From: Gemmiger formicilis | GTDB lineage: Bacteria > Bacillota > Clostridia > Oscillospirales > Ruminococcaceae | Length of the DNA: 64,000 bases | Direction of reading: 5' to 3' | Assembly (NCBI RefSeq): GCF_900167555.1 | Contig: NZ_FUYF01000007.1 | Span: 1-64,000 of the forward strand | Shown here: positions 1 through 64,000 of the stretch, one piece after another | Layout: each line of letters begins with the position of its first letter | Position numbering within the stretch: position 1 is the first letter of the stretch | Notes under the pieces: model-generated | Told to the model about the DNA's origin: nothing | What the model saw: only the letters and a program-made list of their open reading frames with translations | The model's database searches: none | Made by a program: the position numbers and the translations under genes

Positions 1-861
1 GTTAAGGTTCGCGAGGTCAAGAAGCCTGAAGTCTCCCTGACCAAGATCAAGATGATCTTCACCAAGGCTGACGGCGCTACCTCTGTTTTCGCTACCGGTG
101 AGCTGACTGCTGCTTCCGAGTGGTATGTCCTGCCCGATGCTGCTGGCGTCATCAATCTGGCTGACGGCGAGAAGCTGACTGGCTGGACTCTGTTCCAGAA
201 CGGTGCTAAGTATGCCGCTGGCGAGAAGGTCACCTTCGAGTCCCTGAAGGAACTGGCTGGCAAGAACGTCGATAAGGACGGTGTTGCTTACCTGAACTTC
301 TACGCCGACCTGAAGACCGACGTCGAGCTGAAGAACATCACCATCAAGTATGTCGAGGATAAGGACGGCGCTCAGGAAGATGTTGCTGCTCCGCAGAACA
401 ACTTCACCGCTAAGGACGAGTTCACCATCCTGACCGACAACCTGTACGACGGCAAGGTTCCCGCTGGCAAGAAGCTGATCGGCTGGCAGTACAAGAACGG
501 TGGCAAGACCACTAACTTTGTCAAGGGCGAGCATGTCAAGTTCGACACCCTGAAGGCTCTGCTGAACGGCAACTGGGATAACGAAGGCAATGCCTGGGTT
601 ACCCTGACCCCCGTCTTCCAGGATGTTAAGAGCGACAATGGCACCTCTTCCTCCAGCGCTTCCTCTTCCAGCAACACGACCAACACTTCTGCCAGCCAGA
701 AGCAGGTCGTCAAGGCTGCCGCTGCCCCGGCTAACACCACCAAGGTTCTGCCTAAGACCGGTGCTACCAATGCTGCTCCGCTGATCGGCGGCAGCCTGGC
801 AGTTGTTGCCCTGCTGATGGGCTACGGCGTTTACGGCCTCGTTCTGCGCAAGAAAGACTAA
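1..861 (+). CDS. LPXTG cell-wall-anchored surface protein, 3' part
   Basis: The frame is open from base 1, so the gene starts before the window; 286 codons plus the stop are visible. The C-terminus is a full sortase signal: LPKTG (codons for VLPKTG lie near 748-765), a hydrophobic segment, then the basic tail RKKD. Before it is a Ser/Thr/Asn-rich linker (SSSSASSSSNTTNTSAS) typical of wall-spanning regions. The visible ectodomain holds two related blocks (GWTLFQNGAKYAAGEKVTF and GWQYKNGGKTTNFVKGEHVKF) that resemble InlB B-repeat (Flg_new) modules. Expected to be covalently attached to peptidoglycan by a class A/B-type sortase; no sortase is in the window. Ligand unknown. Codons are strongly biased (GCT, AAG, GAC), which suggests high expression. 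A strong terminator follows at 958. Confidence 0.88.
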   Translation, partial: VKVREVKKPEVSLTKIKMIFTKADGATSVFATGELTAASEWYVLPDAAGVINLADGEKLTGWTLFQNGAKYAAGEKVTFESLKELAGKNVDKDGVAYLNFYADLKTDVELKNITIKYVEDKDGAQEDVAAPQNNFTAKDEFTILTDNLYDGKVPAGKKLIGWQYKNGGKTTNFVKGEHVKFDTLKALLNGNWDNEGNAWVTLTPVFQDVKSDNGTSSSSASSSSNTTNTSASQKQVVKAAAAPANTTKVLPKTGATNAAPLIGGSLAVVALLMGYGVYGLVLRKKD

Positions 862-957
862 TTGTGTGGTTTCCCCATAGGGTAGCGGTACCCAATGCTG
901 CCGCTCCTGGTTGGGCGCGTTAGCATCCACCAAGCCCCATGTGATTCAACACAACAA

Positions 958-997
958 TACCCCCGCACGGTGCAAGCCGTGCGGGGGTACTTTTTTG
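958..997 (+). terminator. Intrinsic terminator after the LPXTG gene
   Basis: A perfect 13-bp stem (958-970 with 977-989) has a 6-nt loop and is followed by a run of T at 991-996. It ends transcription of the LPXTG gene about 100 bases past its stop. The 862-957 gap shows no gene. Confidence 0.88.
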
Positions 998-1049
998 TCA
1001 TACAGGCATAGGGATATGGGCGGTATAGCAGGCGGGCATCCGCTGCCTG

Positions 1050-1279
1050 CTGCTGCGCTGCGCCGGGTCAATCATGTGGACCTGTCGGCGGCGCAGCGGT
1101 ACGGCATCACGGTGCTGCGGGTGCCGGGCTACAGCCCCGAGGCAGTGGCCGAGCACGCCATGGCGCTGGCCGCGAACCGCCGCATCTGCAAGGCGTATAT
1201 CAAGGTGCGCAACAACAATTTTTCGCTTGATGGGCTGCTGGGGTATAACCTGTACGGCTCGGCGGCCGGTATGGGGTGA
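1050..1279 (+). pseudogene. D-2-hydroxyacid dehydrogenase (D-lactate dehydrogenase-like) fragment
   Basis: The translation of about 1060-1270 reads NHVDLSAAQRYGITVLRVPG, then YSPEAVAEHAMALAANRRIC, then VRNNNFSLDGLLGYNLYG. This matches the segment of LdhA-type D-lactate dehydrogenases that runs from the substrate-binding region to the start of the NAD-binding domain. Nothing N-terminal precedes it and the Rossmann GxGxxG part is gone: the frame stops just after SAAGMG at 1279. It is an internal fragment without start or C-terminus, so it cannot be functional. It lies between the LPXTG terminator and the decayed NACHT fragment, so this stretch is a scrap heap produced by insertions and deletions. 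Confidence 0.72.
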
Positions 1280-1313
1280 TGAATCAGGTGACCAACGCAG
1301 GGAAAAATCCGGC

Positions 1314-1712
1314 GTTTTAGAGGAAGACGAATGCAATAATACGCTTCTTCTTTTGGATGGCTATAACGAATTACCGTCAATCACTTGCCAGATGAATTTT
1401 ATTCTGGATATCGCATCGTACCAGGAACAGTATCCGAATAGTACTATCGTAGTAGCTAGCCGCACAAAAATGCAGTATGCTGATGCGCATGCTTTTGTAA
1501 GTGGTGATGCCGATTATGCCTCGCTGGAAATCTTAAATTAGCTCAAGCACTGCTACATTCTGGTGTTGGAAAGGGCTGCAATAGAGAAAGCGATTGGTGC
1601 TAAAATCGAGACGCAGGAAGAATATGAAACATTGTCTACGCCGTTCTACATAACATTGTACGGCAAGGCAGCTGGAGTTCTTGCAACAGCAGAGAGTTTA
1701 ATCGCTCTATGA
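1314..1712 (+). pseudogene. NACHT-type NTPase fragment with in-frame stop
   Basis: The reading frame contains NNTLLLLDGYNELPSITCQM, the Walker B region of NACHT/STAND NTPases (LLLDGxxEL), followed by IVVASRT, which fits the sensor-1 strand. A TAG at 1539-1541 interrupts the frame. Without a frameshift the same frame continues to 1712 with AAIEKAIGAKIETQEEYETL and STPFYITLYGKA, like the L-x-x-PF-x-L-x-L segment that follows the NACHT core. Walker A and the effector and sensor domains are missing. NACHT proteins are often anti-phage or signalling ATPases; this one is a relic. GC content is clearly lower than in the neighbours, in keeping with acquired DNA. Confidence 0.6.
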
Positions 1713-1893
1713 CATCCGGGCGACAGAGCAGCCACAGCAGTATCGTCATCTGGTGGACGAGAAAAAATGCGCCCAGACAGAGCACCGCTATGGCCCCATC
1801 ACAGGGAAATTCGTCCTCTACCGTGGGAAAAGCCAAGTGGTAGAGGGCATTCAATATCAAAATGTGGAAGAATACCTGCGCACCCTTGTGTGA
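1702..1893 (+). pseudogene. Unrecognised ORF remnant upstream of the recombinase
   Basis: An open frame without a start codon runs from 1702 to a TGA at 1891-1893 and encodes about 63 residues (begins SLYDIRATEQPQQYRHLVDE, contains HRYGPITGKFVLYRG, ends EEYLRTLV). The composition looks coding and the end lies 31 bases before the recombinase start. It looks like the tail of a mobile-element gene whose 5' end was lost where it meets the NACHT fragment. The family was not recognised. Confidence 0.4.
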
Positions 1894-1924
1894 CAAGGAT
1901 ACGCTATCGTAAGGAGGGCTGACA

Positions 1925-3745
1925 ATGGCAAAAAATAAAGACTGTATTGCTGTGTATTCCCGAAAGTCAAAGTTTACCGGCAAGGGTGAGAGCATCGGCA
2001 ACCAAGTCGAACTGAGCCGGGAATATATCCGCACTCACTATGGGGATGCCTATGCGGAGTCGATGGTCGTCTATGAAGACGAAGGCTTTTCCGGCGGCAA
2101 CCTGAACCGCCCGGACTTCAAGCGGATGATGAAGGCAGCCCATGAGCACAAATTCAAGGCAATCGTCGTGTACCGCCTTGACCGTATCAGCCGTAATGTC
2201 AGCGATTTTTCCACCTTGATTGAAGAATTAAGTCGGTTGGACATTGCCTTTGTTTCCATCCGGGAACAGTTTGACACCGGCACGCCGATGGGTCGCGCCA
2301 TGATGTACATTGCCTCGGTTTTCTCGCAGCTGGAACGCGAGACGATTGCTGAGCGCATCCGCGACAATATGCACGAACTGGCAAAGACCGGCCGCTGGCT
2401 GGGCGGAACGACCCCGACGGGGTACGCATCGGAGAGCGTCAAGCACATAACGGTGGACGGTAAATCGAAAAAGGCCTGCAAGCTGAAGCTGGTCCCGGAA
2501 GAAGCAGATACGATTCGGCTGATCTACAAGATTTTTCAAGAATCGGATTCACTGACGTACACGGAAGCGGAGCTGATGAAGCGCGGCATCAAGACGAAAA
2601 ACGGCAAATACCACACGCGCTTCTCCATCAAGTCGATTTTGCAAAACCCTGTGTATGTTATAGCCGACGATGAAGTGTATAACTACCTTGTAAATAAGGA
2701 TGCAGACCTCTTCTCGGACAAAGCGGCCTTTGACGGTGTACATGGACTGATGGTCTACAATCGAACCGATCAGGAGAAAGGACGTGCCACAAGGTATCTG
2801 TCGCCGGAAGAATGGATCGTATCGGTGGGGGAGCATCCCGGTATTATTCCCGGCAGGGAGTGGATACGGATACAGGAATCTTTGTACCGCAATAAGTCGA
2901 AAGCCTACCGCAAACCGCGCGGCAATGAAGCGCTGCTGACGGGACTTCTGTTCTGCCGCTGCGGCAGTCGAATGTATCCGAAGCTGAGCAAGCGCAAGAC
3001 GGCGGACGGAAAACGAATTTACACCTACGTCTGCAAAATGAAGGACCGCAGCAAGCATAAGCTGTGTAATGAGCGGAACGCCAACGGCAATACGCTGGAC
3101 TTGGCAATCATCGAGCAAATCAAAGTGATGGAGGACAATCAGGGCACGTTCATCGCACAGCTGGAGCAAAGCCGAAAATTCTACACAGGCAACCGCACCG
3201 ACTATGAGGACCGCCTTGCAGCTGCCCGCCGCGATAAGTCCGAGGCCGAGAAGAAGGTAGAGGCGCTGGTGGACTCTCTCGCGGCTGTGGATGACAGCAC
3301 AGCGAAAGGGCTTGTCATCAAGCGAATCGAGAAGCTGAGTCAGGAGTGTCGGAACATTGATTCCCGGATTCAGGAGTTGGAGAGTCTGACAGAGCAGTAC
3401 CACCTTAGTGACATTGAGTTTGATGTGTTCCGGCAGCTGCTGACGATGTTCAAATCTAATATTGATACCATGACCGTGGAGGAAAAACGCGCAGCAATTC
3501 GTACTCTTGTCCGCAAGGTGTTTTGGGATGGCACGAACGCCCATGTGGTGCTGTTTGGGGTGCCAGACGAAGAAATCGAGTACCCGGACCTTCCGACGGT
3601 AAGCGGCGGCAGCGATGATGAGGACGACACGGATGATTTGGAGGCGTTTGCCGATGTGGATTACGAGGACGAGGAGGATGACTCCTTGGGAAAAACGCAG
3701 CCCCTCAGCTCCGCAAAAGCGCGTTGGGGGGAGGATAGCGAATGA
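1925..3745 (+). CDS. Large serine recombinase (SpoIVCA-like)
   Basis: A 606-aa site-specific recombinase. The N-terminal resolvase catalytic domain (about 1-150) has the motif AVYSRKS with the likely nucleophile Ser12 and the arginine-rich YRLDRISRN. A Recombinase domain follows (about 170-280), then a zinc beta-ribbon (about 335-385, starting LLFCRCGSRMY, with two further Cys), then a coiled coil (about 410-500). The last ~50 residues are strikingly acidic (SGGSDDEDDTDDLEAFADVD onward). RBS AAGGAGG at 1911-1917 supports the ATG. Such enzymes integrate or excise elements without homology. The stop TGA (3743-3745) lies inside the motif AATGA, where the sigma-factor fragment begins, so the gene ends exactly at the probable element border. 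The arrangement matches skin-type elements that split sigK. No other integration, conjugation or phage gene is visible next to it. Confidence 0.92.
   Translation: MAKNKDCIAVYSRKSKFTGKGESIGNQVELSREYIRTHYGDAYAESMVVYEDEGFSGGNLNRPDFKRMMKAAHEHKFKAIVVYRLDRISRNVSDFSTLIEELSRLDIAFVSIREQFDTGTPMGRAMMYIASVFSQLERETIAERIRDNMHELAKTGRWLGGTTPTGYASESVKHITVDGKSKKACKLKLVPEEADTIRLIYKIFQESDSLTYTEAELMKRGIKTKNGKYHTRFSIKSILQNPVYVIADDEVYNYLVNKDADLFSDKAAFDGVHGLMVYNRTDQEKGRATRYLSPEEWIVSVGEHPGIIPGREWIRIQESLYRNKSKAYRKPRGNEALLTGLLFCRCGSRMYPKLSKRKTADGKRIYTYVCKMKDRSKHKLCNERNANGNTLDLAIIEQIKVMEDNQGTFIAQLEQSRKFYTGNRTDYEDRLAAARRDKSEAEKKVEALVDSLAAVDDSTAKGLVIKRIEKLSQECRNIDSRIQELESLTEQYHLSDIEFDVFRQLLTMFKSNIDTMTVEEKRAAIRTLVRKVFWDGTNAHVVLFGVPDEEIEYPDLPTVSGGSDDEDDTDDLEAFADVDYEDEEDDSLGKTQPLSSAKARWGEDSE
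3741..3745. other. Candidate crossover core of a sigK-type attachment site
   Basis: AATGA is shared by the end of the recombinase gene (GAA TGA) and the first sigma codons (AAT GAG, Asn-Glu). In SigK/SigE proteins the matching residues are the conserved I-E-N-E. My recollection of the B. subtilis skin element is that recombination takes place in a short AATGA repeat at these same codons. That is recalled knowledge; the coincidence of position is visible here. The partner core should lie upstream of the window. Confidence 0.5.
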
Positions 3746-4085
3746 GCTCCGCATGGACCTGCGGCGGGGGCGGCGGACGGGGGTGACGCTGTCGCTGCAG
3801 GAGCCGCTCGAGGCGGACGGGCAGCTGACGCTGGCGGACACCCTGCCCGATGAAGTCAACATGGAGGCCGGCTGCGAGAGCCGCGCCGACGCCGCCCGGC
3901 TGCGTGCGCTGGTGGACGCTCTGCCCGCCCGGGAACGCGCTATTATGCGGCAGCGGTATGGATTTGACGGTGCGCCCAAGACCCAGCAGCAGACGGCGCA
4001 GGCGCTGCACATCAGCCGCAGTTATGTTTCGCGGCTGGAAAAGCGCGCACTCGAGTACCTGCGCGGCCGGTGGCCGGCGGAATGA
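3741..4085 (+). pseudogene. sigK: 3' half of a sigma-K/sigma-E-type sigma factor gene
   Basis: About 114 codons, starting IANELRMDLRR (family: CIENEILMHLR). Next come TLSLQEPL and LTLADTLPDEV (the region 3/4 linker), then a full region 4 helix-turn-helix: LPARERAIMRQRYGF, KTQQQTAQALHISRSYVSRL, EKRALEYLRG. The ISRSYVSRxEKRAL signature is nearer SigK than SigE. Region 2 and the start codon are absent, and the homology begins where the recombinase gene stops. It could be the spoIIIC-like half of a gene rejoined by excision during sporulation, or a dead remnant; the 5' half is not in the window. No RBS or start suggests independent translation. Confidence 0.75.
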
Positions 4086-4126
4086 CAGGAACGGCGCAAA
4101 GAGGATGAAATCAACTAAAAAATGAT

Positions 4127-4137
4127 GGGGGGGGGGG
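4127..4137. repeat. G11 homopolymer
   Basis: Eleven consecutive G in the non-coding gap after the sigma fragment. Such tracts slip during replication and sequencing, so its length may vary. It is not in a reading frame and is not placed within the -35/-10 region of the blaI-type gene. Confidence 0.8.
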
Positions 4138-4158
4138 TACACGAAATACCATTTGCGG

Positions 4159-4285
4159 CAAAAGTGTGGCGTGATGCGGCAAAACGTGCCACATATATGC
4201 CACACTTTTGTAAACTGTCGAATCTATGACATAAATCGGGAAATGTACGAAGCTGCCCGCCAAATGTGCCAGATTTGTAAACTGT
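4159..4285. repeat. Operator-like inverted and direct repeats upstream of the BlaI-type gene
   Basis: CAAAAGTGTGGC (4159-4170) is repeated as its perfect inverse complement at 4199-4210. TTTGTAAACTGT occurs at 4207-4218 and again at 4274-4285. The block lies 45-170 bases ahead of the promoter at 4329. It could bind a regulator or be a terminator or remnant structure; no function can be assigned from sequence. Confidence 0.45.
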
Positions 4286-4328
4286 TATGAAATAACCAGA
4301 AAAACTTGAAAAAATTTTCGGAAACTCA

Positions 4329-4357
4329 TTGACATTTTGCTGACAAGCGGATACTAT
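4329..4357 (+). promoter_or_regulatory. Promoter of the BlaI-type gene
   Basis: -35 TTGACA (4329-4334), 17-bp spacer, -10 TACTAT (4352-4357). The TACTAT/TGTAG stretch at 4352-4370 resembles the half-sites bound by BlaI/MecI repressors, so autoregulation is possible (inference). Confidence 0.75.
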
Positions 4358-4394
4358 AGGAGTGTAGACATTTTTTAAAGCGAGGTATACCAAC

Positions 4395-4763
4395 GTGCAT
4401 CTGACAAAAAGCGAACAACAGATCATGGAAATTTTTTGGCAGGCGGATCACGCGATGGCACAGACGGAAGTCGTGAAAACCTGTGTTGACCGTAAATGGA
4501 AGGAACGCTCGATTTTTTCGATGCTGAACAGCCTGATGGAGAAGGGTGTTCTGCGGGAGGTTGGCTTCGTGCGCAGTGGTAAGACCTATGCCCGCACGTT
4601 TGAGCCTGCCATGTCCCACGCTGAGTACTTGGCCTCGGTCATTGCAGAGCAGCTGCCCGCGAAGCAGCTTCCCGAGCTGATCGCGGCCCTGATGCAGAAG
4701 GTGGAAACGACCCCTGCCATCCAGAAGGAAATGCGTGCCGCCCTGCGTGAAAACGCACAGTAA
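4395..4763 (+). CDS. BlaI/MecI/CopY-family repressor
   Basis: A 122-aa winged-helix protein. MHLTKSEQQIMEIFW at the start and TEVVKTCVDRKWKERSIFSM form the recognition domain typical of BlaI (residues about 1-75). The C-terminal part (about 80-122) is the dimerisation arm cleaved by BlaR1-type proteases in the family. Start is GTG at 4395 with AGCGAGG about 10 bases upstream. No BlaR1/MecR1 sensor protease, beta-lactamase or copper pump adjoins, so it is an orphan repressor; its targets are unknown. Transcribed from 4329 and ended by the hairpin at 4779-4822. Confidence 0.85.
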   Translation: MHLTKSEQQIMEIFWQADHAMAQTEVVKTCVDRKWKERSIFSMLNSLMEKGVLREVGFVRSGKTYARTFEPAMSHAEYLASVIAEQLPAKQLPELIAALMQKVETTPAIQKEMRAALRENAQ

Positions 4764-4778
4764 TCAATGATTTGTTCA

Positions 4779-4822
4779 AAAAAGCACCGCCGACCCGTGA
4801 CCCGGATCGGCGGTGTTCTTTA
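4779..4822 (+). terminator. Intrinsic terminator after the BlaI-type gene
   Basis: CACCGCCGA (4785-4793) pairs with TCGGCGGTG (4807-4815), followed by TTCTTT. A-rich sequence before the stem means it may also stop transcripts arriving from the aminotransferase on the other strand. Confidence 0.75.
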
Positions 4823-4890
4823 TTAGGAAGGATGGCTCTGCCGGGGCGAACGCAGTTTGCCCCGGACTGTCGAAAAAGGTGTGCTCATCC

Positions 4891-5023
4891 CTTGGCCCCC
4901 TCTGCGAGGGGGCTCCGCCCGCAGGCGGTGTGGGAGAGAACTGTGCCATTGCCCGAAATATTTCGGGCAATGGCAAGGCTCTCTCCCTCCGCCCCTACGG
5001 GGCACCTCCCTCACAGAGGGAGG
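4891..5023. repeat. Long imperfect hairpin repeat (type H), copy 1
   Basis: A ~133-bp inverted-repeat element. Its outer arms are CCCTCTGCGAGGG and CCCTCACAGAGGG, and the centre is the palindrome CCCGAAATATTTCGGG. A closely similar copy sits at 60489-60623. No ORF inside. It resembles a non-autonomous mobile element, and its strong stem may also affect transcript ends. Confidence 0.8.
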
Positions 5024-5081
5024 TTTTTCGACACGCGGCGGGCAAACACAGCGCCCCCAGCCGCCTTAAAAAGCGGGCAAA

Positions 5082-6248
5082 TTACCCCAGGATGCCGCTG
5101 TTTTTGATCGCCTGTACGGCCTTGCCGATCTTTTCAACGGGCATCGTCAGGGCAAAACGGACGTAGCCCTCGCCGCTCGGGCCAAAGCTCGAGCCGGGGG
5201 TGCAGATGACGCCGGCCTTGTCGATCAGGGCCAGGCAGAATTCCATGCTCGTCTTGTACCCGGCGGGCACCGGGGCCCAGACAAACATGCTGCCGTGGCT
5301 GTCGGGCACATTCCAACCGATGCCGCGCAGACCGCCGCACAGGGCGTCGCGGCGGCGCTGGTACTCGCCGCACTGGCGCTGCACGCCGTCCAGCGGGCCG
5401 GTCAGGGCAGCGATGGCGACCTTCTGAATGGGCAGGAACATACCGAAATCAATCTGAGTGCGCAGCTTTTTGCAGGCGGCGATGACATCGCGCCGCCCCA
5501 CCAAAAAGCTGATGCGCGCGCCCGTGACGTTGAAGCTCTTGCTCAAAGAGAAGAACTCCACAGCGCATTCCTCGGCGCCCGGCGTGTTGAAGATGCTGCC
5601 GCCGTGGGCACCGTCAAAGATAATATCGCTGTAGGCGTTGTCATGTACCAGCAGAATGTCGTATTTACGGCAGAAATCGACGATTTCGGCGTAGAGCTCC
5701 GGCGTGCCGATGCTGCCCACGGGGTTGGCGGGCAGGCTGACCAGCATGAGCTTGGCCCTGCGGGCCACGTCCTCCGGGATGGAGGTGACGTCGGGCAGGA
5801 AGTGGTTCTCCTTCGTCAGCTTGTAGTACCACGGCTCGGCACCGCCCAGCTTGGAGCCGGTCATAAAGACGGGGTAGCAGGGGTCGGGCAGCAGCACCAG
5901 ATCGCCGTCGTTGCAGAGCGCCAGGCCCAGATGGCCGATGCCGTCCTGGCTGCCGGAGAAGCTCATGACCTCGTCGGGGGTGATGGTGTCCACGTTAAAG
6001 CGGCGCTTGTAGTAGCCACAGACAGCCTCCAGCATCTCGGGCAGGTCGCGCAGGCTGTACTTCCAGTTTTCGTTGTCCTGCGCGGCGTCGATGAGCGCCT
6101 GCTTCAGGTAGTCCGCCGGTGCAAAATCCGGCGTTCCGACGCTTAAATTGTAAAGATGACGGCCCTCGGCCTCCAACGCGACCTTTTTGTCGTTGAGCGC
6201 CGCGAAAATCTCCGGCCCGAACAGGTCCAGACGACGAGAAAACTCCAT
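5082..6248 (-). CDS. PLP-dependent class I/II aminotransferase (LL-DAP aminotransferase-like)
   Basis: A 388-aa fold-type I aminotransferase. Visible motifs: NLSVGTPDFAPADYL (substrate loop), GSQDGIGHLGLAL (PLP phosphate region), LPANPVGSIG (NPxG), HDNAYSDIIFDG, and FSLSKSFNVTGARISFLVG with the Schiff-base lysine in SKS. The family includes LL-diaminopimelate, aspartate and alanine aminotransferases; the length suits a DapL-like or general amino-acid enzyme, but substrate cannot be read from sequence. The ATG at 6248 has GCGAGG about 10 bases upstream. It is a single gene, transcribed leftward from the -10 at 6317-6322 and divergent from the membrane protein at 6505. Confidence 0.85.
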   Translation of the reverse strand: MEFSRRLDLFGPEIFAALNDKKVALEAEGRHLYNLSVGTPDFAPADYLKQALIDAAQDNENWKYSLRDLPEMLEAVCGYYKRRFNVDTITPDEVMSFSGSQDGIGHLGLALCNDGDLVLLPDPCYPVFMTGSKLGGAEPWYYKLTKENHFLPDVTSIPEDVARRAKLMLVSLPANPVGSIGTPELYAEIVDFCRKYDILLVHDNAYSDIIFDGAHGGSIFNTPGAEECAVEFFSLSKSFNVTGARISFLVGRRDVIAACKKLRTQIDFGMFLPIQKVAIAALTGPLDGVQRQCGEYQRRRDALCGGLRGIGWNVPDSHGSMFVWAPVPAGYKTSMEFCLALIDKAGVICTPGSSFGPSGEGYVRFALTMPVEKIGKAVQAIKNSGILG

Positions 6249-6316
6249 ATCCCAAAACCTCGCTTATTGATGTAGTTTTATACAAAAAACGCACATTTTC
6301 TTGTATAAACATCCTC

Positions 6317-6368
6317 ATTATACGCCGCCGCGCCAGCGCTTGCAAGGGGGTTATAAAAGAGGTATAAT
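6317..6368. promoter_or_regulatory. Divergent promoters sharing one -35 hexamer
   Basis: TTGCAA at 6340-6345 is its own reverse complement. Leftward there is a 17-bp spacer and TATAAT (plus-strand ATTATA, 6317-6322), serving the aminotransferase. Rightward there is a 17-bp spacer and TATAAT (6363-6368), serving the membrane protein. One polymerase bound here should exclude the other. Confidence 0.8.
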
Positions 6369-6388
6369 AAAAATTAAATTGAAATACG

Positions 6389-6474
6389 GTAGGGGCCGCA
6401 TATATGCGGCCCGCAGCTGTATGGCGGGCGGACGTCTGCGGGAAGGCCGCGGGCCGGGCATGCCCGGCCCCTAC
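6389..6474. repeat. GTAGGG hairpin doublet (REPIN-like)
   Basis: Begins GTAGGGGCCGCATATATGCG and ends with an inverted unit GGGCCGGGCATGCCCGGCCC then CTAC. It is two self-complementary units in opposite orientation around a short variable middle. It lies in the 5' leader of the next gene, so the mRNA will carry both hairpins. Confidence 0.8.
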
Positions 6475-6504
6475 CGGTGCATTACGATCAGGAGTATTAT
6501 CACT

Positions 6505-6999
6505 ATGGACAAACGCAATAAAACCGCTCTGGCTTATCTGCTCGTCGGTGTGGCGGCGGCGGGGCGCGCCCTGCTGGCCGTGCCGGAAAATGCCGCCATA
6601 CAGGAGGTCTCGCTCACCGTGCTGGCCCTTGTGGGCTATCTGCTGCTGGCCTCCAAAACCAGGCTGCCTACCGTGTTCGGCGCGGCGGGGCTTGTGCTGG
6701 AGCTGATCCTCTGCGGCAGCCAGACCGGCGGGGCGTGGGCACGGCTGGCTCCGGCGCTGCGCGCGGTAGACCTGTGGCTGTTCTGGGGCGCGGCACTCGT
6801 GCTGGTGCGGCTGGCAGGGCGGCAGCAAAGCAAAATGCCGTACATTGCCGCCGTGCCGCTGGCCGTCTACACCGTCACGCACTTTATACCGTCGCTGACC
6901 TCCGTCGCCGCCGTCAGCTTTGTGGTGTTCAGCGTCGTCATGCTCTGGTTTGCGGCCATTATGATCCGCGCCTACAACGACGCGCGCATAAAAAAATAG
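6505..6999 (+). CDS. Small polytopic membrane protein
   Basis: A 164-aa, very hydrophobic protein (starts MDKRNKTALAYLLVGVAAAG) with about five or six predicted membrane helices and a short basic C-terminus (DARIKK). Start chosen at 6505 because CAGGAGTA lies about 10 bases upstream; an upstream in-frame ATG at 6301 would read through the repeat and precede the transcription start. Family not recognised. It is transcribed from the rightward promoter at 6340-6368 and stands just ahead of the promoter of the amino-sugar operon, with no overlap that ties it to that pathway. Confidence 0.7.
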   Translation: MDKRNKTALAYLLVGVAAAGRALLAVPENAAIQEVSLTVLALVGYLLLASKTRLPTVFGAAGLVLELILCGSQTGGAWARLAPALRAVDLWLFWGAALVLVRLAGRQQSKMPYIAAVPLAVYTVTHFIPSLTSVAAVSFVVFSVVMLWFAAIMIRAYNDARIKK

Positions 7000-7031
7000 G
7001 GCAATTTTGCGCAAATCCGTTCCGCGATAAA

Positions 7032-7060
7032 GTGACAAATACCGCAAACTGTGTTATACT
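7032..7060 (+). promoter_or_regulatory. Promoter of the amino-sugar operon
   Basis: -35 GTGACA (7032-7037), 17-bp spacer, -10 TATACT (7055-7060), 43 bases before the rffA start. Confidence 0.7.
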
Positions 7061-7102
7061 AAATATAATTATAAAAATCCAGCCGGAAGGAAGGCTTTTA
7101 CT

Positions 7103-8233
7103 ATGATCCCTTTTAACGTACCGCCCTGCGTGGGCGACGAGCTCGACTACGTCAAGCAGGCCATCGACTCTCATAAAATCTGCGGCGACGGCGCCTTTAC
7201 CAAGCAGTGCAACGCCTGGTTGGAGGAGCGCTTCCACGCCCAGAAGGTCCTGCTGACCACCAGCGGCACTACGGCGCTGGACATGGCCATGCTGCTGTGC
7301 GATATTCACCCCGGTGACGAGGTCATTCTGCCCAGCTTCACCTTCTCCAGCACCGCCACCGCCGCTGTGCTGGCCGGGGCGAAGCTCGTCTTTGTGGACA
7401 TCCGCCCTGATACGATGAACATCGACGAGACGAAGATCGAGCAGGCCATCACCGATAAGACGCGGGTCATCATCGCCATGCACTACGCCGGTGTCGCCTG
7501 TGAGATGGACACCATCATGGACATTGCCCGCCGCCATGACCTCAAGGTCGTCGAGGACGCGGCGCAGGGCGTTATGAGCAGCTACAAGGGCAAGGCACTG
7601 GGCACCATCGGTGATTTCGGCTGCTACTCCTTCCACGAGACAAAGAACTACTCGATGGGCGAGGGCGGCGCACTCGTCATCAACAATCCCGCGTACAATG
7701 AGCGCGCGGAGATCCTGCGCGAGAAGGGCACGAACCGCGCCAAGTTCTTCCGCGGTCAGGTGGACAAATACACATGGGTCGATTTTGGCGACAGCTACCT
7801 GCCCAGTGAGCTGAACGCCGCCTATCTGTGGGCGCAGCTGCTCCATGCCGACGAGATCAACGACAACCGCATGGCGACCTGGAACGCCTACCACGATGCC
7901 TTCCGGCCGCTGGCCGACGCGGGCAGGGTCGAGCTGCCCACCATCCCGGCGGACTGCGTGCACAACGCCCACATGTTCTACCTGAAATGCAGGGATCTGG
8001 AGGAGCGCACCGCGCTGATCCGCTACCTGAAGGCAAACGATATTCTGGCCGTGTTCCATTATATCCCGCTGCACTCCGCCCCGGCGGGCCAGAAGTTTGG
8101 CCGCTTTGACGGCGCGGACGTCTACACCACCGCCGAGAGCGAGCGCCTCGTCCGCCTGCCGATGTACTACGGCCTGACTGAGGCAGACCGCAATAAGGTC
8201 ATTGCCAAGGTCCTGGAATTTTATGCGCAGTAA
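7103..8233 (+). CDS. rffA: RffA/WecE-type sugar-nucleotide 4-aminotransferase
   Basis: A 376-aa DegT/DnrJ/EryC1/StrS aminotransferase. Diagnostic stretches: IPFNVPPCVGDEL at the N-terminus, TTSGTTALDMAMLL, SFTFSSTATAAVLAGA, VEDAAQGVMSSYKG, and SFHETKNYSMGEGGAL with the PLP lysine in HETKNYS, the hallmark of dTDP-4-amino-4,6-dideoxygalactose transaminase. It converts a nucleotide 4-keto-6-deoxyhexose plus glutamate into the 4-amino sugar. RBS GGAAGGAAGG precedes the ATG. It heads a seven-gene operon of lipid-linked sugar transfer genes. The gene is complete; the exact sugar nucleotide is inferred from the family. Confidence 0.9.
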   Translation: MIPFNVPPCVGDELDYVKQAIDSHKICGDGAFTKQCNAWLEERFHAQKVLLTTSGTTALDMAMLLCDIHPGDEVILPSFTFSSTATAAVLAGAKLVFVDIRPDTMNIDETKIEQAITDKTRVIIAMHYAGVACEMDTIMDIARRHDLKVVEDAAQGVMSSYKGKALGTIGDFGCYSFHETKNYSMGEGGALVINNPAYNERAEILREKGTNRAKFFRGQVDKYTWVDFGDSYLPSELNAAYLWAQLLHADEINDNRMATWNAYHDAFRPLADAGRVELPTIPADCVHNAHMFYLKCRDLEERTALIRYLKANDILAVFHYIPLHSAPAGQKFGRFDGADVYTTAESERLVRLPMYYGLTEADRNKVIAKVLEFYAQ

Positions 8234-9722
8234 GGCCCTGCCAGGCTGGGCGCACACACTCTGCACCGCTGCCGCCGCGCTGGTGTTCCTGCTGGCGTAT
8301 GAGCTGGTCGTCTACAGGGTGCCGGTGACGGAGATCTTCCTGCCGGTCAGCTCCTGGAGCGACGAGGTCATCTACAGCAAGCAGCTGGCCGCCGCCGTGC
8401 AGTACGGCGCGCCGCAGGGGTACTTCGGCTTCAATGAGTCGCACGCCGCCGTCGGCACCTACGCCGCGTGGGGGCCGGCGGTTTTTCTGGTCTATGCGTT
8501 GCCGGGGCTGCTTTTGCGCGGGCAGAATGCCTTTTTGTGGTGCAACCTGCTGTTCGTCGTGCTGGGCTGGACGTTTTTCGCCCGGGCCGCACGGCTTGGC
8601 TGGAAGCGCCAGCTGGCCTTTGCCGCGGCGCTGGCCGCCATGAACGCGCCGATCCGCTATGTGTTCTCCGCCATGCAGGAGCCGCTGCATTATGCGCTCA
8701 TGCTGGCGGTGCTGGGCTGCGGCATTCTGGCGCGGCGGGACAAAAGCCGCGCCGCGTGGGCGGGGCTGTGTGCGCTGTGCGCGGTTGCCACGCTCGTGCG
8801 CCCCTATGAGGCCGTGCTCTGGCTGTTCCCGCTGGCGCTGTGCCGGCAGGACCGCCGCCGCATCGCTGTCTGCGTGGCGGGCGGGACGGTTTCCTTGGGC
8901 GGCACGCTCGTGCTGATGTCCAAATTCTACGCGCCCTACTTCTTTACCAATGTCGATGTAAGCCCGCTGCAGGAGCTGGCCCGCGGGCAGGTGGTCTCCG
9001 CCGTCAGGGACATGGCACACAAGCTGCTGGACGCCCTGCGCACCGTGGCCGAAATGCTGGCCGACCAGCTGGCAAACCGCAGCGGGGGACAGTACCTGCT
9101 GTTTTTCCTGCTGCTGGGCGTGACGCTGGTCTGCCTGATTGTGGATGCCCGCGCCGGGCGGCCCGTGTTCTGGAAGGGCTGCGCTGCCGTGACTGCGGTC
9201 ATCGTTTTTCTGGCGCTGCTGCTGATGTACCGCCCCGTTGAGGGCTCCCGCCATACGGTTGTACTGGATGTGCTGCTGCTGGCGGCGCTCCTTGTGGAGG
9301 ACGCCCGCCCCGCCGCGGGCACGGCAGCCGCCGCGCTGGTGCTGGCCGCGCTCGGCGTGCTGAATCTGGCAGACGGCTTCACCATGCCGCGCTACAGCGC
9401 CGAATGGGACGCCGCGGTGCAGCAAATCGAGGCCGCGCTGACCGAGAGCCGGTCCGCTGTGACGAGCGCCGACCCCTGGGACAGCACCGTGGCCTACGCT
9501 TTTGGCGACCCCGTGCACTGTGGTTTGCTCTACGGCGTGCCGGACGGCATGGGCATCCAGTTTGACGAGGCCGCCTACCTGACCGACCCGGCCCATGAGA
9601 TTCATTCCCGCTACGTCCTGACCGCCGCCGACACCCCCACCGCCGCCCGCTTACAAGCCGACGGCTGGACGGTGCTGTACGAGAGCGACAGGGGCGTGCT
9701 GTACGAGCACGGCACAATGTAG
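8223..9722 (+). CDS. Polytopic GT-C-like transferase, paralogue 1
   Basis: A 499-aa membrane protein with about 10-12 helices and a soluble C-terminal tail of ~110 residues. An acidic pair in the first outer loop (SSWSDEVIYSKQ) and YGAPQGYFGFNES fit ArnT/PMT (GT39/GT83-like) enzymes that take sugar from a polyprenyl phosphate. Start set at 8223, inside the end of rffA (11-bp overlap), which implies translational coupling. Its paralogue at 10545 shares the GGPQGYFG and WGP...YALPGLL stretches. The stop TAG is the TAG of the repeat that starts at 9719, so insertion of the repeat may have reset the C-terminus. Donor and acceptor unknown. Confidence 0.75.
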   Translation: MRSKALPGWAHTLCTAAAALVFLLAYELVVYRVPVTEIFLPVSSWSDEVIYSKQLAAAVQYGAPQGYFGFNESHAAVGTYAAWGPAVFLVYALPGLLLRGQNAFLWCNLLFVVLGWTFFARAARLGWKRQLAFAAALAAMNAPIRYVFSAMQEPLHYALMLAVLGCGILARRDKSRAAWAGLCALCAVATLVRPYEAVLWLFPLALCRQDRRRIAVCVAGGTVSLGGTLVLMSKFYAPYFFTNVDVSPLQELARGQVVSAVRDMAHKLLDALRTVAEMLADQLANRSGGQYLLFFLLLGVTLVCLIVDARAGRPVFWKGCAAVTAVIVFLALLLMYRPVEGSRHTVVLDVLLLAALLVEDARPAAGTAAAALVLAALGVLNLADGFTMPRYSAEWDAAVQQIEAALTESRSAVTSADPWDSTVAYAFGDPVHCGLLYGVPDGMGIQFDEAAYLTDPAHEIHSRYVLTAADTPTAARLQADGWTVLYESDRGVLYEHGTM

Positions 9723-9974
9723 GGGCCGGGCATGCCCGGCCCGCGGCCTTCCCACAGGCGTCCGTCCTATAGCTGTGGGTCGATGCAAGCATCGCCCCCC
9801 GCACCGTAGGGGCGGATTCCATATCCGCCCGGGCCGTCTGCCCCAAACGCCGATTTTGCGTTGTAGAGACTGTAGGGGCGAACATTGTTCGCCCGCCAGC
9901 CTGACGTAGCAGCGTCCTTTCGGGATGGCCCTTCCCGTGGCAAACGGGCACGGGCGGGCAATGCCCGCCCCTAC
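9719..9974. repeat. Cluster of GTAGGG hairpin units
   Basis: Several units in series: GTAGGGGCCGGGCATGCCCG at 9719, a unit with GGCGGATTCCATATCCGCC near 9810, one with GGCGAACATTGTTCGCC near 9873, and an inverted unit ending GGCATTGCCCGC-type arms and CCCCTAC at 9974. Each unit is self-complementary although the arm sequences differ. It occupies the whole gap between two operon genes. Confidence 0.8.
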
Positions 9975-10006
9975 AAGCAAGGTAAAAAGAGCAAGGAGAA
10001 TCCTCC

Positions 10007-10543
10007 ATGAACACACCCACTCTCCCCGTCCTGACCGGCACAGCGGTCACGCTGCGCCCCATCACCGACGCCGACACGGACCTTATCGTCAAGTGGCGCA
10101 ACACGCCGTCTGTCGTGCAGAACTTCATTTTCCGCCAGACCTTCACGCCGGAGATGCACCGCAGCTGGCTGGCGACGAAGGTCGCCACCGGCCAGGTCGT
10201 GCAGTATATCATCCTCGACAACGCCGACGGCAAGCCCGTTGGGTCGGTCTATTACCGCGATATTGACAACCACAACCGCAGCGCCGAGTACGGCATCTTC
10301 ATCGGTGAGGAAAGCGCCCGCGGTAAGGGCATTGGCACCGAGACAGCCCGCCTGTTCACACAATTCGGCGTTGATACGCTGCACCTGCACCGCATCAGCC
10401 TGCGCGTGCTGGCCGAAAATGCCGCCGCGCGCCGCAGCTATGAAAAGGCCGGCTTTGTGCAGGAAGGTGTTTTCCGCGATATGGAGCTGCTGGACGGAGC
10501 CTACCGCGACGTCGTCTTTATGGCCAAGCTGGCGGAGAACTGA
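10007..10543 (+). CDS. GNAT N-acetyltransferase (RimJ/RimL type)
   Basis: A 178-aa GNAT protein. VTLRPITDADTDLIVKWRN opens the domain, and the acetyl-CoA pyrophosphate loop is EESARGKGIGTETARLF (R/Q-x-x-G-x-G/A), followed by NAAARRSYEKAGFVQEGVF. RBS AAGGAG lies ahead of the ATG. Many members acylate ribosomal proteins, but position between an RffA aminotransferase and lipid-linked sugar genes suggests acetylation of the new 4-amino group, as WecD/RffC or PseH-type enzymes do (inference). The stop is one base before the next start, so it is co-translated with the following gene. Confidence 0.82.
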   Translation: MNTPTLPVLTGTAVTLRPITDADTDLIVKWRNTPSVVQNFIFRQTFTPEMHRSWLATKVATGQVVQYIILDNADGKPVGSVYYRDIDNHNRSAEYGIFIGEESARGKGIGTETARLFTQFGVDTLHLHRISLRVLAENAAARRSYEKAGFVQEGVFRDMELLDGAYRDVVFMAKLAEN

Positions 10544-10544
10544 C

Positions 10545-12056
10545 GTGAAAAAACCGATGCAGAAAATCCGAACCTGCCTGCAAAAGACCCCCAATGCGCT
10601 GCTCTGCGCGTTGGGGGCAGTCGTGTTCCTTGCGGGCTTTTACTTTTTGTGCTACCGCACGCCGCTGAATGAGGTCTGGCTGCCCACCACGATGAACAAC
10701 GACGAGGCGCTCTATAACCGCCAGGTCGTCAGTGTGCTGACCCACGGCGGGCCGCAGGGGTATTTCGGCTATCAGGAATCCACCGCGGATATTGGCCGCT
10801 ACGGTACCTGGGGCCCGCTGCTGATTTGGGCCTACGCGCTGCCGGGTCTGCTGTTCGGTGCCAGCGTAAACGTCGTGCTGTGGTGCAATTTACTGCTGAT
10901 TGCCGTGGGCATCGCGGTGTTTGCCCGCTGCGCGCGGCTGAATTACTGGCAGTGCATCGCGCTGTGCGGCGCACTGTTCAGCATCATGCTGCCGCTTCGC
11001 TCCTGCGTCAGCGGCGCGTCGGAGGCCATGCACTACATGCTGGCGCTCCTCATCGTCGGCACGGCGGCGGCCCTGCACCGCAGCGGCAAGACTGGCTGGC
11101 TGATTGCCTGTGCCGCGGCCTGCGCGGTGGAAACGATCTTCCGCCCCTACGCGCTGCTGTTCTGGGTGTTCCCGTTTACGGCGGTCTGGCAGAATAAGCG
11201 CCGCCGCGCGGCCTGTTTGGGCACGGCGGCGGGCGGGTTCGCGGTTTCGCTGTTCGCCATGGCCAAGCTCGCTGCGCCCTATTTCAGCGACGGCGGCATG
11301 GACTTTGACGGCATCCGTCTGTTATTGCAGCTCCATCCCGTGGCGGCGGTCCGCTATGAGTGCGCCCGCGCCGCGGCCCTGCTGCACGCGGCCTGGCGGG
11401 ACGATATTCTGCCCACACTCCACGGTGAGACGACCTACATCGGCGGCGGCTGTGTGACGTTTTTGGCCGTTGTGCTCGTCGCGGTGGTCTGCCTTGTCTG
11501 GGATAAGCACAAAGGCCGCCCGCTGGTGCTCAAGGGCTGTGCGCTGTTTTGCAGCGCGGTCATTGCGCTGGTGCTGCTGTTCATGTACAACATCGACCCG
11601 CGCCACATGATGCTGCTGGCCATCCTGCTGCTGGGGGCCGTCGTTGTCGAGGACGCCGCGCCCGCTGCCGTCTGGCTGCCGGTGCTCGTCGTCCTGCTGC
11701 TGCCGATGAACTTCCAGCGCGGCAGCCTGCCCGAGAAAAACGCCGAAATGGCCGCCCAGATGCAGACCGTCGAGGCCGCCCTGATCGCCAGCGTGCAGGA
11801 TGCCGGGGCCGACCCCTGGGACCACACGCTGGCCTACGCCTATGACGACGGGGTGTTCCACGGCTATCTCTACGCCGTGCCCGCGGGTATGGGCATTGAA
11901 TTTGATAAAAACAGCTACCTCTGGGACGAGGAAAACCCGATTTCCTCCCGCTACGTGATGTGCGGCCACGACACCCGCGTTGCCGCCCGTCTGCTGGCCG
12001 AGAACTGGCAGCAGGTCGTCTCCACCGAGGATCTGGTGATCTATAAGCGCCCGTGA
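10545..12056 (+). CDS. Polytopic GT-C-like transferase, paralogue 2
   Basis: A 503-aa membrane protein, paralogous to the one at 8223. It has the same layout: an N-terminal helix, an acidic pair in the first loop (MNNDEALYNRQ), HGGPQGYFGYQES, about ten further helices and a C-terminal globular tail with a conserved end (GMGIEFDKNSYLWDEENP). GTG at 10545 is preferred because GGCGGAG sits 7-8 bases upstream; ATG at 10557 is an alternative. Two ArnT-like enzymes in one operon suggest two acceptors, two positions or two sugars. Confidence 0.72.
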   Translation: MKKPMQKIRTCLQKTPNALLCALGAVVFLAGFYFLCYRTPLNEVWLPTTMNNDEALYNRQVVSVLTHGGPQGYFGYQESTADIGRYGTWGPLLIWAYALPGLLFGASVNVVLWCNLLLIAVGIAVFARCARLNYWQCIALCGALFSIMLPLRSCVSGASEAMHYMLALLIVGTAAALHRSGKTGWLIACAAACAVETIFRPYALLFWVFPFTAVWQNKRRRAACLGTAAGGFAVSLFAMAKLAAPYFSDGGMDFDGIRLLLQLHPVAAVRYECARAAALLHAAWRDDILPTLHGETTYIGGGCVTFLAVVLVAVVCLVWDKHKGRPLVLKGCALFCSAVIALVLLFMYNIDPRHMMLLAILLLGAVVVEDAAPAAVWLPVLVVLLLPMNFQRGSLPEKNAEMAAQMQTVEAALIASVQDAGADPWDHTLAYAYDDGVFHGYLYAVPAGMGIEFDKNSYLWDEENPISSRYVMCGHDTRVAARLLAENWQQVVSTEDLVIYKRP

Positions 12057-12078
12057 GCGCAGAAGGAAGTACACAGCT

Positions 12079-13020
12079 ATGCAGAAAATATCTTACGTGA
12101 TCCCGTGCTACCGCTCCCAGCACACCGTGGGGGGCGTGGTGGCAGAGATCGCCGCCACCATGCAGACCCTGCCGCAGTATGACTACGAGGTCATTCTGGT
12201 GAACGACTGCTCGCCGGATGATACCTTCGGCACGATCCGCAGCCTTGTGGCGGCGGACAGCCATGTCGTGGGCGTCGATCTGGCGAAAAACTTCGGCCAG
12301 CATGCGGCGCTGATGGCGGGCTTTCACAAGTGCAGCGGCGACATCGTCGTCTGCCTCGACGACGACGGCCAGACCCCGGCGGATGAGGTCGGCAAGCTGC
12401 TGGCAAAAATTGACGAGGGCTATGACGTCGTCTACGCCAGCTATGACACGAAGCGTCAGGCCGGCTGGCGCAACCTGGGCAGCTGGGTCAACAGCAAAAT
12501 GACCGAGATCATGCTGGGCAAGCCGCCGGAGCTCGTCGTCAACAGCTACTTTGCGGCGCGCCGCTTCATTGTGGACGAGATGCTGCGCTATGAGCACTGC
12601 TACCCCTACGTCATCGGGTTGGTGCTGCGCTCCACCAAGCGCATCTGCAACGTGCCGGTGCACCACCGCGCCCGTGAGGAGGGCCGCAGCGGCTACACGC
12701 TGAGCAAGCTGCTGAATCTCTGGATGAACGGCTTTACGTCGTTTTCCGTCAAGCCGCTGCGCATTGCGACCTACATCGGCACGCTGTTTGCCATGGCGGG
12801 CTTTCTCTACTTTATCTATATCATCATCGACCACTTTACCCGCGCGGCGGCCCCCATCGGGTGGGCGTCCACCACGGCGCTGCTGCTGCTGCTCGGCGGC
12901 ATGATCCTGGTCGTACTGGGCATTATGGGCGAGTACGTCGGCCGCATCTACATGTGTGCCAACGCCGCGCCCCAGTACGTCGAGCGCGAGGTCATCCGGC
13001 ATGAGGAGAACGACGCATGA
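12079..13020 (+). CDS. ArnC/DPM1-like polyprenyl-phosphate glycosyltransferase
   Basis: A 313-aa family 2 glycosyltransferase. The GT-A domain (1-220) has SYVIPCYRS, VILVNDCSPDDTF, KNFGQHAALMAGF and the metal-binding CLDDDGQTPADE. Two C-terminal helices (about 230-300) anchor it to the membrane, ending in the GEYVGRIY motif typical of ArnC, GtrB and CsbB. Function: transfer of a nucleotide sugar, here probably the amino sugar made by RffA, onto undecaprenyl phosphate on the cytoplasmic face. The ATG follows AGAAGGAAG; the stop overlaps the next gene by 4 bases. Confidence 0.85.
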   Translation: MQKISYVIPCYRSQHTVGGVVAEIAATMQTLPQYDYEVILVNDCSPDDTFGTIRSLVAADSHVVGVDLAKNFGQHAALMAGFHKCSGDIVVCLDDDGQTPADEVGKLLAKIDEGYDVVYASYDTKRQAGWRNLGSWVNSKMTEIMLGKPPELVVNSYFAARRFIVDEMLRYEHCYPYVIGLVLRSTKRICNVPVHHRAREEGRSGYTLSKLLNLWMNGFTSFSVKPLRIATYIGTLFAMAGFLYFIYIIIDHFTRAAAPIGWASTTALLLLLGGMILVVLGIMGEYVGRIYMCANAAPQYVEREVIRHEENDA

Positions 13021-13376
13021 AGCAGGCAAAATGGTTCCTGCTGCTGCATGTGATCCTGGGCATCTATGCGGGCAGCAGCGTGTGCAGCAAGCTGGCCGCG
13101 CAGCAGCCGTTTTTGAGTGCGGCGTTTATCGTGCTGTACGGCCTGATGCTGCTGGCGCTTGTTACCTATGCGGTGGGCTGGCAGCAGGTCATCAAGCATC
13201 TGCCGCTGACGACGGCCTACGCGAACAAGGCCGTCACCGTGGTGTGGGGCATTCTGCTGGGTCTGGCCGTTTTCGGTGAGGCCGTCACGCCGCGCCAGGT
13301 CATCGGTGCGGTCATCATTATATGCGGCATCGTGCTTTTTGTACGGGCCGACAATGAGGGGGAGGGCGGCAAATGA
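13017..13376 (+). CDS. SMR/EamA-type four-helix protein, first of a pair (ArnE-like)
   Basis: A 119-aa protein with four predicted helices, of the small multidrug resistance/EamA half-size type: LHVILGIYAGSSVCSKLAAQ, then TTAYANKAVTVVWGILLGL, then PRQVIGAVIIICGIVLF. It is coupled by ATGA overlaps to both neighbours. Paired SMR proteins after an ArnC-like transferase are the layout of ArnE/ArnF, proposed to flip undecaprenyl-phosphate-aminosugar to the outer leaflet. A drug-efflux role is possible but does not fit the context. Confidence 0.8.
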   Translation: MKQAKWFLLLHVILGIYAGSSVCSKLAAQQPFLSAAFIVLYGLMLLALVTYAVGWQQVIKHLPLTTAYANKAVTVVWGILLGLAVFGEAVTPRQVIGAVIIICGIVLFVRADNEGEGGK

Positions 13377-13720
13377 GTCAGGCACAGCTGCCCTATGTGC
13401 TGCTGTATCTGTGCAGCACGTTCCTCTCCGCGGTCTCGCAGGTGCTTTTGAAGAAGGCCGCACTGCGGGAGCACAAGTCGGTCTTGGCGGAGTACACCGA
13501 CTGGCGGGTGATTTTAGGCTATGCCCTTTTTGTGGGCTGCACGCTCTTAACGATGCTGGCCTACAAGGGCGTTCCGCTCAACGTCGGGCCTGTACTGGAA
13601 GCAACAGGCTATATTTACGTCACGATTTTTGGTGTTACGATCTTCCACGAGAAGATGAACCCCAAAAAGCTCGCCGCACTGGCGATGATTTTGGTCGGCA
13701 TCCTTGTATATGCGCTGTAA
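13373..13720 (+). CDS. SMR/EamA-type four-helix protein, second of a pair (ArnF-like)
   Basis: A 115-aa protein with four helices: VLLYLCSTFLSAVSQVLLKK (the AxSQxxLKK pattern of SMR/EamA proteins), GYALFVGCTLLTMLAYKGVP and NVGPVLEATGYIYVTIFGV. It probably forms a hetero-dimer with the preceding protein, one of each presumably inserted in opposite orientation. Last gene of the operon; a strong terminator begins three bases after the stop. Confidence 0.8.
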   Translation: MSQAQLPYVLLYLCSTFLSAVSQVLLKKAALREHKSVLAEYTDWRVILGYALFVGCTLLTMLAYKGVPLNVGPVLEATGYIYVTIFGVTIFHEKMNPKKLAALAMILVGILVYAL

Positions 13721-13722
13721 CT

Positions 13723-13766
13723 AAAAACGTCCTGCCTGCAACATTGCGCAGACAGGACGTTTTTTA
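13723..13766 (+). terminator. Intrinsic terminator of the amino-sugar operon
   Basis: A 12-bp perfect stem (13723-13734 with 13753-13764) ends in T-rich sequence. The A-run at the left edge means it can also act for the leftward PAP2 gene. Confidence 0.88.
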
Positions 13767-13827
13767 TTTGGGCATTTGGAATTTCTTTGGTTCTTTCTTT
13801 GCAAAGAAAGAACCTACGTACTCTTTA

Positions 13828-14487
13828 TTACAGCCTCTCCGGTACGCGGCGCTGCACCGGGCTTCTCTGCAAAACGGTGGCGGCATGATCCAGCACCAGC
13901 GCCAGCAGCAGGCCAAACACCACGTCAATGACACTGTGCTGCTTGAGCAGTATCGTGGACAGCGAGATCGACACACACAGCACCATGGCGGCGGGGCGCA
14001 TCCAGCGGCGGCGTGGGGCATCAAAGATTGCACTGCGGTAGTACGCCAGCATCAGCGTGACCGAGTTGAACACATGGATGGACGGGCAGACGTTCATCGG
14101 CGTGTCGCTGCGGTAGATCATCCGCACAAGCTGCGCAAAAATGTCGGTGCCCGGCACGTACTTCGGGCGCAGGGCAAGACCGTTAGGCACAATGGCATAG
14201 AACAGAAGCGTCATCGTCATGCCGGTGAACAGCGGAATGCACAGCCGCCAGAAATCCTCCCGCGGGGCCTTATACAGCAGATAAAACAGCGTAAACGGGA
14301 TCCACGGAAACCACAAAATATACGGTACAATGGCATATTTGCAGAACGGAATCAAATCGTCCAGCCGGCAGTGTACCCACAGATCCGGTGTCTGGATCGT
14401 GCGCTCCAGCAGCGCAAAAAACGATAAGTAAAACAAAGTATAGAGCGCCATGAACCAGACCGGATGGCGCGAACACCAGTTACGCAT
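13828..14487 (-). CDS. PAP2-family membrane phosphatase
   Basis: A 219-aa protein with about six helices. The PAP2 signature is visible as LRPKYVPGTD, CPSIHVFNS (PSxH) and STILLKQHSVIDVVFG (the catalytic S/R-x5-H-x3-D). The family hydrolyses lipid phosphates such as undecaprenyl pyrophosphate or phosphatidate on the outer face of the membrane. Start placed at 14487 (MRNWCSRHPVW) with AAAGGG about 10 bases upstream; the frame stays open to 14721 but that part is non-coding in composition. Beside the amino-sugar operon it might recycle its lipid carrier (inference). The 14488-14702 gap shows no gene. Confidence 0.8.
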   Translation of the reverse strand: MRNWCSRHPVWFMALYTLFYLSFFALLERTIQTPDLWVHCRLDDLIPFCKYAIVPYILWFPWIPFTLFYLLYKAPREDFWRLCIPLFTGMTMTLLFYAIVPNGLALRPKYVPGTDIFAQLVRMIYRSDTPMNVCPSIHVFNSVTLMLAYYRSAIFDAPRRRWMRPAAMVLCVSISLSTILLKQHSVIDVVFGLLLALVLDHAATVLQRSPVQRRVPERL

Positions 14488-14702
14488 ACATTTACACCCT
14501 TTCGATGATGTACTATTATACGCCGCACGCGGCGCACAAAACAAGCGACAATCCGCACAATTCGCAGCTGTGTTTTCGACAGGATATTGTGGAGATTTTG
14601 TCCCTGCCGCCTTCTGTATACTAATACGAATAGCCGCGCGGGAATAATGCGTTACAGATGTGAAAGAGTTGTAAACAAACAAATGGCGGAGCGGTAGGGG
14701 CA

Positions 14703-14738
14703 GCAAAAAGGAGCCCGTCACTAAAGGACGAGCTCCTC
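14703..14738 (-). terminator. Intrinsic terminator of pyrG
   Basis: Read on the minus strand, a 10-bp stem (14736-14727 with 14719-14710, one G-U pair) is followed by five T. It lies 16 bases after the pyrG stop. Confidence 0.85.
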
Positions 14739-14753
14739 GGCTTATACTGTATT

Positions 14754-16400
<1,647 letters not shown>

Positions 16401-16468
16401 AATTCACCCTCCATGTCGGCGGATGCCAAACAACAGCGCCCGCCATATCCCAAAAAATTATCCTTTCC

Positions 16469-16498
16469 ATTATACATCGGAAAAAACAGCTTTTGCAA
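16469..16498 (-). promoter_or_regulatory. Promoter of pyrG
   Basis: On the minus strand: -35 TTGCAA (16498-16493), 18-bp spacer, -10 TATAAT (16474-16469). It lies in the 156-base gap between the sensor kinase and pyrG. I did not see a clear attenuator in the leader. Confidence 0.65.
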
Positions 16499-16556
16499 TA
16501 TGGCGGGCATATTTTCTTTATTAAATTTGCAAAAAGTGGGTTTTACTTTGGATTCT

Positions 16557-19481
16557 TCAGCGAGCGTCCGTGTACTTCAGGATCTCGCCGATCAGCACCT
16601 TCATGTCCAGCGGCTTGCCCACGTGGCTGTTCATGCCCGCGTCCAGGCAGGCCTTCACGTCGTCGGCAAAGACATTGGCCGTCATGGCGATGATGGGTGT
16701 GCCCTCGCCGGGCCCCTTGCCCTCAAATGCCCGGATGCACCGGGTAGCCTCCAGTCCGTTCATCTCGGGCATCATGACGTCCATCAGAATCACGTCATAG
16801 GTGCGCGGCGCTGCGTTCTGGATGGCCTCCAGCGCCAGTCTGCCGTTCTCAACGGCGGTGATTTTGGCCCCCTGCTCCTCCAGCAGGGTCGTGGCGATCT
16901 CGCTGTTCAGCTCGTTATCCTCGGCCAGCAGCAGGTGCAGCCCTGCCAGCGGCAGCACCGTTTCCGCTGCCGCTGGGGCAGGCGCGGCAGTCTCTGCCCC
17001 CGCGGCGGAGGCATCGCCCCAACTGCTGCCGGACGCGGCTGCCGATGCGGCATGCCGCACGACCACGGACGGCTCGGCCTTGGGCGGTGTGCCCAAGGGC
17101 AGCGACAGCCGCACAATGAAGGTCGAACCCTTGCCGGGCTCACTCTCGACATCGAGCGAGCCGTGCATCTGGTCAACGAGCTTCTTTGTGATGGCCATGC
17201 CCAGACCCGTGCCCTTGTAGTGGGTGCGGCTCGAGCGCTGCTCCTGCGTGAACGGCTCAAAAATATGCTGCAGGAATTCCTCGCTCATACCGATGCCGTT
17301 GTCCTTGATCTCCATCCGCAGGTGGACAAGACCTTCTTCAAACAGCGTTTCCTTGGCGCGGAAGTTGATCTCGCCGCCGTCGGGCGTGTACTTGACGGCG
17401 TTGGAAAGAATGTTGATAAGCACCTGCCGGATATGCAGCTCACTGCCGATCAGGTACGGGTGCCAGAACGGGCCGATCTGCTTTGTGAAGGTCATGTGCC
17501 GGTCCACGATCTGGCCCTCCACGATGGAGCAGCAGGAATCCAGCAGCGCCCGCAGATCAAACGACGTGTCCAGCATCTGCATATTGCCGGATTCGATTTT
17601 GGTCATGTCCAGCACGTCGTTGATGAGGGAGAGCAGGTGGGACGCCGCACCGCGCATCTTGGTCATGCAGTCCCGCACGCGGGCCTTGTTGTCAAAGTTG
17701 TCCTCGGCAATGTCCAGCATACCCATAATGCCGTTGATGGGCGTGCGGATGTCGTGGGACATGTTGGACAGGAACTCCGTCTTGGCGACGCTGGCCTCCT
17801 CGGCCTTGCGCAGGGCTTTTTCGGTCTCGGCGCGGAACCGTTGGGCGCGGATGACCAGAGCGATGCAGACCGCGGTAACCAGAACGCACAGGCAGGTCAG
17901 CACGATAATGGCCGGATACTGATAGGCCAGCCGCGTCAGAGAGAACGGCTGCTGCCCCAGGTTGACGTAGGTGTTGGTGATGGTGCTGATCTCGGCGCGG
18001 GTCAGGCTGTCGATGCTCTTGTTCAGCACAGTGCGCAGCAGCACATCGTAGTCCTGCCGGACGCCGATGCAGAAATTGCGCTGCTCGCCGCTCAGCATCG
18101 AGCGCAGCTCGTTGCGCGTGTCGTCAAAGACCGTGCGCTCGGCCTGGTAGGTGTAGGTATAGTAGGCATCGACGGTCCCGGCGTGCACGGCAGCCAGGCA
18201 GTCATCAAAGGAATCCAGGTATTCTATATGAGCCGTGTCGCTCAGGCCGGGCATTTCCAGCGCGGAGGGGGAAAAATCGTATGCGACAGCGACATTGTTC
18301 AGCCCGCCGTTATGGCGGCGCAGCAGCACCCAGGAAAACTCCGCCGACAGATAGCTGTCGGTCAGCTTGTAGCCGTAGTTCTCCGCCTGGGACATGTCGT
18401 CGGTCAGGTCAATGACAAAATCCGCCTGCCCGTCCGCCAGCATGGCCTTGTACTCGCTGCGGTCCGCGGGCTTCAGGAATTTGTAGCGCAGCCGCGCCCG
18501 GCCTGCTGCCTTTTGGAAAATATCCACCATGATGCCGGTGGGCATGCCGTCCGGCGTCATGTAGGAGTAAGGGTAGCGGTCCGGGTTGACAAGCACCGTG
18601 AACACCGTGTCTGCATCGTTGCAGGCGATGACATAGTTTTCCTCGGCGTCGGTCAGGTAAATTTTGCTGCTGGTATGGCTGCCGGTGTAGTATTTGTTGA
18701 ACAGGGTCGTGCGCCAGCTGGGGTCGTTGCGGTTGATTTTGCTGATGGCATCGTTGACCAGCTGCTGGGTGACGGTGTCATCCTTGCGCATGGCTATGTA
18801 AATGCTTTGCTCGTCGAAGGTGTCAATGATCCATTCGTTCTTCGTCTCGCGCAGCCGGTTGGAGGCTGCGGCGGTGATCTCCCCGTTGCGCAATGCACTG
18901 GACAGCTCCTCGTCGGTGTCATAGTACACCGGAGTGTAGCGGAAACCGTGCTCCTCGGCGTAGGCTCGAAAGCTCTCATTGCGGCCATTGCCGCTGCGGC
19001 TCATGCCGACAGTTATGCCGTCGAAGGTGTCGTAGTCGCCGGCCACAATGCTGCGGTTGCCGGCTTTGACGGTCAGCATCGTCGCCACCGTGCCGATGGG
19101 CTCGGCGGAAAAGGCAAACTGCTCGTCGCGCTCCGCAGTCCTTCGCAGCACCGGGATCAGGTCGATCTGCCCGGCAGCCAGCTGCTGCATGGCCTGCTGG
19201 GTGTTGCCGTCCAGGCAGGAGTATGCAAAGGTTACGTTCTCATGCTGGGCAATGTCCTGCAGCAGCTCATAGGCGTAGCCGCTGCGGCTGCCGTCTGCAG
19301 CGGTGGCCATGTAGCCGGTGTAGGGGTAGAAGCCGACGCGCAGGGTGCGCAAGGTGGCCCGGCCATCGTCCGCGGCGTGCACGGGCATGGCAAAGCCAAG
19401 CAGAACGCTGACAGCCAGGCTGAACAACAGCAGCATGGCTGCCCCGCGTCTGCTTGCGCCGGGATTCTCCTTCTTATTCAT
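16557..19481 (-). CDS. Hybrid sensor histidine kinase with two solute-binding sensor domains
   Basis: A 974-aa, BvgS-like kinase. Order: a signal peptide/anchor (1-37); two periplasmic-binding-protein type 3 domains outside the cell (about 45-265, starting TLRTLRVGFYPYTGYM, and about 275-520); one helix (about 535-560); HisKA with FLSNMSHDIRTPINGIMGML (the phospho-His); HATPase_c with NILSNAVKYTPDGG and KGTGLGMAITKKLVDQMHG; an Ala/Pro-rich linker; and a receiver domain with DVILMDVMMPEMNG. It senses a small solute, perhaps an amino acid, and passes phosphate His-Asp to the HPt protein encoded just upstream. Third gene of a leftward set with HPt and the c-di-GMP enzyme. Confidence 0.93.
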   Translation of the reverse strand: MNKKENPGASRRGAAMLLLFSLAVSVLLGFAMPVHAADDGRATLRTLRVGFYPYTGYMATAADGSRSGYAYELLQDIAQHENVTFAYSCLDGNTQQAMQQLAAGQIDLIPVLRRTAERDEQFAFSAEPIGTVATMLTVKAGNRSIVAGDYDTFDGITVGMSRSGNGRNESFRAYAEEHGFRYTPVYYDTDEELSSALRNGEITAAASNRLRETKNEWIIDTFDEQSIYIAMRKDDTVTQQLVNDAISKINRNDPSWRTTLFNKYYTGSHTSSKIYLTDAEENYVIACNDADTVFTVLVNPDRYPYSYMTPDGMPTGIMVDIFQKAAGRARLRYKFLKPADRSEYKAMLADGQADFVIDLTDDMSQAENYGYKLTDSYLSAEFSWVLLRRHNGGLNNVAVAYDFSPSALEMPGLSDTAHIEYLDSFDDCLAAVHAGTVDAYYTYTYQAERTVFDDTRNELRSMLSGEQRNFCIGVRQDYDVLLRTVLNKSIDSLTRAEISTITNTYVNLGQQPFSLTRLAYQYPAIIVLTCLCVLVTAVCIALVIRAQRFRAETEKALRKAEEASVAKTEFLSNMSHDIRTPINGIMGMLDIAEDNFDNKARVRDCMTKMRGAASHLLSLINDVLDMTKIESGNMQMLDTSFDLRALLDSCCSIVEGQIVDRHMTFTKQIGPFWHPYLIGSELHIRQVLINILSNAVKYTPDGGEINFRAKETLFEEGLVHLRMEIKDNGIGMSEEFLQHIFEPFTQEQRSSRTHYKGTGLGMAITKKLVDQMHGSLDVESEPGKGSTFIVRLSLPLGTPPKAEPSVVVRHAASAAASGSSWGDASAAGAETAAPAPAAAETVLPLAGLHLLLAEDNELNSEIATTLLEEQGAKITAVENGRLALEAIQNAAPRTYDVILMDVMMPEMNGLEATRCIRAFEGKGPGEGTPIIAMTANVFADDVKACLDAGMNSHVGKPLDMKVLIGEILKYTDAR

Positions 19482-19613
19482 CGAAAACAGCTCCGGTCTT
19501 TTTAGCGCGGCAGCCGGGCAGGGATGCAGGGCCCGCGGCGCCGCACGTATATTTTGCAGGCATGGCCCGGGCAGCTTCGGTGTCGTCCGCCGCGGGCATC
19601 ATCTCGGATGTTT

Positions 19614-19958
19614 TTACAGCTCCCGGATCGCGGCCAGCACTTCCTCATGCGCGGCCACCACCGGCGGCCAGAGGCTGGCATCCTCCAGCGGCTTCGGGCC
19701 GCGGACTGCGTCGCAGAGCGTGGCGGCGGTCTTATACAGGCGGTCCATGCCAAGGTTCTGGGCCACGCCCTTCAGCGTGTGGCTGGCGCGGAAGGCCAGC
19801 TCCCAGTCCTGGGCGGCCAGCGCGTCCTTCAGCTGGTTGAAGCTGGGGTCGCCGGGGTATTTCAGCACAAACTTTTTGATGAGTGCCTCGCTGGGCAGTC
19901 GGCTGATGGTTGCCTTGTAATCGCCGCCGATGCGGTCATAAAATTCCTGCAATGTCAT
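19614..19958 (-). CDS. HPt phosphotransfer protein
   Basis: A 114-aa, all-helical, single-domain protein. The motif ASHTLKGVAQNLGMDRLYKT is a textbook HPt site; His60 is the phosphorylated residue. It lies between the hybrid kinase (gap 132 bases) and the REC-HD-GYP-GGDEF gene (gap 18 bases), all leftward, which suggests the phosphorelay kinase - kinase REC - HPt - REC of the c-di-GMP enzyme. It ends ~10 bases after the coding frame of the motif's last helix (VLAAIREL); complete. Confidence 0.9.
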   Translation of the reverse strand: MTLQEFYDRIGGDYKATISRLPSEALIKKFVLKYPGDPSFNQLKDALAAQDWELAFRASHTLKGVAQNLGMDRLYKTAATLCDAVRGPKPLEDASLWPPVVAAHEEVLAAIREL

Positions 19959-19976
19959 AGGGGACCTTCTTCTTTC

Positions 19977-22022
19977 TTACAATTTATCGGATTCCTGATT
20001 TGGCTTTGGTTTTTCTGCTTCTTCTGCGGAAAATGCTGCGGTGATACATTTGTTCCGGCACTCCTTGGCCTGATACAGCAGCTTGTCCGCCTGACGGATG
20101 CCGGGGTCAAGGGTGCAGGCACCGTACACACCGCCGATGCTGACCGTCAGATGCAGGTCGGGGTATTCGATCATGTGCAGCGCCTGTACCGTCGCGCGGA
20201 TCTGCTCAAGCCGCTTTATAAAGATATGCTCCGGGATATGCGGGAAAATCAGCAAAAACTCGTCGCCGCCGTACCGCACCAGTGCATCGTTGCGGCTGCG
20301 CACGCAGGCCGTTACCGCACTCACCAGAATGCGCAGCGCGTCGTCGCCGGCATGATGGCCGTAGACGTCGTTGATCTGCTTGAACTGGTCAAGGTCCAGC
20401 ATGGCTATGGCATCCACTTCCATGAGCTTCCGCAGCTGCTTCTCAAAGAAGCGGCGGTTATAGGCGTTGGTCAGGACATCATGGTAGAGGTCATGATGGT
20501 AGTCAAAAAACTGCTCTGCAGGGTCGGCCTGCCCGGCAGCGCCGATATACGTGGGTACGCTGTCATCGCTCCACAGGGAGCACAGGCGCACGTGATGCCA
20601 GCGAAGCTCGCCGTCAACGGGCAGCAGCATCGAAAGCTCAGTGTAAGGGTGTTCCGGGCTGGTGGCGCGCAGCGCCTTCTGGATGCGCGCAATATCCGCA
20701 GGGGCAAACCCGGTTTCCTCGACTTCATCGGGCAGGTGCAGATCCTTGGGCACGCCCATGTGCTCCGCCGCCCACGCCGAGAAGGAAAGATGACCGGTGG
20801 CACTGTCATAGTCAAACTGTATGCAGCGGACGCTCTGGTTAAAGAACCGACCCTTCTGCTGCATGCGGGACAGCGACTGCACTATATGATTCTGCCCGGG
20901 CAGTGCGCTCTCCCGCAGGAGGGCATCGGAAATATGCTGTGCATCTGCCAGGCGGTGCAGCTGGTTGCCGGTGTCCGAAGCAATGCTCAGCTCGGCATGC
21001 AGCTGCGCGCCGCACTCGGTCAGGCATTCCAGCAGCAGCGGGTTGAACTGCCCGCACTCCCCGTTCAGGATCATCTTCACCGCGGTGTCGTGGTCGAACG
21101 CTTTTTTGTAGCAGCGCTCGCTTGTCAATGCGTCGTATACATCGGCCAAAGACACGACCTGCGCGGCGATGGGGATCTGCTCACCTTTAAGCCCGTCCGG
21201 GTAGCCGCGCCCGTCCCAGCGCTCATGATGCCAGCGGCATATAGCGTAGGCCGTCTTGACAAGGTCGGACTCCTGCTGGAACGGCAGCTTTTCCAGAATC
21301 TCCGAACCAATTGTGGTGTGGGTTTTCATGACCTCGAATTCTTCCTTCGTCAGCCTGCCGGGCTTGTTCAGGATGGATTCGGGAATGTTGATCTTGCCGA
21401 TGTCATGCAGCGCCGAAGCGGTGCTGATGAGCGAAATATCCGCGGCGGTCAGGTGGTATTTGTCGGTTTTCTGCACAAGCGTGTGCAGCAGAATATCGGT
21501 GGCTGTCTGGATATGCAGCACGTGCATACCGCTCTCCCCGTTGCGGAACTCCACAATATGGCTCAGTATGTTGATCATCGTGGAGTTGCTTTTCTCTTTT
21601 TCATAGACCTGCTCGGCCACAAGGCGGACCAGCCGCTTCTGTTTGGCGTAAAGCATCAGGGTATTGATGACGCGGCGGCGCACGACGGCCATGTCAAACG
21701 GGCGGCTGATATAGTCGGTAGCGCCCAGATCATAGGCACGCTCGACGTAGCTGGACGCATTCTCCGCCGAAATCATGATGACGGGGACCTCGTCGATCCA
21801 GTGGTATTTGTTCATCATGGCCAGCACTTCAAAGCCGTCCATCTCGGGCATCATAATATCGAGCAAAAGCAGGTCGATGTCCGTCGCGGACTGCAAAATG
21901 GCCACAGCCTGTCTGCCGTTTTCCGCCTCCAGAATCTCATAACCGTCACCCAGCATCTCCGTCAGGATGGCGCGGTTCATCGCGGAGTCGTCCGCAATCA
22001 GGATTTTCTCTTTATCACTCAT
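19977..22022 (-). CDS. REC-HD-GYP-GGDEF c-di-GMP turnover protein
   Basis: A 681-aa response regulator. Receiver 1-125 (ILIADDSAMNRA, LLLLDIMMPEMDG with Asp55). HD-GYP about 155-330: HDIGK and HHERWDGRGYPDG are both intact, as in active c-di-GMP phosphodiesterases. A PAS-like region spans about 350-490. The GGDEF domain (about 515-655) has DLDQFKQINDVYGHHAGDDA and RYGGDEFLLIFP intact, as in active diguanylate cyclases. One protein may therefore both make and break c-di-GMP, switched by phosphorylation. Start at 22022 (MSDKEKILIADD) with AGGTGA upstream; the longer frame to 22478 runs through repeats and is rejected. First gene of the phosphorelay set. Confidence 0.93.
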   Translation of the reverse strand: MSDKEKILIADDSAMNRAILTEMLGDGYEILEAENGRQAVAILQSATDIDLLLLDIMMPEMDGFEVLAMMNKYHWIDEVPVIMISAENASSYVERAYDLGATDYISRPFDMAVVRRRVINTLMLYAKQKRLVRLVAEQVYEKEKSNSTMINILSHIVEFRNGESGMHVLHIQTATDILLHTLVQKTDKYHLTAADISLISTASALHDIGKINIPESILNKPGRLTKEEFEVMKTHTTIGSEILEKLPFQQESDLVKTAYAICRWHHERWDGRGYPDGLKGEQIPIAAQVVSLADVYDALTSERCYKKAFDHDTAVKMILNGECGQFNPLLLECLTECGAQLHAELSIASDTGNQLHRLADAQHISDALLRESALPGQNHIVQSLSRMQQKGRFFNQSVRCIQFDYDSATGHLSFSAWAAEHMGVPKDLHLPDEVEETGFAPADIARIQKALRATSPEHPYTELSMLLPVDGELRWHHVRLCSLWSDDSVPTYIGAAGQADPAEQFFDYHHDLYHDVLTNAYNRRFFEKQLRKLMEVDAIAMLDLDQFKQINDVYGHHAGDDALRILVSAVTACVRSRNDALVRYGGDEFLLIFPHIPEHIFIKRLEQIRATVQALHMIEYPDLHLTVSIGGVYGACTLDPGIRQADKLLYQAKECRNKCITAAFSAEEAEKPKPNQESDKL

Positions 22023-22093
22023 GACTTCACCTATAATTACAAGCGGAGCAAACGCGCGGTAAAAATGTACATTCTCCAATGCTTTATCATTAT

Positions 22094-22122
22094 AGTATAA
22101 TAGGAACCGCAAAAGCAACCAA
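22094..22122 (-). promoter_or_regulatory. Probable promoter of the phosphorelay genes
   Basis: On the minus strand: -35 TTGGTT (22122-22117), 17-bp spacer, -10 TATACT (22099-22094), in an AT-rich gap. The -35 is weak. Confidence 0.5.
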
Positions 22123-22225
22123 TTTGTGCAAAACAATCGAAAAATATTCCAAAAGCGCAAAAAAGATGAAAAAATGTGCCAAAAAGAAAAAGCCTCCCCC
22201 GCGATGCAGCGATAGCGGGTGGTTT

Positions 22226-22395
22226 GTAGGGAGCGGTCTTGACCGCTCCGTGCCCGCCGGTGGCACCGGAAAACACCCCGGGGAGAGGTAAATCGCTCCC
22301 CCGCGTAGAACGTAGGGGCCGGGCATGCCCGGCCCGCAGCCTTGCGGCAGGCACACCGTTCAAGGGCAGCCGAGCAAGGCCGCGGGCCGCGACAT
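22226..22395. repeat. Two GTAGGG hairpin doublets
   Basis: One doublet starts GTAGGGAGCGGTCTTGACCG; the second, at about 22311, starts GTAGGGGCCGGGCATGCCCG and its closing unit is degraded (GGGCCGCGAC). The arms differ between doublets yet stay self-complementary. Confidence 0.75.
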
Positions 22396-22434
22396 AAAAA
22401 GGCGGGTGCTCCACCTGCGTGAAGCATCCGCCTG
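22394..22434 (-). terminator. Intrinsic terminator of the surface-glycan operon
   Basis: On the minus strand a ~10-bp stem (22432-22423 with 22410-22401) is followed by five T, directly after the last gene of the leftward operon 31051-22444. Confidence 0.82.
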
Positions 22435-22443
22435 ACCCAAAAA

Positions 22444-23085
22444 TTATTTTCTCTTTCTCTTGGCAGCCACGGCCCCAACCATGCTCACCGCTGCGGCGAC
22501 CAGCGCGGGGTAGAGCACCAGACAAAACGCCTGATACCACGTCGGCACAAAATACTGCCATACGGCGGGCAGGGTGTCGGCGGCGTTCAGCGTGATGTCG
22601 CTCATTGTCAGCGTCACGGCCTTGTTTTCCTCGGGGCTGCAGGGGTCCAGCCGCAGCGCGGCCAGACTCGTGCGCGGCAGCGTGTAGACGTACTGCCCGC
22701 TTCCCAGACTCTGCGGGAACACCCGGCGGTCCGCGGAGTAATCCTCGCCGACCTTTGTCGTGTAGTACAGGCACATTTCACGCGCCTCACCGTCAAATTC
22801 GACGGTGTAAGAAATCGTGCGCACCACGCGGCTGCCCACGTCCTCCAAAATCATCTGCGGGTCGCCGTCCTGTGTCGTCAGCGTGCCGTCCGCGCCCTGC
22901 ACAAGGCCCACCAGCTGCCAGTCGGTCACGGCCATCGTCTCCTCGGCCAGACGGCCCTGTGCCCGGGCGGCGGCGTCACTGCCAAAGTGCACCGCGCCCA
23001 GCACCAGCCAGACGGCCAGCGCCAGCAGATACGCCGTCAGCGGCAGCGCGCCGCGGCGGGAGAACCAGTTTTTCAAAGCCTTCAC
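22444..23085 (-). CDS. Two-helix extracytoplasmic protein, partner of the 698-aa transferase
   Basis: A 213-aa protein: an N-terminal helix (TAYLLALAVWLVLGAVHFG), an outside domain of ~130 residues rich in beta strands (MCLYYTTKVGEDYSADRRVF, YVYTLPRTSLAALRLDPCS), and a C-terminal helix with a basic tail (KRKRK). It is a paralogue of the 212-aa protein at 25379, sharing the Y-x-F/L ... LRIDP pattern. It overlaps the preceding gene by 4 bases. The pairing is repeated twice in the operon, so it is probably a dedicated subunit or substrate adaptor of the large membrane enzyme. Family unknown to me. Confidence 0.65.
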   Translation of the reverse strand: MKALKNWFSRRGALPLTAYLLALAVWLVLGAVHFGSDAAARAQGRLAEETMAVTDWQLVGLVQGADGTLTTQDGDPQMILEDVGSRVVRTISYTVEFDGEAREMCLYYTTKVGEDYSADRRVFPQSLGSGQYVYTLPRTSLAALRLDPCSPEENKAVTLTMSDITLNAADTLPAVWQYFVPTWYQAFCLVLYPALVAAAVSMVGAVAAKRKRK

Positions 23086-25178
23086 TGCGCGCTCACCTCC
23101 ATCGGCATCGGGGCAAAGCCCGCATCGGTCACGCGGTAGAGCAGCGTCTCGCCGCTCTGCGCCGCCGCCAGCTTGTCGGTAAACAAATCGGCGTAGCTCT
23201 GCACAAAAATATCGTCCAGCGTCTGGATGTACAGCACCGTGCAGCCGTTGCCGCGCACGATGTCGTCCAACTCCTGCGCCGTAAAGGCGTGGTAGTAGGT
23301 GTTTTTCACACCCTCGGCGGGCTGCAGCTCCGGCAGACCCAGCTCACCGCCGCCGCCGATCATCTTCGTCTCGCCGGTGTCGGGGTCCGTGGTCACCGTG
23401 CCGGAATAGTCCACCAGAATCGGGTAGAAGTCAAACACGGCGCTGAACCAGCCCTCGCCGTTGTCGCCCTGCCCGACGTAGAACACGCGGTCATCGGGGG
23501 CGAGGTAGCTGCACACCAGCTCGGCCTCGGCGCGCTCGGCGCGGCGGTCCGTGAACTCGCTGTCCGCAAAGCCCAGCACGCTCAGCTGCGGCAGAATCAG
23601 CTGGCCCTGGCGGAACAGCATCCCGCAGGCCAGCACCAGCACAAACAGCTCAAACGCAAGGCGCGGCTGGCGGCGGGTCGCAGCAAAAACCGCTGTCGGC
23701 CCGTCGGCCTCACACTTGACCGTGATCTGCGGCAGCAGCGCTACCGACAGACACCCCAGCGCCAGAATGAACCAGCCGATGTAGTAGCTGTAAATGTAGC
23801 GGTTATAGTCAACCAGCTGTTCAGCTTGGAACGGCACAAAGATAAAGCCGTAGCTCAGCGCCAGCATGAGGTTGTAGCCCAAAAAGCAGACGCCGGACAG
23901 CGCACCGATGACCGCGATGCGTGCCTTGAGCCGCCGCGACGCCGCAGCCAGGATCGCCACGGCAAACACGATGGCAATCAGCGCGACCACATTGCGGCCC
24001 TGCCCGATCATGCTCAGCTTGCCGTCACTCGTCCAGAACTGGTGGCCCATGTCGGCCATCGCAGTGCGGAACTGTGCCTCACGCTCGGCGTAAAAGCCCT
24101 CCACCGGCTGCCCCAGCAGAATTTTAATGCCGTTGACCACGACGGCGGACAGCGGGGCGCTCGTCTCGCCGACGCCGGAATCACTGGCGCTGCGGCTGAC
24201 GAGCCAGCCGACATAGCGCACATTCCACAGATAGTAAATTGCCATCGGCGCGGCAAAGCAGGCAAGGCTGAACCCGGTGCGGGGGAGCAGACCGGCCTTG
24301 AAATCGCCGTCGTCGGCAAACAGCCACTCGTCCACAGCCACCAGCCCCGCCGCCACAAGCGCCAATACAAACGTATTGGCCTTGATGTTGGCAGACAGCG
24401 CCAGAATCGGCAGCACGGCCCACTTGGGGGCTGAATTTTGGCGCAGCGCCAGCCACGCGGCCACCGCGCCGCCGAACACAAGCCCCGCAGGCACGTCGCC
24501 GTAGCTGGTCATGTAGGTGGTCGTCAGGTAGATCGTGTGGTTGTAGTTCGTGAAGAAGAAGGGCACGCACCACAGCACGGCGGCCATCGGCACGGCCACG
24601 CGCCATTTTTCCCGCGGGACAGCCCCCACAACGGCGGCAAACACGGAAAAATACAAAATGTCATAACCGACGTAAATTTTCCAATCTGCATAATCGCCGA
24701 AAAACTGGAAGAAATACGCCAGCAGCGGCAGGCCGGGGTTCTGGGTCGCGGCCCAGGGCGTGCCCAGCTCGGCGGTGGCGTACAGGCTGTCGTTGACCTT
24801 CGTGATCTTGACCGCCGTTGCCCACAGGCTCAGCTCGTCAAAGTCCGTCGCCATAGGCTGCCGCACAAAAAAGTAGACCGTGAACGCCAGCGCCATGCCC
24901 CAGAAAAGCACGCTGCCCGGGGTGAAAAGGCGCTGCGCCGCGCCGGTGCTGCCCCTGCAGGACGCCGCGACCCAGACGCCGCCCGCCAGACAGAGAAGAT
25001 ACAGCAGCCACGCGGCGGGGTAGAGAACGCCCGCCATTGCGGCCAGTGTCAGCACCGCGACGATGGCGGACAATGCCGTCAGTGGTGCGACGGATGCCGG
25101 GATGCGGCATTTCAGCGTCAGCACCGCGCAGCCGCAGAACAGCGCCGCCATCGCCGCCAGTACGCAGAGTAGTTCCAT
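23082..25178 (-). CDS. Large polytopic membrane protein (GT-C-like), module copy 2
   Basis: A 698-aa protein with about 13 helices and a ~150-residue C-terminal soluble tail. The first large outer loop has QPMATDFDELSLWATAVKIT; its paralogue at 26018 has QPMFTQWDEFTAWGLAPKMV at the same place, so the acidic D-E pair is kept, as in GT-C enzymes. RBS GGAGCTGATCCT precedes the ATG at 25178. Likely role: transfer of a lipid-linked sugar to a surface polymer (inference). It is followed at once by its small partner. Confidence 0.68.
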   Translation of the reverse strand: MELLCVLAAMAALFCGCAVLTLKCRIPASVAPLTALSAIVAVLTLAAMAGVLYPAAWLLYLLCLAGGVWVAASCRGSTGAAQRLFTPGSVLFWGMALAFTVYFFVRQPMATDFDELSLWATAVKITKVNDSLYATAELGTPWAATQNPGLPLLAYFFQFFGDYADWKIYVGYDILYFSVFAAVVGAVPREKWRVAVPMAAVLWCVPFFFTNYNHTIYLTTTYMTSYGDVPAGLVFGGAVAAWLALRQNSAPKWAVLPILALSANIKANTFVLALVAAGLVAVDEWLFADDGDFKAGLLPRTGFSLACFAAPMAIYYLWNVRYVGWLVSRSASDSGVGETSAPLSAVVVNGIKILLGQPVEGFYAEREAQFRTAMADMGHQFWTSDGKLSMIGQGRNVVALIAIVFAVAILAAASRRLKARIAVIGALSGVCFLGYNLMLALSYGFIFVPFQAEQLVDYNRYIYSYYIGWFILALGCLSVALLPQITVKCEADGPTAVFAATRRQPRLAFELFVLVLACGMLFRQGQLILPQLSVLGFADSEFTDRRAERAEAELVCSYLAPDDRVFYVGQGDNGEGWFSAVFDFYPILVDYSGTVTTDPDTGETKMIGGGGELGLPELQPAEGVKNTYYHAFTAQELDDIVRGNGCTVLYIQTLDDIFVQSYADLFTDKLAAAQSGETLLYRVTDAGFAPMPMEVSAQ

Positions 25179-25204
25179 AGGATCAGCTCCTTTACGGGAA
25201 AATA

Positions 25205-25382
25205 GTAGGGGAGGGATTCATCCCTCCCGTGAAGTTTTCCATTGCCGCACACGGGCACGGAGCGGTCAAGACCGCTCCCTACAGGGCACCCGTAAACGTT
25301 AGTTCGTAGGGAGGGGTCTTGACCCCTCCGGGGAGGTCTCCGCCAGCGCACACACCCCGGGAGGGATAAATCCCTCCCCTAC
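25205..25382. repeat. GTAGGG hairpin doublets between the two transferase modules
   Basis: Units include GTAGGGGAGGGATTCATCCC at 25205, an inverted GGAGCGGTCAAGACCGCTCC, GTAGGGAGGGGTCTTGACCC near 25307, and a final inverted GAGGGATAAATCCCTC ending CCCCTAC at 25382. The last bases overlap the 3' end of the 212-aa gene. Confidence 0.8.
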
Positions 25383-26017
25383 GGTTCCTTCTTTATAAAG
25401 AAGGAACAAACCGCGCTCGCCATCGCTGCCGCCACGGCCGGCACAAACGCCAGCACCAGCCACCAGCCTGCCGTCGGGACAAAGCGGGTGTACCATGGGC
25501 GCGGGGGATTCAGCTCAATGCCGGTAAACAGCGTCGGTACGCCGCCCACGCTGTCGGGGTCGATGCGCAGCCCCGTGACCCACTGCCCGCCCAAATCAAA
25601 CGTGTACACGCCGGGGGCCGTGACTTTGGCGTAGACCTTCTGCGCCTCGGTGTAGTCGGTCTGGCCGGGCTTTACATAGTACAGCGCCACGCCGCCCGGG
25701 GGCAGCCGATGCACCGCGTCCAGCACGACGGTCTCGATATACCCCTGGCCCTGCCAGTAAATATGCGGGTCGCTGTCGGTGGAAAGATACCACGCGGGGT
25801 CATCGTCCGGCGGCGTCCACCATTCGTTGGATGAATAGGGCGCAAAGCTCTCGGTCACCAGCTCGGCGGCGTCCACGTGCGTCTGGGGCATTTTGCCCTG
25901 CAGCTTGTAGTTCAGCATGACGCCGCAGCCGACGAGACACCGCACCACCCAGAGCACCGCCGCCAGCAGATACGCCAGCAAAAGCAGCTGCCGCGCCTTC
26001 AAAAGCGGTTTACGCAT
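25379..26017 (-). CDS. Two-helix extracytoplasmic protein, partner of the 664-aa transferase
   Basis: A 212-aa protein with an N-terminal helix (LLLLAYLLAAVLWVVRCLVG), an outside domain (ALYYVKPGQTDYTEAQKVYA, VYTFDLGGQWVTGLRIDPDS) and a C-terminal helix near residues 180-205. Its ATG directly follows the TAA of the upstream gene, so the two are translationally coupled. Its last residues (FIKKEP) are encoded next to the hairpin repeat, which supplies the end of the frame. Paralogue of the 213-aa protein at 22444; unknown family. Confidence 0.65.
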   Translation of the reverse strand: MRKPLLKARQLLLLAYLLAAVLWVVRCLVGCGVMLNYKLQGKMPQTHVDAAELVTESFAPYSSNEWWTPPDDDPAWYLSTDSDPHIYWQGQGYIETVVLDAVHRLPPGGVALYYVKPGQTDYTEAQKVYAKVTAPGVYTFDLGGQWVTGLRIDPDSVGGVPTLFTGIELNPPRPWYTRFVPTAGWWLVLAFVPAVAAAMASAVCSFFIKKEP

Positions 26018-28012
26018 TTACTCCACCCCGCTTTCTGCCACAGCTGCCAGCGTGAACGGCACTGCCGCGTCCGCGCCCTCAAAATAATAGAGCGTTGCGG
26101 GCATGTCGTTGGTCAGCCCGCCCTCAAACAGGGGGCTGAATTCCCGCTGCAGATAGTCGTCCGCGCGGTCGATCAGGATATAATCGCAGTCCTTCTCGGC
26201 CATGTAGGCGACCAGCGTGTCCGGCACGCAGACGGCCTTGTAGTCGTAGAGCGTCCAGTTTTCGCTCTCGACCAGATTCATAAAATCGCTGTCCCAGCGG
26301 TCCTGCGTCTCGCCCAGACGGCCATAGAAGCCGCCAAAGCCGTTCACGACCTGTGCGGTCAGCTCGTACCGATAATAATACCATCGCGTGGCGTCGTCGC
26401 CCTGGCTGATGACCAGCACGCGGTCCGGCCAGCCCAGCACGGTGTTCATCGTGTCGGCGCGGTTCTGCACGTCGGCGCGCAGCGTGTACAGGCTGTCGGC
26501 ACCGGACCAGAAGCCCGCCGCGGGCACACCGCGCCAGCAGAATACGGCAAAAATCACCGCCGCCGCGCCGCCCGTCGCCAGCTGCGCCAGCCGCTCCCGC
26601 GCGCCGCGCGCCAGCAGGCAGAGCATCGCCAGCATCCACGCCTGATAGTAGGGGGCCAGATAGCGGTCATAGTCCTTGAGCGCCAGTCCCTCCAGGTCGG
26701 AGAAGTTGTAGTTGTACAGAATCAGATGGAACAGATACAGCGCCGCAAAGCAGAACGCAAACCCCAGATGCGCGGCCAGCACGCGGCGGCGCGGTGCGCC
26801 CTTGTCGGCGGCCAGCCATGCCGCGGCGGCGACCATCGTAATGGCAGCCACAGCCATGATGCCGCCGCCCAAAAGGCAGATGCGCCGCATAAAGAACGCG
26901 CTGCCCATGGCGGCCATGATCTGCGCGAACTTTTCGGTGCGGCCCATGCCCAGCAGCTGCTTTACGCCGCCGACCAATACCGCGCCGTAGCTCAGGCCCT
27001 CACTGCCGACGCTCGCGGCGGTGTCCGCCGTGGGGGTGACAGCCGCCGTGTAGCGGCCCCAGCTTGAAAACGCCGCCAGCACGATAACAGCCAGTGCGCC
27101 CGCCCGGAGCAGAGCCTTGGGGAACGCCTTTCTGCAGGGCTCGTCCGCGGCCAGCCACAGATCCAGCCCAATCAGGAATGCCGCGATCAGCCCGTAGGCA
27201 AAGCAGATGTCCTTGGTCAGCGTCAGCACGGCCAGCGGCAGCGCAACAAGCCAGTAGGCAATTTTGCGGCGTCCCACCGCGAAATACAGGCAGAGCGTGC
27301 CGCCGAACAGCATCGCCAGCGGCAGGTCGGCCATGGCGTTGACGTACTGCGCTGCGTAGCTGCCCGTGGGCGTGGCCGAGAAGAAAAACGGCAGCAGGAA
27401 CCCCGCCGCAAACACGAGCACGCCGCCCGCCCAGCGCTCCCGCGGCAGGGCGGACGCAGCGGCCAGACAGGCCAGCGCCAGCGTGTCAATGGCGGCCAGA
27501 CAGGCCCACTCGGCCCAAGGGCCGAAGGGTTGGAACAAAAATGTGATCAGACTCGTTGCCGGGTAGGTGAAGGACGCCTTCAGGTTGACCGGGTCGGCCA
27601 CATAGAATGCGCCGCGCTCCACGACCATCTTGGGGGCCAGGCCCCACGCCGTGAACTCATCCCACTGGGTAAACATCGGCTGCTGTACACAGAACAGCAG
27701 CCAGATAAACGCAGCACCGCCTAAAAACAGCGTGAAACCGGGGGCGGAGGCCGCTCTTTTCCAGGCAGCGGCCACCCCGGCGGGACGGTATTGCACAAGC
27801 CCGACGACCCACACGGCGGCCAGCGCCAGCAGTACAGCCACAGCGCCAACGCGCAGGAAACCCGCGACCCCGCAGAGATACAGCACGACCACCGCGCCGC
27901 TCAATACCGGCAGCGGCAGCAAGGCGGGGGAGAGGGTAAACCGCTCCGCCAGAATCGCACAAGCGCCGGACAGCAAAAGCAAAAGCGCAAGGGCGTAGAG
28001 TAGATGCAGCAT
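26018..28012 (-). CDS. Large polytopic membrane protein (GT-C-like), module copy 1
   Basis: A 664-aa protein with about 13 helices, an acidic pair in the first large outer loop (QPMFTQWDEFTAW), a FAYGLIAAFLIGLDLWLAAD helix, and a soluble C-terminal tail with a possible binding fold (RVLVISQGDDATRWYYYRYE). Start chosen at 28012 (MLHLLYALALLLLLSG) because AAGGAGG lies just ahead; the frame extends to 28150 but that part is inside the MITE. Same two-gene module as 25178/23085. Confidence 0.68.
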   Translation of the reverse strand: MLHLLYALALLLLLSGACAILAERFTLSPALLPLPVLSGAVVVLYLCGVAGFLRVGAVAVLLALAAVWVVGLVQYRPAGVAAAWKRAASAPGFTLFLGGAAFIWLLFCVQQPMFTQWDEFTAWGLAPKMVVERGAFYVADPVNLKASFTYPATSLITFLFQPFGPWAEWACLAAIDTLALACLAAASALPRERWAGGVLVFAAGFLLPFFFSATPTGSYAAQYVNAMADLPLAMLFGGTLCLYFAVGRRKIAYWLVALPLAVLTLTKDICFAYGLIAAFLIGLDLWLAADEPCRKAFPKALLRAGALAVIVLAAFSSWGRYTAAVTPTADTAASVGSEGLSYGAVLVGGVKQLLGMGRTEKFAQIMAAMGSAFFMRRICLLGGGIMAVAAITMVAAAAWLAADKGAPRRRVLAAHLGFAFCFAALYLFHLILYNYNFSDLEGLALKDYDRYLAPYYQAWMLAMLCLLARGARERLAQLATGGAAAVIFAVFCWRGVPAAGFWSGADSLYTLRADVQNRADTMNTVLGWPDRVLVISQGDDATRWYYYRYELTAQVVNGFGGFYGRLGETQDRWDSDFMNLVESENWTLYDYKAVCVPDTLVAYMAEKDCDYILIDRADDYLQREFSPLFEGGLTNDMPATLYYFEGADAAVPFTLAAVAESGVE

Positions 28013-28031
28013 GAAGGGGCCTCCTTTCTTC

Positions 28032-28249
28032 AAATAATAAATAAAAAATAATAAATAATAAAGAAGGTGGAGTTTGCGCCTTTGGGGCGCAAACAAAAAC
28101 GTAGGGGCGCATTCTATATGCGCCCGCAAAGCCTGCGCCGCCGTATACATCCCGGGCGGATATGGAATCCGCCCCTACGGCTGTTTTAAGCGGAGCGCCA
28201 GCGACGCGATCCACCGCATTTATTATTTCTTATTTATTATTTTTTATTT
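28032..28249. repeat. MITE-like element, copy A
   Basis: A 218-bp element with long AT-rich terminal inverted repeats of about 40 bases built from AATAA units and closing in GGTGGA / TCCACC. Inside are a GTTTGCGCC...GGGCGCAAAC hairpin and a complete GTAGGG doublet (28101-28182). The end at 28249 and the start of copy B at 35707 agree at nearly every one of 40 bases. It encodes no protein. It separates two genes of the glycan operon. Confidence 0.85.
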
Positions 28250-28257
28250 GCAAATCG

Positions 28258-29940
28258 TCACTTATAAATCGTATACACCGGTCCCACAAAGTAATGCTGG
28301 AACAAAAGCACGGCCCCGGCAAACGCATACCAGCCGCACAGCGTTACCGCCAGCGCCTCGCCCTTGGCCGCGGTCAGCCGCGGGGCCAGCACCCGCCGCA
28401 GCACAGCCGCCGCGGCCAGCACCAGCAGCAGCCAGACCGGCAGGAAATACCGCGTCTGCAAGCCAACGATGCGCACCATGCCCACCGGCGTGTAGGTGAT
28501 GTACATGGCGGTCATCGCGCCCACGGCGTAGACCAGGCCGAACACGCCCAACCAGCCCATGCGGCGTCGGCCCAGCGTGTCGGTCTGCGCGGTGCAGAGC
28601 ATCGCCGCCGCCAGCAGCACCGGCGGTGCGGTGATGCTGATAAACGCGATCGGCATATCCTTCCAGCCGAACAGCCCCAGTTGGCCGAGGAACCCGTCGT
28701 TCTCATACAGTGTGCCCAGCAAAACCGCGATGTAACGCAGCGGATTTTTCAAAACAAACAGCAGCTGCGCACCGCCGTTCACGGTGGTGCCGCCCTGGCG
28801 GGCAATCGCGCCGTAGTTGTGGCGCAAAAGCGTGCCGTACTGCTCCACACCGAGGGTCAGCGCCAGTGCGCCCGCAGCGGTCAGTACGGCGTACACGGCG
28901 CGGCTGAAACGCACCTTCCACTCGGATTTCCGTAAAATCAGCGGCAGCACGACCCACAGCAGATTGATATACGGCTTGGTGCCGTTGGCAAACACGCAGG
29001 CCAGCGTATAAAAAAGCGCCGTCTTATCGTTCCATTCGTCCCGCGTCAGCAGGGCCAGCATGAGGTAATAGCAGCCCAAAAGCGTCGTGTCGTAGCTCAG
29101 CGACGCACCCATGTAGAGCGACATCGGCATAAGCATAATGCACAAAAACGCAGGTCTGCATTTGTGCGCACTGCGCAGCGCTGCATAGCACAGCGCCGTG
29201 TAGGCCAGCAGGTTCACGAGCCGCCCGCCGTACAGGCAGCCCAGTGCGCCAAGCCCAAACAGCCGCGCCAGTGCCATGCCCAGCGCACCGGGCAAAAACG
29301 GCAAAATCAGAAAGCTGACCGGCTCGGTCACGTGCTGCGGCACAGAGTCCCTATAAAAATAGGTAAGATACTGTTCAAAACTGTCCCGGATGCTCTCCAC
29401 CCGGCCATCCTTGCCGTACTGCTTCAGCGCGTACCCGGCGGAGTTGAACGGCTGTTCGGCGTGGGTGTCGGGGTCGGTGCCCAGCCCTGCCGAGGTGTGC
29501 GCGTTGACCCACGCGCCGGGGAACGCCGCAACAAGCTCGTCCACGTCCTCGGGGTAGCCGCGCTGGGCATCAAAATCGAACCGGCCCATGGATATAGCGT
29601 AGGTGCGAAGATAATGGTCGGTCTCGTCGGGGGTCTGCATCGGCGGGTTGGCAAAGGCGAACAGCACGCCGCACAGCAGAATGCACGCCGCGCCCTTTTT
29701 GGCAAAGTCCCTGACCCGCCGCAGCGCCAGCGCCGCCGCACCGGCCAGCACGGCCAGCCCCACGCAAAGGCCGGTCACGCCCGCCGCAGATACGCCGCGG
29801 GCGTCCAGCCCGTAGAACACACGCCAGTAGTAGCTGACGACAACGCCCAGCGAGGCGCAGACCGCCAACACGAAAGCCCACCGGGCGGCGGGCTGCTGCA
29901 CGGTGGGTAGGGACAACTTCTTTTTGGAAACGTTTGACAT
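28258..29940 (-). CDS. DUF2142 membrane protein
   Basis: A 560-aa protein with about 12 helices. The stretch FANPPMQTPDETDHYLRTYA is the DUF2142 signature, with an acidic DETDH cluster after the second helix. Such proteins occur in cell-wall polysaccharide clusters and have been suggested to be GT-C-type transferases. Start at 29940 (MSNVSKKKLSLPTV) with a weak AGGAAT upstream; the frame to 30147 runs through a repeat. It lies between the LegB-like dehydratase and the two transferase modules. Confidence 0.8.
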   Translation of the reverse strand: MSNVSKKKLSLPTVQQPAARWAFVLAVCASLGVVVSYYWRVFYGLDARGVSAAGVTGLCVGLAVLAGAAALALRRVRDFAKKGAACILLCGVLFAFANPPMQTPDETDHYLRTYAISMGRFDFDAQRGYPEDVDELVAAFPGAWVNAHTSAGLGTDPDTHAEQPFNSAGYALKQYGKDGRVESIRDSFEQYLTYFYRDSVPQHVTEPVSFLILPFLPGALGMALARLFGLGALGCLYGGRLVNLLAYTALCYAALRSAHKCRPAFLCIMLMPMSLYMGASLSYDTTLLGCYYLMLALLTRDEWNDKTALFYTLACVFANGTKPYINLLWVVLPLILRKSEWKVRFSRAVYAVLTAAGALALTLGVEQYGTLLRHNYGAIARQGGTTVNGGAQLLFVLKNPLRYIAVLLGTLYENDGFLGQLGLFGWKDMPIAFISITAPPVLLAAAMLCTAQTDTLGRRRMGWLGVFGLVYAVGAMTAMYITYTPVGMVRIVGLQTRYFLPVWLLLVLAAAAVLRRVLAPRLTAAKGEALAVTLCGWYAFAGAVLLFQHYFVGPVYTIYK

Positions 29941-29954
29941 AAAATCAGATTCCT

Positions 29955-30045
29955 GTAGGGGCGAGGCATGCCTCGCCCGGCTGTTCGCCGCGCCGCAAGG
30001 TATCCGGCTTGGCAAGGTCGGGGGCCGGGCGTACCCGGCCCCTAC
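29955..30045. repeat. GTAGGG hairpin doublet
   Basis: Opens GTAGGGGCGAGGCATGCCTC and closes with GGGCCGGGCGTACCCGGCCC then CTAC. The two units have different arms; the second has a C/T variation at its centre. Confidence 0.8.
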
Positions 30046-30067
30046 AGTGCATGAAAAATCTGCGATG

Positions 30068-31051
30068 TTACAGAATATACTGCCCGACCTTGTACTGATC
30101 CAGGTTGCCGCGCAGGAACTCGATGGTCGCAGCCAGGCCCTGCTCAAAGGTGTACTGGGGCGCCCAGCCGGTCAGCTCACGCAGCTTGGTGGAATCGCCC
30201 AGCAGGCGGTTGACCTCGCTCTTTTCGGGGCGCAGACGCTCGGCCTCGCAGACGATCTTGGCGTTCGGGTTGATCTGGGCGATCAGCTCGTTGGCCAGAT
30301 CACCGATGGAGTGCTCAACGCCCGTCGCAATGTTCAGCTCCTGGCCAATCGCGGCGTCGCAGTCGGCAATCGTCATAAAGCCGTTGGCCGTGTCCTTGAC
30401 ATAGTTGAAGTCGCGGGTCGGGGTCAGGCTGCCGAGCTTGATCTCGGTCTGACCGGCCAGCAGCTGGGTGATGATGGTCGGGATAATGGCGCGTCCGCTC
30501 TGGCGCGGGCCGTAGGTGTTGAACGGGCGCACGATGGTGACGGGCAGGTCAAAGCTGCGGTAGAAGCTCTCGGCCAGGCGGTCCGCGCCGATTTTGGTGG
30601 CGGAGTAGGGGCTCTGGCCCTGGAACGGGTGCTTCTCGTCGATGGGCACGTACTGCGCCGTGCCGTAGACCTCGCTGGTGGAGGTGACGAGCACGCGCTG
30701 GGTGTCCAGCTCACGCGCGGCGTTCAGCACGTTCAGCGTGCCCTTGATGTTGGTGTCCACGTAGCTGTCCGGGCTGTGGTAGGAGAAGGGGATCGCGATG
30801 AGCGCGGCCAGATGGAACACGCGCTCCTGCCCACGCATGGCGGTGCGCACGCCGTTGGGGTCGCGCACGTCGCCCATGAAGATGTCGATTTCGCTGCGGA
30901 TCTCCGGCGGCAGGGTGTCGATCCAGCCCAGCGAGCCAAAGGAATTGTACAGACAGAACGCGCGGACCTTTTCGCCGCGCTTGACGAGTTCTTCGGTCAG
31001 GTGGCTGCCAATAAAGCCGTCTGCGCCGGTGACCATAACGGTGTGTGCCAT
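30068..31051 (-). CDS. LegB-like NAD-dependent sugar-nucleotide 4,6-dehydratase
   Basis: A 327-aa extended SDR. MVTGADGFIGSHLTEELVKR is the NAD-binding loop; the catalytic set appears as TSTSEVYGTA and SPYSATKIGADRLAESFYRS (YxxxK); VRPFNTYGPRQSGRAIIPTI is the substrate region. The sequence is closest to the LegB/LLPSF-type dehydratases that convert UDP-GlcNAc to the 4-keto-6-deoxy sugar for legionaminic acid, and less like GDP-mannose dehydratases. Start at 31051 with AAAGGAGC upstream. Head gene of the leftward glycan operon; its product could also feed an aminotransferase such as RffA. Confidence 0.85.
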   Translation of the reverse strand: MAHTVMVTGADGFIGSHLTEELVKRGEKVRAFCLYNSFGSLGWIDTLPPEIRSEIDIFMGDVRDPNGVRTAMRGQERVFHLAALIAIPFSYHSPDSYVDTNIKGTLNVLNAARELDTQRVLVTSTSEVYGTAQYVPIDEKHPFQGQSPYSATKIGADRLAESFYRSFDLPVTIVRPFNTYGPRQSGRAIIPTIITQLLAGQTEIKLGSLTPTRDFNYVKDTANGFMTIADCDAAIGQELNIATGVEHSIGDLANELIAQINPNAKIVCEAERLRPEKSEVNRLLGDSTKLRELTGWAPQYTFEQGLAATIEFLRGNLDQYKVGQYIL

Positions 31052-31108
31052 TGCTTGCTCCTTTTTAAAAAGGGGACAATGCCCCATATTTCAACTTTAT
31101 TACAAAAT

Positions 31109-31137
31109 AGTATAACCGATTTCGGGGAAGATTTCAA
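31109..31137 (-). promoter_or_regulatory. Promoter of the surface-glycan operon
   Basis: On the minus strand: -35 TTGAAA (31137-31132), 17-bp spacer, -10 TATACT (31114-31109), 58 bases before the dehydratase start. Confidence 0.65.
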
Positions 31138-31194
31138 CTGTAAGTTATGAATAGTGAATGGGCGGCTGCGGGGAAAGCCCCTCAGGCCTCGCAG

Positions 31195-31283
31195 GCTCGG
31201 CCAGCTCCCCGCACAGCGGGGCGCCTTTTCTCGCGGGCTTCGCCCGCGCAAAAAGCCTCCCCTCTCAGGGGAGGTGGCCGAGC
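31195..31283. repeat. Long hairpin repeat (type H related)
   Basis: GCTCGGCCAGCTCCCC and its near-perfect inverse GGGGAGGTGGCCGAGC bracket two smaller hairpins (CCCCGCACAGCGGGG and GCGGGCTTCGCCCGC). It fills the gap between the divergent dehydratase and metY promoters. Confidence 0.7.
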
Positions 31284-31361
31284 GTCAGCGATGGCCGGAA
31301 GGGCTCTGGCTGTGCCTGTTGCAGCACATCCTTCAAATTTGCGGCAAAAAATCCCTATTTT

Positions 31362-31394
31362 CCTATTGACATACGGTTAATTCCGTGTTATCAT
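31362..31394 (+). promoter_or_regulatory. metY promoter with Rrf2/CymR-type operator motif
   Basis: -35 TTGACA (31366-31371), 17-bp spacer, -10 TATCAT (31389-31394). The -35 is embedded in CCTATTGACATAC (31362-31374), almost identical to the cysK copy at 38011. CAACCTACAA follows the -10 here and in cysK. A repressor on this motif would block the -35. Confidence 0.75.
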
Positions 31395-31452
31395 ACAGGC
31401 AACCTACAAATCACATAGGTTTATTACAAAAAAGCAAGGAGGTGCAAAGTAT

Positions 31453-31563
31453 ATGGCTCACGTTTTCGGTGATCTGCTGCGTCAGAATTTCCGCTGTGGC
31501 CGAATGCCTAACTCCCGGGCAAATGCAGTCCGGGCGCGGGGCAATGCTTTGCACTGCCTGTAA
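31453..31563 (+). CDS. Candidate leader ORF upstream of metY
   Basis: A 36-codon ORF (starts MAHVFGDLLRQNFRCGRMPN, ends ALHCL) with an excellent RBS (AAGGAGGTG, 31436-31444) in the metY mRNA leader. It contains two Cys codons, the second one just before the stop, and lies partly inside a large stem (31519-31599). It looks like a regulatory peptide ORF whose translation senses cysteine supply (inference). Confidence 0.5.
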   Translation: MAHVFGDLLRQNFRCGRMPNSRANAVRARGNALHCL

Positions 31564-31599
31564 AACCAGCGCCGCACTGCATATTCTGCCCGGGAGTTG
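31519..31599 (+). promoter_or_regulatory. Structured metY leader (12-bp plus 7-bp long-range stem)
   Basis: AACTCCCGGGCA (31519-31530) pairs perfectly with TGCCCGGGAGTT (31588-31599), and ATGCAGT pairs with ACTGCAT just inside. GGCGC/GCGCC can close an inner helix. A C-rich stretch and TTTTCTTTT follow at 31609-31627, so an attenuation switch is possible. It does not match the S-box (SAM-I) consensus. Confidence 0.5.
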
Positions 31600-31655
31600 T
31601 ACCAAAACGACCCCCGGCTTTTCTTTTACAAAAAAACAGAAATGAGGATTTTATC

Positions 31656-32945
31656 ATGAGCGAGCGTAAACTGCATTTTGAGACCCTTCAGCTGCACGTC
31701 GGCCAGGAGCAGGCCGATCCCGTCACCGATTCCCGTGCGGTGCCCATCTACCAGACCACTTCCTATGTGTTCCCCAATTCCCAGAATGCCGCTGACCGCT
31801 TTGCCCTGAGGGCCGAGGGCAACATCTACGGCCGCCTGACCAACTCCACCGAGGATGTTTTTGAAAAGCGCATCGCGGCTCTGGAGGGCGGCGTTGCCGC
31901 GCTGGCCGTTGCCTCCGGCGCCGCTGCCATCGACTACACCCTTCAGGCACTGGCCCAGAACGGCGGGCACATTGTGGCGCAAAAAACCATCTACGGCGGC
32001 ACCTCCAACCTGCTGGCCCACACGCTGCCCGCGTTCGGTGTGCAGACGACTTTTGTCAACGCCCATGACCTGGCCGAGGTCGAGGCTGCCATTCAGGACA
32101 ACACCCGCGCTGTCTACATTGAAACGCTTGGCAACCCCAACGCCGACATCCCCGACATTGACGCCATTGCCGCTATCGCCCACAAGCACAGCATTCCGCT
32201 TGTCATCGACAACACCTTCGGCACGCCCTACCTGATCCGCCCGATCGAGCATGGTGCCGACATCGTTGTCCATTCTGCCACCAAGTTCATCGGCGGCCAC
32301 GGCACCTCTCTGGGCGGCATCATCGTTGACTCCGGCAAGTTCGACTGGAAGGCCAGCGGCAAATTCCCCGCCTTCTCGGAGCCGAACCCCAGTTACCACG
32401 GCGTCTGCTTTGCCGAGGCTGCCGGCCCTGCCGCCTTTGTGACCTATGTGCGCGCCGTGATCCTGCGCGATCTGGGCGGCTGCATCAGCCCGTTCAACGC
32501 ATGGGTGCTGCTGCAGGGTACCGAGACGCTCTCCCTGCGTCTGGACCGCCACAATGAAAACACCAAAAAGGTCGTCGAGTTCCTGACCCACCACCCCAAG
32601 GTGGAGAAGGTCAACCACCCCAGCCTGCCCGATCACCCCGACCACGCCCTGTATGAGAAGTACTTCCCCAACGGCGGCGCATCGATCTTCACCTTCAACA
32701 TTAAGGGCGGCCAGAAGGAGGCCTTCGAGTTCATCGATCATCTGCAGATCTTCTCTCTGCTGGCCAATGTCGCCGATGTCAAGAGCCTTGTAATCCACCC
32801 GGCCACCACGACCCACGGCCAACTCTCCGATGCGGAGCTTGCCGATGTAGGCATCGGCCGCAACACGATCCGCCTGTCCATCGGCACCGAGCACGTCGAC
32901 GACATCATCGCCGATCTCGATCAGGCGCTGAACGCAGTCGAGTAA
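31656..32945 (+). CDS. metY: O-acetylhomoserine sulfhydrylase
   Basis: A 429-aa Cys/Met-metabolism PLP enzyme. LHVGQEQADPVTDSRAVPIY, TNSTEDVFEKRIAALEGGVA, and VVHSATKFIGGHGTSLGG with the PLP lysine mark the MetY family (O-acetylhomoserine + sulfide to homocysteine). The length of ~430 separates it from the ~390-aa MetB/MetC enzymes. AUGAGGA serves as RBS. It shares the operator motif with cysK, so both are probably controlled by the Rrf2 protein at 37480. Ends at the terminator 32987-33031. Confidence 0.92.
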   Translation: MSERKLHFETLQLHVGQEQADPVTDSRAVPIYQTTSYVFPNSQNAADRFALRAEGNIYGRLTNSTEDVFEKRIAALEGGVAALAVASGAAAIDYTLQALAQNGGHIVAQKTIYGGTSNLLAHTLPAFGVQTTFVNAHDLAEVEAAIQDNTRAVYIETLGNPNADIPDIDAIAAIAHKHSIPLVIDNTFGTPYLIRPIEHGADIVVHSATKFIGGHGTSLGGIIVDSGKFDWKASGKFPAFSEPNPSYHGVCFAEAAGPAAFVTYVRAVILRDLGGCISPFNAWVLLQGTETLSLRLDRHNENTKKVVEFLTHHPKVEKVNHPSLPDHPDHALYEKYFPNGGASIFTFNIKGGQKEAFEFIDHLQIFSLLANVADVKSLVIHPATTTHGQLSDAELADVGIGRNTIRLSIGTEHVDDIIADLDQALNAVE

Positions 32946-32986
32946 TTTGTAAAGACTTTTAGAGGAAACAGGGATTATATAGAACA

Positions 32987-33031
32987 CCGCCGCCCGTGGG
33001 TTGCAAGCCCCATGGGCGGCGGGTTTTGTTT
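32987..33031 (+). terminator. Intrinsic terminator of metY
   Basis: A 14-bp stem (32987-33000 with 33009-33022, one G-T pair) is followed by TTTTGTTT. The end of this terminator overlaps a possible -35 (TTGCAA, 33030-33035) with TATGCT at 33053-33058, a weak promoter for the trmH-family gene. Confidence 0.85.
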
Positions 33032-33060
33032 GCAATTTTTACGGAAGTGTTGTATGCTTT

Positions 33061-33284
33061 GTAGGGGCCGGGCATGCCCGGCCCGCGGGCTTGCGGTCAG
33101 TACCCGCTGCCGGGAAAACTGTAGGGCGGCATGCCCTCATGCCGCCGCCAACCACGCCATGTGACCCGTTTACGGTACGGCCACGCGGACGCTCACGGCG
33201 GGGTGAGGGCACCCCGCCCTACGCATATGAGACAAATGGTGCGCCTGCCGTATTACTGCAGGGCCGGGCATGCCCGGCCCCTAC
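33061..33284. repeat. GTAGGG hairpin units in the leader of the trmH-family gene
   Basis: Starts GTAGGGGCCGGGCATGCCCG; a second unit near 33121 has GGCGGCATGCCCTCATGCCG; the inverted closers are GGGGTGAGGGCACCCC and GGGCCGGGCATGCCCGGCCC-CTAC at 33284. Confidence 0.8.
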
Positions 33285-33308
33285 ACCGCTACAAGGAAAA
33301 ATGAAAAC

Positions 33309-34133
33309 ATGAATATCATCGAAATTACAGATTTATCCGCCCCCGAGCTGGCTCCTTACACCAGGCTCACCGAGGCCCAGCTGCGCAATAAGCTGGAGCC
33401 CGAAAAGGGTATCTTCATCGCCGAAAGCCCCAAGGTCATCGGCACGGCGCTGGACGCCGGGTGCGAACCGCTCTCCTTTTTGATGGAACGCCGCCAGATC
33501 GACGGCCCCGCCGCGGGCGTGCTGGCCCGCTGCCCCGACGCCGCCGTCTACACCGCGGACCGCAGCGTGCTGCAGGCCCTGACCGGCTACGCGCTGACCC
33601 GGGGTGTGCTCTGCGCCATGCGCCGTCCGCAGCCGCGCAGCGTCGAGGCGCTGTGCAGAGACGCCCGCCGCGTCGCGGTGCTGGAGGGCATCGTGGATTC
33701 CACCAACATCGGGGCCATCTTCCGCGGGGCCGCCGCACTGGGCATGGACGCGGTGCTGCTCTCGCCGTCCTGCTGCGACCCGCTCTGCCGCCGTGCCGTC
33801 CGCGTCAGCATGGGCACGGTGTTCCAGGTGCCGTGGGCAACGCTGGGTGACAGCCCTGCCGACTGGCCCGAGGCCGGGATGGCCCATCTGCACGCGCTCG
33901 GCTTTAAAACTGCCGCCATGGCGCTGGACAGCCGCGCCGTCAGCATCGATGACCCCGCGCTGCGCGCCGAGCCGCGCCTTGCCATCGTGCTGGGCACAGA
34001 GGGCGACGGCCTGGCCCGCACCACGATTGCCCACTGTGACTACACCGTCATGATCCCCATGCAGCACGGCGTAGACTCACTGAACGTGGCCGCGGCAGGG
34101 GCCGTGGCGTTCTGGGAGCTGCGGGCAAGATAA
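33309..34133 (+). CDS. TrmH/SpoU-family RNA 2'-O-methyltransferase
   Basis: A 274-aa SPOUT methyltransferase. The three family motifs are visible: STNIGAIFRGAAALGMDAVL (motif 1), LAIVLGTEGDGLARTTI (motif 2) and GVDSLNVAAAGAVAFWEL (motif 3), which build the knotted SAM site. The N-terminal ~95 residues form the RNA-binding substrate domain (KGIFIAESPKVIGTALDAG). It methylates a ribose in tRNA or 23S rRNA; target unknown. Start at 33309 because AAGGA lies ~12 bases before it; an upstream ATG at 33270 lies in the repeat. Confidence 0.88.
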   Translation: MNIIEITDLSAPELAPYTRLTEAQLRNKLEPEKGIFIAESPKVIGTALDAGCEPLSFLMERRQIDGPAAGVLARCPDAAVYTADRSVLQALTGYALTRGVLCAMRRPQPRSVEALCRDARRVAVLEGIVDSTNIGAIFRGAAALGMDAVLLSPSCCDPLCRRAVRVSMGTVFQVPWATLGDSPADWPEAGMAHLHALGFKTAAMALDSRAVSIDDPALRAEPRLAIVLGTEGDGLARTTIAHCDYTVMIPMQHGVDSLNVAAAGAVAFWELRAR

Positions 34134-34235
34134 TATAGTGTGCCTTCCCCCGCGGGGGAAACCTCAACCGTCAATCTGCCACAAAAATATTACAAAACTT
34201 TTACGCCCTGCTGACCGAAACGTCGGCGGGACTTG

Positions 34236-34264
34236 TTGTTTTTGACGGAGCAAAATGTTACAAT
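34236..34264 (+). promoter_or_regulatory. Promoter of the UMF1-type transporter gene
   Basis: -35 TTGTTT (34236-34241), 17-bp spacer, -10 TACAAT (34259-34264), 53 bases before the start. Confidence 0.6.
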
Positions 34265-34317
34265 AATTATACAAGCACGCAAAATGCGTGCAATAACAAA
34301 TGCGGAGGTTTTCTTCC

Positions 34318-35685
34318 ATGGGCTTCCTGAAAAAATTCACCAAGCAGGAGATCAGCTGGATGATGTACGACTGGGCCAACAGCGCCCACTCGGTCATCGT
34401 CGTGACCATCCTGCCCATCTTCTTCGACACCGTTGCGGGCTACACCGCCGACAGTGTGTCCAGCATGTCCACCTGGGGCTTTGCCACCAGCCTGGCTATG
34501 GCCATCGTCGCCCTCAGCGCGCCGTTCCTGGGCGTGTTCGGCGACATCCGCGGTATGCGCAAAAAGCTGTTCACGGCATTTATGCTCATCGGTGTTGTCT
34601 CGGTAGCAGGGCTTTCACTCACGCCGTTCATGGACTTCACCGCCTCGCCGGAAGCAGCGGGCAGGGTCGCGGCGATGGTGCTGGTGCTCTACATCACAAG
34701 CACCATCGGCTTTGATGCGTCCTGCATCTACTACGACGCTTTCCTGACCGACGTCACGACGGAGGACCGCATGGACTCGGTCTCGACGCTGGGCTACGGC
34801 CTCGGCTACATCGGCGGCTCGACGATCCCCTTGCTGATCTTCCTCATCATGAACGCCGTCGGCGTGCCGATGCTGACCTGCCTCGGGTTCATCTTTGGCC
34901 TGACCGCCGTGTGGTGGCTTGTGTTCAGTGTCCCGCTGCTCAAAAACTGTGAGCAGACCTCCGGCAAGCCCTATAAGAAGGGCGATGTGGGGGCCAGCAT
35001 TAAAAACGTGTTCACGACCATGAAGGAGATCGGCGCGGATAAGCCGATGCTGATCTACATTATATCGTACTTTTTCTACATCGACGGTGTGCATACCATC
35101 ATCAGCATCTCTACAAGCTACGGCACCAACCTGGGGCTGGACTCCGCCGGTATGCTGCTGGCGCTGCTGCTGGTGCAGGTGCTGGGCCTGCCGTTCTGCC
35201 TGCTCTACATGAAGCTGGCCGAGAAGTTCGGCGCGCGCACGATGGTCGGCGTCGGCATCTGCGTTTACATGTTTATCTGCGTATTTGCGTTCTTTATGAA
35301 CAGCCTATGGCAGTTCTGGATGCTGGCCGTGCTCTGCGCCACCAGCCAGGGCGGCATTCAGGCGCTGTCCCGCTCGATGTTCGGCAAGCTCATTCCCGAC
35401 AAGGCCCGCAGCGGCGAGTTCTTCGGCTTCTTTGACATCTTCGGCAAGTTCTCGTCCATCATGGGCCCGGCGCTCGTCGGCTTTGTCAGTGCCTTTACCG
35501 CCAACAAAATGCTGGCCGACCAGGGTCTGACCGCCGCCACAGCCACCGCCGAGCAGGTCGATGCCATCAATGCCGCTGCCGGACCGTTCGGCATTTTGTC
35601 CGTCATCCTCATCATCATTGTCGGTGCCGTGCTGTACTTTGGCGTGCTGCCGAAAGTTATGACGAATGACGAGAGGAAGATCTGA
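34318..35685 (+). CDS. UMF1/Atg22-like MFS transporter
   Basis: A 455-aa protein with 12 predicted helices. WMMYDWANSAHSVIVVTILP at residues ~15-35 is the signature of the UMF1 (Atg22-like) MFS family, and LGYGLGYIGGSTIPLLIFLI and SMFGKLIPDKARSGEFFGFF are also typical. Yeast Atg22 exports amino acids from the vacuole; bacterial substrates are unknown. RBS CGGAGG precedes the ATG at 34318. Monocistronic; a MITE begins 21 bases after the stop. Confidence 0.88.
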   Translation: MGFLKKFTKQEISWMMYDWANSAHSVIVVTILPIFFDTVAGYTADSVSSMSTWGFATSLAMAIVALSAPFLGVFGDIRGMRKKLFTAFMLIGVVSVAGLSLTPFMDFTASPEAAGRVAAMVLVLYITSTIGFDASCIYYDAFLTDVTTEDRMDSVSTLGYGLGYIGGSTIPLLIFLIMNAVGVPMLTCLGFIFGLTAVWWLVFSVPLLKNCEQTSGKPYKKGDVGASIKNVFTTMKEIGADKPMLIYIISYFFYIDGVHTIISISTSYGTNLGLDSAGMLLALLLVQVLGLPFCLLYMKLAEKFGARTMVGVGICVYMFICVFAFFMNSLWQFWMLAVLCATSQGGIQALSRSMFGKLIPDKARSGEFFGFFDIFGKFSSIMGPALVGFVSAFTANKMLADQGLTAATATAEQVDAINAAAGPFGILSVILIIIVGAVLYFGVLPKVMTNDERKI

Positions 35686-35706
35686 ACCTATAACGCAGTG
35701 GTTGCT

Positions 35707-35930
35707 AAATAAAAAATAATAAATAAGAAATAATAAATGTGGTGGACCGCGTCGCTGCGCGCCGCTCAAAAATATGTCCGTTTGCGTTACCGTAGGGGCG
35801 CATTCTATATGCGCCCGTCAGTCGGCAGCCGACTTGCGGGCGGATATGGAATCCGCCCCTGCGTTTTTGTTTGCGCCAAAGGCGCAAACGCAACCTTCTT
35901 TATTCTTTATTATTTTTTATTTATTATTTA
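35707..35930. repeat. MITE-like element, copy B (inverted relative to copy A)
   Basis: A 224-bp element. Its left end equals the complement of the right end of copy A (28032-28249), and its right end, with CGCAACCTTCTTTATT and the GTTTGCGCC/GGCGCAAAC hairpin, equals copy A's left end. The core again holds a complete GTAGGG doublet (35791-35863) with GCGCATTCTATATGCGC and GGCGGATATGGAATCCGCC arms. No ORF. Confidence 0.85.
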
Positions 35931-35942
35931 CACTTTGCAAAA

Positions 35943-35971
35943 TTGACATTTCCCCCGTTACGCAGTACAAT
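35943..35971 (+). promoter_or_regulatory. Promoter of the phospholipase-like gene and ppiB
   Basis: -35 TTGACA (35943-35948), 17-bp spacer, -10 TACAAT (35966-35971), 12 bases after the MITE end. Confidence 0.78.
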
Positions 35972-36003
35972 TATACCTACGCTGATACGAAAGGGGACCC
36001 TAC

Positions 36004-36933
36004 ATGCCGGAAGGCTATACCCATGTGCGCACCGCAAGAAAAGCTGCGGAAACCATCCACTACAAAATTCAGTGCCCGGCGGCGTTTGCGGCGGGTGCCA
36101 ACGGCCCGGACAGCTTTTTCTGCTTTGAAATCTGGAAAAAGCGCGCCAAGCGCCGCTATGACCTGCCTGGCCTCGGCAACCGTATGCACGAGGAAAAGAC
36201 CGGCGCGTTCCTGCGCAGTCTTTGCGCCAACGTCAAGACCCGCCCGCAGGTCGAGTACACGCTCGGCTTTTTGAGCCACTACGCCGCGGATACCGTTGTG
36301 CATCCGTTCATCTGTGCCATGTGCGCGCCCGGCCAGCCCTACGCGGGCAAGGGCGGGCACGGCTATCTGGAGATCGCGCTCGACTCGACGCTCCACGCCG
36401 AGGACACCGGCTCTGCGCTGGTTCCCGTTGACGATGTCAGCCCCCTGCCCACAGGGGAGGAGCTGGCCGACATCACGGCGCTGTTACACACCTGTCTGCT
36501 GGAAACCTACGGCGAGGACATCCCCGTGGAGTACCTGGCCGATGCGTTCTGGCACACCTACAGGCTGCGCGGGCTGTTCCCCAGTAAGCACGGCGTGCGG
36601 CGGGTGTTTTTCTGGCTCCTGGAGCCGCTGTTCGGCGGGCGCGGCTTCATCACGGGCCACGTCTCGCCGCGGCAGCTGAACAAGCGCCTGCCCGACGACT
36701 GGACCGACCCGTTTACCGGCGAGCATCACGACGGCGGCTTGTTTGCGCTGCTGCCAAAGGCAGTTTTTCGCAGTGAGCAGTTCATGGGGGCGGCGCTGCT
36801 GTACTGGATGAACCGGCTGCCCCCCGCAGAATTTGCCGAAAAGCTCGGCAGTATGAGCTATCTGCAGGGCATCGCCACCCCCGAGAGCGACCCTGACACA
36901 ACAAATCAAACCGAAAAGGAGAACACCGTATGA
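36004..36933 (+). CDS. Zinc-dependent phospholipase C family protein
   Basis: A 309-aa protein. GANGPDSFFCFEIW, TLGFLSHYAADTVVHPFICA and GGHGYLEIALDSTL give the His/Asp metal ligands of the PF00882 (PLC/S1-P1 nuclease-like) family; typical order H-x(n)-H-x3-D-x3-H is present in LSHYAADTVVHP. No signal peptide is evident, so it is probably cytoplasmic and its substrate is uncertain. RBS AAAGGGGA precedes the ATG. It overlaps ppiB by 4 bases (ATGA). Confidence 0.82.
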   Translation: MPEGYTHVRTARKAAETIHYKIQCPAAFAAGANGPDSFFCFEIWKKRAKRRYDLPGLGNRMHEEKTGAFLRSLCANVKTRPQVEYTLGFLSHYAADTVVHPFICAMCAPGQPYAGKGGHGYLEIALDSTLHAEDTGSALVPVDDVSPLPTGEELADITALLHTCLLETYGEDIPVEYLADAFWHTYRLRGLFPSKHGVRRVFFWLLEPLFGGRGFITGHVSPRQLNKRLPDDWTDPFTGEHHDGGLFALLPKAVFRSEQFMGAALLYWMNRLPPAEFAEKLGSMSYLQGIATPESDPDTTNQTEKENTV

Positions 36934-37400
36934 TTCGCATTACCATGCAGAACGGCAAGACCATCGACATTGAGCTGGACCACAGCGCAGCCCCCATCAC
37001 CTGCGAGAACTTTGAGAAGCTCGTCAAGGACGGCTTTTACAACGGCCTGACCTTCCACCGCATTATTCCCGGCTTCATGATCCAGGGCGGTGACCCGCAG
37101 GGCACCGGCATGGGCGGCCCCGGCTGGCACATCAAGGGCGAGTTCCTGCAGAACGGCGTTGCCAACCCCATCAAGCACACCCGCGGTGTCATCAGCATGG
37201 CCCGCTCGATGGACCCGAACTCCGCCGGCAGCCAGTTCTTCATCATGCACCAGGATGCCCCGCATCTGGACGGCAGCTACGCCGCCTTTGGCCATGTTGT
37301 GAACGGCATTGAGGTCGTCGATGAGATCGCCAACGTTGCCACCGACTGGAACGACAAGCCCCGCACGCCGGTTGTCATGGAAAAGGTCGAGATCGTCTGA
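36930..37400 (+). CDS. ppiB: Cyclophilin-type peptidyl-prolyl isomerase
   Basis: A 156-aa cyclophilin. FHRIIPGFMIQGGDPQGTGM contains the active-site FHR...FMIQGGD set, and SAGSQFFIMHQDAPHLDG the substrate-binding QFFI. No signal peptide, so a cytoplasmic folding helper. Translationally coupled to the upstream gene by a 4-base overlap; terminator at 37411-37445. Confidence 0.94.
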   Translation: MIRITMQNGKTIDIELDHSAAPITCENFEKLVKDGFYNGLTFHRIIPGFMIQGGDPQGTGMGGPGWHIKGEFLQNGVANPIKHTRGVISMARSMDPNSAGSQFFIMHQDAPHLDGSYAAFGHVVNGIEVVDEIANVATDWNDKPRTPVVMEKVEIV

Positions 37401-37410
37401 CAGCAATAAA

Positions 37411-37445
37411 GAGAGCTATGCCCACGGGCATAGCTCCTTTTTATT
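37411..37445 (+). terminator. Intrinsic terminator of ppiB
   Basis: GAGCTATGCCC (37413-37423) pairs with GGGCATAGCTC (37426-37436), then CTTTTTATT. Confidence 0.88.
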
Positions 37446-37479
37446 ATAAGGCTTCCCCTGAGGGGGAAGGCGTTTGATT

Positions 37480-37911
37480 TTAAATCACATAATCATTCCC
37501 CGGCTGGCTGGTGTTCACCAGGTCCGCCAGAGTGATGCCGTCGAAATAGTCGTTGATCATCGTATTCAGCTTGCGCCACATCGGCAGGGTGCGGCACTCG
37601 GCCATGCGGCGGCACTCCACGGGGTTCTGCTCCAGGCAGGCCACCGGGGCCAGGCTGCCCTCGCTCAGGCGCAGGATGCTGCCGACGGTGTACTCCTCGG
37701 GCGCTTTGGTCAGGCGGTAGCCGCCGGACTTGCCGCGCAGACCGGTCAGGTAGCGCTCCTTGACAAGGCCCTTCACGATGGCCTCCAGATACTTTTCGGA
37801 AATTTCCTGCCGTGCGGCGATCTCCTTCAGGGGGATATAGCCGTCGTGCTGGTGCTCGGCAATATCGATCATAACACGCAGCGCATAACGGCCCTTCGTT
37901 GAAATCATCAT
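37480..37911 (-). CDS. Rrf2-family regulator, probable cysteine-metabolism repressor (CymR-like)
   Basis: A 143-aa Rrf2 protein. MMISTKGRYALRVMIDIAEH and RGKSGGYRLTKAPEEYTVGS are the wHTH and wing. ISEKYLEAIVKGLVKERYL is the recognition region. Three Cys in the C-terminal part (AVACLEQNPVECRRMAEC; spacing C-x7-C-x5-C) could hold an Fe-S cluster as in IscR, or simply be a redox trait; CymR of Bacillus lacks a cluster. Start at 37911 (ATGATG) with AAGGAG upstream. Divergent from cysK; the motif CCTATTTACCAAC in its own promoter and CCTATTGACA-AC at cysK and metY suggest it represses all three, with O-acetylserine/CysK input as in CymR (inference). Confidence 0.87.
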   Translation of the reverse strand: MMISTKGRYALRVMIDIAEHQHDGYIPLKEIAARQEISEKYLEAIVKGLVKERYLTGLRGKSGGYRLTKAPEEYTVGSILRLSEGSLAPVACLEQNPVECRRMAECRTLPMWRKLNTMINDYFDGITLADLVNTSQPGNDYVI

Positions 37912-37942
37912 AGTGGTATGCTCCTTACTGTTCTTATAACCT

Positions 37943-37971
37943 ATTATACAGGTTGGTAAATAGGATGGCAA
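37943..37971 (-). promoter_or_regulatory. Promoter/operator of the Rrf2 regulator gene
   Basis: On the minus strand: -35 TTGCCA (37971-37966), 17-bp spacer, -10 TATAAT (37948-37943). The spacer contains CCTATTTACCAAC (37964-37952), related to the metY and cysK motif, pointing to autorepression. Confidence 0.7.
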
Positions 37972-38010
37972 CACCTTTTTGCAAAATAATTTTGGAAAAT
38001 TCCCTATTAC

Positions 38011-38043
38011 CCTATTGACAAACGGGAAAATATGTTGTACAAT
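38011..38043 (+). promoter_or_regulatory. cysK promoter with operator motif
   Basis: -35 TTGACA (38015-38020), 17-bp spacer, -10 TACAAT (38038-38043). CCTATTGACAAAC (38011-38023) covers the -35, and CAACCTACAA follows the -10, both as in metY. Confidence 0.78.
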
Positions 38044-38075
38044 CCTATCAACCTACAAGAAAGGTATGAATTGAT

Positions 38076-38126
38076 ATGCGAAAGGGATTTGTGCCATACG
38101 CGCGATGTCGCCGTCATGAGCTGTAA
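38076..38126 (+). CDS. Candidate leader ORF upstream of cysK
   Basis: A 16-codon ORF (MRKGFVPYARCRRHEL) in the cysK leader with AAAGG ~12 bases upstream. One Cys codon is flanked by Arg codons. CTGTAAAACC at its stop recurs at the stop of the metY leader ORF. Small RRH-containing leader peptides ahead of sulfur genes are known in actinobacteria; similarity may be chance. Confidence 0.42.
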   Translation: MRKGFVPYARCRRHEL

Positions 38127-38176
38127 AACCGCGACCGATTTACAAATAAACAGAAATGACGATGGAGGAAACTACC

Positions 38177-39109
38177 ATGAGCAAGATTTATACTTCCGCA
38201 GACCAGCTGATCGGCCACACCCCGCTGCTGGAGCTCACCCATATTGAAAACGCCGAGAACCTTGAGGCAAAAATTCTCGCTAAGCTGGAATATTTCAACC
38301 CCGCCGGTTCCGTCAAGGACCGTATCGCCAGGGCCATGATCGACGACGCCGAGGCCACCGGCAAGCTGAAGCCCGGCTCCGTCATCATCGAGCCGACCTC
38401 CGGCAACACCGGTATCGGTCTGGCGTCCGTCGCCGCCGCCCGCGGCTACCGCATCATCATCGTCATGCCCGAGACGATGAGCGTCGAGCGCCGCCAGCTG
38501 ATGAAGGCCTACGGCGCCGAGCTGGTGCTGACCGACGGCGCCAAGGGCATGAAGGGCGCCATTGCCAAGGCCGACGAGCTGGCGAAGGAGATCCCCAACA
38601 GCTTTGTGCCCGGCCAGTTTGTAAACCCGGCCAACCCCGACGCCCACAAGCGCACCACCGGCCCCGAGATCTGGGAGGACACCGACGGCAAGGTCGACAT
38701 CTTCGTGGCCGGTGTCGGTACGGGCGGCACTGTGACCGGTGTCGGCGAGTACCTGAAGAGCCAGAACCCCAACGTCAAGGTCGTGGCCGTTGAGCCGGCT
38801 TCCTCCCCCGTGCTGAGCAAGGGCACTGCGGGCGCGCACAAGATTCAGGGCATCGGTGCCGGCTTTGTGCCCGACGTGCTGAACACCAAGGTCTACGACG
38901 AGATCATCCCCGTCACCAACGAGGACGCCTTTGTCACCGGCAAGCAGGTCGGCCACAAGGAGGGCGTGCTGGTCGGCATCTCCTCCGGCGCTGCGATCTG
39001 GGCCGCCATCCAGCTGGCCAAGCGCCCCGAGAACAAGGGCAAGACCATCGTGGCCCTGCTGCCCGACACCGGTGACCGTTATCTGTCCACCCCGCTGTTC
39101 GCGGACTGA
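38177..39109 (+). CDS. cysK: Cysteine synthase A (O-acetylserine sulfhydrylase)
   Basis: A 310-aa PLP enzyme. [15 protein letters not shown] has the PLP lysine, [16 protein letters not shown] the substrate-binding loop, and [14 protein letters not shown] the phosphate-binding loop. Converts O-acetylserine and sulfide to cysteine. RBS GATGGAGG precedes the ATG at 38177. It stands divergent from the Rrf2 regulator, with a candidate leader ORF in its 5' UTR. Confidence 0.95.
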
Positions 39110-39138
39110 TTGCAATAACAGGAAACCTTTGCTATAAT
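39110..39138 (+). promoter_or_regulatory. Probable mnmA promoter
   Basis: -35 TTGCAA (39110-39115), 17-bp spacer, -10 TATAAT (39133-39138). It starts one base after the cysK stop and would give a ~180-base mnmA leader. Confidence 0.72.
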
Positions 39139-39168
39139 AAAGGTACTGTTGCATACGTAATGAAGGCC

Positions 39169-39254
39169 GTAGGGGCCGGACATGTCCGGCCCGCAGCTTT
39201 TCCGGCAATGCTCTGATAAGGCGAGGCCGCGGGCGAGGCATGCCTCGCCCCTAC
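39169..39254. repeat. GTAGGG hairpin doublet in the mnmA leader
   Basis: Clearest full doublet: opens GTAGGGGCCGGACATGTCCG, closes GGGCGAGGCATGCCTCGCCC-CTAC. The two arms are unrelated to each other but each is self-complementary. Confidence 0.85.
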
Positions 39255-39265
39255 AACTCAAAAGC

Positions 39266-39306
39266 AAAAATGTGCAGCACGAAAGAACCGTGCTGCATAT
39301 TTTTTT
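39266..39306 (+). terminator. Terminator/attenuator directly ahead of mnmA
   Basis: A 12-bp stem (39270-39281 with 39289-39300) extended by A-T pairs ends in seven T (39300-39306). It ends 16 bases before the mnmA ATG and downstream of the only promoter seen, so it must terminate cysK transcripts and also controls, or is read through by, mnmA transcription. Confidence 0.8.
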
Positions 39307-39322
39307 AACCAAGGAGGCCCCT

Positions 39323-40402
39323 ATGTCAAATATCCCCGGCGCGTTGATCGCCATGAGCGGCGGCGTGGACAGCACCGTCGCCGCCTACCTGATGAAGCAG
39401 GCGGGCTGCCGCTGCATGGGCGCGACCATGCGCCTGTACCAGAATGAGGATCTGGGCCAGAGCGGGTTCCACACCTGCTGCTCGGCGAAGGACGTCGAGG
39501 ACGCCGCCGAGGTCGCGTTCCAGCTCGACATCCCGTTTGAGGTCGTGAACTACACCGAGGAATTCCGTGAAAAGGTCATTGCCAAGTTCATCGAGACCTA
39601 CGAGGCGGGCGGCACGCCAAACCCCTGCATCGACTGCAACCGCACGATGAAATTTGACAAAATGCTGGACTTTGCCCGGGAGCACGGCCTGGACTATGTG
39701 GTCACAGGCCACTACGCCCGCATCGAGCAGGACCCCGCTACGGGCCGCTGGCTGCTGAAAAAAGCACTGTACACCGATAAAGACCAGAGCTACGTGCTCT
39801 ACGTTCTGACCCAGGACCAGCTGGCGCACACGAAGTTCCCGTTGGGCGGCATGGACAAACCGTCCATCCGCAAGATCGCCGAGGAGCAGGGCTTCTGCAA
39901 CGCGCGCAAGCACGACAGCCAAGACATCTGCTTTGTGCCCGACGGCGACTACGTCGGCTTTATGGAACGCTACACCGGCAAATATTACCCGGACGGCGAC
40001 TTTTTGGACGTGAACGGCAACGTTGTGGGCCGCCACCACGGCGCGGTGCGCTACACCTGCGGCCAGCGCAAGGGGCTGGGGCTGGCGTTGGGTGCGCCGG
40101 TCTACGTCTGCGGCAAGGATATGGAGAAGAACACCGTCACCGTCGGCCCCGAGAGCGAGCTGTTCAAGACGACGCTGATCGCAGGGGACTTCAACTGGAT
40201 TTCGATTCCCGAGCTGACTGCCCCGATGCGCGTCAAGGCCAAGGCCCGCTACCGCCAGGTCGAGCAGCCCGCGACGGCCTACCCGCTGGAAAACGGCCTT
40301 GTGAAGGTCGTTTTTGACGAGCCACAGCGAGCCATCACCCGCGGCCAGGCCGTGGTGCTGTATGACGGCGACGTGGTCGTCGGCGGGGGAACGATACTAT
40401 AA
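39323..40402 (+). CDS. mnmA: tRNA-uridine 2-sulfurtransferase
   Basis: A 359-aa PP-loop thiolase. IAMSGGVDSTVAAYLMKQAG is the ATP loop, TPNPCIDCNRTMKFDKML carries the first catalytic Cys, and DSQDICFVPDGDY the second. Makes s2U34 in Lys, Glu and Gln tRNAs, taking sulfur that comes from cysteine. RBS AAGGAGG precedes the ATG. Sits after cysK, which makes the sulfur donor. The stop TAA lies at the left edge of the AT-rich repeat at 40400. Confidence 0.95.
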   Translation: MSNIPGALIAMSGGVDSTVAAYLMKQAGCRCMGATMRLYQNEDLGQSGFHTCCSAKDVEDAAEVAFQLDIPFEVVNYTEEFREKVIAKFIETYEAGGTPNPCIDCNRTMKFDKMLDFAREHGLDYVVTGHYARIEQDPATGRWLLKKALYTDKDQSYVLYVLTQDQLAHTKFPLGGMDKPSIRKIAEEQGFCNARKHDSQDICFVPDGDYVGFMERYTGKYYPDGDFLDVNGNVVGRHHGAVRYTCGQRKGLGLALGAPVYVCGKDMEKNTVTVGPESELFKTTLIAGDFNWISIPELTAPMRVKAKARYRQVEQPATAYPLENGLVKVVFDEPQRAITRGQAVVLYDGDVVVGGGTIL

Positions 40403-40470
40403 ATAATAGATAAAAAATAATAAATAATAAATATGGTGGAGTTTTCGCCCCGCGGGGCGAAAACAAAAAT
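40400..40470. repeat. Partial MITE end (copy C)
   Basis: A ~70-base fragment equal to the left end of copy A: AATAA-type AT tract, GGTGGA, then a perfect 24-bp palindrome (40441-40464) of the GTTTTCGCC/GGCGAAAAC type. The other end is missing. Confidence 0.75.
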
Positions 40471-40471
40471 A

Positions 40472-40508
40472 CGGTGCAGCTGCGATTTTGCAGCTGCACC
40501 GTTGTTTT
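40472..40508. terminator. Bidirectional terminator between mnmA and gltX
   Basis: CGGTGCAGCTGC (40472-40483) pairs perfectly with GCAGCTGCACCG (40490-40501). T-rich sequence follows on both strands, so it serves convergent mnmA and gltX. Confidence 0.85.
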
Positions 40509-40515
40509 TATAGAA

Positions 40516-41958
40516 TTACAGCTTCTCCAGCGCCGCCTTCACGCGCTTAACGGTCTCCTCTTTCCCCATCATCGCGGCCAGGTCGGTGCCGCCGCCCGGG
40601 GTGCGGGACTTGCCGGAGAGGGCGATGCCCAGCGGGAACAACAGCCAGCCGTTCTTCTTCTCCATGCTCTCGGCCAGCGTCTTGCACGCCTCAAAGATCG
40701 CGTCGCGAGTCCAATCGGTCTGCGCCTCCAGCACGGGCAGCAGGGCGGTCAGGGCCTCCTTCGCGGACTCGGGGGTCGTTTTCTGCTTCTTGTTGCGGTA
40801 CATCTCAGCGTCAATGGGCAGCACAGCGTCAAAGAAGTCGAGCTGCGGCGGGATGTCCTCCAACACCTCGCAGCGGGGCTGCAGGTTGGCGCAGAGCAGG
40901 TCACGGTCAATGCTGCAGTGCACGGCGCTGTCGATGAACGGGTCGGCCAGGCGGCGGAACTCCTCAGCGGGCAGGGCACGGATGTAGGCAGCGTTGATGG
41001 CACGCAGCTTCAGCGGGTCAAAGATGGCCGGGGACTTGGAAATGCGGGACGGATCCCAGATCTTGATCATCTCATCCAGAGAGAAAATCTCCTGCTCGCC
41101 CTCGGGAGCCCAGCCCAGCAGCAGCAGATAGTTCAGCACGGCGGCGGGCAGATAGCCCTTCGCCACGAGGTCCTGATAGCTGGCATCGCCGTTGCGCTTC
41201 GACAGCTTGTTCTGCGCGTCCTTCATGACGGGCGGGCAGTGGATGTAGACGGGCTTCTCCCAGCCGAACGCATCGTACAGCAGGTTGTACTTCGGCGTCG
41301 AGGACAGATACTCGCTGCCGCGGATGACATGGGTAATGCCCATCAGGTGGTCGTCCACGACGTTCGCAAAGTTGTAGGTCGGCATACCGTCGGTCTTGAT
41401 CAAAATCTGGTCGTCCAGCTCCCTGACATCGACCTCGATATGGCCGTAGACAACATCGTCAAAGCCCGCCACGCCGCTCTCGGGGATCTTCTGGCGGATG
41501 ACATAGGGCTCGCCCGCGGCCAGCTTGGCGGCAACTTCCTCGGCGGACAGATGGCGGCAGTGGCCGTCGTAGTGGGTCATTTCGCCCGCGGCGCGCTGGG
41601 CCTCGTGCATTTCGTTCAGGCGCTCCTCGGTGCAGAAGCAGTAGTAGGCCTTGCCCGCCTTGACAAGCTGCTCGGCGTACTGCTTGAACATGCCCATGCG
41701 CTGGCTCTGCACGTAGGGGCCGACGGGACCGCCCACGTCGGGGCCCTCGTCCCAGGTCAGGCCGGTAGCCTTGAGCGTGCCGTAGATGATGTCGGTAGCG
41801 CCCTCGACCAGACGGCCCTGGTCGGTGTCCTCAATGCGCAGGATGAAGGTACCGCCGTTATGGCGGGCCTGCAGATAGGTGTACAGTGCGGTGCGCAGGT
41901 TGCCGACGTGCATATAGCCCGTGGGCGACGGCGCAAAACGGGTGCGGACGGTAGACAT
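40516..41958 (-). CDS. gltX: Glutamyl-tRNA synthetase
   Basis: A 480-aa class I aminoacyl-tRNA synthetase. RFAPSPTGYMHVGNLRTALY has the HIGH-type site, KDAQNKLSKRNGDASYQDL the KMSKS-type loop, and FCFCTEERLNEMHEAQRAAG the GluRS insert. Start at 41958 (MSTVRTRFAP) with AGGGG upstream. If there is no GlnRS, it may also charge tRNA-Gln for GatCAB (family knowledge, not visible). Own promoter at 41995-42023. Confidence 0.95.
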   Translation of the reverse strand: MSTVRTRFAPSPTGYMHVGNLRTALYTYLQARHNGGTFILRIEDTDQGRLVEGATDIIYGTLKATGLTWDEGPDVGGPVGPYVQSQRMGMFKQYAEQLVKAGKAYYCFCTEERLNEMHEAQRAAGEMTHYDGHCRHLSAEEVAAKLAAGEPYVIRQKIPESGVAGFDDVVYGHIEVDVRELDDQILIKTDGMPTYNFANVVDDHLMGITHVIRGSEYLSSTPKYNLLYDAFGWEKPVYIHCPPVMKDAQNKLSKRNGDASYQDLVAKGYLPAAVLNYLLLLGWAPEGEQEIFSLDEMIKIWDPSRISKSPAIFDPLKLRAINAAYIRALPAEEFRRLADPFIDSAVHCSIDRDLLCANLQPRCEVLEDIPPQLDFFDAVLPIDAEMYRNKKQKTTPESAKEALTALLPVLEAQTDWTRDAIFEACKTLAESMEKKNGWLLFPLGIALSGKSRTPGGGTDLAAMMGKEETVKRVKAALEKL

Positions 41959-41994
41959 AGTTATTACCCCTTTATAAGACATTCAATTGGTTTC

Positions 41995-42023
41995 ATTATA
42001 GGCGGACGGAGAGGCGGTGTCAA
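41995..42023 (-). promoter_or_regulatory. Promoter of gltX
   Basis: On the minus strand: -35 TTGACA (42023-42018), 17-bp spacer, -10 TATAAT (42000-41995). Both hexamers match consensus. Confidence 0.85.
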
Positions 42024-42031
42024 TGGGAGAA

Positions 42032-42179
42032 AAGGCTTCCCCCAAGGGGGAAGCTGTCAGCGGCCCTGACCGCTGACTGATGAGGGGAAACCTTGCTGCC
42101 GTGATTTGTTTACAGGCAACAACGACAAGCTTTTCCCTCATCCGGCCCTGCGGGGCCACCTTCCCCCAAGGGGGAAGGC
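42032..42179. repeat. Type H inverted-repeat element
   Basis: Bounded by AGGCTTCCCCCAAGGGGGAA (left) and CTTCCCCCAAGGGGGAAGG (right), each a hairpin; the inner GGCCCTGCGGGGCC is another. The same stem type recurs singly at 34146, 37450 and 46974. Confidence 0.7.
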
Positions 42180-42194
42180 AAAGCGCACGGGCAA

Positions 42195-43484
42195 TTAAAC
42201 CAAAAACTCCTCAAACCGATGCAAATCGTCAATTTTGACTGTGCCGCGGTAATACACGCCATCCTCGCGGTATTCCTCCGCGGCGACGCTGCCGCGGCTG
42301 CGGAGAATGTCCGCCAGCGCCAGCTTGTCATAGGGCAGCACGATCTCGATCGTGCGCACGCGGTGGTTCAGCACCTCGTCGAGCTTTGCCAGCAGTGCGG
42401 ACAGACCGTAGCCGGTTTTCGCGCTCGTCAGCAGGATATCCGGGTCAAAGGCCACAGTGTTGGCGGTGTCGCACTTGTTGTAGACGACCAGCTGGGGGAT
42501 GTCCGTGCAGTCGAGGCTGCCCAGCACCTCATCGGTCACGGCCAGCTGTTCGGCGGCCTGTGCGTCGCCCGCGTCGGCCACCTTGACGATGACATCCGCG
42601 AACGCGGCCTCCTCCAGCGTGGATTTGAACGCCTCCACCAGATGGTGCGGCAGGCGGCTGACAAAGCCGACGGTATCCACCAGAATGATTTGCAGGCCGC
42701 TGGGCAGCACCAGCTTGCGGGCCGTCGGGTCCAGCGTCGCAAACAGCATGTCGGCTTCAAAAATCTGCTCGCCGCACAGCGCGTTCAGCAGGCTCGACTT
42801 GCCGACGTTCGTGTAGCCGACCAGCGCGACCACAGGCACATTGTTTTTCTGGCGGGCCCGGCGGGTCTCGCTGCGGCGCTTTTCCAGCTCCTTTAAGCGG
42901 CCCTCGAGATGCTCAATGCGGTGGTGCAGATGACGGCGGTCCAGCTCGAGCTTTGTCTCACCGGCGCCGCGGCGGGCACCCCCGCCGCCCCCGCCGCCGC
43001 CGCCCTGGCGGCTCAGGGCTTCGCCCAGCCCCTGCAGACGCGGCAGCTGATAGCGCAGCGTGGCAAGCTCGGTCTGCAGCTTGCCCTCGTTCGTCGTGGC
43101 GCGTGCGCGGAAAATCTCCAAAATCAGCATCGTGCGGTCCAGCACCTCGACTTGCAGTGCCGCCGACAGGTTGCGGATCTGGCTGCCGGTCAGTTCGCCG
43201 TCAAAGATGGCGGCTGCCGCGTTCACATTCTGGCAGACAAGCCGCGCCTCGGCGACCTTGCCCTCACCCAGCAGCGTTGCAGCCTCGGGCGTCGCACGCT
43301 TCTGCACGACCTCGGCCACGGCGTCCATGCCGTTGGCGTCGGCCAGCGCCCGCAGCTCGTCCAGGCTGCGCGCCATATCGTACCTGCCCTGATCCAGCGC
43401 CAGCAGCACCACGGGCAGCTTCTCGGCGTCGGTGGCTTTCTGGGCAGTGGTGCCAAAGTCTAATTCTGTCGTGTTATCGGTCAT
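42195..43484 (-). CDS. hflX: Ribosome-associated GTPase HflX
   Basis: A 429-aa HflX. The N-terminal nucleotide-binding domain (1-180) ends in a Gly-rich linker. Then the coiled coil (KELEKRRSETRRARQKN) and the G domain: VALVGYTNVGKSSLLNALCG (G1), ILVDTVGFVSRLPHHLVEAF (G3), VVYNKCD (G4). It splits stalled ribosomes. The linker holds nine Gly in a row (RQGGGGGGGGGARRGAGETK) where relatives have a shorter GGG-x-G. It overlaps the upstream GNAT gene by 4 bases. Confidence 0.94.
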   Translation of the reverse strand: MTDNTTELDFGTTAQKATDAEKLPVVLLALDQGRYDMARSLDELRALADANGMDAVAEVVQKRATPEAATLLGEGKVAEARLVCQNVNAAAAIFDGELTGSQIRNLSAALQVEVLDRTMLILEIFRARATTNEGKLQTELATLRYQLPRLQGLGEALSRQGGGGGGGGGARRGAGETKLELDRRHLHHRIEHLEGRLKELEKRRSETRRARQKNNVPVVALVGYTNVGKSSLLNALCGEQIFEADMLFATLDPTARKLVLPSGLQIILVDTVGFVSRLPHHLVEAFKSTLEEAAFADVIVKVADAGDAQAAEQLAVTDEVLGSLDCTDIPQLVVYNKCDTANTVAFDPDILLTSAKTGYGLSALLAKLDEVLNHRVRTIEIVLPYDKLALADILRSRGSVAAEEYREDGVYYRGTVKIDDLHRFEEFLV

Positions 43485-44059
43485 AATTCCTCTTTCAAAA
43501 GATGGTAGGCGCGGCAGGGGACCGGCGTGCCGTCAAACTTGCGGTCCGTCACGTCATGGTCGTAGACAAAGCCTGCCTTCTGCAAAACTGCGCTGCTGGC
43601 AATGTTCTCATTGGCGTGGACGGCGGCCAGCCAGTCTGCGCCCACGGTGTCAAACCAGTAGTCCCGCACGGTACAGAGTGCCTCGGTGGCGTAGCCTTTA
43701 TTCCACCACTTGCGGCCCAGCGCATAGCCGACCTCCCAGGCGGGGCCAAGGCGTTCGGTGTTCAGGTGCCAGCCCATCTTCAGCGCCGGGGCGGGGAAGA
43801 GGCTGATCGTGCCAAACAGCACCCCGGTGTGCTTGTCGGTGATGCCCCACTGGTAAAAGGCCGGGTCATCGTAGTGCTTTTCCCACTCGTTCAGCGTCTC
43901 GGCGGTCTCGCCCCAGCTGCGGTGGGCGTTCCAGCGCAGGTATTGGGTCACCTGCCTGTCGCTGGCCCAGTTGTTGAACATCATTTCGCTGTCGTCGATG
44001 GAGAGCCGCCGCAGGACCAGCCGCTCCGTTTCCAGCTCTTGTGTGCCGCAATGCTTCAT
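43481..44059 (-). CDS. GNAT acetyltransferase (RimJ/RimL type)
   Basis: A 192-aa GNAT. LETERLVLRRLSIDDSEMMF is the usual N-terminus and LGRKWWNKGYATEALCTVRD the acetyl-CoA loop, followed by NIASSAVLQKAGF. Unlike the GNAT at 10007 it sits beside hflX, so a ribosomal or antibiotic-like target is as likely as a sugar. It overlaps hflX by 4 bases and follows the flippase gene after 9 bases. Confidence 0.82.
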   Translation of the reverse strand: MKHCGTQELETERLVLRRLSIDDSEMMFNNWASDRQVTQYLRWNAHRSWGETAETLNEWEKHYDDPAFYQWGITDKHTGVLFGTISLFPAPALKMGWHLNTERLGPAWEVGYALGRKWWNKGYATEALCTVRDYWFDTVGADWLAAVHANENIASSAVLQKAGFVYDHDVTDRKFDGTPVPCRAYHLLKEEL

Positions 44060-44068
44060 GTTGTCGCC

Positions 44069-45523
44069 TTACTTTCTATGGAAGATGCCGCGCAGGATGC
44101 CAAGGCCCATGCTCCAGAGTCTGGCGAGCTGTGCGCGGTAGAGGGTGCAGTAGATAAACAAAATCACGCCTACCAGCGCAAATTTTATAAAGAAGTGCTG
44201 CCACAGCAGCGTGCCGATGGCCGTGACCGCGAACGCCAGCAGAAAGCCGGAGATCGTCTTGGGGTAGCTGGCCACCGTGCGGTAGTACATCTGCCCCGTG
44301 ATGCTGCGGTACAAAAACGCAAGGCCGTTGCTGGCGGCCAGCGCCAGCGCCGCGCCGGTCAGCCCGAACGCGGGCACAAGCAGGGCGCAGAGCCCAAAGT
44401 TGGACAGCGCCCCCAGCCCGATGCCAATCGTGTCATGCCACGGCTTGCGGGCAATCGAGTTGCCGTAGACCGTGCCCTCGCACAGAATGTTGAACACAAC
44501 GGCGAGCATCAGCAGCGGGAAAATGGCAAGGCAGCCGCGCTTGTCCGGAAAGATGACAAAGACGATGTCCTCGAACATGACCAGCACGCAGAAGAAGCCG
44601 AAGATCAGCAAATTCAGCACGTCATGCACGCGGCAGATGCGCTCCTGCTCGTCGCGGTAATGGCTGTAGACGTAGGGCCCCCAGTAGGTGGAAAAGCCCG
44701 CCTGAATGGCCGTGACGAGCTGCGCCAGGCTGTAGCCGAAGGCAAACAGGCCCTGGGCGTTCTCGCCGCTGGCGTTGCCGACGAACGAAAGGCAGATGCC
44801 GCTGGACAGGCTGAACAAAATCTGCGCCGGGGCCAGCGCCACGCCGTAGGGCACGGTCTGGCGCGCGATGCCGCCCAGCTGTGCGCCGGGCAGCGGCGCA
44901 AACACGGCGGCGCGGTATTTATACCCAAACGCAATCGCCACAACACCAAAACTTAGAATTGCCGCAACCGCCAGAACAAAGACGTTGGATGTAAAAAAGC
45001 CCGGCAGCAGGTAAAACAGGTTGTAGCAGCCCTGCATCCAGAGCGTCTCCGCCGTGTAGGCGCGCAGGTCGTTTTCCAAGCGCAGCAGCACGTTTAAGTA
45101 GCGCACCAGCATGTACAGCGCCGCGTTGAGGAACAGCAGCGGCACAATGCCCGGCCCGGCGCTGCCCAGACCGAACGCCGCTGCCAGCGGCTGCGCAAAG
45201 AACACGCTGCCCGCTACGCCCAGCAGCATCATAAACGCCGCCGAAATCCGCGTGCAGGCCGCGAACAGCTGCCGCGGCTCGGCCCCGGCGGGCGGCTCAT
45301 GGTAAAAGCGCAGCAGCGCCTGATCCAGCCCCAGAATGCCGATGTTCATGATCGTGGCCGTGTAGGTCATGAAGGTGACCGGTGCGCCCAGCACCTCAGC
45401 GGGCAGCAGCCCCTTGACGATGAGCGCCAGCCCCGTGATGGCAAAGCCCAGGTAGGTCGCCACCGAATATTTCATCACATTCCCGGCGAAGGATTCACCG
45501 GAGGATTTTTTGTTTTCTGACAT
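44069..45523 (-). CDS. Polysaccharide flippase (MOP/Wzx-type)
   Basis: A 484-aa protein with 12-14 predicted helices. NVMKYSVATYLGFAITGLAL (first helix) and NIGILGLDQALLRFYHEPP are typical of Wzx/oligosaccharide flippases. The C-terminus is basic (GIFHRK). Presumed role: transport of undecaprenyl-linked units across the membrane. Downstream of surface-carbohydrate and acylation genes, in the same direction. Confidence 0.85.
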   Translation of the reverse strand: MSENKKSSGESFAGNVMKYSVATYLGFAITGLALIVKGLLPAEVLGAPVTFMTYTATIMNIGILGLDQALLRFYHEPPAGAEPRQLFAACTRISAAFMMLLGVAGSVFFAQPLAAAFGLGSAGPGIVPLLFLNAALYMLVRYLNVLLRLENDLRAYTAETLWMQGCYNLFYLLPGFFTSNVFVLAVAAILSFGVVAIAFGYKYRAAVFAPLPGAQLGGIARQTVPYGVALAPAQILFSLSSGICLSFVGNASGENAQGLFAFGYSLAQLVTAIQAGFSTYWGPYVYSHYRDEQERICRVHDVLNLLIFGFFCVLVMFEDIVFVIFPDKRGCLAIFPLLMLAVVFNILCEGTVYGNSIARKPWHDTIGIGLGALSNFGLCALLVPAFGLTGAALALAASNGLAFLYRSITGQMYYRTVASYPKTISGFLLAFAVTAIGTLLWQHFFIKFALVGVILFIYCTLYRAQLARLWSMGLGILRGIFHRK

Positions 45524-45545
45524 ATGTGTGTCCCATCATAGCGTT

Positions 45546-45631
45546 GTAGGGGCCGGGCATGCCCGGCCCGCAGCCTTGCCTTTGCCGCGCGTTTGCCGTA
45601 CAGTGCAGGGCCGGGCATGCCCGGCCCCTAC
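45546..45631. repeat. GTAGGG hairpin doublet
   Basis: Both units have the GCCGGGCATGCCCGGC arm; the middle contains a TTGCCGTACAG stretch. It separates two genes of the polysaccharide set. Confidence 0.8.
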
Positions 45632-45641
45632 GCGGTGGTCG

Positions 45642-46955
45642 TTATTTCACAAACGGCTTGATCCTTGCTTCCATCGCCGCGACCTGCTCCGGCGTCACAT
45701 GCGCCTTGTCCACGTAGCCGTAGATGCGCTGGGCAAAATTGGCCAGCGGCGGGCAGAAGGCAAAGAGCTTCTTCGGCTCCCAGCCGCGGCGGTAGAGGAA
45801 GTGTATCCCCGCCAGCGCGCAGAATTTCAGCTTGTTGAAGTGCGGCGTAAAGCCGTCGCCCATCGGCTCATCCCGCGGGGGGTTCTTGTACACGTCCTCC
45901 AGCAGGTCGGCCATTCGCTTGTAGGCGGGCGTCTCGCTGGGGTCAAAATAGCCCTCGATGACGTCCTTCGCAATCGGGAACGGCGGCTCCGGCTCGGCCA
46001 TGGCGGCGGCAAACTCGTCGTAGCACGTCACGTAATGGGCGTCCTTGTAAATGACCGGATCGTACTCGTGTTCAATGGGGACGGGGCGCAGGATGTGGCA
46101 GCTCTTGCCGGCCATGTAGACCTCAGCAATGGCGGTGCTCATCCAGATCGAGATCGAGTCAGCCGCGACGATCCACTGCTTGACCGAGTCCGCAAAGATC
46201 ACGTGGAAGTTGGGGCGCTTCTTCGCCAGCTCCTCCAGCGCGGGGCTGTTCCACTCGCTGGGATGGCGGCGGTAGACAAGCTCCACCTCCGGGTGTGCGC
46301 CCAGATATTCATCGAACCAGCGCAGTGTTTCCTGCATCGAAACGCGGTTGGTTTTGGCAAAGCCCGTAAAATCGGTGCCCGCCATTTTGGAAAGCTCGGC
46401 GACCTCGTCGTCGTTCATGCTGGCATAGCCGAAGCTGGAAATGTACAGGTGCAGCTGCTTGGCCGGGTCAAGGCCGAACTCCCTGCAGAGCGTTTCCTTG
46501 TCCTTAAAGTAGCCGTCAAACTCCGGGCGCAGAAAGTCCATCATGACCGCGCCGGTCACGGGCGTGTTTTTGGCGTCCATGCCGTGGGCCTGCAGGCGGG
46601 CGGCGGTGCGCTTGCCCCAGCAGGTCTGCACGCAGCGCTTGGCGTTGCCGTTCATATTGAACCAGTCGCCCTCCTCCTGCGTGTCGGAGAGCATCTGCTC
46701 CCAGTGCAGGTTGACGATTTTGTTGCAGCGGCCAATATTGTTGTACACATGGCTGTTGATGGCCTCGTTGTCATACATGCAGCTGGCGACGAGCACCTCG
46801 GGCTTGTCTTTGCCGAACAGCCGCAGATGCTTGGGGTCCAGCAGCTGGCGGATCTCCGCCGTGTAGCCGCGCCGCTCGAGTTCGAGCTTCAGCAAAAGGT
46901 CGCTCTCATACTCGCGGACGGTGTGCTCATACAAAATCAGAAAGTCTAAAGCCAT
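45642..46955 (-). CDS. Surface-carbohydrate biosynthesis protein (GT-B/CDP-glycerol transferase-like)
   Basis: A 437-aa soluble protein. The N-terminus YEHTVREYESDLLLKLELER and the later VYRRHPSEWNSPALEELAKK and DSISIWMSTAIAEVYMAGKS resemble the GT-B fold used by TagB/TagF-like and surface-carbohydrate biosynthesis proteins (DxxSxxxxE/A-type donor site). Donor and acceptor unknown. Next to a flippase and MBOAT/SGNH genes. RBS GGAGG precedes the ATG at 46955. Confidence 0.6.
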   Translation of the reverse strand: MALDFLILYEHTVREYESDLLLKLELERRGYTAEIRQLLDPKHLRLFGKDKPEVLVASCMYDNEAINSHVYNNIGRCNKIVNLHWEQMLSDTQEEGDWFNMNGNAKRCVQTCWGKRTAARLQAHGMDAKNTPVTGAVMMDFLRPEFDGYFKDKETLCREFGLDPAKQLHLYISSFGYASMNDDEVAELSKMAGTDFTGFAKTNRVSMQETLRWFDEYLGAHPEVELVYRRHPSEWNSPALEELAKKRPNFHVIFADSVKQWIVAADSISIWMSTAIAEVYMAGKSCHILRPVPIEHEYDPVIYKDAHYVTCYDEFAAAMAEPEPPFPIAKDVIEGYFDPSETPAYKRMADLLEDVYKNPPRDEPMGDGFTPHFNKLKFCALAGIHFLYRRGWEPKKLFAFCPPLANFAQRIYGYVDKAHVTPEQVAAMEARIKPFVK

Positions 46956-46995
46956 GTGTACCTCCTAAAAAGCCTTCCCCCGAGGGGGAAGCCTT

Positions 46996-47940
46996 TCAGC
47001 GTGCTATATCCCCAAACAATTCCTGCGTCCACTCCGGCAGTCCATATCGCTCATCCAGATGGAATCCGTCAAAAAACTGCTTGTCATCGTCGGTAATAAC
47101 GCTGCCGCCCCACTCGTAATCCAGCAGGGTAAAGCCGCATTCATCAGCCCAGGCGGCCAGCGTCGGCAGCACCGTGCCCTGCATGGTCTCGGTGATGCCG
47201 AACACATCGCAGACCTCGGTCCGCACATTGTCGGCCATCGGCGGCAAAACTACGATGAGCCGCACGCCCTCGCTTTGGCAGCGCCGGGCCAGCGTGTGCA
47301 GGCGGTTGAACTGCTCGTCATTCAGCGCCCAGCTTTTGCAGCGCGGCGTGATGGTCGCGGTGTAGTCGTATAATTTGCGGTGCAGCGGCAAAACTGTGCC
47401 ATCGTCGGCCAGATAATCCGCCTCGACCCAGTCGCCGGATTCAATCGTATCGGGCGTGCCGCGCAGTGTGTCCATGGCAACGGTCAGCGCGTTGACGTTG
47501 TACTCGAGGTTGAAGCAGTAGGCCAGCGGATTGTTCAGCGTTTCCTCCAGCGTGGCGAAGCGGTCCGTGTTGTAGCCCGCGTTCAGCGTGTAGAACGAGA
47601 CCTCGACCAGCAGTGTGTCTGTGTCGTGGCCGGAATCCAGCAGATAGTCGGCCAGGTCAAGCGTCTCTTTTAACGATGCACCGCCGAACGCAAGGTTCTG
47701 CCACGACTGCCCGGACAGGCTGTCCACAAGGCCCATGTCAAAGTGGGCCAGACGGCTGTCACCCAAAATCAAATTTGTACCGGGCTCCTGCTGGTACGCC
47801 CGCACCCGCGCAACCGGCTGGCTGGACGTTGCGGAGGCCTTCAGCCCGAAATAGTTGTTCGGCTCAAACGCAATGAAAAAGGCGAGCCAGAGCAGCACGG
47901 GAATTGCCAGCAGCGCCAGCTTTTTGAGAATGTTTTTCAC
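46996..47940 (-). CDS. SGNH-like extracytoplasmic protein (DltD/AlgX-type partner)
   Basis: A 314-aa protein: an N-terminal helix (KLALLAIPVLLWLAFFIAF), then an extracytoplasmic domain with LILGDSRLAHFDMGLVDSLS (GDSR, the SGNH block I) and the closing DGFHLDERYGLPEW (D-x-x-H block V). Start is GTG at 47940 with GGAGG 10 bases upstream. Downstream partner of the MBOAT gene; such pairs O-acylate surface polymers outside the cell. Confidence 0.78.
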   Translation of the reverse strand: MKNILKKLALLAIPVLLWLAFFIAFEPNNYFGLKASATSSQPVARVRAYQQEPGTNLILGDSRLAHFDMGLVDSLSGQSWQNLAFGGASLKETLDLADYLLDSGHDTDTLLVEVSFYTLNAGYNTDRFATLEETLNNPLAYCFNLEYNVNALTVAMDTLRGTPDTIESGDWVEADYLADDGTVLPLHRKLYDYTATITPRCKSWALNDEQFNRLHTLARRCQSEGVRLIVVLPPMADNVRTEVCDVFGITETMQGTVLPTLAAWADECGFTLLDYEWGGSVITDDDKQFFDGFHLDERYGLPEWTQELFGDIAR

Positions 47941-47975
47941 GGACCGGAAACCTCCTTCCCTAATTTTTGTAGAAC

Positions 47976-48061
47976 GTAAGGGCCGGGCATGCCCGGCCCG
48001 CCACCTGACGGTAAATGACATCTGATGGGAAAGCTGCGGGCGAGGCATGCCTCGCCCCTAC
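47976..48061. repeat. GTAGGG hairpin doublet
   Basis: Opens GTAAGGGCCGGGCATGCCCG (one-base variant of GTAGGG), closes GGGCGAGGCATGCCTCGCCC-CTAC. Confidence 0.8.
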
Positions 48062-48071
48062 AGCGCAGCTG

Positions 48072-49568
48072 TCAGAACCCCGCGTACATACCAAATCCGC
48101 TGCTCCCAAACCCGCCGCTCTGCATGATATAGCCTGCCAGCAGGGCGACGACAAGGGCATAATACACGGCCCAGCGGTGCTTTTCATTGGCCAGGCAGAT
48201 TTCGGACGGCTTGTTTTTAAACGCAAACGCCCGGCGGGTGTCAAGGTAAAACGCCAGCGCCAGCACCAGCGCCACAAAGCCGTAGTACGCCGCGACCATG
48301 ATGGCGTTGGCGTAAAATCCGCCGGACGCGGCGGCGTACAGCTCCGACGCAAACCGCGCGGGGCCCCAGCCCATAAAGCAGCGGCCCAGATACGCGAACG
48401 CATCCCCGACGGTCAGCGGTGCGGCGGCGGGGGACGACCCCACACGGAAGAACACCATGCTCACGCACCACAGCACAAACACACCGGCGCGCTTGGCCCA
48501 CAGCACGCGGGCCGGTGCTTTCTTTTTCGGCTTGCCCAAACGGCGGTGCAGCAGCTCCTCGCCCAGGCGGTAGCTGGCCTGCAAAAGGCCCCACACCACA
48601 AAGGGCAGCGTGTTGCCGTGCCAGAAGCCGGAGACAAAAAACACCGTGAACACGCAAAATTCCGCGGGCAAACGGCTGGTTTTGCCGCCCGTCAGCCCGG
48701 AGACATCCGCCCACGCCAGCGGCATGAACAGATAATCCTGCAGCCACGACGAAAAGCTGATGTGCCACCGGCTCCAGAAGCCCGAAAAATTCGTGGCAAA
48801 GAACGGCGTCTTGAAGTTCTCGGGCAGCTCCAGTCCCAGCAGCAGCCCCACGGCCCGCGCGACCTCGGAGTAGCCGGAGAAGTTAAAATACAGCTGGAAC
48901 GTGTAAAACACCGCGGCCAGCACCAGCATAGGCCCGCCGTAGCTGCGGTAGTTCGGGAACACCTCATCCACCAGCAGCCCCAGCACGTCGCTGACGGCCA
49001 CCAACTTAAACAGGCCCAGTGCCATCAGCCGCAGCGCGCGCACCGTGCGGGCTGCGTCAAAGCGGTGCTCCTCTTTAAACTGGGGAAGCAGCGCCCCGGC
49101 GCGGCAGATGGGCCCCTGCGTGACGGTGGCAAAAAAGTTCAAAAACAGCGCACAGTCAATGAAATTCTTCTCGACCTCGCAGTCGCCGCGCGCGGCATCA
49201 ATTAAGTAGGAGATCGCCGCAAAGCTGTAAAAGCTGATGCCCAGCGGCATGGCGACGGCCTGCCAGCCGCCGTCCGACGCGAACGCGCCGTTATACTTAA
49301 AGAACGCCAGGATCGCCAGCAGCCCTACAACGCCAATGCGCAGGAACGCCGTTTTGTGAGCGCCTTCCCGCGCGGTCATGCCGCATCCGCACAGGTAGGT
49401 GAACACGGCAATGGCAATCGTGACCGGCAGCATCGACGGCATCGCCAGCGCGTAAAATACCCAGCTGGCCGCCAGCAGAAACGCGCTCTGCCAGCGCTGC
49501 GGCAGATGCAGGTAGACGGCGGCCACGACCAGCAGAAAGCCGAAAAATCCAAAACTTTGCAGGCTCAT
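48072..49568 (-). CDS. MBOAT-family O-acyltransferase
   Basis: A 498-aa protein with about 11 helices. YFNFSGYSEVARAVGLLLGL and FSGFWSRWHISFSSWLQDYL, then FFVSGFWHGNTLPFVVWGLL with the catalytic His, define the AlgI/DltB/PatA-type MBOAT. It passes an acyl group, usually acetyl, across the membrane to an SGNH partner, which is the next gene. First gene of the leftward polysaccharide set. RBS GGGGAGG lies ahead of the ATG. Confidence 0.92.
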   Translation of the reverse strand: MSLQSFGFFGFLLVVAAVYLHLPQRWQSAFLLAASWVFYALAMPSMLPVTIAIAVFTYLCGCGMTAREGAHKTAFLRIGVVGLLAILAFFKYNGAFASDGGWQAVAMPLGISFYSFAAISYLIDAARGDCEVEKNFIDCALFLNFFATVTQGPICRAGALLPQFKEEHRFDAARTVRALRLMALGLFKLVAVSDVLGLLVDEVFPNYRSYGGPMLVLAAVFYTFQLYFNFSGYSEVARAVGLLLGLELPENFKTPFFATNFSGFWSRWHISFSSWLQDYLFMPLAWADVSGLTGGKTSRLPAEFCVFTVFFVSGFWHGNTLPFVVWGLLQASYRLGEELLHRRLGKPKKKAPARVLWAKRAGVFVLWCVSMVFFRVGSSPAAAPLTVGDAFAYLGRCFMGWGPARFASELYAAASGGFYANAIMVAAYYGFVALVLALAFYLDTRRAFAFKNKPSEICLANEKHRWAVYYALVVALLAGYIMQSGGFGSSGFGMYAGF

Positions 49569-49645
49569 GGCCGCACCTCCCCTTTATAATCATCAGTAAT
49601 TTCTTATTATACACGATTTCGCGTCCCAGCGCAAGGGATTGGGGC

Positions 49646-49679
49646 ATAAAGAAAGCGGCAGGCCGAAGCCTGCCGCTTT
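49646..49679 (-). terminator. Intrinsic terminator of gpmI
   Basis: AAAGCGGCAGGC (49652-49663) pairs with GCCTGCCGCTTT (49668-49679) around CGAA; TCTTTAT follows on the minus strand. A second small hairpin (AAGCCTTTTC/GAAAAGGCTT) lies at 49708-49729. Confidence 0.88.
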
Positions 49680-49730
49680 AAGGGTCATAGTTTTAAAGCT
49701 TTTCGCCAAGCCTTTTCTCGAAAAGGCTTG

Positions 49731-51257
49731 TTACTCCGCAATAATGCTCTTGCCGGTCATTTCCTCGGGGACGGGCAGACCGATATAGGGCAGCATCGTC
49801 GGGGCGATGTCCGCCAGGCAGCCGCCCTCGCGCAGCTTCACGTCGCCCGCGCCGATGACCGCGAAGGGCACGACGTTGGTGGTGTGGGCCGTGAACGGGG
49901 AACCGTCGGGGTTCTTCATCTTCTCGGCGTTGCCGTGGTCGGCAGTCAGGAAAACGACGCCGCCCGCGTTCAGCACCGCGTCGGTGACCTCGCCCACGCA
50001 TTTGTCAACAGCCTCGACGGCCTTGACCGCTGCGTCAAACACGCCGGTGTGGCCGACCATGTCGCAGTTGGCGAAGTTCAGGATGATGACGTCGTACTTG
50101 CCGCTCTCAATGCGGGCCTTGCACTCGTCGGCAACCTCGTAGGCGCTCATTTCGGGCTTGAGGTCGTAGGTGGCAACCTTCGGGCTGGGGATGACCTTGC
50201 GGTCCTCGCCCTCGCAGGGCTGCTCAACACCGCCGTTGAAGAAGAAGGTCACATGGGCGTACTTCTCGGTCTCGGCAATGCGCAGCTGGGTCTTGCCGTG
50301 GGCGGCCAGATACTCGCCCAGCGTGTTCTTCAGCTCAACCGGCGGGTACGCGACCTCGCAGTTGGGCATCGTGGCGTCGTACTCGGCCATGCAGACATAG
50401 TGGACCTGCTTGCGGCCGCCGCGGCGCTCAAAGCCGGTAAAGTTGTCGTCGCAGAAGATGCGGGTCATCTGACGGGCACGATCCGGGCGGAAGTTCATGA
50501 AGATGACGGTGTCGCCGTCCTGCACGCGGCCACCCTCGCAGGTGACAACGGGAATGACGAACTCGTCGGTCACGTCGGCGGCATAGCTGGCCTCGATGGC
50601 CTCGGCAGCGTTGGCGGCGTGGTTGCCCTCGCCGTAGACGAACGCGGCGTAGGCTTTCTCCTCGCGGTCCCAGTTGTTGTCACGGTCCATGGCGTAGTAA
50701 CGTCCGGAGACAGAGGCAATCTTGCCGATGCCCAGCTCGTCCAGCTTGGCCTGCAGGTCGGCCAGGAAGCCCTTGCCGCTGTGCGGGTCGGTGTCACGGC
50801 CATCCATGATGCAGTGCAGGTAGACGTCCTTCGCACCCATGTGCTTGGCCATCTCCAGCACGCCGAACCAGTGGTCGGCATGGCTGTGGACGCCGCCGGT
50901 GCCGACCAGACCCATCAGGTGGATGGCCTTGCCCGCGTCGATGGCAGCCTTCATGTTCTTGACCAGCACGGGGTTCTTGAACATCTCGCCGTCCTTGATG
51001 GACTTGGTGATGAGGGTCAGCTGCTGGTAGACGATACGGCCCGCGCCCATGTTGGTGTGGCCGACCTCAGAGTTGCCCATCTGGCCGTCGGGCAGGCCGA
51101 CAGCCATGCCGCTGGCCTGGATGGTGGTCATGGGGTAATTGGCAAAGATCTTGTCCAGATTCGGCTTGTTCGCGGCGGCCACGGCGTTGCCGTAGGTCTC
51201 GTCCGGCGTCCAGCCGAAGCCGTCCATGATGCAGAGCATAACAGGTTTTTTAGACAT
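49731..51257 (-). CDS. gpmI: 2,3-bisphosphoglycerate-independent phosphoglycerate mutase
   Basis: A 508-aa, metal-dependent enzyme. PDGQMGNSEVGHTNMGAGRI has the phosphorylated Ser, and LTADHGNAEKM, NFANCDMVGHTGVFDAAVKA supply metal ligands. Interconverts 3- and 2-phosphoglycerate. Follows pgk and tpiA, all leftward. Confidence 0.96.
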   Translation of the reverse strand: MSKKPVMLCIMDGFGWTPDETYGNAVAAANKPNLDKIFANYPMTTIQASGMAVGLPDGQMGNSEVGHTNMGAGRIVYQQLTLITKSIKDGEMFKNPVLVKNMKAAIDAGKAIHLMGLVGTGGVHSHADHWFGVLEMAKHMGAKDVYLHCIMDGRDTDPHSGKGFLADLQAKLDELGIGKIASVSGRYYAMDRDNNWDREEKAYAAFVYGEGNHAANAAEAIEASYAADVTDEFVIPVVTCEGGRVQDGDTVIFMNFRPDRARQMTRIFCDDNFTGFERRGGRKQVHYVCMAEYDATMPNCEVAYPPVELKNTLGEYLAAHGKTQLRIAETEKYAHVTFFFNGGVEQPCEGEDRKVIPSPKVATYDLKPEMSAYEVADECKARIESGKYDVIILNFANCDMVGHTGVFDAAVKAVEAVDKCVGEVTDAVLNAGGVVFLTADHGNAEKMKNPDGSPFTAHTTNVVPFAVIGAGDVKLREGGCLADIAPTMLPYIGLPVPEEMTGKSIIAE

Positions 51258-51286
51258 AAATTTGTAGACTCCTTAATAATAGGGTT

Positions 51287-51314
51287 GTAGGAGCGGCATA
51301 CATGCCGCCCCTAC
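51287..51314. repeat. Minimal GTAGG...CCTAC hairpin unit
   Basis: A single 28-base unit: GTAGGAGCGGCAT, then ACATGCCGCCCCTAC. It shows the smallest complete form of the repeat, with both ends on one hairpin. It lies in the tpiA-gpmI gap. Confidence 0.75.
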
Positions 51315-51324
51315 AAAAGGGGAT

Positions 51325-52095
<771 letters not shown>

Positions 52096-52116
52096 GGTGA
52101 TTACTCCTTCCATAAT

Positions 52117-52258
52117 AAGCCTTCCCCCGCGGGGGAAGGTGGTGCGAAGCGCCGGATGAGGGGCGGGTGTGCGGATATGACCCGTCAACGGGATAATATG
52201 GCAACTCGACCCTTACCAGTCGCCTGCGGCGACAGCTTTCCCTTCGAGGGGAAAGCCT
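52117..52258. repeat. Type H inverted-repeat element between pgk and tpiA
   Basis: Ends AAGCCTTCCCCCGCGGGGGA and CCCTTCGAGGGGAAAGCC; the middle (about 52160-52220) is not repeated. Without a clear promoter seen for tpiA, it may contain one. Confidence 0.65.
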
Positions 52259-52261
52259 TTA

Positions 52262-52293
52262 CATAAAAAGCGCGGCGGCTCTGCCGCCGCGCT
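52262..52293 (-). terminator. Intrinsic terminator of pgk
   Basis: GCGCGGCGG/CCGCCGCGC stem (52270-52278 with 52283-52291) followed on the minus strand by CTTTTTATG. Confidence 0.85.
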
Positions 52294-52313
52294 CCTGCGG
52301 GTATCCTTACAAA

Positions 52314-53522
52314 TTATGCCTTCTGGATGACGGCGATGCCGGGCAGCTCCTTGCCCTCGAGGTACTCGAGAGAAGCGCCGCCGCCGGTGGAGATGTGGGT
52401 CATCTTGTCGCCCAGGCCCATCTGCTGGACAGCTGCAGCGGAGTCGCCGCCGCCGATAACGGTGGTAGCGTCGCTCTCGGCCATAGCCTTGGCAACAGCC
52501 AGGGTGCCGGCAGCCAGGGTCGGGTTCTCAAACACGCCCATGGGGCCGTTCCAGACAACGGTCTTGCTGGCCTTGACGGCGTCAGCAAACAGCTTCATGG
52601 ACTCGGGGCCGATGTCGCAGCCCTCCTTGTCAGCCGGGATCGCGGTGACGGGGACGATCACGGTATCGACGGGAGCGTCGATGGGATCGGGGAAGTCCTT
52701 GATGCAGGCGGCGTCGACGGGCAGCAGCAGCTTAACGCCCTTCTCCTTGGCCTTGGCCATCATGTCCTTGCAGTAGTCGAGCTTGCTGTCGTCGCACAGG
52801 CTCTTGCCGATCTCGTAGCCCTGGGCCTTCAGGAAGGTGTAGGCCATGCCGCCGCCGATGATCAGCGTGTCGACCTTCTCCAGCAGGTTGGAGATGACGT
52901 TCAGCTTGTCCGCGACCTTGGCGCCGCCCAGAATAGCGGTGAAGGGACGCTCGGGATCGTTCACGGCGTTGCCGAGATACTTGATCTCCTTCTCCATCAG
53001 GTAGCCGACAGCGGTATCCTTGACATAGTCGGTCACACCGGCGGTGGAGCAGTGAGCGCGGTGGCAGGAGCCGAAGGCGTCGTCAACGTAAGCGTCGGCC
53101 AGGCTGGCCAGCTCCTCGCTGAAAGCGGGCTCGTTCTTGGTCTCCTCCTTGCGGAAACGGGTGTTCTGCAGCAGAACGACCTCGCCGTTGCCCATGGTGG
53201 CAACAGCAGCCTTGGCGTTGTCGCCGACGACATTGTCATCATCCGCAAAGGTAACAGGCTGGCCCAGCTTCTCGCTCAGGCGGACAGCAACGGGGGCCAG
53301 GCTGAACTTGGCCTCGGGGCCGTTCTTCGGCTTGCCCAGATGGCTGCACAGGATGACCTTAGCGCCGTCGGCAATCAGCTTCTTGATGGTCGGCAGTGCG
53401 GCGTTGATGCGGTTATCGTTGGTGATAACGCCGTCCTTCATCGGGACGTTGAAGTCGCAGCGAACCAGTACGCGCTTGCCGGCGTAGTTCTCATCGTCAA
53501 TGGTCTTTTTACCCAAACCCAT
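52314..53522 (-). CDS. pgk: Phosphoglycerate kinase
   Basis: A 402-aa enzyme. [18 protein letters not shown] opens the N-domain, [10 protein letters not shown] and [20 protein letters not shown] are the 3-PG site, and [15 protein letters not shown] with [15 protein letters not shown] the nucleotide site. RBS GAGAGGAGC precedes the ATG. No gap gene is adjacent. Confidence 0.97.
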
Positions 53523-53591
53523 AGTAAAAGCTCCTCTCGGTATGTTTCACATTTTTGGCGGGGCGCACCGCGCCCCAAGGGGTTTATCCTT

Positions 53592-53620
53592 ATTATACGC
53601 ATAAAACCGAAAATGCGCAA
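53592..53620 (-). promoter_or_regulatory. Probable promoter of pgk
   Basis: On the minus strand: -10 TATAAT (53597-53592), 17-bp spacer, weak -35 TTGCGC (53620-53615). Confidence 0.6.
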
Positions 53621-53756
53621 GTGTTTTTGATATATTTTTAACCGCTTTGGGCGGCTGTGCCTGTAAATTTTTTGTGTATGGCCTTATTGGCCGCCAAGCT
53701 CCCGCCGGGTGACGGCCGCTTTGCGCCGGGCGCGATGCTCTGCGCCGGGGCAAAGG

Positions 53757-53785
53757 TTGCGCACGCGGGGCATTTATACTATAAT
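53757..53785 (+). promoter_or_regulatory. Promoter of the YihY gene
   Basis: -35 TTGCGC (53757-53762), 17-bp spacer, -10 TATAAT (53780-53785), same -35 form as at 58813. Confidence 0.68.
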
Positions 53786-53865
53786 GTAAGGGTCGATGCT
53801 CGTCATCGACCCGGGAGCTTTGCCGCAACCACGCCGCCAGACACATCCCCCCACAAGGAGCCGCC

Positions 53866-54714
53866 ATGAAACAAAAACCGCCCCGTTGGGTACAGATCAT
53901 CGCCGCTGTGCTGCGCCGCTATCTGGCGCTGGACATGACGGTCTACGCCGGATCCGCCACGCTGTTTCTGCTGACGGCGTCCTTCCCGCTGCTGATGTGG
54001 GTGCTGATGCTTGTCAACCTGGTGCTCGGCTTCTCGGTAGAAGGCGTCGCCGAGCTGCTGGCGGACTTCCTGCCGCAGATCCCCGAGATACAGACTGCCA
54101 TCCTCGGCCTTTTGCAAAATTTAAGCGGCCAGTCTGCACAGTTTGTGGCGTCGCTGGCTGTGCTGACGACCATCGTCTCGGCGTCGGGCGGTATGAACGC
54201 ACTGCAGATCGGCCTGCAAAGGCTGACGCCCGGCTCGCACCGGACGTTTTTGAACCGCCTGCTGGCGATTGGCTACACCTTCGTGTTTGAGCTGCTGCTT
54301 TTGGTTATGCTGGCGCTGCAGGGCATGCACTCCCTGTTTGCGCGCTTTGCCGATACATTGCCGTTTTTTCGCCATTACGCGGCCATTGTGGCCCCGCTGC
54401 AGCGGGTGGCCAGCATTGGCCGGATCGTCTCGGTCCCGCTGCTGTTCGGGCTGCTTTTGCTGATTTACACCTACGTCCCCGGCGGGCGGCGCACGCCGCG
54501 CAGCCAGCTGCCGGGCACGATCTTTGCAACGGCGGGGTGGCTGGTCTTCTCCCGTGTGTTCTCGTTTTACATCCTGCATTTCTGGCGTCTGTCGTATATC
54601 TACGGCTCGCTGACGGCGGTCATTCTGATTATTTTGTGGCTGTATGTAATCATCAATCTTCTGTTCATTGGGGCCGGGATCAACGCGGAGATGAACGGAA
54701 AAGCGGAGCAATGA
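53866..54714 (+). CDS. YihY/BrkB-family membrane protein
   Basis: A 282-aa protein with six predicted helices. YAGSATLFLLTASFPLLMWV, SASGGMNALQIGLQRLT and LPGTIFATAGWLVFSRVFSF match the YihY/virulence factor BrkB family (PF03631), once called ribonuclease BN. Function uncertain; relatives affect wall or envelope processes. RBS AAGGAG precedes the ATG. Confidence 0.88.
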   Translation: MKQKPPRWVQIIAAVLRRYLALDMTVYAGSATLFLLTASFPLLMWVLMLVNLVLGFSVEGVAELLADFLPQIPEIQTAILGLLQNLSGQSAQFVASLAVLTTIVSASGGMNALQIGLQRLTPGSHRTFLNRLLAIGYTFVFELLLLVMLALQGMHSLFARFADTLPFFRHYAAIVAPLQRVASIGRIVSVPLLFGLLLLIYTYVPGGRRTPRSQLPGTIFATAGWLVFSRVFSFYILHFWRLSYIYGSLTAVILIILWLYVIINLLFIGAGINAEMNGKAEQ

Positions 54715-54716
54715 CC

Positions 54717-54893
54717 GCGGCGGCATGAGGGCATGCCGCCCTACAGCGCACCGTATCGTCAGATGTAGGGCGGGGTGCCTTCACCCCGCCGCAGTTTTCC
54801 GCTGCCTGCCGTAAACAGGCAATCTCCGCACACGCGCCCCTCATCCGTCTGCGGGCGGGGCCGCAGACACCTTTCCCCGAAGGGGAAGGCTCC
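54717..54893. repeat. Mixed repeats: GTAGGG units and type H hairpin
   Basis: Inverted GGCGGCATGAGGGCATGCCG-CCCTAC near 54722-54745, a forward GTAGGGCGGGGTGCCTTCAC at 54766, and a type H hairpin CCTTTCCCCGAAGGGGAAGG at 54871-54890. Confidence 0.7.
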
Positions 54894-54901
54894 GCATCCA
54901 T

Positions 54902-54945
54902 AAACAAAATCTGCCGACCCAACATCGGGTCGGCAGATTTTGTTT
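54902..54945. terminator. Bidirectional terminator between the YihY and sugar-kinase genes
   Basis: A perfect 19-bp stem (54902-54920 with 54927-54945). A/T-rich on both sides, so it serves both convergent genes. Confidence 0.9.
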
Positions 54946-54953
54946 AGTGCAAA

Positions 54954-56042
54954 TTACCGCTTAATATCGTAATTCATGTTCATCAGGTTGCGGATGCTTT
55001 CGACGTCGTCGGTAATGTTGGCGTCGCCGTGGATGGTGTGCTTGATGGCGCTGGACGCCACAGCAAAGTTGACCATGTCCATCGGCTTGTAGTCGTGCAT
55101 CATCGCGTAGATCAGGCCGCTGGCAAAAGCGTCGCCGCCGCCGACACGGTCCAGAATGTTGAAGGTGTAGAGCTTGGACTCGAAGGTGTGCCCCTCATAC
55201 CACATGAATGCCTTCAGGCTGTTCTCACTGCCGGAGTGGACGTAGCGCACATGGCGGGCAATGCACTTCAAATTCGGGTAGCGGTCAATGAAATGCTGGA
55301 AGATCTCGTCCTCCTGCTCATAGCTGGGCTGCAGGGGCACGCCGTCCTTCCAGTCGCCTTTGGAATGATCCTCGTCGTCCTTCCACAGGTGGTACGGCTC
55401 AATGCCGAACAGCACATCGACATAGGGCAGGCACTGGGTGCAGTAGTCGCGGGCCTCCTCCCAGCTCCAGAGCGTGGAGCGGAAGTTGCCGTCAAAGCTG
55501 ACGGTCAGGCCCTTCTCCTTGGCGACGCGCAGGCAGCGCAGGATGAAATCCGCACAATTTTTGTTCAGTGCCGGGGTGATGCCGGACAGGTGCAGCCAGT
55601 CAAAGCCGTCGAACAGCTCGTCCAGATCGACCTTCGTCAGGTCGTACTCGGTCAGGGCGCTGTGCATACGGTCATAAATGACCTTGCTGGGGCGGATGCC
55701 GTAGCCGGTCTCCAGATAGTAGGTGCCCAAACGGTGGCTGGGGGTCTCCTCTTTGGTGGAGAGGATCATCGGCGTGCAGTGTACGTCGTTGCAGCGCAGC
55801 CAGCGCACAGCGCTTTTGCCCAGAGAGTTGTTGGGCACGACGCTGAAGAAGGTGGAATCCACGCCGAGGTTCGCCAGCGCCAGCGCGATGTTGGCCTCGC
55901 TGCCGCCGTAGCTGGCCTCGAAGGAGGAGGCCATGCGGATCTTCTCATAGTTCGGCGGGGTCAGACGCAGCATCACCTCGCCGATGGTGATGAATTTCTG
56001 CGGGCTGTCGTTGCCCATCAGGATCGGATTGCTGTGTTCCAT
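54954..56042 (-). CDS. kdgK: PfkB-family sugar kinase, probable 2-keto-3-deoxygluconate kinase
   Basis: A 362-aa PfkB kinase. FITIGEVMLRLTPPNYEKIR and SYGGSEANIALALANLG (sugar site) are like KdgK proteins, and ILDRVGGGDAFASGLIYAMM has the catalytic Asp (GxGDAF). Phosphorylates 2-keto-3-deoxygluconate for the Entner-Doudoroff-type lower pathway; KDPG aldolase is not next to it. RBS AGGAGG precedes the ATG. Confidence 0.85.
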   Translation of the reverse strand: MEHSNPILMGNDSPQKFITIGEVMLRLTPPNYEKIRMASSFEASYGGSEANIALALANLGVDSTFFSVVPNNSLGKSAVRWLRCNDVHCTPMILSTKEETPSHRLGTYYLETGYGIRPSKVIYDRMHSALTEYDLTKVDLDELFDGFDWLHLSGITPALNKNCADFILRCLRVAKEKGLTVSFDGNFRSTLWSWEEARDYCTQCLPYVDVLFGIEPYHLWKDDEDHSKGDWKDGVPLQPSYEQEDEIFQHFIDRYPNLKCIARHVRYVHSGSENSLKAFMWYEGHTFESKLYTFNILDRVGGGDAFASGLIYAMMHDYKPMDMVNFAVASSAIKHTIHGDANITDDVESIRNLMNMNYDIKR

Positions 56043-56082
56043 TTGGAATTCCTCCTGTTTTTGCCGTATTTTGTTAGTCTAT

Positions 56083-56111
56083 ATTGTACGACATAAGGGG
56101 CAGATTTGCAA
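56083..56111 (-). promoter_or_regulatory. Promoter of the sugar kinase gene
   Basis: On the minus strand: -35 TTGCAA (56111-56106), 17-bp spacer, -10 TACAAT (56088-56083). Confidence 0.72.
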
Positions 56112-56185
56112 GCCGAAAAGCGCAAAATTTGTGCGGTTAGTTTTTTAACGAGGAATGTAGGCGGCGTCCCCGACGCCCCGCGAAG

Positions 56186-56458
56186 AAAGCCTCCCTTGTC
56201 AAAGGGAGGTGCCGAGCGCAAGCGAGGCGGAGGGATTCCTGGCCGTCTGCGGGTGTAACGGGCAATCAGGCAAGGTCCGTCGGAATCCCCCAGTCCGCTG
56301 ACGCGGCCAGCCCTTCGGGCCCGGGCCCCTCTGTCGCTCCGCGACATCTCCCCACACTGTGGGGAGTCACCCTTTGACAAGGGGGCCTTTTTTTGCGCGG
56401 GCGAAGCCCGTTGCAGGCAGCATAGCAAAGCCGCGGGCCGGGCATGCCCGGCCCCTAC
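56186..56458. repeat. Type H element (~215 bp) with ~20-base ends plus a GTAGGG closer
   Basis: Ends AAAGCCTCCCTTGTCAAAGG and CCCTTTGACAAGGGGGCCTT, nearly perfect inverses, at 56186 and 56400. Inside are smaller hairpins. An inverted GGGCCGGGCATGCCCGGCCC-CTAC unit follows at 56435-56458. The rest of the 56112-56509 gap shows no gene. Confidence 0.75.
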
Positions 56459-56509
56459 AGGGCAGTGATTTAAAGCAGGGGCCACCCGGAACCCGGCATC
56501 TGCCGGAAA

Positions 56510-57181
56510 TTACATCTCTCTCTCAAACTTATCGATCTTCCCGACCTTGCCGATGACCGCGACGGTATCCCCCTCTTTAAAGGTATAATCGGCGGAGAAC
56601 TCCACGTTCGTCTGCTGGCCATGCTCGACGGCGATGATGTTGATGCCGTAGACCTTGCGCAGATCCAGCGTCCGCACACTCTTGCCCAGCATCCTGCCGC
56701 CCACCGTGATGCGCCGCACCTCGACGCCGTCGCCGAGGGCGATGTAGTCCAGCAGATTGCCCGAGATCAGCCGCTTGCCGATGCGCACGGCCATGTCGGC
56801 CTCCGGGTAGACGACCTCGGCCCCGAGACGCTTGAGCACCTCGCCGTGCACCTCACTGGCGGCCTTGGAGATGACGTGCGGCACGCCCAGCTTTGTGACG
56901 AGCATCGTCGTCAGGATACTGATGTCGATCTGTTCACCGATGCAGATCGTGACCGTGCCGCAGTTCTGCATGCCGGTCTCCTTCAAAGAGGTCTCGTTCA
57001 GCTCGTCGATGACAAACGCATAATCGGTGTAGCCGCGCACGGCCTTGACCTTTGCCTCGTCCTTGTCAACGGCAATGACCTCCTTGCCGGCGGCGGCCAG
57101 CGTCTTGACCAGCGCCGTGCCGAACCGGCCCAGGCCGATGACACCGTAGCTTTCGGCGGAACTTTTCATTTTATCAAACAT
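56510..57181 (-). CDS. ktrA: K+ uptake regulatory subunit KtrA (RCK domain)
   Basis: A 223-aa protein. YGVIGLGRFGTALVKTLAAA is the RCK_N nucleotide-binding loop; the C-terminal ~80 residues (VEVRRITVGGRMLGKSVRTL) are RCK_C. It gates KtrB, encoded just upstream in the direction of transcription, in response to ATP/ADP or c-di-AMP. Start at 57181 with AAAGGG upstream; a longer frame to 57274 is repeat DNA. Confidence 0.92.
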   Translation of the reverse strand: MFDKMKSSAESYGVIGLGRFGTALVKTLAAAGKEVIAVDKDEAKVKAVRGYTDYAFVIDELNETSLKETGMQNCGTVTICIGEQIDISILTTMLVTKLGVPHVISKAASEVHGEVLKRLGAEVVYPEADMAVRIGKRLISGNLLDYIALGDGVEVRRITVGGRMLGKSVRTLDLRKVYGINIIAVEHGQQTNVEFSADYTFKEGDTVAVIGKVGKIDKFEREM

Positions 57182-57220
57182 ATGTGTACCCTTTCTGCGC
57201 CGCGCCGGGCGGCAGAGTAT

Positions 57221-57299
57221 GTAGGGGCGCATTCTATATGCGCCCGCGGAGCCGTGCCTGTGGCAGGCGGGCACGGGCGGATATGGAATCCGCCCCTAC
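57221..57299. repeat. GTAGGG hairpin doublet between ktrB and ktrA
   Basis: Opens GTAGGGGCGCATTCTATATG, closes GGGCGGATATGGAATCCGCC-CCTAC. The same two arms, in the opposite order, occur at 62122-62200 and in both MITE cores. Confidence 0.85.
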
Positions 57300-57323
57300 G
57301 GTGGTTGCCTTGCGGCTTCGCAT

Positions 57324-58655
57324 TTACCCAATCGTAATGGCTTCTTCGGTATAGCGGGCGGTGGGCTCGGGGCGCTCCACCCAGAGGGAGAGCAGCGTCA
57401 CCGCGCCCACGCGGCCAATGAACATTGTCAGGATCAGAACCACCCGACTGGCAGGGCATAACTCCGCCGTGATGCCGGTGGAAAGCCCCGCTGTGCTGTA
57501 GGCCGAGATCTGCTCAAACAGCAGGCGGCCAAAATCGAGCTGCGGCTCCAGCACGCAGAGCGCAAACGTGCCGCAGCCCACGACCATCAGCCCCATCAGC
57601 ATGATGGTCGCGGCCTTGGACAGCGAGCCGTCCGGCAGACGCCGGTGGAACCCGCCGAGCCGCCGCTTGGAGAAGATGGACCGCACCTGCTGCATCAGCA
57701 CAAAAAACGTTGTGGTCTTGATGCCGCCGCCCGTCGAGCCCGGCGATGCGCCGATGAACATTAAGATCATGATGACCAGCAGACCCGCGTTGCTCATGCT
57801 GCCTAAATCCACGCTGGAAAAGCCCGCCGTGCGGGCCGTCATGCTCTGGAAAAGCGCCGCCAGCCAGCCCATGTGGTCGGTCAGCTGCAAAAGCACCGCG
57901 CCGCCCACCAGCAGCACCGCTGTGGTGGAGAGCACGACCTTGGTGTGGAACGTCATTCTGCGGAACTGCCCGCGGCAGCGCCCCACGTCCAGAATCACCA
58001 TGAAGCCGATGCCGCCCACAATGACGAGCACATCGGTGACGAGGTTCAGCAGCAGATCGTTCCGATAGGGGATCAGGCTCTGCCCGCCGCCCAGTGCGTC
58101 AAAGCCCGCGTTGTTGAAGGCGGCAATCGAGTGGAAAATGCTCAGCCACACCGCCTGCAGCGGCATGTGATCGCGGGCAAACGAGGGAAAGCTGAGCACC
58201 GCACCGGCGACCTCGCAGATCAGGGTCACCAGCAGGATGGCCCGCACAAGGCGCACCATGCCCTCCAGGCTCTCGACGTTCAGTGCCTCCCGCACGAGGG
58301 AGCGGCCCTTTAAGCTGATGCGCCGCCCGGCGACCAGCGCCAGCCCCATGCCGATGGACGCGACGCCCAGACCGCCGATCTGTATCAAAATCGCAATGAC
58401 AGCCTGCCCGAACAGGCTGAACGTGTCGCCGGTGTCCACCACGACCAGCCCGGTCACACAGACGGCGCTCGTTGCGGTAAACAGCGCGTCCAGCGGGCCG
58501 ACGTGTGCGCCGGGGTGTACGGCAAACGGCAGCATCAGCAGCGCCGCGCCCAGCAAAATCAGCAGCGCAAAGCCCACGGCAATGATGCGCGCCGGGGGCT
58601 GATTTTTCAAAAATCTGGCAATGGCATTGTGTATGGCGCTGCGTAGCTGCTGCAT
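57324..58655 (-). CDS. ktrB: K+ transporter membrane subunit KtrB
   Basis: A 443-aa TrkH/KtrB protein with four M1-P-M2 repeats. Pore loops: ATSAVCVTGLVVVDT, IAAFNNAGFDALGG, SMTARTAGFSSVDLGSM and QISAYSTAGLSTGITAE, each with the key Gly. Start at 58655 (MQQLRSAIHN) with GGAGGG upstream. ktrA follows after 142 bases that hold a repeat. Confidence 0.94.
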   Translation of the reverse strand: MQQLRSAIHNAIARFLKNQPPARIIAVGFALLILLGAALLMLPFAVHPGAHVGPLDALFTATSAVCVTGLVVVDTGDTFSLFGQAVIAILIQIGGLGVASIGMGLALVAGRRISLKGRSLVREALNVESLEGMVRLVRAILLVTLICEVAGAVLSFPSFARDHMPLQAVWLSIFHSIAAFNNAGFDALGGGQSLIPYRNDLLLNLVTDVLVIVGGIGFMVILDVGRCRGQFRRMTFHTKVVLSTTAVLLVGGAVLLQLTDHMGWLAALFQSMTARTAGFSSVDLGSMSNAGLLVIMILMFIGASPGSTGGGIKTTTFFVLMQQVRSIFSKRRLGGFHRRLPDGSLSKAATIMLMGLMVVGCGTFALCVLEPQLDFGRLLFEQISAYSTAGLSTGITAELCPASRVVLILTMFIGRVGAVTLLSLWVERPEPTARYTEEAITIG

Positions 58656-58812
58656 GGCCGCCCTCCGATAAGCAAATCCGATAAGCAAATATAAAAGCGG
58701 CGGGCCCTCCGATTGCTGGAAAAGCCCGCACAGTCCCGCGGAAAAACGGGTCATTACCTCACTATAGCATGAATGCCGCACAGCGTCAAGGCGCTTTTTT
58801 GCCCTGCATGCC

Positions 58813-58841
58813 TTGCGCTTTGCGCCTAAATGCGGTATAGT
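58813..58841 (+). promoter_or_regulatory. Promoter of the 535-aa membrane protein gene
   Basis: -35 TTGCGC (58813-58818), 17-bp spacer, -10 TATAGT (58836-58841). Confidence 0.6.
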
Positions 58842-58876
58842 TTAAATAACTAGAAACCTGAATCAGGAGAAACCGA

Positions 58877-60484
58877 ATGAAACAACAAACAAAGGGCGGG
58901 GCTTTGCACAGGCTCTGGCAGGCGCTGCCGTGGCTCTGGATGGCGGCGGCGTATCTGTTTGACCTGTGGTACCAGCTTGTGCCCGGCAAATGGATCGTCG
59001 ATTCCGACCTCGCGTCGGAGATGATCCTCTCCGACCTGCTCAACAAAGAGGGCAGCATCATCAGCCACAACTGGTTCTACTCCACGGAATTGAAGGTCGT
59101 CAACCTGCAATGGTTCTACCGGCTGGGGCTGCTGCTTTTCCCGGATGACTGGCATCTGGCGCGCGCGTTCGGCATGGCCGTCACGCTGGCACTGTACGCG
59201 GCGTGTATGCTGTTCTTTGTCAAATGCGCCAGGCTCGGGCGGCCCGGCCTCTGGATGGTGGGCACGCTGCTGTGGCCGTTCGGCCAGCACTATCTGGTCT
59301 ACGCCATCTACGGCGGGTACTACCTCGTCTATACCTTCTTTTATATGCTTGTGCTGGCGCTGGTGCTGCGCAGCCTCGACGCCGACAAAAAGCACTGCGC
59401 ACTGCAATGGCTCGCGGCCTGCATCGCCACGGCCATCGCGGGCATGAACGGCGTCAAGCAGCTTATGGTGTTCCACGCGCCGCTCTGCATTGCCGCGGCG
59501 ATCCTGCTGGTGCTTGCACTGCACGACAGCGGCACGTCCGACTGGAAAACGGCCCTGCAGCACTGCCGCCGTCAGGTGCGGCTGTTTGCGGCGTCGCTTG
59601 TCACGGCGGTGGCCGGTGCGGCGGGGTATTTCATCAGCAACAGCGTCATGTCGCGGCTGTATGATTTCAAGTCCTACAGCTTCATCGTCTGGGACCGCGA
59701 CGAGAACTGGTTCACGCTGGACCGCATCCTGATGGACTTCTTCCATGAGTTCGGCTACCAGAACGGCTCCGGCATCTTCCACTTCGGCGGCATTGCGGCG
59801 GGCATCGGTCTGCTGCTGGGCGGGTGGATGTTCTTCTGCATCGTGCGGCTGCTGCTGCGGCTGAAAAAGCTGGAGACGAACGACCAGCTGCTTGTGCTGC
59901 TGCTCGTCGCCATGCTGGCGGTCTGCGGCATCTCCTACACCTACTTCCACGAGTATTACCTCTACTTCTGGCTCATGAACATGCCGGTGGCCGTTGCGGT
60001 CATGGCGGTGGAGCTGAAGACCGAGGACTTCCGCCTGCCCGGCGCGCGGCAGCTGCTGGGTGTGGTGCTGGCAGGCTGCTTCACGGTCTGCGCCGTCAAC
60101 ACCGTCCGGCAGGAGATCGAAAACCCGTATCTCGCCCACAAGGGGCTGGACGCCGCCGCCGACTGGCTGGTGGACAACGGCTACACCGAAGGCTACGCCA
60201 CGTTCTGGAACGGCAACGCCATGACGGAGCTGACGAACGGAAAATTGGACGTCTGGACGCTGCAATCGCTGGATGAGGACTATGTCCCCAACTGGCTGCA
60301 GCGCAAGGACCACCTGACCACCGACCCGCAGCACCCGTTCCTGCTCATCGACACCGAGACCGACGGCCCGGCGGAGAGCGCGGGCCTTGTGCAGAACGGC
60401 GAATGCACCGAGGTCTACAACGACGGACGGTTCGTCATCTATGACTTCGCCGGCGCGGACGCCGTGCATGCGGCGGCGAAGTGA
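58877..60484 (+). CDS. Polytopic membrane protein (GT-C-like)
   Basis: A 535-aa protein with about 11 helices and a ~110-residue C-terminal soluble tail. The first outer loop has KWIVDSDLASEMILSDLLNK with acidic residues like those of GT39/PMT-type enzymes, and YYLYFWLMNMPVAVAVMAVE lies in a late helix. RBS AGGAGA precedes the ATG. It stands alone, next to the sugar amidotransferase cluster, and could add a sugar to a surface polymer (inference). Confidence 0.7.
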   Translation: MKQQTKGGALHRLWQALPWLWMAAAYLFDLWYQLVPGKWIVDSDLASEMILSDLLNKEGSIISHNWFYSTELKVVNLQWFYRLGLLLFPDDWHLARAFGMAVTLALYAACMLFFVKCARLGRPGLWMVGTLLWPFGQHYLVYAIYGGYYLVYTFFYMLVLALVLRSLDADKKHCALQWLAACIATAIAGMNGVKQLMVFHAPLCIAAAILLVLALHDSGTSDWKTALQHCRRQVRLFAASLVTAVAGAAGYFISNSVMSRLYDFKSYSFIVWDRDENWFTLDRILMDFFHEFGYQNGSGIFHFGGIAAGIGLLLGGWMFFCIVRLLLRLKKLETNDQLLVLLLVAMLAVCGISYTYFHEYYLYFWLMNMPVAVAVMAVELKTEDFRLPGARQLLGVVLAGCFTVCAVNTVRQEIENPYLAHKGLDAAADWLVDNGYTEGYATFWNGNAMTELTNGKLDVWTLQSLDEDYVPNWLQRKDHLTTDPQHPFLLIDTETDGPAESAGLVQNGECTEVYNDGRFVIYDFAGADAVHAAAK

Positions 60485-60488
60485 CCCC

Positions 60489-60623
60489 CCTTGGCCCCCT
60501 CTGGGAGGGGGCTCCCGCCGCAGCGGGTGGGGGAGAGAACCTTGCGGCGACCCGAAATATTTCGGGTCATGGCAAGGCTCTCTCCCTCCGGCCCTGCGGG
60601 GCCACCTCCCTCGCAGAGGGAGG
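60489..60623. repeat. Long imperfect hairpin repeat (type H), copy 2
   Basis: A ~135-bp element closely similar to 4891-5023 and in the same orientation: it starts CCTTGGCCCCCTCTG, has the central palindrome ACCCGAAATATTTCGGGT and ends CCTCCCTCGCAGAGGGAGG. Differences between the copies are often balanced on both sides of a stem. Confidence 0.8.
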
Positions 60624-60678
60624 CAAGAAGACTAAACAAATCCAACCCCATTACATATATAAATAAAGGAGTGTTCTT

Positions 60679-61800
60679 ATGCGTTACTGCAAAAAATGTA
60701 CGATGCCCGACACCCGACCCGGGATCACCTTCGACGCGGAGGGCGTGTGCAGCGCCTGCCGCCACTACGAAGCCCGCAAAAATGTGGACTGGGATGCCCG
60801 CTTCAAGGAGTTCGAGGCCTACTGCGACAAGTACCGCGGCATGAACGGCCCCGGCGGCTATGACTGCGCCGTCGCCGTCTCCGGCGGCAAGGACAGCCAC
60901 TTCCAGGTCTGGATGCTGAAAGAGGTCATGCACATGAACCCCATCCTGTTCAGCGTCGAGGATAACTTCCCCATGACGCAGGCGGGCATCCACAACCTCA
61001 AGAACATCAGCGAGGAGTTCGGCTGCACGATCATCTCCTGCAAGCCCAACATCAAGGTGCAAAAGACGCTGATGCGCAAATTCTTTGAGAAGTACGGCAA
61101 GCCGACCTGGTACGTGGACCGCCTGATCTACACCTTCCCGCTGCACATGGCCGCCAAGTTCAACACCCCGATGCTCTGCTACGGCGAGAACGTCAGCTTT
61201 GAGTACGGCGGCAACGCCGATAAGGAGACCTACTCCGCCATGGGCCAGATCGAGAACGGTGTCGCCGTCGGTATGCCGATGGAGGAACTGCTGGGCGACG
61301 GCGTGACCGAGAAAGACCTCTCTCTGACGCTGGCCCCCAGCGCCGAGGAGCGCGCCAAGCTCGACCCGTTCTACATGAGCTACTTTGTGCCCTGGAACAG
61401 CTACAAGAACTACCAGATCGCCAAGGCCCACGGCTTCCACGACCTGACCCACGAGTGGGACCGCACCCACCACGCCGAGAACTTTGACCAGATCGACTCC
61501 CGCGCCTATCTGGTGCACAGCTGGCTCAAGTATCCCAAGTTCGGCCACGCCGCCGCCACCGACTACACGGCCCGCTACATCCGCTACGGCATGATGACCC
61601 GCGAGGAGGCTATCCCCATCATCAAGGAGCGCGACGGCAAGCTCGACCCGCTCTGCGTGCGTGACTTCTGCGAGTTCTGCGGCTACACCGAGACCGAGTT
61701 CTGGGCCATTCTGGACAAGTTCTACAACCGCGACCTGTTCGAGAAGAACGAGTACGGCGAGTGGCAGCTCAAGCACCCCATCTGGGAGGAAAACAAGTAA
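60679..61800 (+). CDS. N-acetyl-sugar amidotransferase (PseA/WbpG family), copy 1
   Basis: A 373-aa PP-loop enzyme. The N-terminus has two CxxC pairs (YCKKCTMPDTRPG and VCSACRHYEARKN) that bind zinc, and DCAVAVSGGKDSHFQVWML is the ATP PP-loop; CEFCGY lies near the C-terminus. Family members use glutamine-derived ammonia to form an amidino group on N-acetylated sugars such as pseudaminic or legionaminic acid or on UDP-ManNAc3NAc. RBS AAGGAGTG precedes the ATG. It overlaps the Dabb gene by 1 base (TAATG). Confidence 0.88.
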   Translation: MRYCKKCTMPDTRPGITFDAEGVCSACRHYEARKNVDWDARFKEFEAYCDKYRGMNGPGGYDCAVAVSGGKDSHFQVWMLKEVMHMNPILFSVEDNFPMTQAGIHNLKNISEEFGCTIISCKPNIKVQKTLMRKFFEKYGKPTWYVDRLIYTFPLHMAAKFNTPMLCYGENVSFEYGGNADKETYSAMGQIENGVAVGMPMEELLGDGVTEKDLSLTLAPSAEERAKLDPFYMSYFVPWNSYKNYQIAKAHGFHDLTHEWDRTHHAENFDQIDSRAYLVHSWLKYPKFGHAAATDYTARYIRYGMMTREEAIPIIKERDGKLDPLCVRDFCEFCGYTETEFWAILDKFYNRDLFEKNEYGEWQLKHPIWEENK

Positions 61801-62102
61801 TGGTACGTCATGTTATTTTGTGGAAATTAAAGGAGATGCCCGACGCCGAAAAGGCCGCCGTCAAGGCCGGCATCAAGGAAGGGCTGGAGGGTCTGGCCGG
61901 TAAAATCCCCGGCCTGCTGGATGTCCGCGTCTACACCGACGCCCTGCCCAGCTCTGCCAACGCTGACCTGATGCTGGACACGACCTTCACCGACGCCGCC
62001 GCGCTCAAAGGCTACTCCACCCACCCCGCCCACGTCGCCGTGGCGGACGGCAAGGTAAGACCGTACACCGCGGTAAGGACGTGCTTGGATTTTAACGTGT
62101 AA
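61800..62102 (+). CDS. Dabb-family (stress-responsive A/B barrel) protein
   Basis: A 100-aa ferredoxin-like dimeric barrel. MVRHVILWKLKEMPDAEKAA is the typical Dabb start, and STHPAHVAVADGKVRPYTAV the HP-H-x region. Often small, with unknown ligands. Start codon overlaps the preceding stop, so it is translated with the amidotransferase. Role in the cluster is unknown. Confidence 0.85.
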   Translation: MVRHVILWKLKEMPDAEKAAVKAGIKEGLEGLAGKIPGLLDVRVYTDALPSSANADLMLDTTFTDAAALKGYSTHPAHVAVADGKVRPYTAVRTCLDFNV

Positions 62103-62121
62103 GTAAGCACAAAATAAACTG

Positions 62122-62200
62122 TAGGGGCGGATTCCATATCCGCCCGTGGACGCTTCCGCAGCTGCGGACTCTGCGGGCGCATATAGAATGCGCCCCTACG
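62122..62200. repeat. GTAGGG hairpin doublet
   Basis: Opens GTAGGGGCGGATTCCATATC, closes GGGCGCATATAGAATGCGCC-CCTAC. It is the mirror image of the doublet at 57221. Confidence 0.85.
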
Positions 62201-62219
62201 GCATAACGGAGGAATAACC

Positions 62220-63374
62220 ATGACTACCTTTATCCGCGGCGGTCTCGTCCATGACGCTGTCCACCGCGAGGCCTGCAAGGCCGACATTCTGCTGGCCGAC
62301 GGCAAAATTGCCGCCATCGGAACCGATTTGACCGCCCCGGCGGACGCCGTGGTTTTCGACGCCGACGGCCTTGATGTATTCCCCGGCTTTGTGGACGCGC
62401 ACACCCATATCGGCCTCGACGGCTACGGCATCGGGTATGAGGGCTGCGACTATAACGAGATGAACGACATCTGGACGCCGCAGCTGCGCGCCATCGACGG
62501 CATCAACCCGCGCGACCCCTCGCTGGCCGACGCGCGTAAGGCAGGCGTGACCTGCGTCTGCACCGGCCCGGGCAGCGCCAACGTGCTGGGCGGCACCTTC
62601 CTGGCAATGAAAACCGTCGGCGAGCGCGTGGACAACATGATCGTCCGCGACCCCGTCGCCATGAAGTGCGCCTTTGGCGAGAATCCCAAGCGCTGCTACC
62701 GTGACAAGTGCGACTCCACCCGCATGTCCACGGCGGCGTTCCTGCGCGGTGCACTGATGCAGGCGCGGGACTACGGCGCGCGCAAGCAGGCGGCCAACGG
62801 TGACGTGACCAAAATGCCCGCCTACAACCAGAAGCTCGAGGCCCTGCTGCCGGTGCTGGCGCGGGAGATCCCCTTAAAGGCCCACGCCCACCAGGCCAAC
62901 GACATCTTTACGGCGCTGCGCATTGCGCGGGAGTTCGACCTGCGCCTGACGCTGGAGCACGTGACCGAGGGGCATCTCATTGCGGACGAGCTGGCAAAAG
63001 AAAAGGACGTGCCGATGGCTGTCGGCCCGAGCCTGACGTTTGCCAGCAAGTTTGAGCTGCAGAACAAATCCTGGAAAACCCCCGGCGTGCTGGCCAACGC
63101 GGGCTGCCACGTGTCCATCATCACAGACAACTCGGTCATTCCGCAGCAGTATCTGCCGCTCTGTGCAGGCATGGCGGTCAAGGCCGGCATGGACCCGTTC
63201 GACGCGCTGAAGGCCATCACCATCAACCCGGCGGAGCACATCGGCGTGGCCGACCGCGTCGGCTCGCTGGAGGTGGGCAAGGACGCGGACGTCGTCATCA
63301 CGAACGGCTGCCCCTTCGAGGTCATGACCGAGGTGCGGGCCGTATTTATCGACGGCGTGCAGGTTGCGGAATAA
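62220..63374 (+). CDS. Amidohydrolase-superfamily protein
   Basis: A 384-aa protein. VFPGFVDAHTHIGLDGYGIG gives the HxH metal pair; KAHAHQANDIFTALRIARE and TLEHVTEGHLI give two further His; ITDNSVIPQQYLPLCAGMAV has the conserved Asp. It resembles imidazolonepropionase-like and dihydroorotase-like members; substrate unknown. The N-terminal strand (IRGGLVHDAVHREA) is the usual beta-sandwich. RBS CGGAGG precedes the ATG. Confidence 0.86.
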   Translation: MTTFIRGGLVHDAVHREACKADILLADGKIAAIGTDLTAPADAVVFDADGLDVFPGFVDAHTHIGLDGYGIGYEGCDYNEMNDIWTPQLRAIDGINPRDPSLADARKAGVTCVCTGPGSANVLGGTFLAMKTVGERVDNMIVRDPVAMKCAFGENPKRCYRDKCDSTRMSTAAFLRGALMQARDYGARKQAANGDVTKMPAYNQKLEALLPVLAREIPLKAHAHQANDIFTALRIAREFDLRLTLEHVTEGHLIADELAKEKDVPMAVGPSLTFASKFELQNKSWKTPGVLANAGCHVSIITDNSVIPQQYLPLCAGMAVKAGMDPFDALKAITINPAEHIGVADRVGSLEVGKDADVVITNGCPFEVMTEVRAVFIDGVQVAE

Positions 63375-63380
63375 CACCCC

Positions 63381-63409
63381 TTGCAAAATGATTTTCCTTG
63401 TGCTATAAT
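63381..63409 (+). promoter_or_regulatory. Promoter just after the amidohydrolase gene
   Basis: -35 TTGCAA (63381-63386), 17-bp spacer, -10 TATAAT (63404-63409). A transcript would start about 63416, right before the hairpin at 63423. Confidence 0.72.
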
Positions 63410-63422
63410 ACCCGCATACGGC

Positions 63423-63464
63423 AAAGGCGCCGTCTGATAGCATTGCTATCGGACGGCGCCTTTT
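63423..63464 (+). terminator. Terminator-like hairpin at the start of a transcript
   Basis: A 19-bp stem (63423-63441 with 63445-63463, one G-T) with a 3-nt loop, followed by TTTT. It can terminate the amidohydrolase mRNA, but it also begins only ~7 bases after the start site predicted from 63381-63409, and precedes the next gene. Confidence 0.78.
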
Positions 63465-63499
63465 CATTTTGATACAGAGCCGATTGGAGTGTAAAGAAT

Positions 63500-64000
63500 A
63501 TGGAAAAGATTCCCCGCCATGTGGACATTGATTACAGCAAATACGCCCCCGATATCCCGGAGGACCAGCGGGAGGCCTACTATGGTCTGCCCAAGCACGT
63601 GCAGTTCTGCAAGGAATGCGTCATGAGCAACCAGAAGCCCAACTCCTGCTATGAGTTTGAGCATACGATCAACTCCATCAAGAAAACGATGGTCATTCAG
63701 GATGACGGGGTCTGTGATGCCTGCCATGCCTGCCACAACAAGGCCAACGGCCATATCGACTGGGCGCTGCGCGAGAAGGAGCTGCGCGAGCTCTGCGACC
63801 AGTACCGCAAGAACGACGGCAGCTATGATTGCCTTGTGCCCGGCTCCGGCGGCAAGGACAGCTTCTACGCCGCGCACCTGCTGAAATACAAGTACGGTAT
63901 GCACCCGCTGACCGTCACCTGGGCCCCGCACATCTACACGCCCTGGGGCTGGGAGAACATGCAGGCGTGGATCCACGCGGGCTTTGACAACTACCTGTGC
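63500..64000 (+). CDS. N-acetyl-sugar amidotransferase family protein, copy 2, 5' part
   Basis: The first 167 codons of a gene that runs off the window. N-terminal CKECVMSNQKPNSC and CDACHACHNKANG give zinc-type Cys pairs, and DCLVPGSGGKDSFYAAHLL is the PP-loop. Longer N-terminus than copy 1 (~30 extra residues, MEKIPRHVDIDYSKYAPDIP). GGAG lies 11 bases before the ATG at 63500. It is not a simple duplicate, so the two may act on different sugars or positions. The gene continues beyond base 64000. Confidence 0.85.
   Translation, partial: MEKIPRHVDIDYSKYAPDIPEDQREAYYGLPKHVQFCKECVMSNQKPNSCYEFEHTINSIKKTMVIQDDGVCDACHACHNKANGHIDWALREKELRELCDQYRKNDGSYDCLVPGSGGKDSFYAAHLLKYKYGMHPLTVTWAPHIYTPWGWENMQAWIHAGFDNYLC

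Follow-up and report, generated by a model that had tools for sequence, protein, structure and literature searches.

Why should a serine recombinase gene end inside what looks like the 3′ half of sigK in a genus, Gemmiger, that is usually described as non-sporing? In Bacillus and Clostridioides, sigK is split by the skin element, which the serine recombinase SpoIVCA excises in the mother cell, and elements in sigK have mostly been described in spore formers of the Bacillus and Clostridioides types. The stretch of DNA analysed here (the window) comprises bases 1–64000 of contig C58 (135,978 bp) of a Gemmiger formicilis draft genome (G000; 92 contigs, completeness 99.67%). According to an initial annotation, sigK is split here by a skin-like element or by what is left of one, and our analysis supported this proposal: the 5′ half was found on another contig (C54), the two ends of the element pair with each other, and an empty site with the same flanks exists. 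At the sequence level, we regard a sigK gene split by a skin-like element as established, and the developmental excision of the element as likely. Very probably, what lies in the window is the right end of an integrative, skin-like element in Gemmiger sigK, one that is integrated by a large serine recombinase (LSR) and excised in the mother cell via a small protein. In the open-access literature searched, we met no report of such elements in Gemmiger or related bacteria.

The two halves of sigK and the ends of the element

The recombinase ORF (1925–3745) ends in the TGA of AATGA at 3741–3745, and the SigK-like frame is read from the same bases (AAT GAG CTC from 3741) to a stop codon at 4083–4085, both as first annotated. 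A better fit of this fragment to another sigma factor had been named as a reason to abandon the proposal; it scored 73.3 bits against SigK (PRK05803) and 66.4 bits against SigE (PRK08301), a slight margin in favour of SigK. The 5′ half was correctly said to be absent from the window, which opens at base 1 of contig C58, and the absence is explained by this contig edge. The features are collected in Table 1.

Table 1. Features of the element and its flank (window coordinates unless a contig is named)
Feature	Position	Strand	Basis or remark
Wall-anchored surface protein, C-terminal part, cargo	1..861	+	LPKTG by eye; Gram_pos_anchor 18.4 bits (cut-off 20)
Terminator-like inverted repeat and T run, behind surface protein gene	949..998	+	86% complementary
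ATPase gene, 3′ remnant	1705..1890	+	tblastn, 64 residues, 71.9% identity
LSR, 606 aa, full length	1925..3745	+	Resolvase, Recombinase and zinc ribbon domains
Right arm of attachment site	3715..3739	+	Pairs with left arm from C54:183035 onward
Core AATGA	3741..3745	+	AATG common to left junction; A from sigK completes recombinase TGA
sigK 3′ part, 114 codons and stop	3741..4085	+	Profile scores, joining with C54, alignment to L051
BlaI/penicillinase repressor-like regulator, chromosomal flank outside element	4395..4763	+	PF03965
Conserved small gene, ~65 aa, candidate directionality factor	C54:183189-183419	minus	G000, opposite end from recombinase

A search of G000 with the SigK profile located the 5′ half on contig C54 (182687 to 183034), 2.6 kb short of the contig end. 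A 5′ half ending in IEN and AATG had been predicted upstream of the window, and it is present, on this other contig. The C54 frame reads ...ASRCIEN and then departs from sigK, and when C54 and the window were joined at AATG a single open frame was obtained (...RCIEN-ELRMDLRR...). The suggested comparison of the joined protein with SigK and SigE gave 205 versus 169 bits, a wider separation than that of the 3′ fragment alone; the joined protein fell below both curated SigK cut-offs, as did the uninterrupted gene of a relative. The SigE gene is separate and lies elsewhere in G000, and no second sigK was found in a profile search of this genome. The profile search also gave a weak SigK-like match to another, 260-aa sigma factor encoded at C58:125278–125919 (L012).

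The empty site was found in G. formicilis DFI.6.10 (L051), where sigK is uninterrupted and the flanking genes are the same, including the BlaI/penicillinase repressor-like gene downstream. The C54 flank aligned to L051 up to position 10349 and the window from 10346, leaving an overlap of four bases, and window 3741–4795 aligned to L051 10346–11390. The short repeat AATG found at both junctions restores the sigK frame exactly. Outside the element, a G run (4123–4137) directly follows the sigK stop codon and is a possible slippage tract, and a short dispersed repeat at 6389–6475 and about 9718–9754 has several matches in a G013 region and in L051.

A sigma-E-like promoter lies 17 nt upstream of sigK and agrees with the consensus at 13 of 15 positions, a score matched by a fraction of 0.001 of simulated regions, and the start of the gene is hydrophobic and, by eye, pro-sequence-like. 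The dN/dS ratio between G000 and the uninterrupted gene of G014 was 0.116 for the 5′ half and 0.263 for the 3′ half, and that between G034 and G003 was 0.064 and 0.090 respectively; the uninterrupted pair G014–G003, taken for comparison, gave 0.180 and 0.284. To judge by these ratios, both halves of the split gene are under purifying selection.

No sequence overlap was found between the ends of C54 and C58, and the middle of the element is missing from the assembly. The two ends could be linked by their attachment-site arms. The right and left arms of G000 form a palindrome in which 14 of the 16 variable positions agree, compared with ten for the best of 12 foreign left arms, and over 13 elements own-arm pairing beat all but 2 of 20,000 permutations. 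Since the two ends make up one private palindrome, both contig ends belong to one element. In two other genomes the halves lie on one contig with identical junctions, 12.5 kb apart in G034, a Gemmiger genome consisting of one contig, and 28.9 kb apart in G007.

The attP pattern was also searched for in viral contigs (two matches) and in 396 family genomes (eight genomes matched). The one exact genome match (G205) and the two viral matches were considered as free circles and rejected as chance matches, since no recombinase reads into them; the seven matches with one mismatch were all right junctions carrying a recombinase and the sigK 3′ half. Thus no free element circle was found by this motif in the viral contigs or the 396 genomes, and no sigK-joined state was seen alongside the split state among the G000 contigs.

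Recombinase, candidate directionality gene and cargo

The LSR gene lies next to the 3′ part of sigK, and the two genes are co-directional. In the integrated state its catalytic domains are complete, and the protein ends in GEDS(K/E), followed by a stop codon whose last base belongs to sigK. At E ≤ 1e-60, the LSR was detected in four of 35 Gemmiger genomes, one copy each and always at the sigK junction, these being exactly the four in which sigK is split at this site. The closest recombinase among 50,697 phage records, that of Terrisporobacter phage TPELB_ph1, is 39% identical.

At the opposite end, the ~65-aa gene was present in 12 elements of one comparison, in G076 and in all 11 loci of another comparison (weak in G150), mostly reading in the opposite direction to sigK; the 3.6-kb element of G100 and the left pieces of G119 and G162, both incomplete, gave no match to it. 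Against Pfam its protein matched nothing, and the best PHROGs hit was not significant (E 0.016). The size and conservation of the gene, by analogy with CD1234 of C. difficile, make it a candidate directionality factor. Sigma-E-like sites upstream of it clearly beat shuffled sequences in two of 12 regions (fractions 0.0 in G007 and 0.015 in G117); the fraction was 0.05 in G000 and 0.07 to 0.935 in the other nine. As only two regions were clear, a sigma-E promoter before this gene was dropped as evidence.

The cargo of the G000 element comprises a DUF4352 lipoprotein and a sortase on C54 and the wall-anchored protein in the window. The start of this surface protein is probably the truncated ORF at the C54 end, which encodes the start of a secreted protein; as the contig ends do not overlap, this link across contigs is an indirect one. 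Between the surface protein gene and the recombinase gene, window 1021–1541 holds decayed pieces which, by eye, we take to be D-lactate dehydrogenase- and NACHT-type ATPase-like. The ATPase gene of which the window keeps a remnant is intact ahead of the recombinase in the G203 and G137 elements. Other elements carry other genes: a [NiFe] hydrogenase large subunit (by profile) with other hydrogenase and maturation genes (by eye) in G034, glycosyltransferases and other polysaccharide genes (by eye) in G007, and, in G203, BrxL, BrxC (in two pieces), BrxP, a DndA/SspA-like desulfurase and MobC, a BREX-like defence set. There were no phage genes among the G000 proteins scanned, the middle of that element being missing from the assembly, and no phage structural genes were noticed among the element ORFs scanned, a subset of all ORFs.

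These features suggest how the element may work. The recombinase would have integrated it at the IEN codons of sigK, by recombination between attP and attB. In sporulating cells, the small protein would serve as the recombination directionality factor that allows excision by the recombinase in the mother cell; sigK, with its sigma-E-like promoter, would be restored there, and the spore chromosome would keep the element. The element would also serve as a vehicle for cargo, here the lipoprotein, the sortase and the wall-anchored surface protein.

Distribution in Gemmiger and beyond

The genus sample consisted of 35 genomes and included records named Gemmiger formicilis. Besides G000, the gene is split at this site in G034, G007 and G020; for G020, only the 3′ half and part of the recombinase were recovered, from the end of a contig. 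In 27 of the 35 genomes the sigK match was nearly full length; in three of these (G013, G033 and G005) the gene is broken at a second site, behind the ISRSYV of region 4, with conserved sequence following the cut (L052 10001–10639 on G013:C85, L043 and L046 respectively). The second-site insert of G013 is ~13.5 kb long and encodes an unrelated serine recombinase, and sigK resumes after it at SRIEKHALKHL. Four genomes gave no sigK match in the profile search, only SigE. Spo0A was above the cut-off in 35/35 genomes (weakest in G011), and a SpoIIID homologue was found in 35/35, below the curated cut-off in each. One further assembly, G008, contains on contig C863 (L066, from position 7877) a sigK 3′ half that shares 99.4% identity with the G020 copy across 1120 bp but lies behind different DNA with IS21-like genes; it probably comes from another strain in the bin.

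Could the split be an artefact, or the element be dead? An artefact of assembly or binning would mean that the 3′ half came from another strain and that the genome's own sigK is intact. Such mixing does happen, as the foreign 3′ half in G008 and a recombinase contig unlike the intact sigK in G305 illustrate, but G000 has no other sigK, the window is syntenic with the G. formicilis flank, the attachment arms of the element pair with each other, and in G034 and G007 one contig spans the whole split; we consider this explanation hardly credible. A dead element deserves more weight, though it too appears improbable: here a lineage that has given up sporulation would have lost a working sigK to the insertion, and no excision would now take place. 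The decayed neighbours (the ATPase remnant and a helix–turn–helix (HTH) remnant at the left end), the four genomes without a sigK match and the non-sporing description of the genus all fit such a history. It is at odds with the open state of both sigK halves, the recombinase and the small gene, with purifying selection on the halves, with the close agreement of the attachment arms and with the retention of Spo0A and SpoIIID homologues throughout the genus sample. We keep to an element that is probably excised in the mother cell.

The right-end motif, searched for with two mismatches in the 396 family genomes, occurred at 50 places in 47 genomes, compared with four for the reversed control. Part of this excess is probably ordinary ribosome-binding-site context, and so we counted only places with both a recombinase and a sigK 3′ half. 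The junction of recombinase, GGATAGC[A/G]AATGA and sigK 3′ half was found in 11 of the 30 loci examined out of the 50 (own locus included), with recombinases 52–65% identical to that of the window (own locus excluded). The same junction was met again in further genomes, and follow-up, which took in several of the other 20 places, gave both halves or the right junction in more. In total, right junctions were found in 22 family genomes and left junctions added 18, so that sigK is split in at least 40 of 396 sampled family genomes (G305 among them being doubtful) and at least 28 of 126 genera, a lower bound given that each search covered only part. In G305, an intact sigK and the sigK 3′ piece on the recombinase contig were considered as two states in one assembly; the two sequences do not match, which points to mixing, and the genome counts as doubtful within the 40. 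The carriers include a genus usually called non-sporing.

In a separate order sample of 394 genomes, 11 of the 16 genomes outside the family with the HTH domain described below have it directly behind the sigK 5′ half. These left junctions fall in six further families, making seven families of the order in total. Complete elements range in size from 3.6 kb (G100) to 28.9 kb (G007). Between G203 and G137, which belong to two genera, the recombinases differ by a dN of 0.034 and a dS of 0.43, and the sigK halves by a dN of 0.43 and 0.56, with dS saturated or 1.4. The recombinases are thus far closer than the sigK halves beside them, indicating that the elements move between genera. As they carry useful genes (hydrogenase, polysaccharide, surface proteins and BREX-like defence), a developmental gene serves as a dock for a trade in cargo between species. 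If excision works, sporulation in these commensals would be testable by a single PCR. The main interest lies in the element family, its cargo and, if true, a recombinase gene that splits itself.

The recombinase frame in relatives and comparison with known systems

This last possibility was raised by the elements of G007, G203 and G137. When their ends were joined, as in the circle form, the LSR stop codon was lost and the LSR frame stayed open for ~200 codons, passing into a double-HTH protein that in these genomes sits directly behind the sigK 5′ half. A search with the HTH domain in the family and order samples gave 39 loci, 34 of them directly behind a sigK 5′ half and five away from sigK (G661, G490, G717 at a contig end, G441 and G495). 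In 32 of the 34 (exceptions G134 and G710) the domain is in the LSR frame and open from the junction on, although the sequences are related and do not amount to independent trials; roughly 26 of these 32 have no ATG ahead of the conserved part. Ten complete elements contain one frame of 767–834 codons over the joined ends. In seven of these ten, the LSR precedes the sigK 3′ half in every case, and its integrated stop codon lies one codon past the core in six and 15 codons past it in G291. Residues just past the junction are conserved in the LSR frame in several elements.

The counts depend partly on how the loci were found. Among elements found by the right-end motif, the HTH domain is in frame in G007, G203 and G137 and, as far as the contig end that cuts it, in G048 and G401; it is out of frame in G134; G273, cut short by a contig end, is counted in neither class; and the domain is absent or decayed in G000, G034, G336, G267, G239, G059, G392, G076, G119 and G162. 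The other 29 of the 34 HTH loci and seven of the ten complete elements were found with the HTH domain itself as query, a selection effect. In the window's element the frame continues for only 25 codons past the joined ends and the HTH extension is decayed; a 41-residue HTH remnant at the left end of G000 is in the sigK frame.

As the frame is continuous into the HTH domain over the joined ends, attP appears to lie inside a recombinase–HTH gene in these relatives. An LSR frame that continues into an HTH domain at the sigK junction is new to us. We lean, with some reserve, towards a sigK-specific element family in gut Clostridia built on a self-splitting LSR–HTH gene, with the window's element as a derivative without the HTH domain and with mother-cell excision restoring both genes. 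Integration into sigK would cut the recombinase gene, sigK completing its stop codon and the double-HTH domain being left behind the sigK 5′ half; excision would restore host sigK and the full-length recombinase–HTH protein together. Such a fused protein would then be made, and the two forms of the recombinase could set the direction of recombination.

A rather unlikely, though by no means negligible, alternative is that the HTH protein at the left end in the relatives is made from the integrated state, either from a weak start of its own or through −1 frameshifting out of the truncated sigK frame. In 34/39 loci it sits just downstream of the sigK promoter and 5′ half, many loci have GTG or TTG codons, and its frame is −1 relative to sigK, all of which agrees with such expression. 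The frame that it shares with the recombinase in 32/34 loci, open over the junction and mostly without an ATG, is harder to reconcile with it, as is the conservation of post-junction residues in the recombinase frame.

The position of the break had been likened to the B. subtilis site. In the excerpted source, the B. subtilis skin recombines at AATGA and its recombinase gene adjoins the 5′ half in the opposite direction (PMC10745906); the likeness holds at the level of the motif, with AATGA at both sites. Both are serine recombinase elements in sigK. In Gemmiger, however, the recombinase gene has the 3′ half as its neighbour and reads the same way, sigK supplies the last base of the recombinase stop codon, and the cargo observed does not look like that of a phage. 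For C. difficile, the text available describes in skinCd a serine recombinase (CD1231) and a small directionality factor (CD1234) within the sigK element, and places skinBs and skinCd at different sites (PMC5025042). The Gemmiger element resembles skinCd by description in having a serine recombinase and a small, here candidate, directionality gene; it differs in that its sigK has a start that looks, by eye, like a pro-sequence, whereas the C. difficile gene lacks one. The gin element of Bacillus cereus ATCC10987, in the part of the report at hand, is a non-phage element in gerE with restriction genes that is excised in sporulation (PMC5595907). It likewise is a cargo-bearing, non-phage element in a sporulation gene, but it targets gerE and has three recombinases. 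Genes of phage origin are thus common in elements of the skin kind without being a requirement.

For a self-split recombinase gene, the nearest parallels lie further afield. Archaeal suicidal (SSV-type) integrases have their attachment site inside the integrase gene, which is cut on integration, and a 2021 review, in its accessible portion, describes self-disrupting recombinases as exclusively archaeal and as tyrosine recombinases (PMC8371274). The elements of the relatives, rather than the window's copy, share an attP inside the recombinase gene; however, the archaeal tyrosine recombinases lose the catalytic enzyme on integration, whereas here a serine recombinase would keep its catalytic part and lose a C-terminal HTH domain. 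Should integration indeed cut the recombinase gene in this way, that gene would be a bacterial serine-recombinase counterpart of those integrases. Integration-dependent immunity in mycobacteriophages, as set out in the extract available, relies on an attP in the repressor gene, integration into a tRNA gene altering the repressor's C-terminus (PMC9262239). Common to both is an attP inside a gene whose C-terminus integration changes, but here that gene would be the recombinase gene and the target is sigK.

One viral contig (L100, 9400–10100) showed a B. subtilis-like arrangement, with a sigK 5′ half beside an opposing recombinase 45% identical to that of the window, at the same CIENA junction, and it also carries a homologue of the ~65-aa gene.
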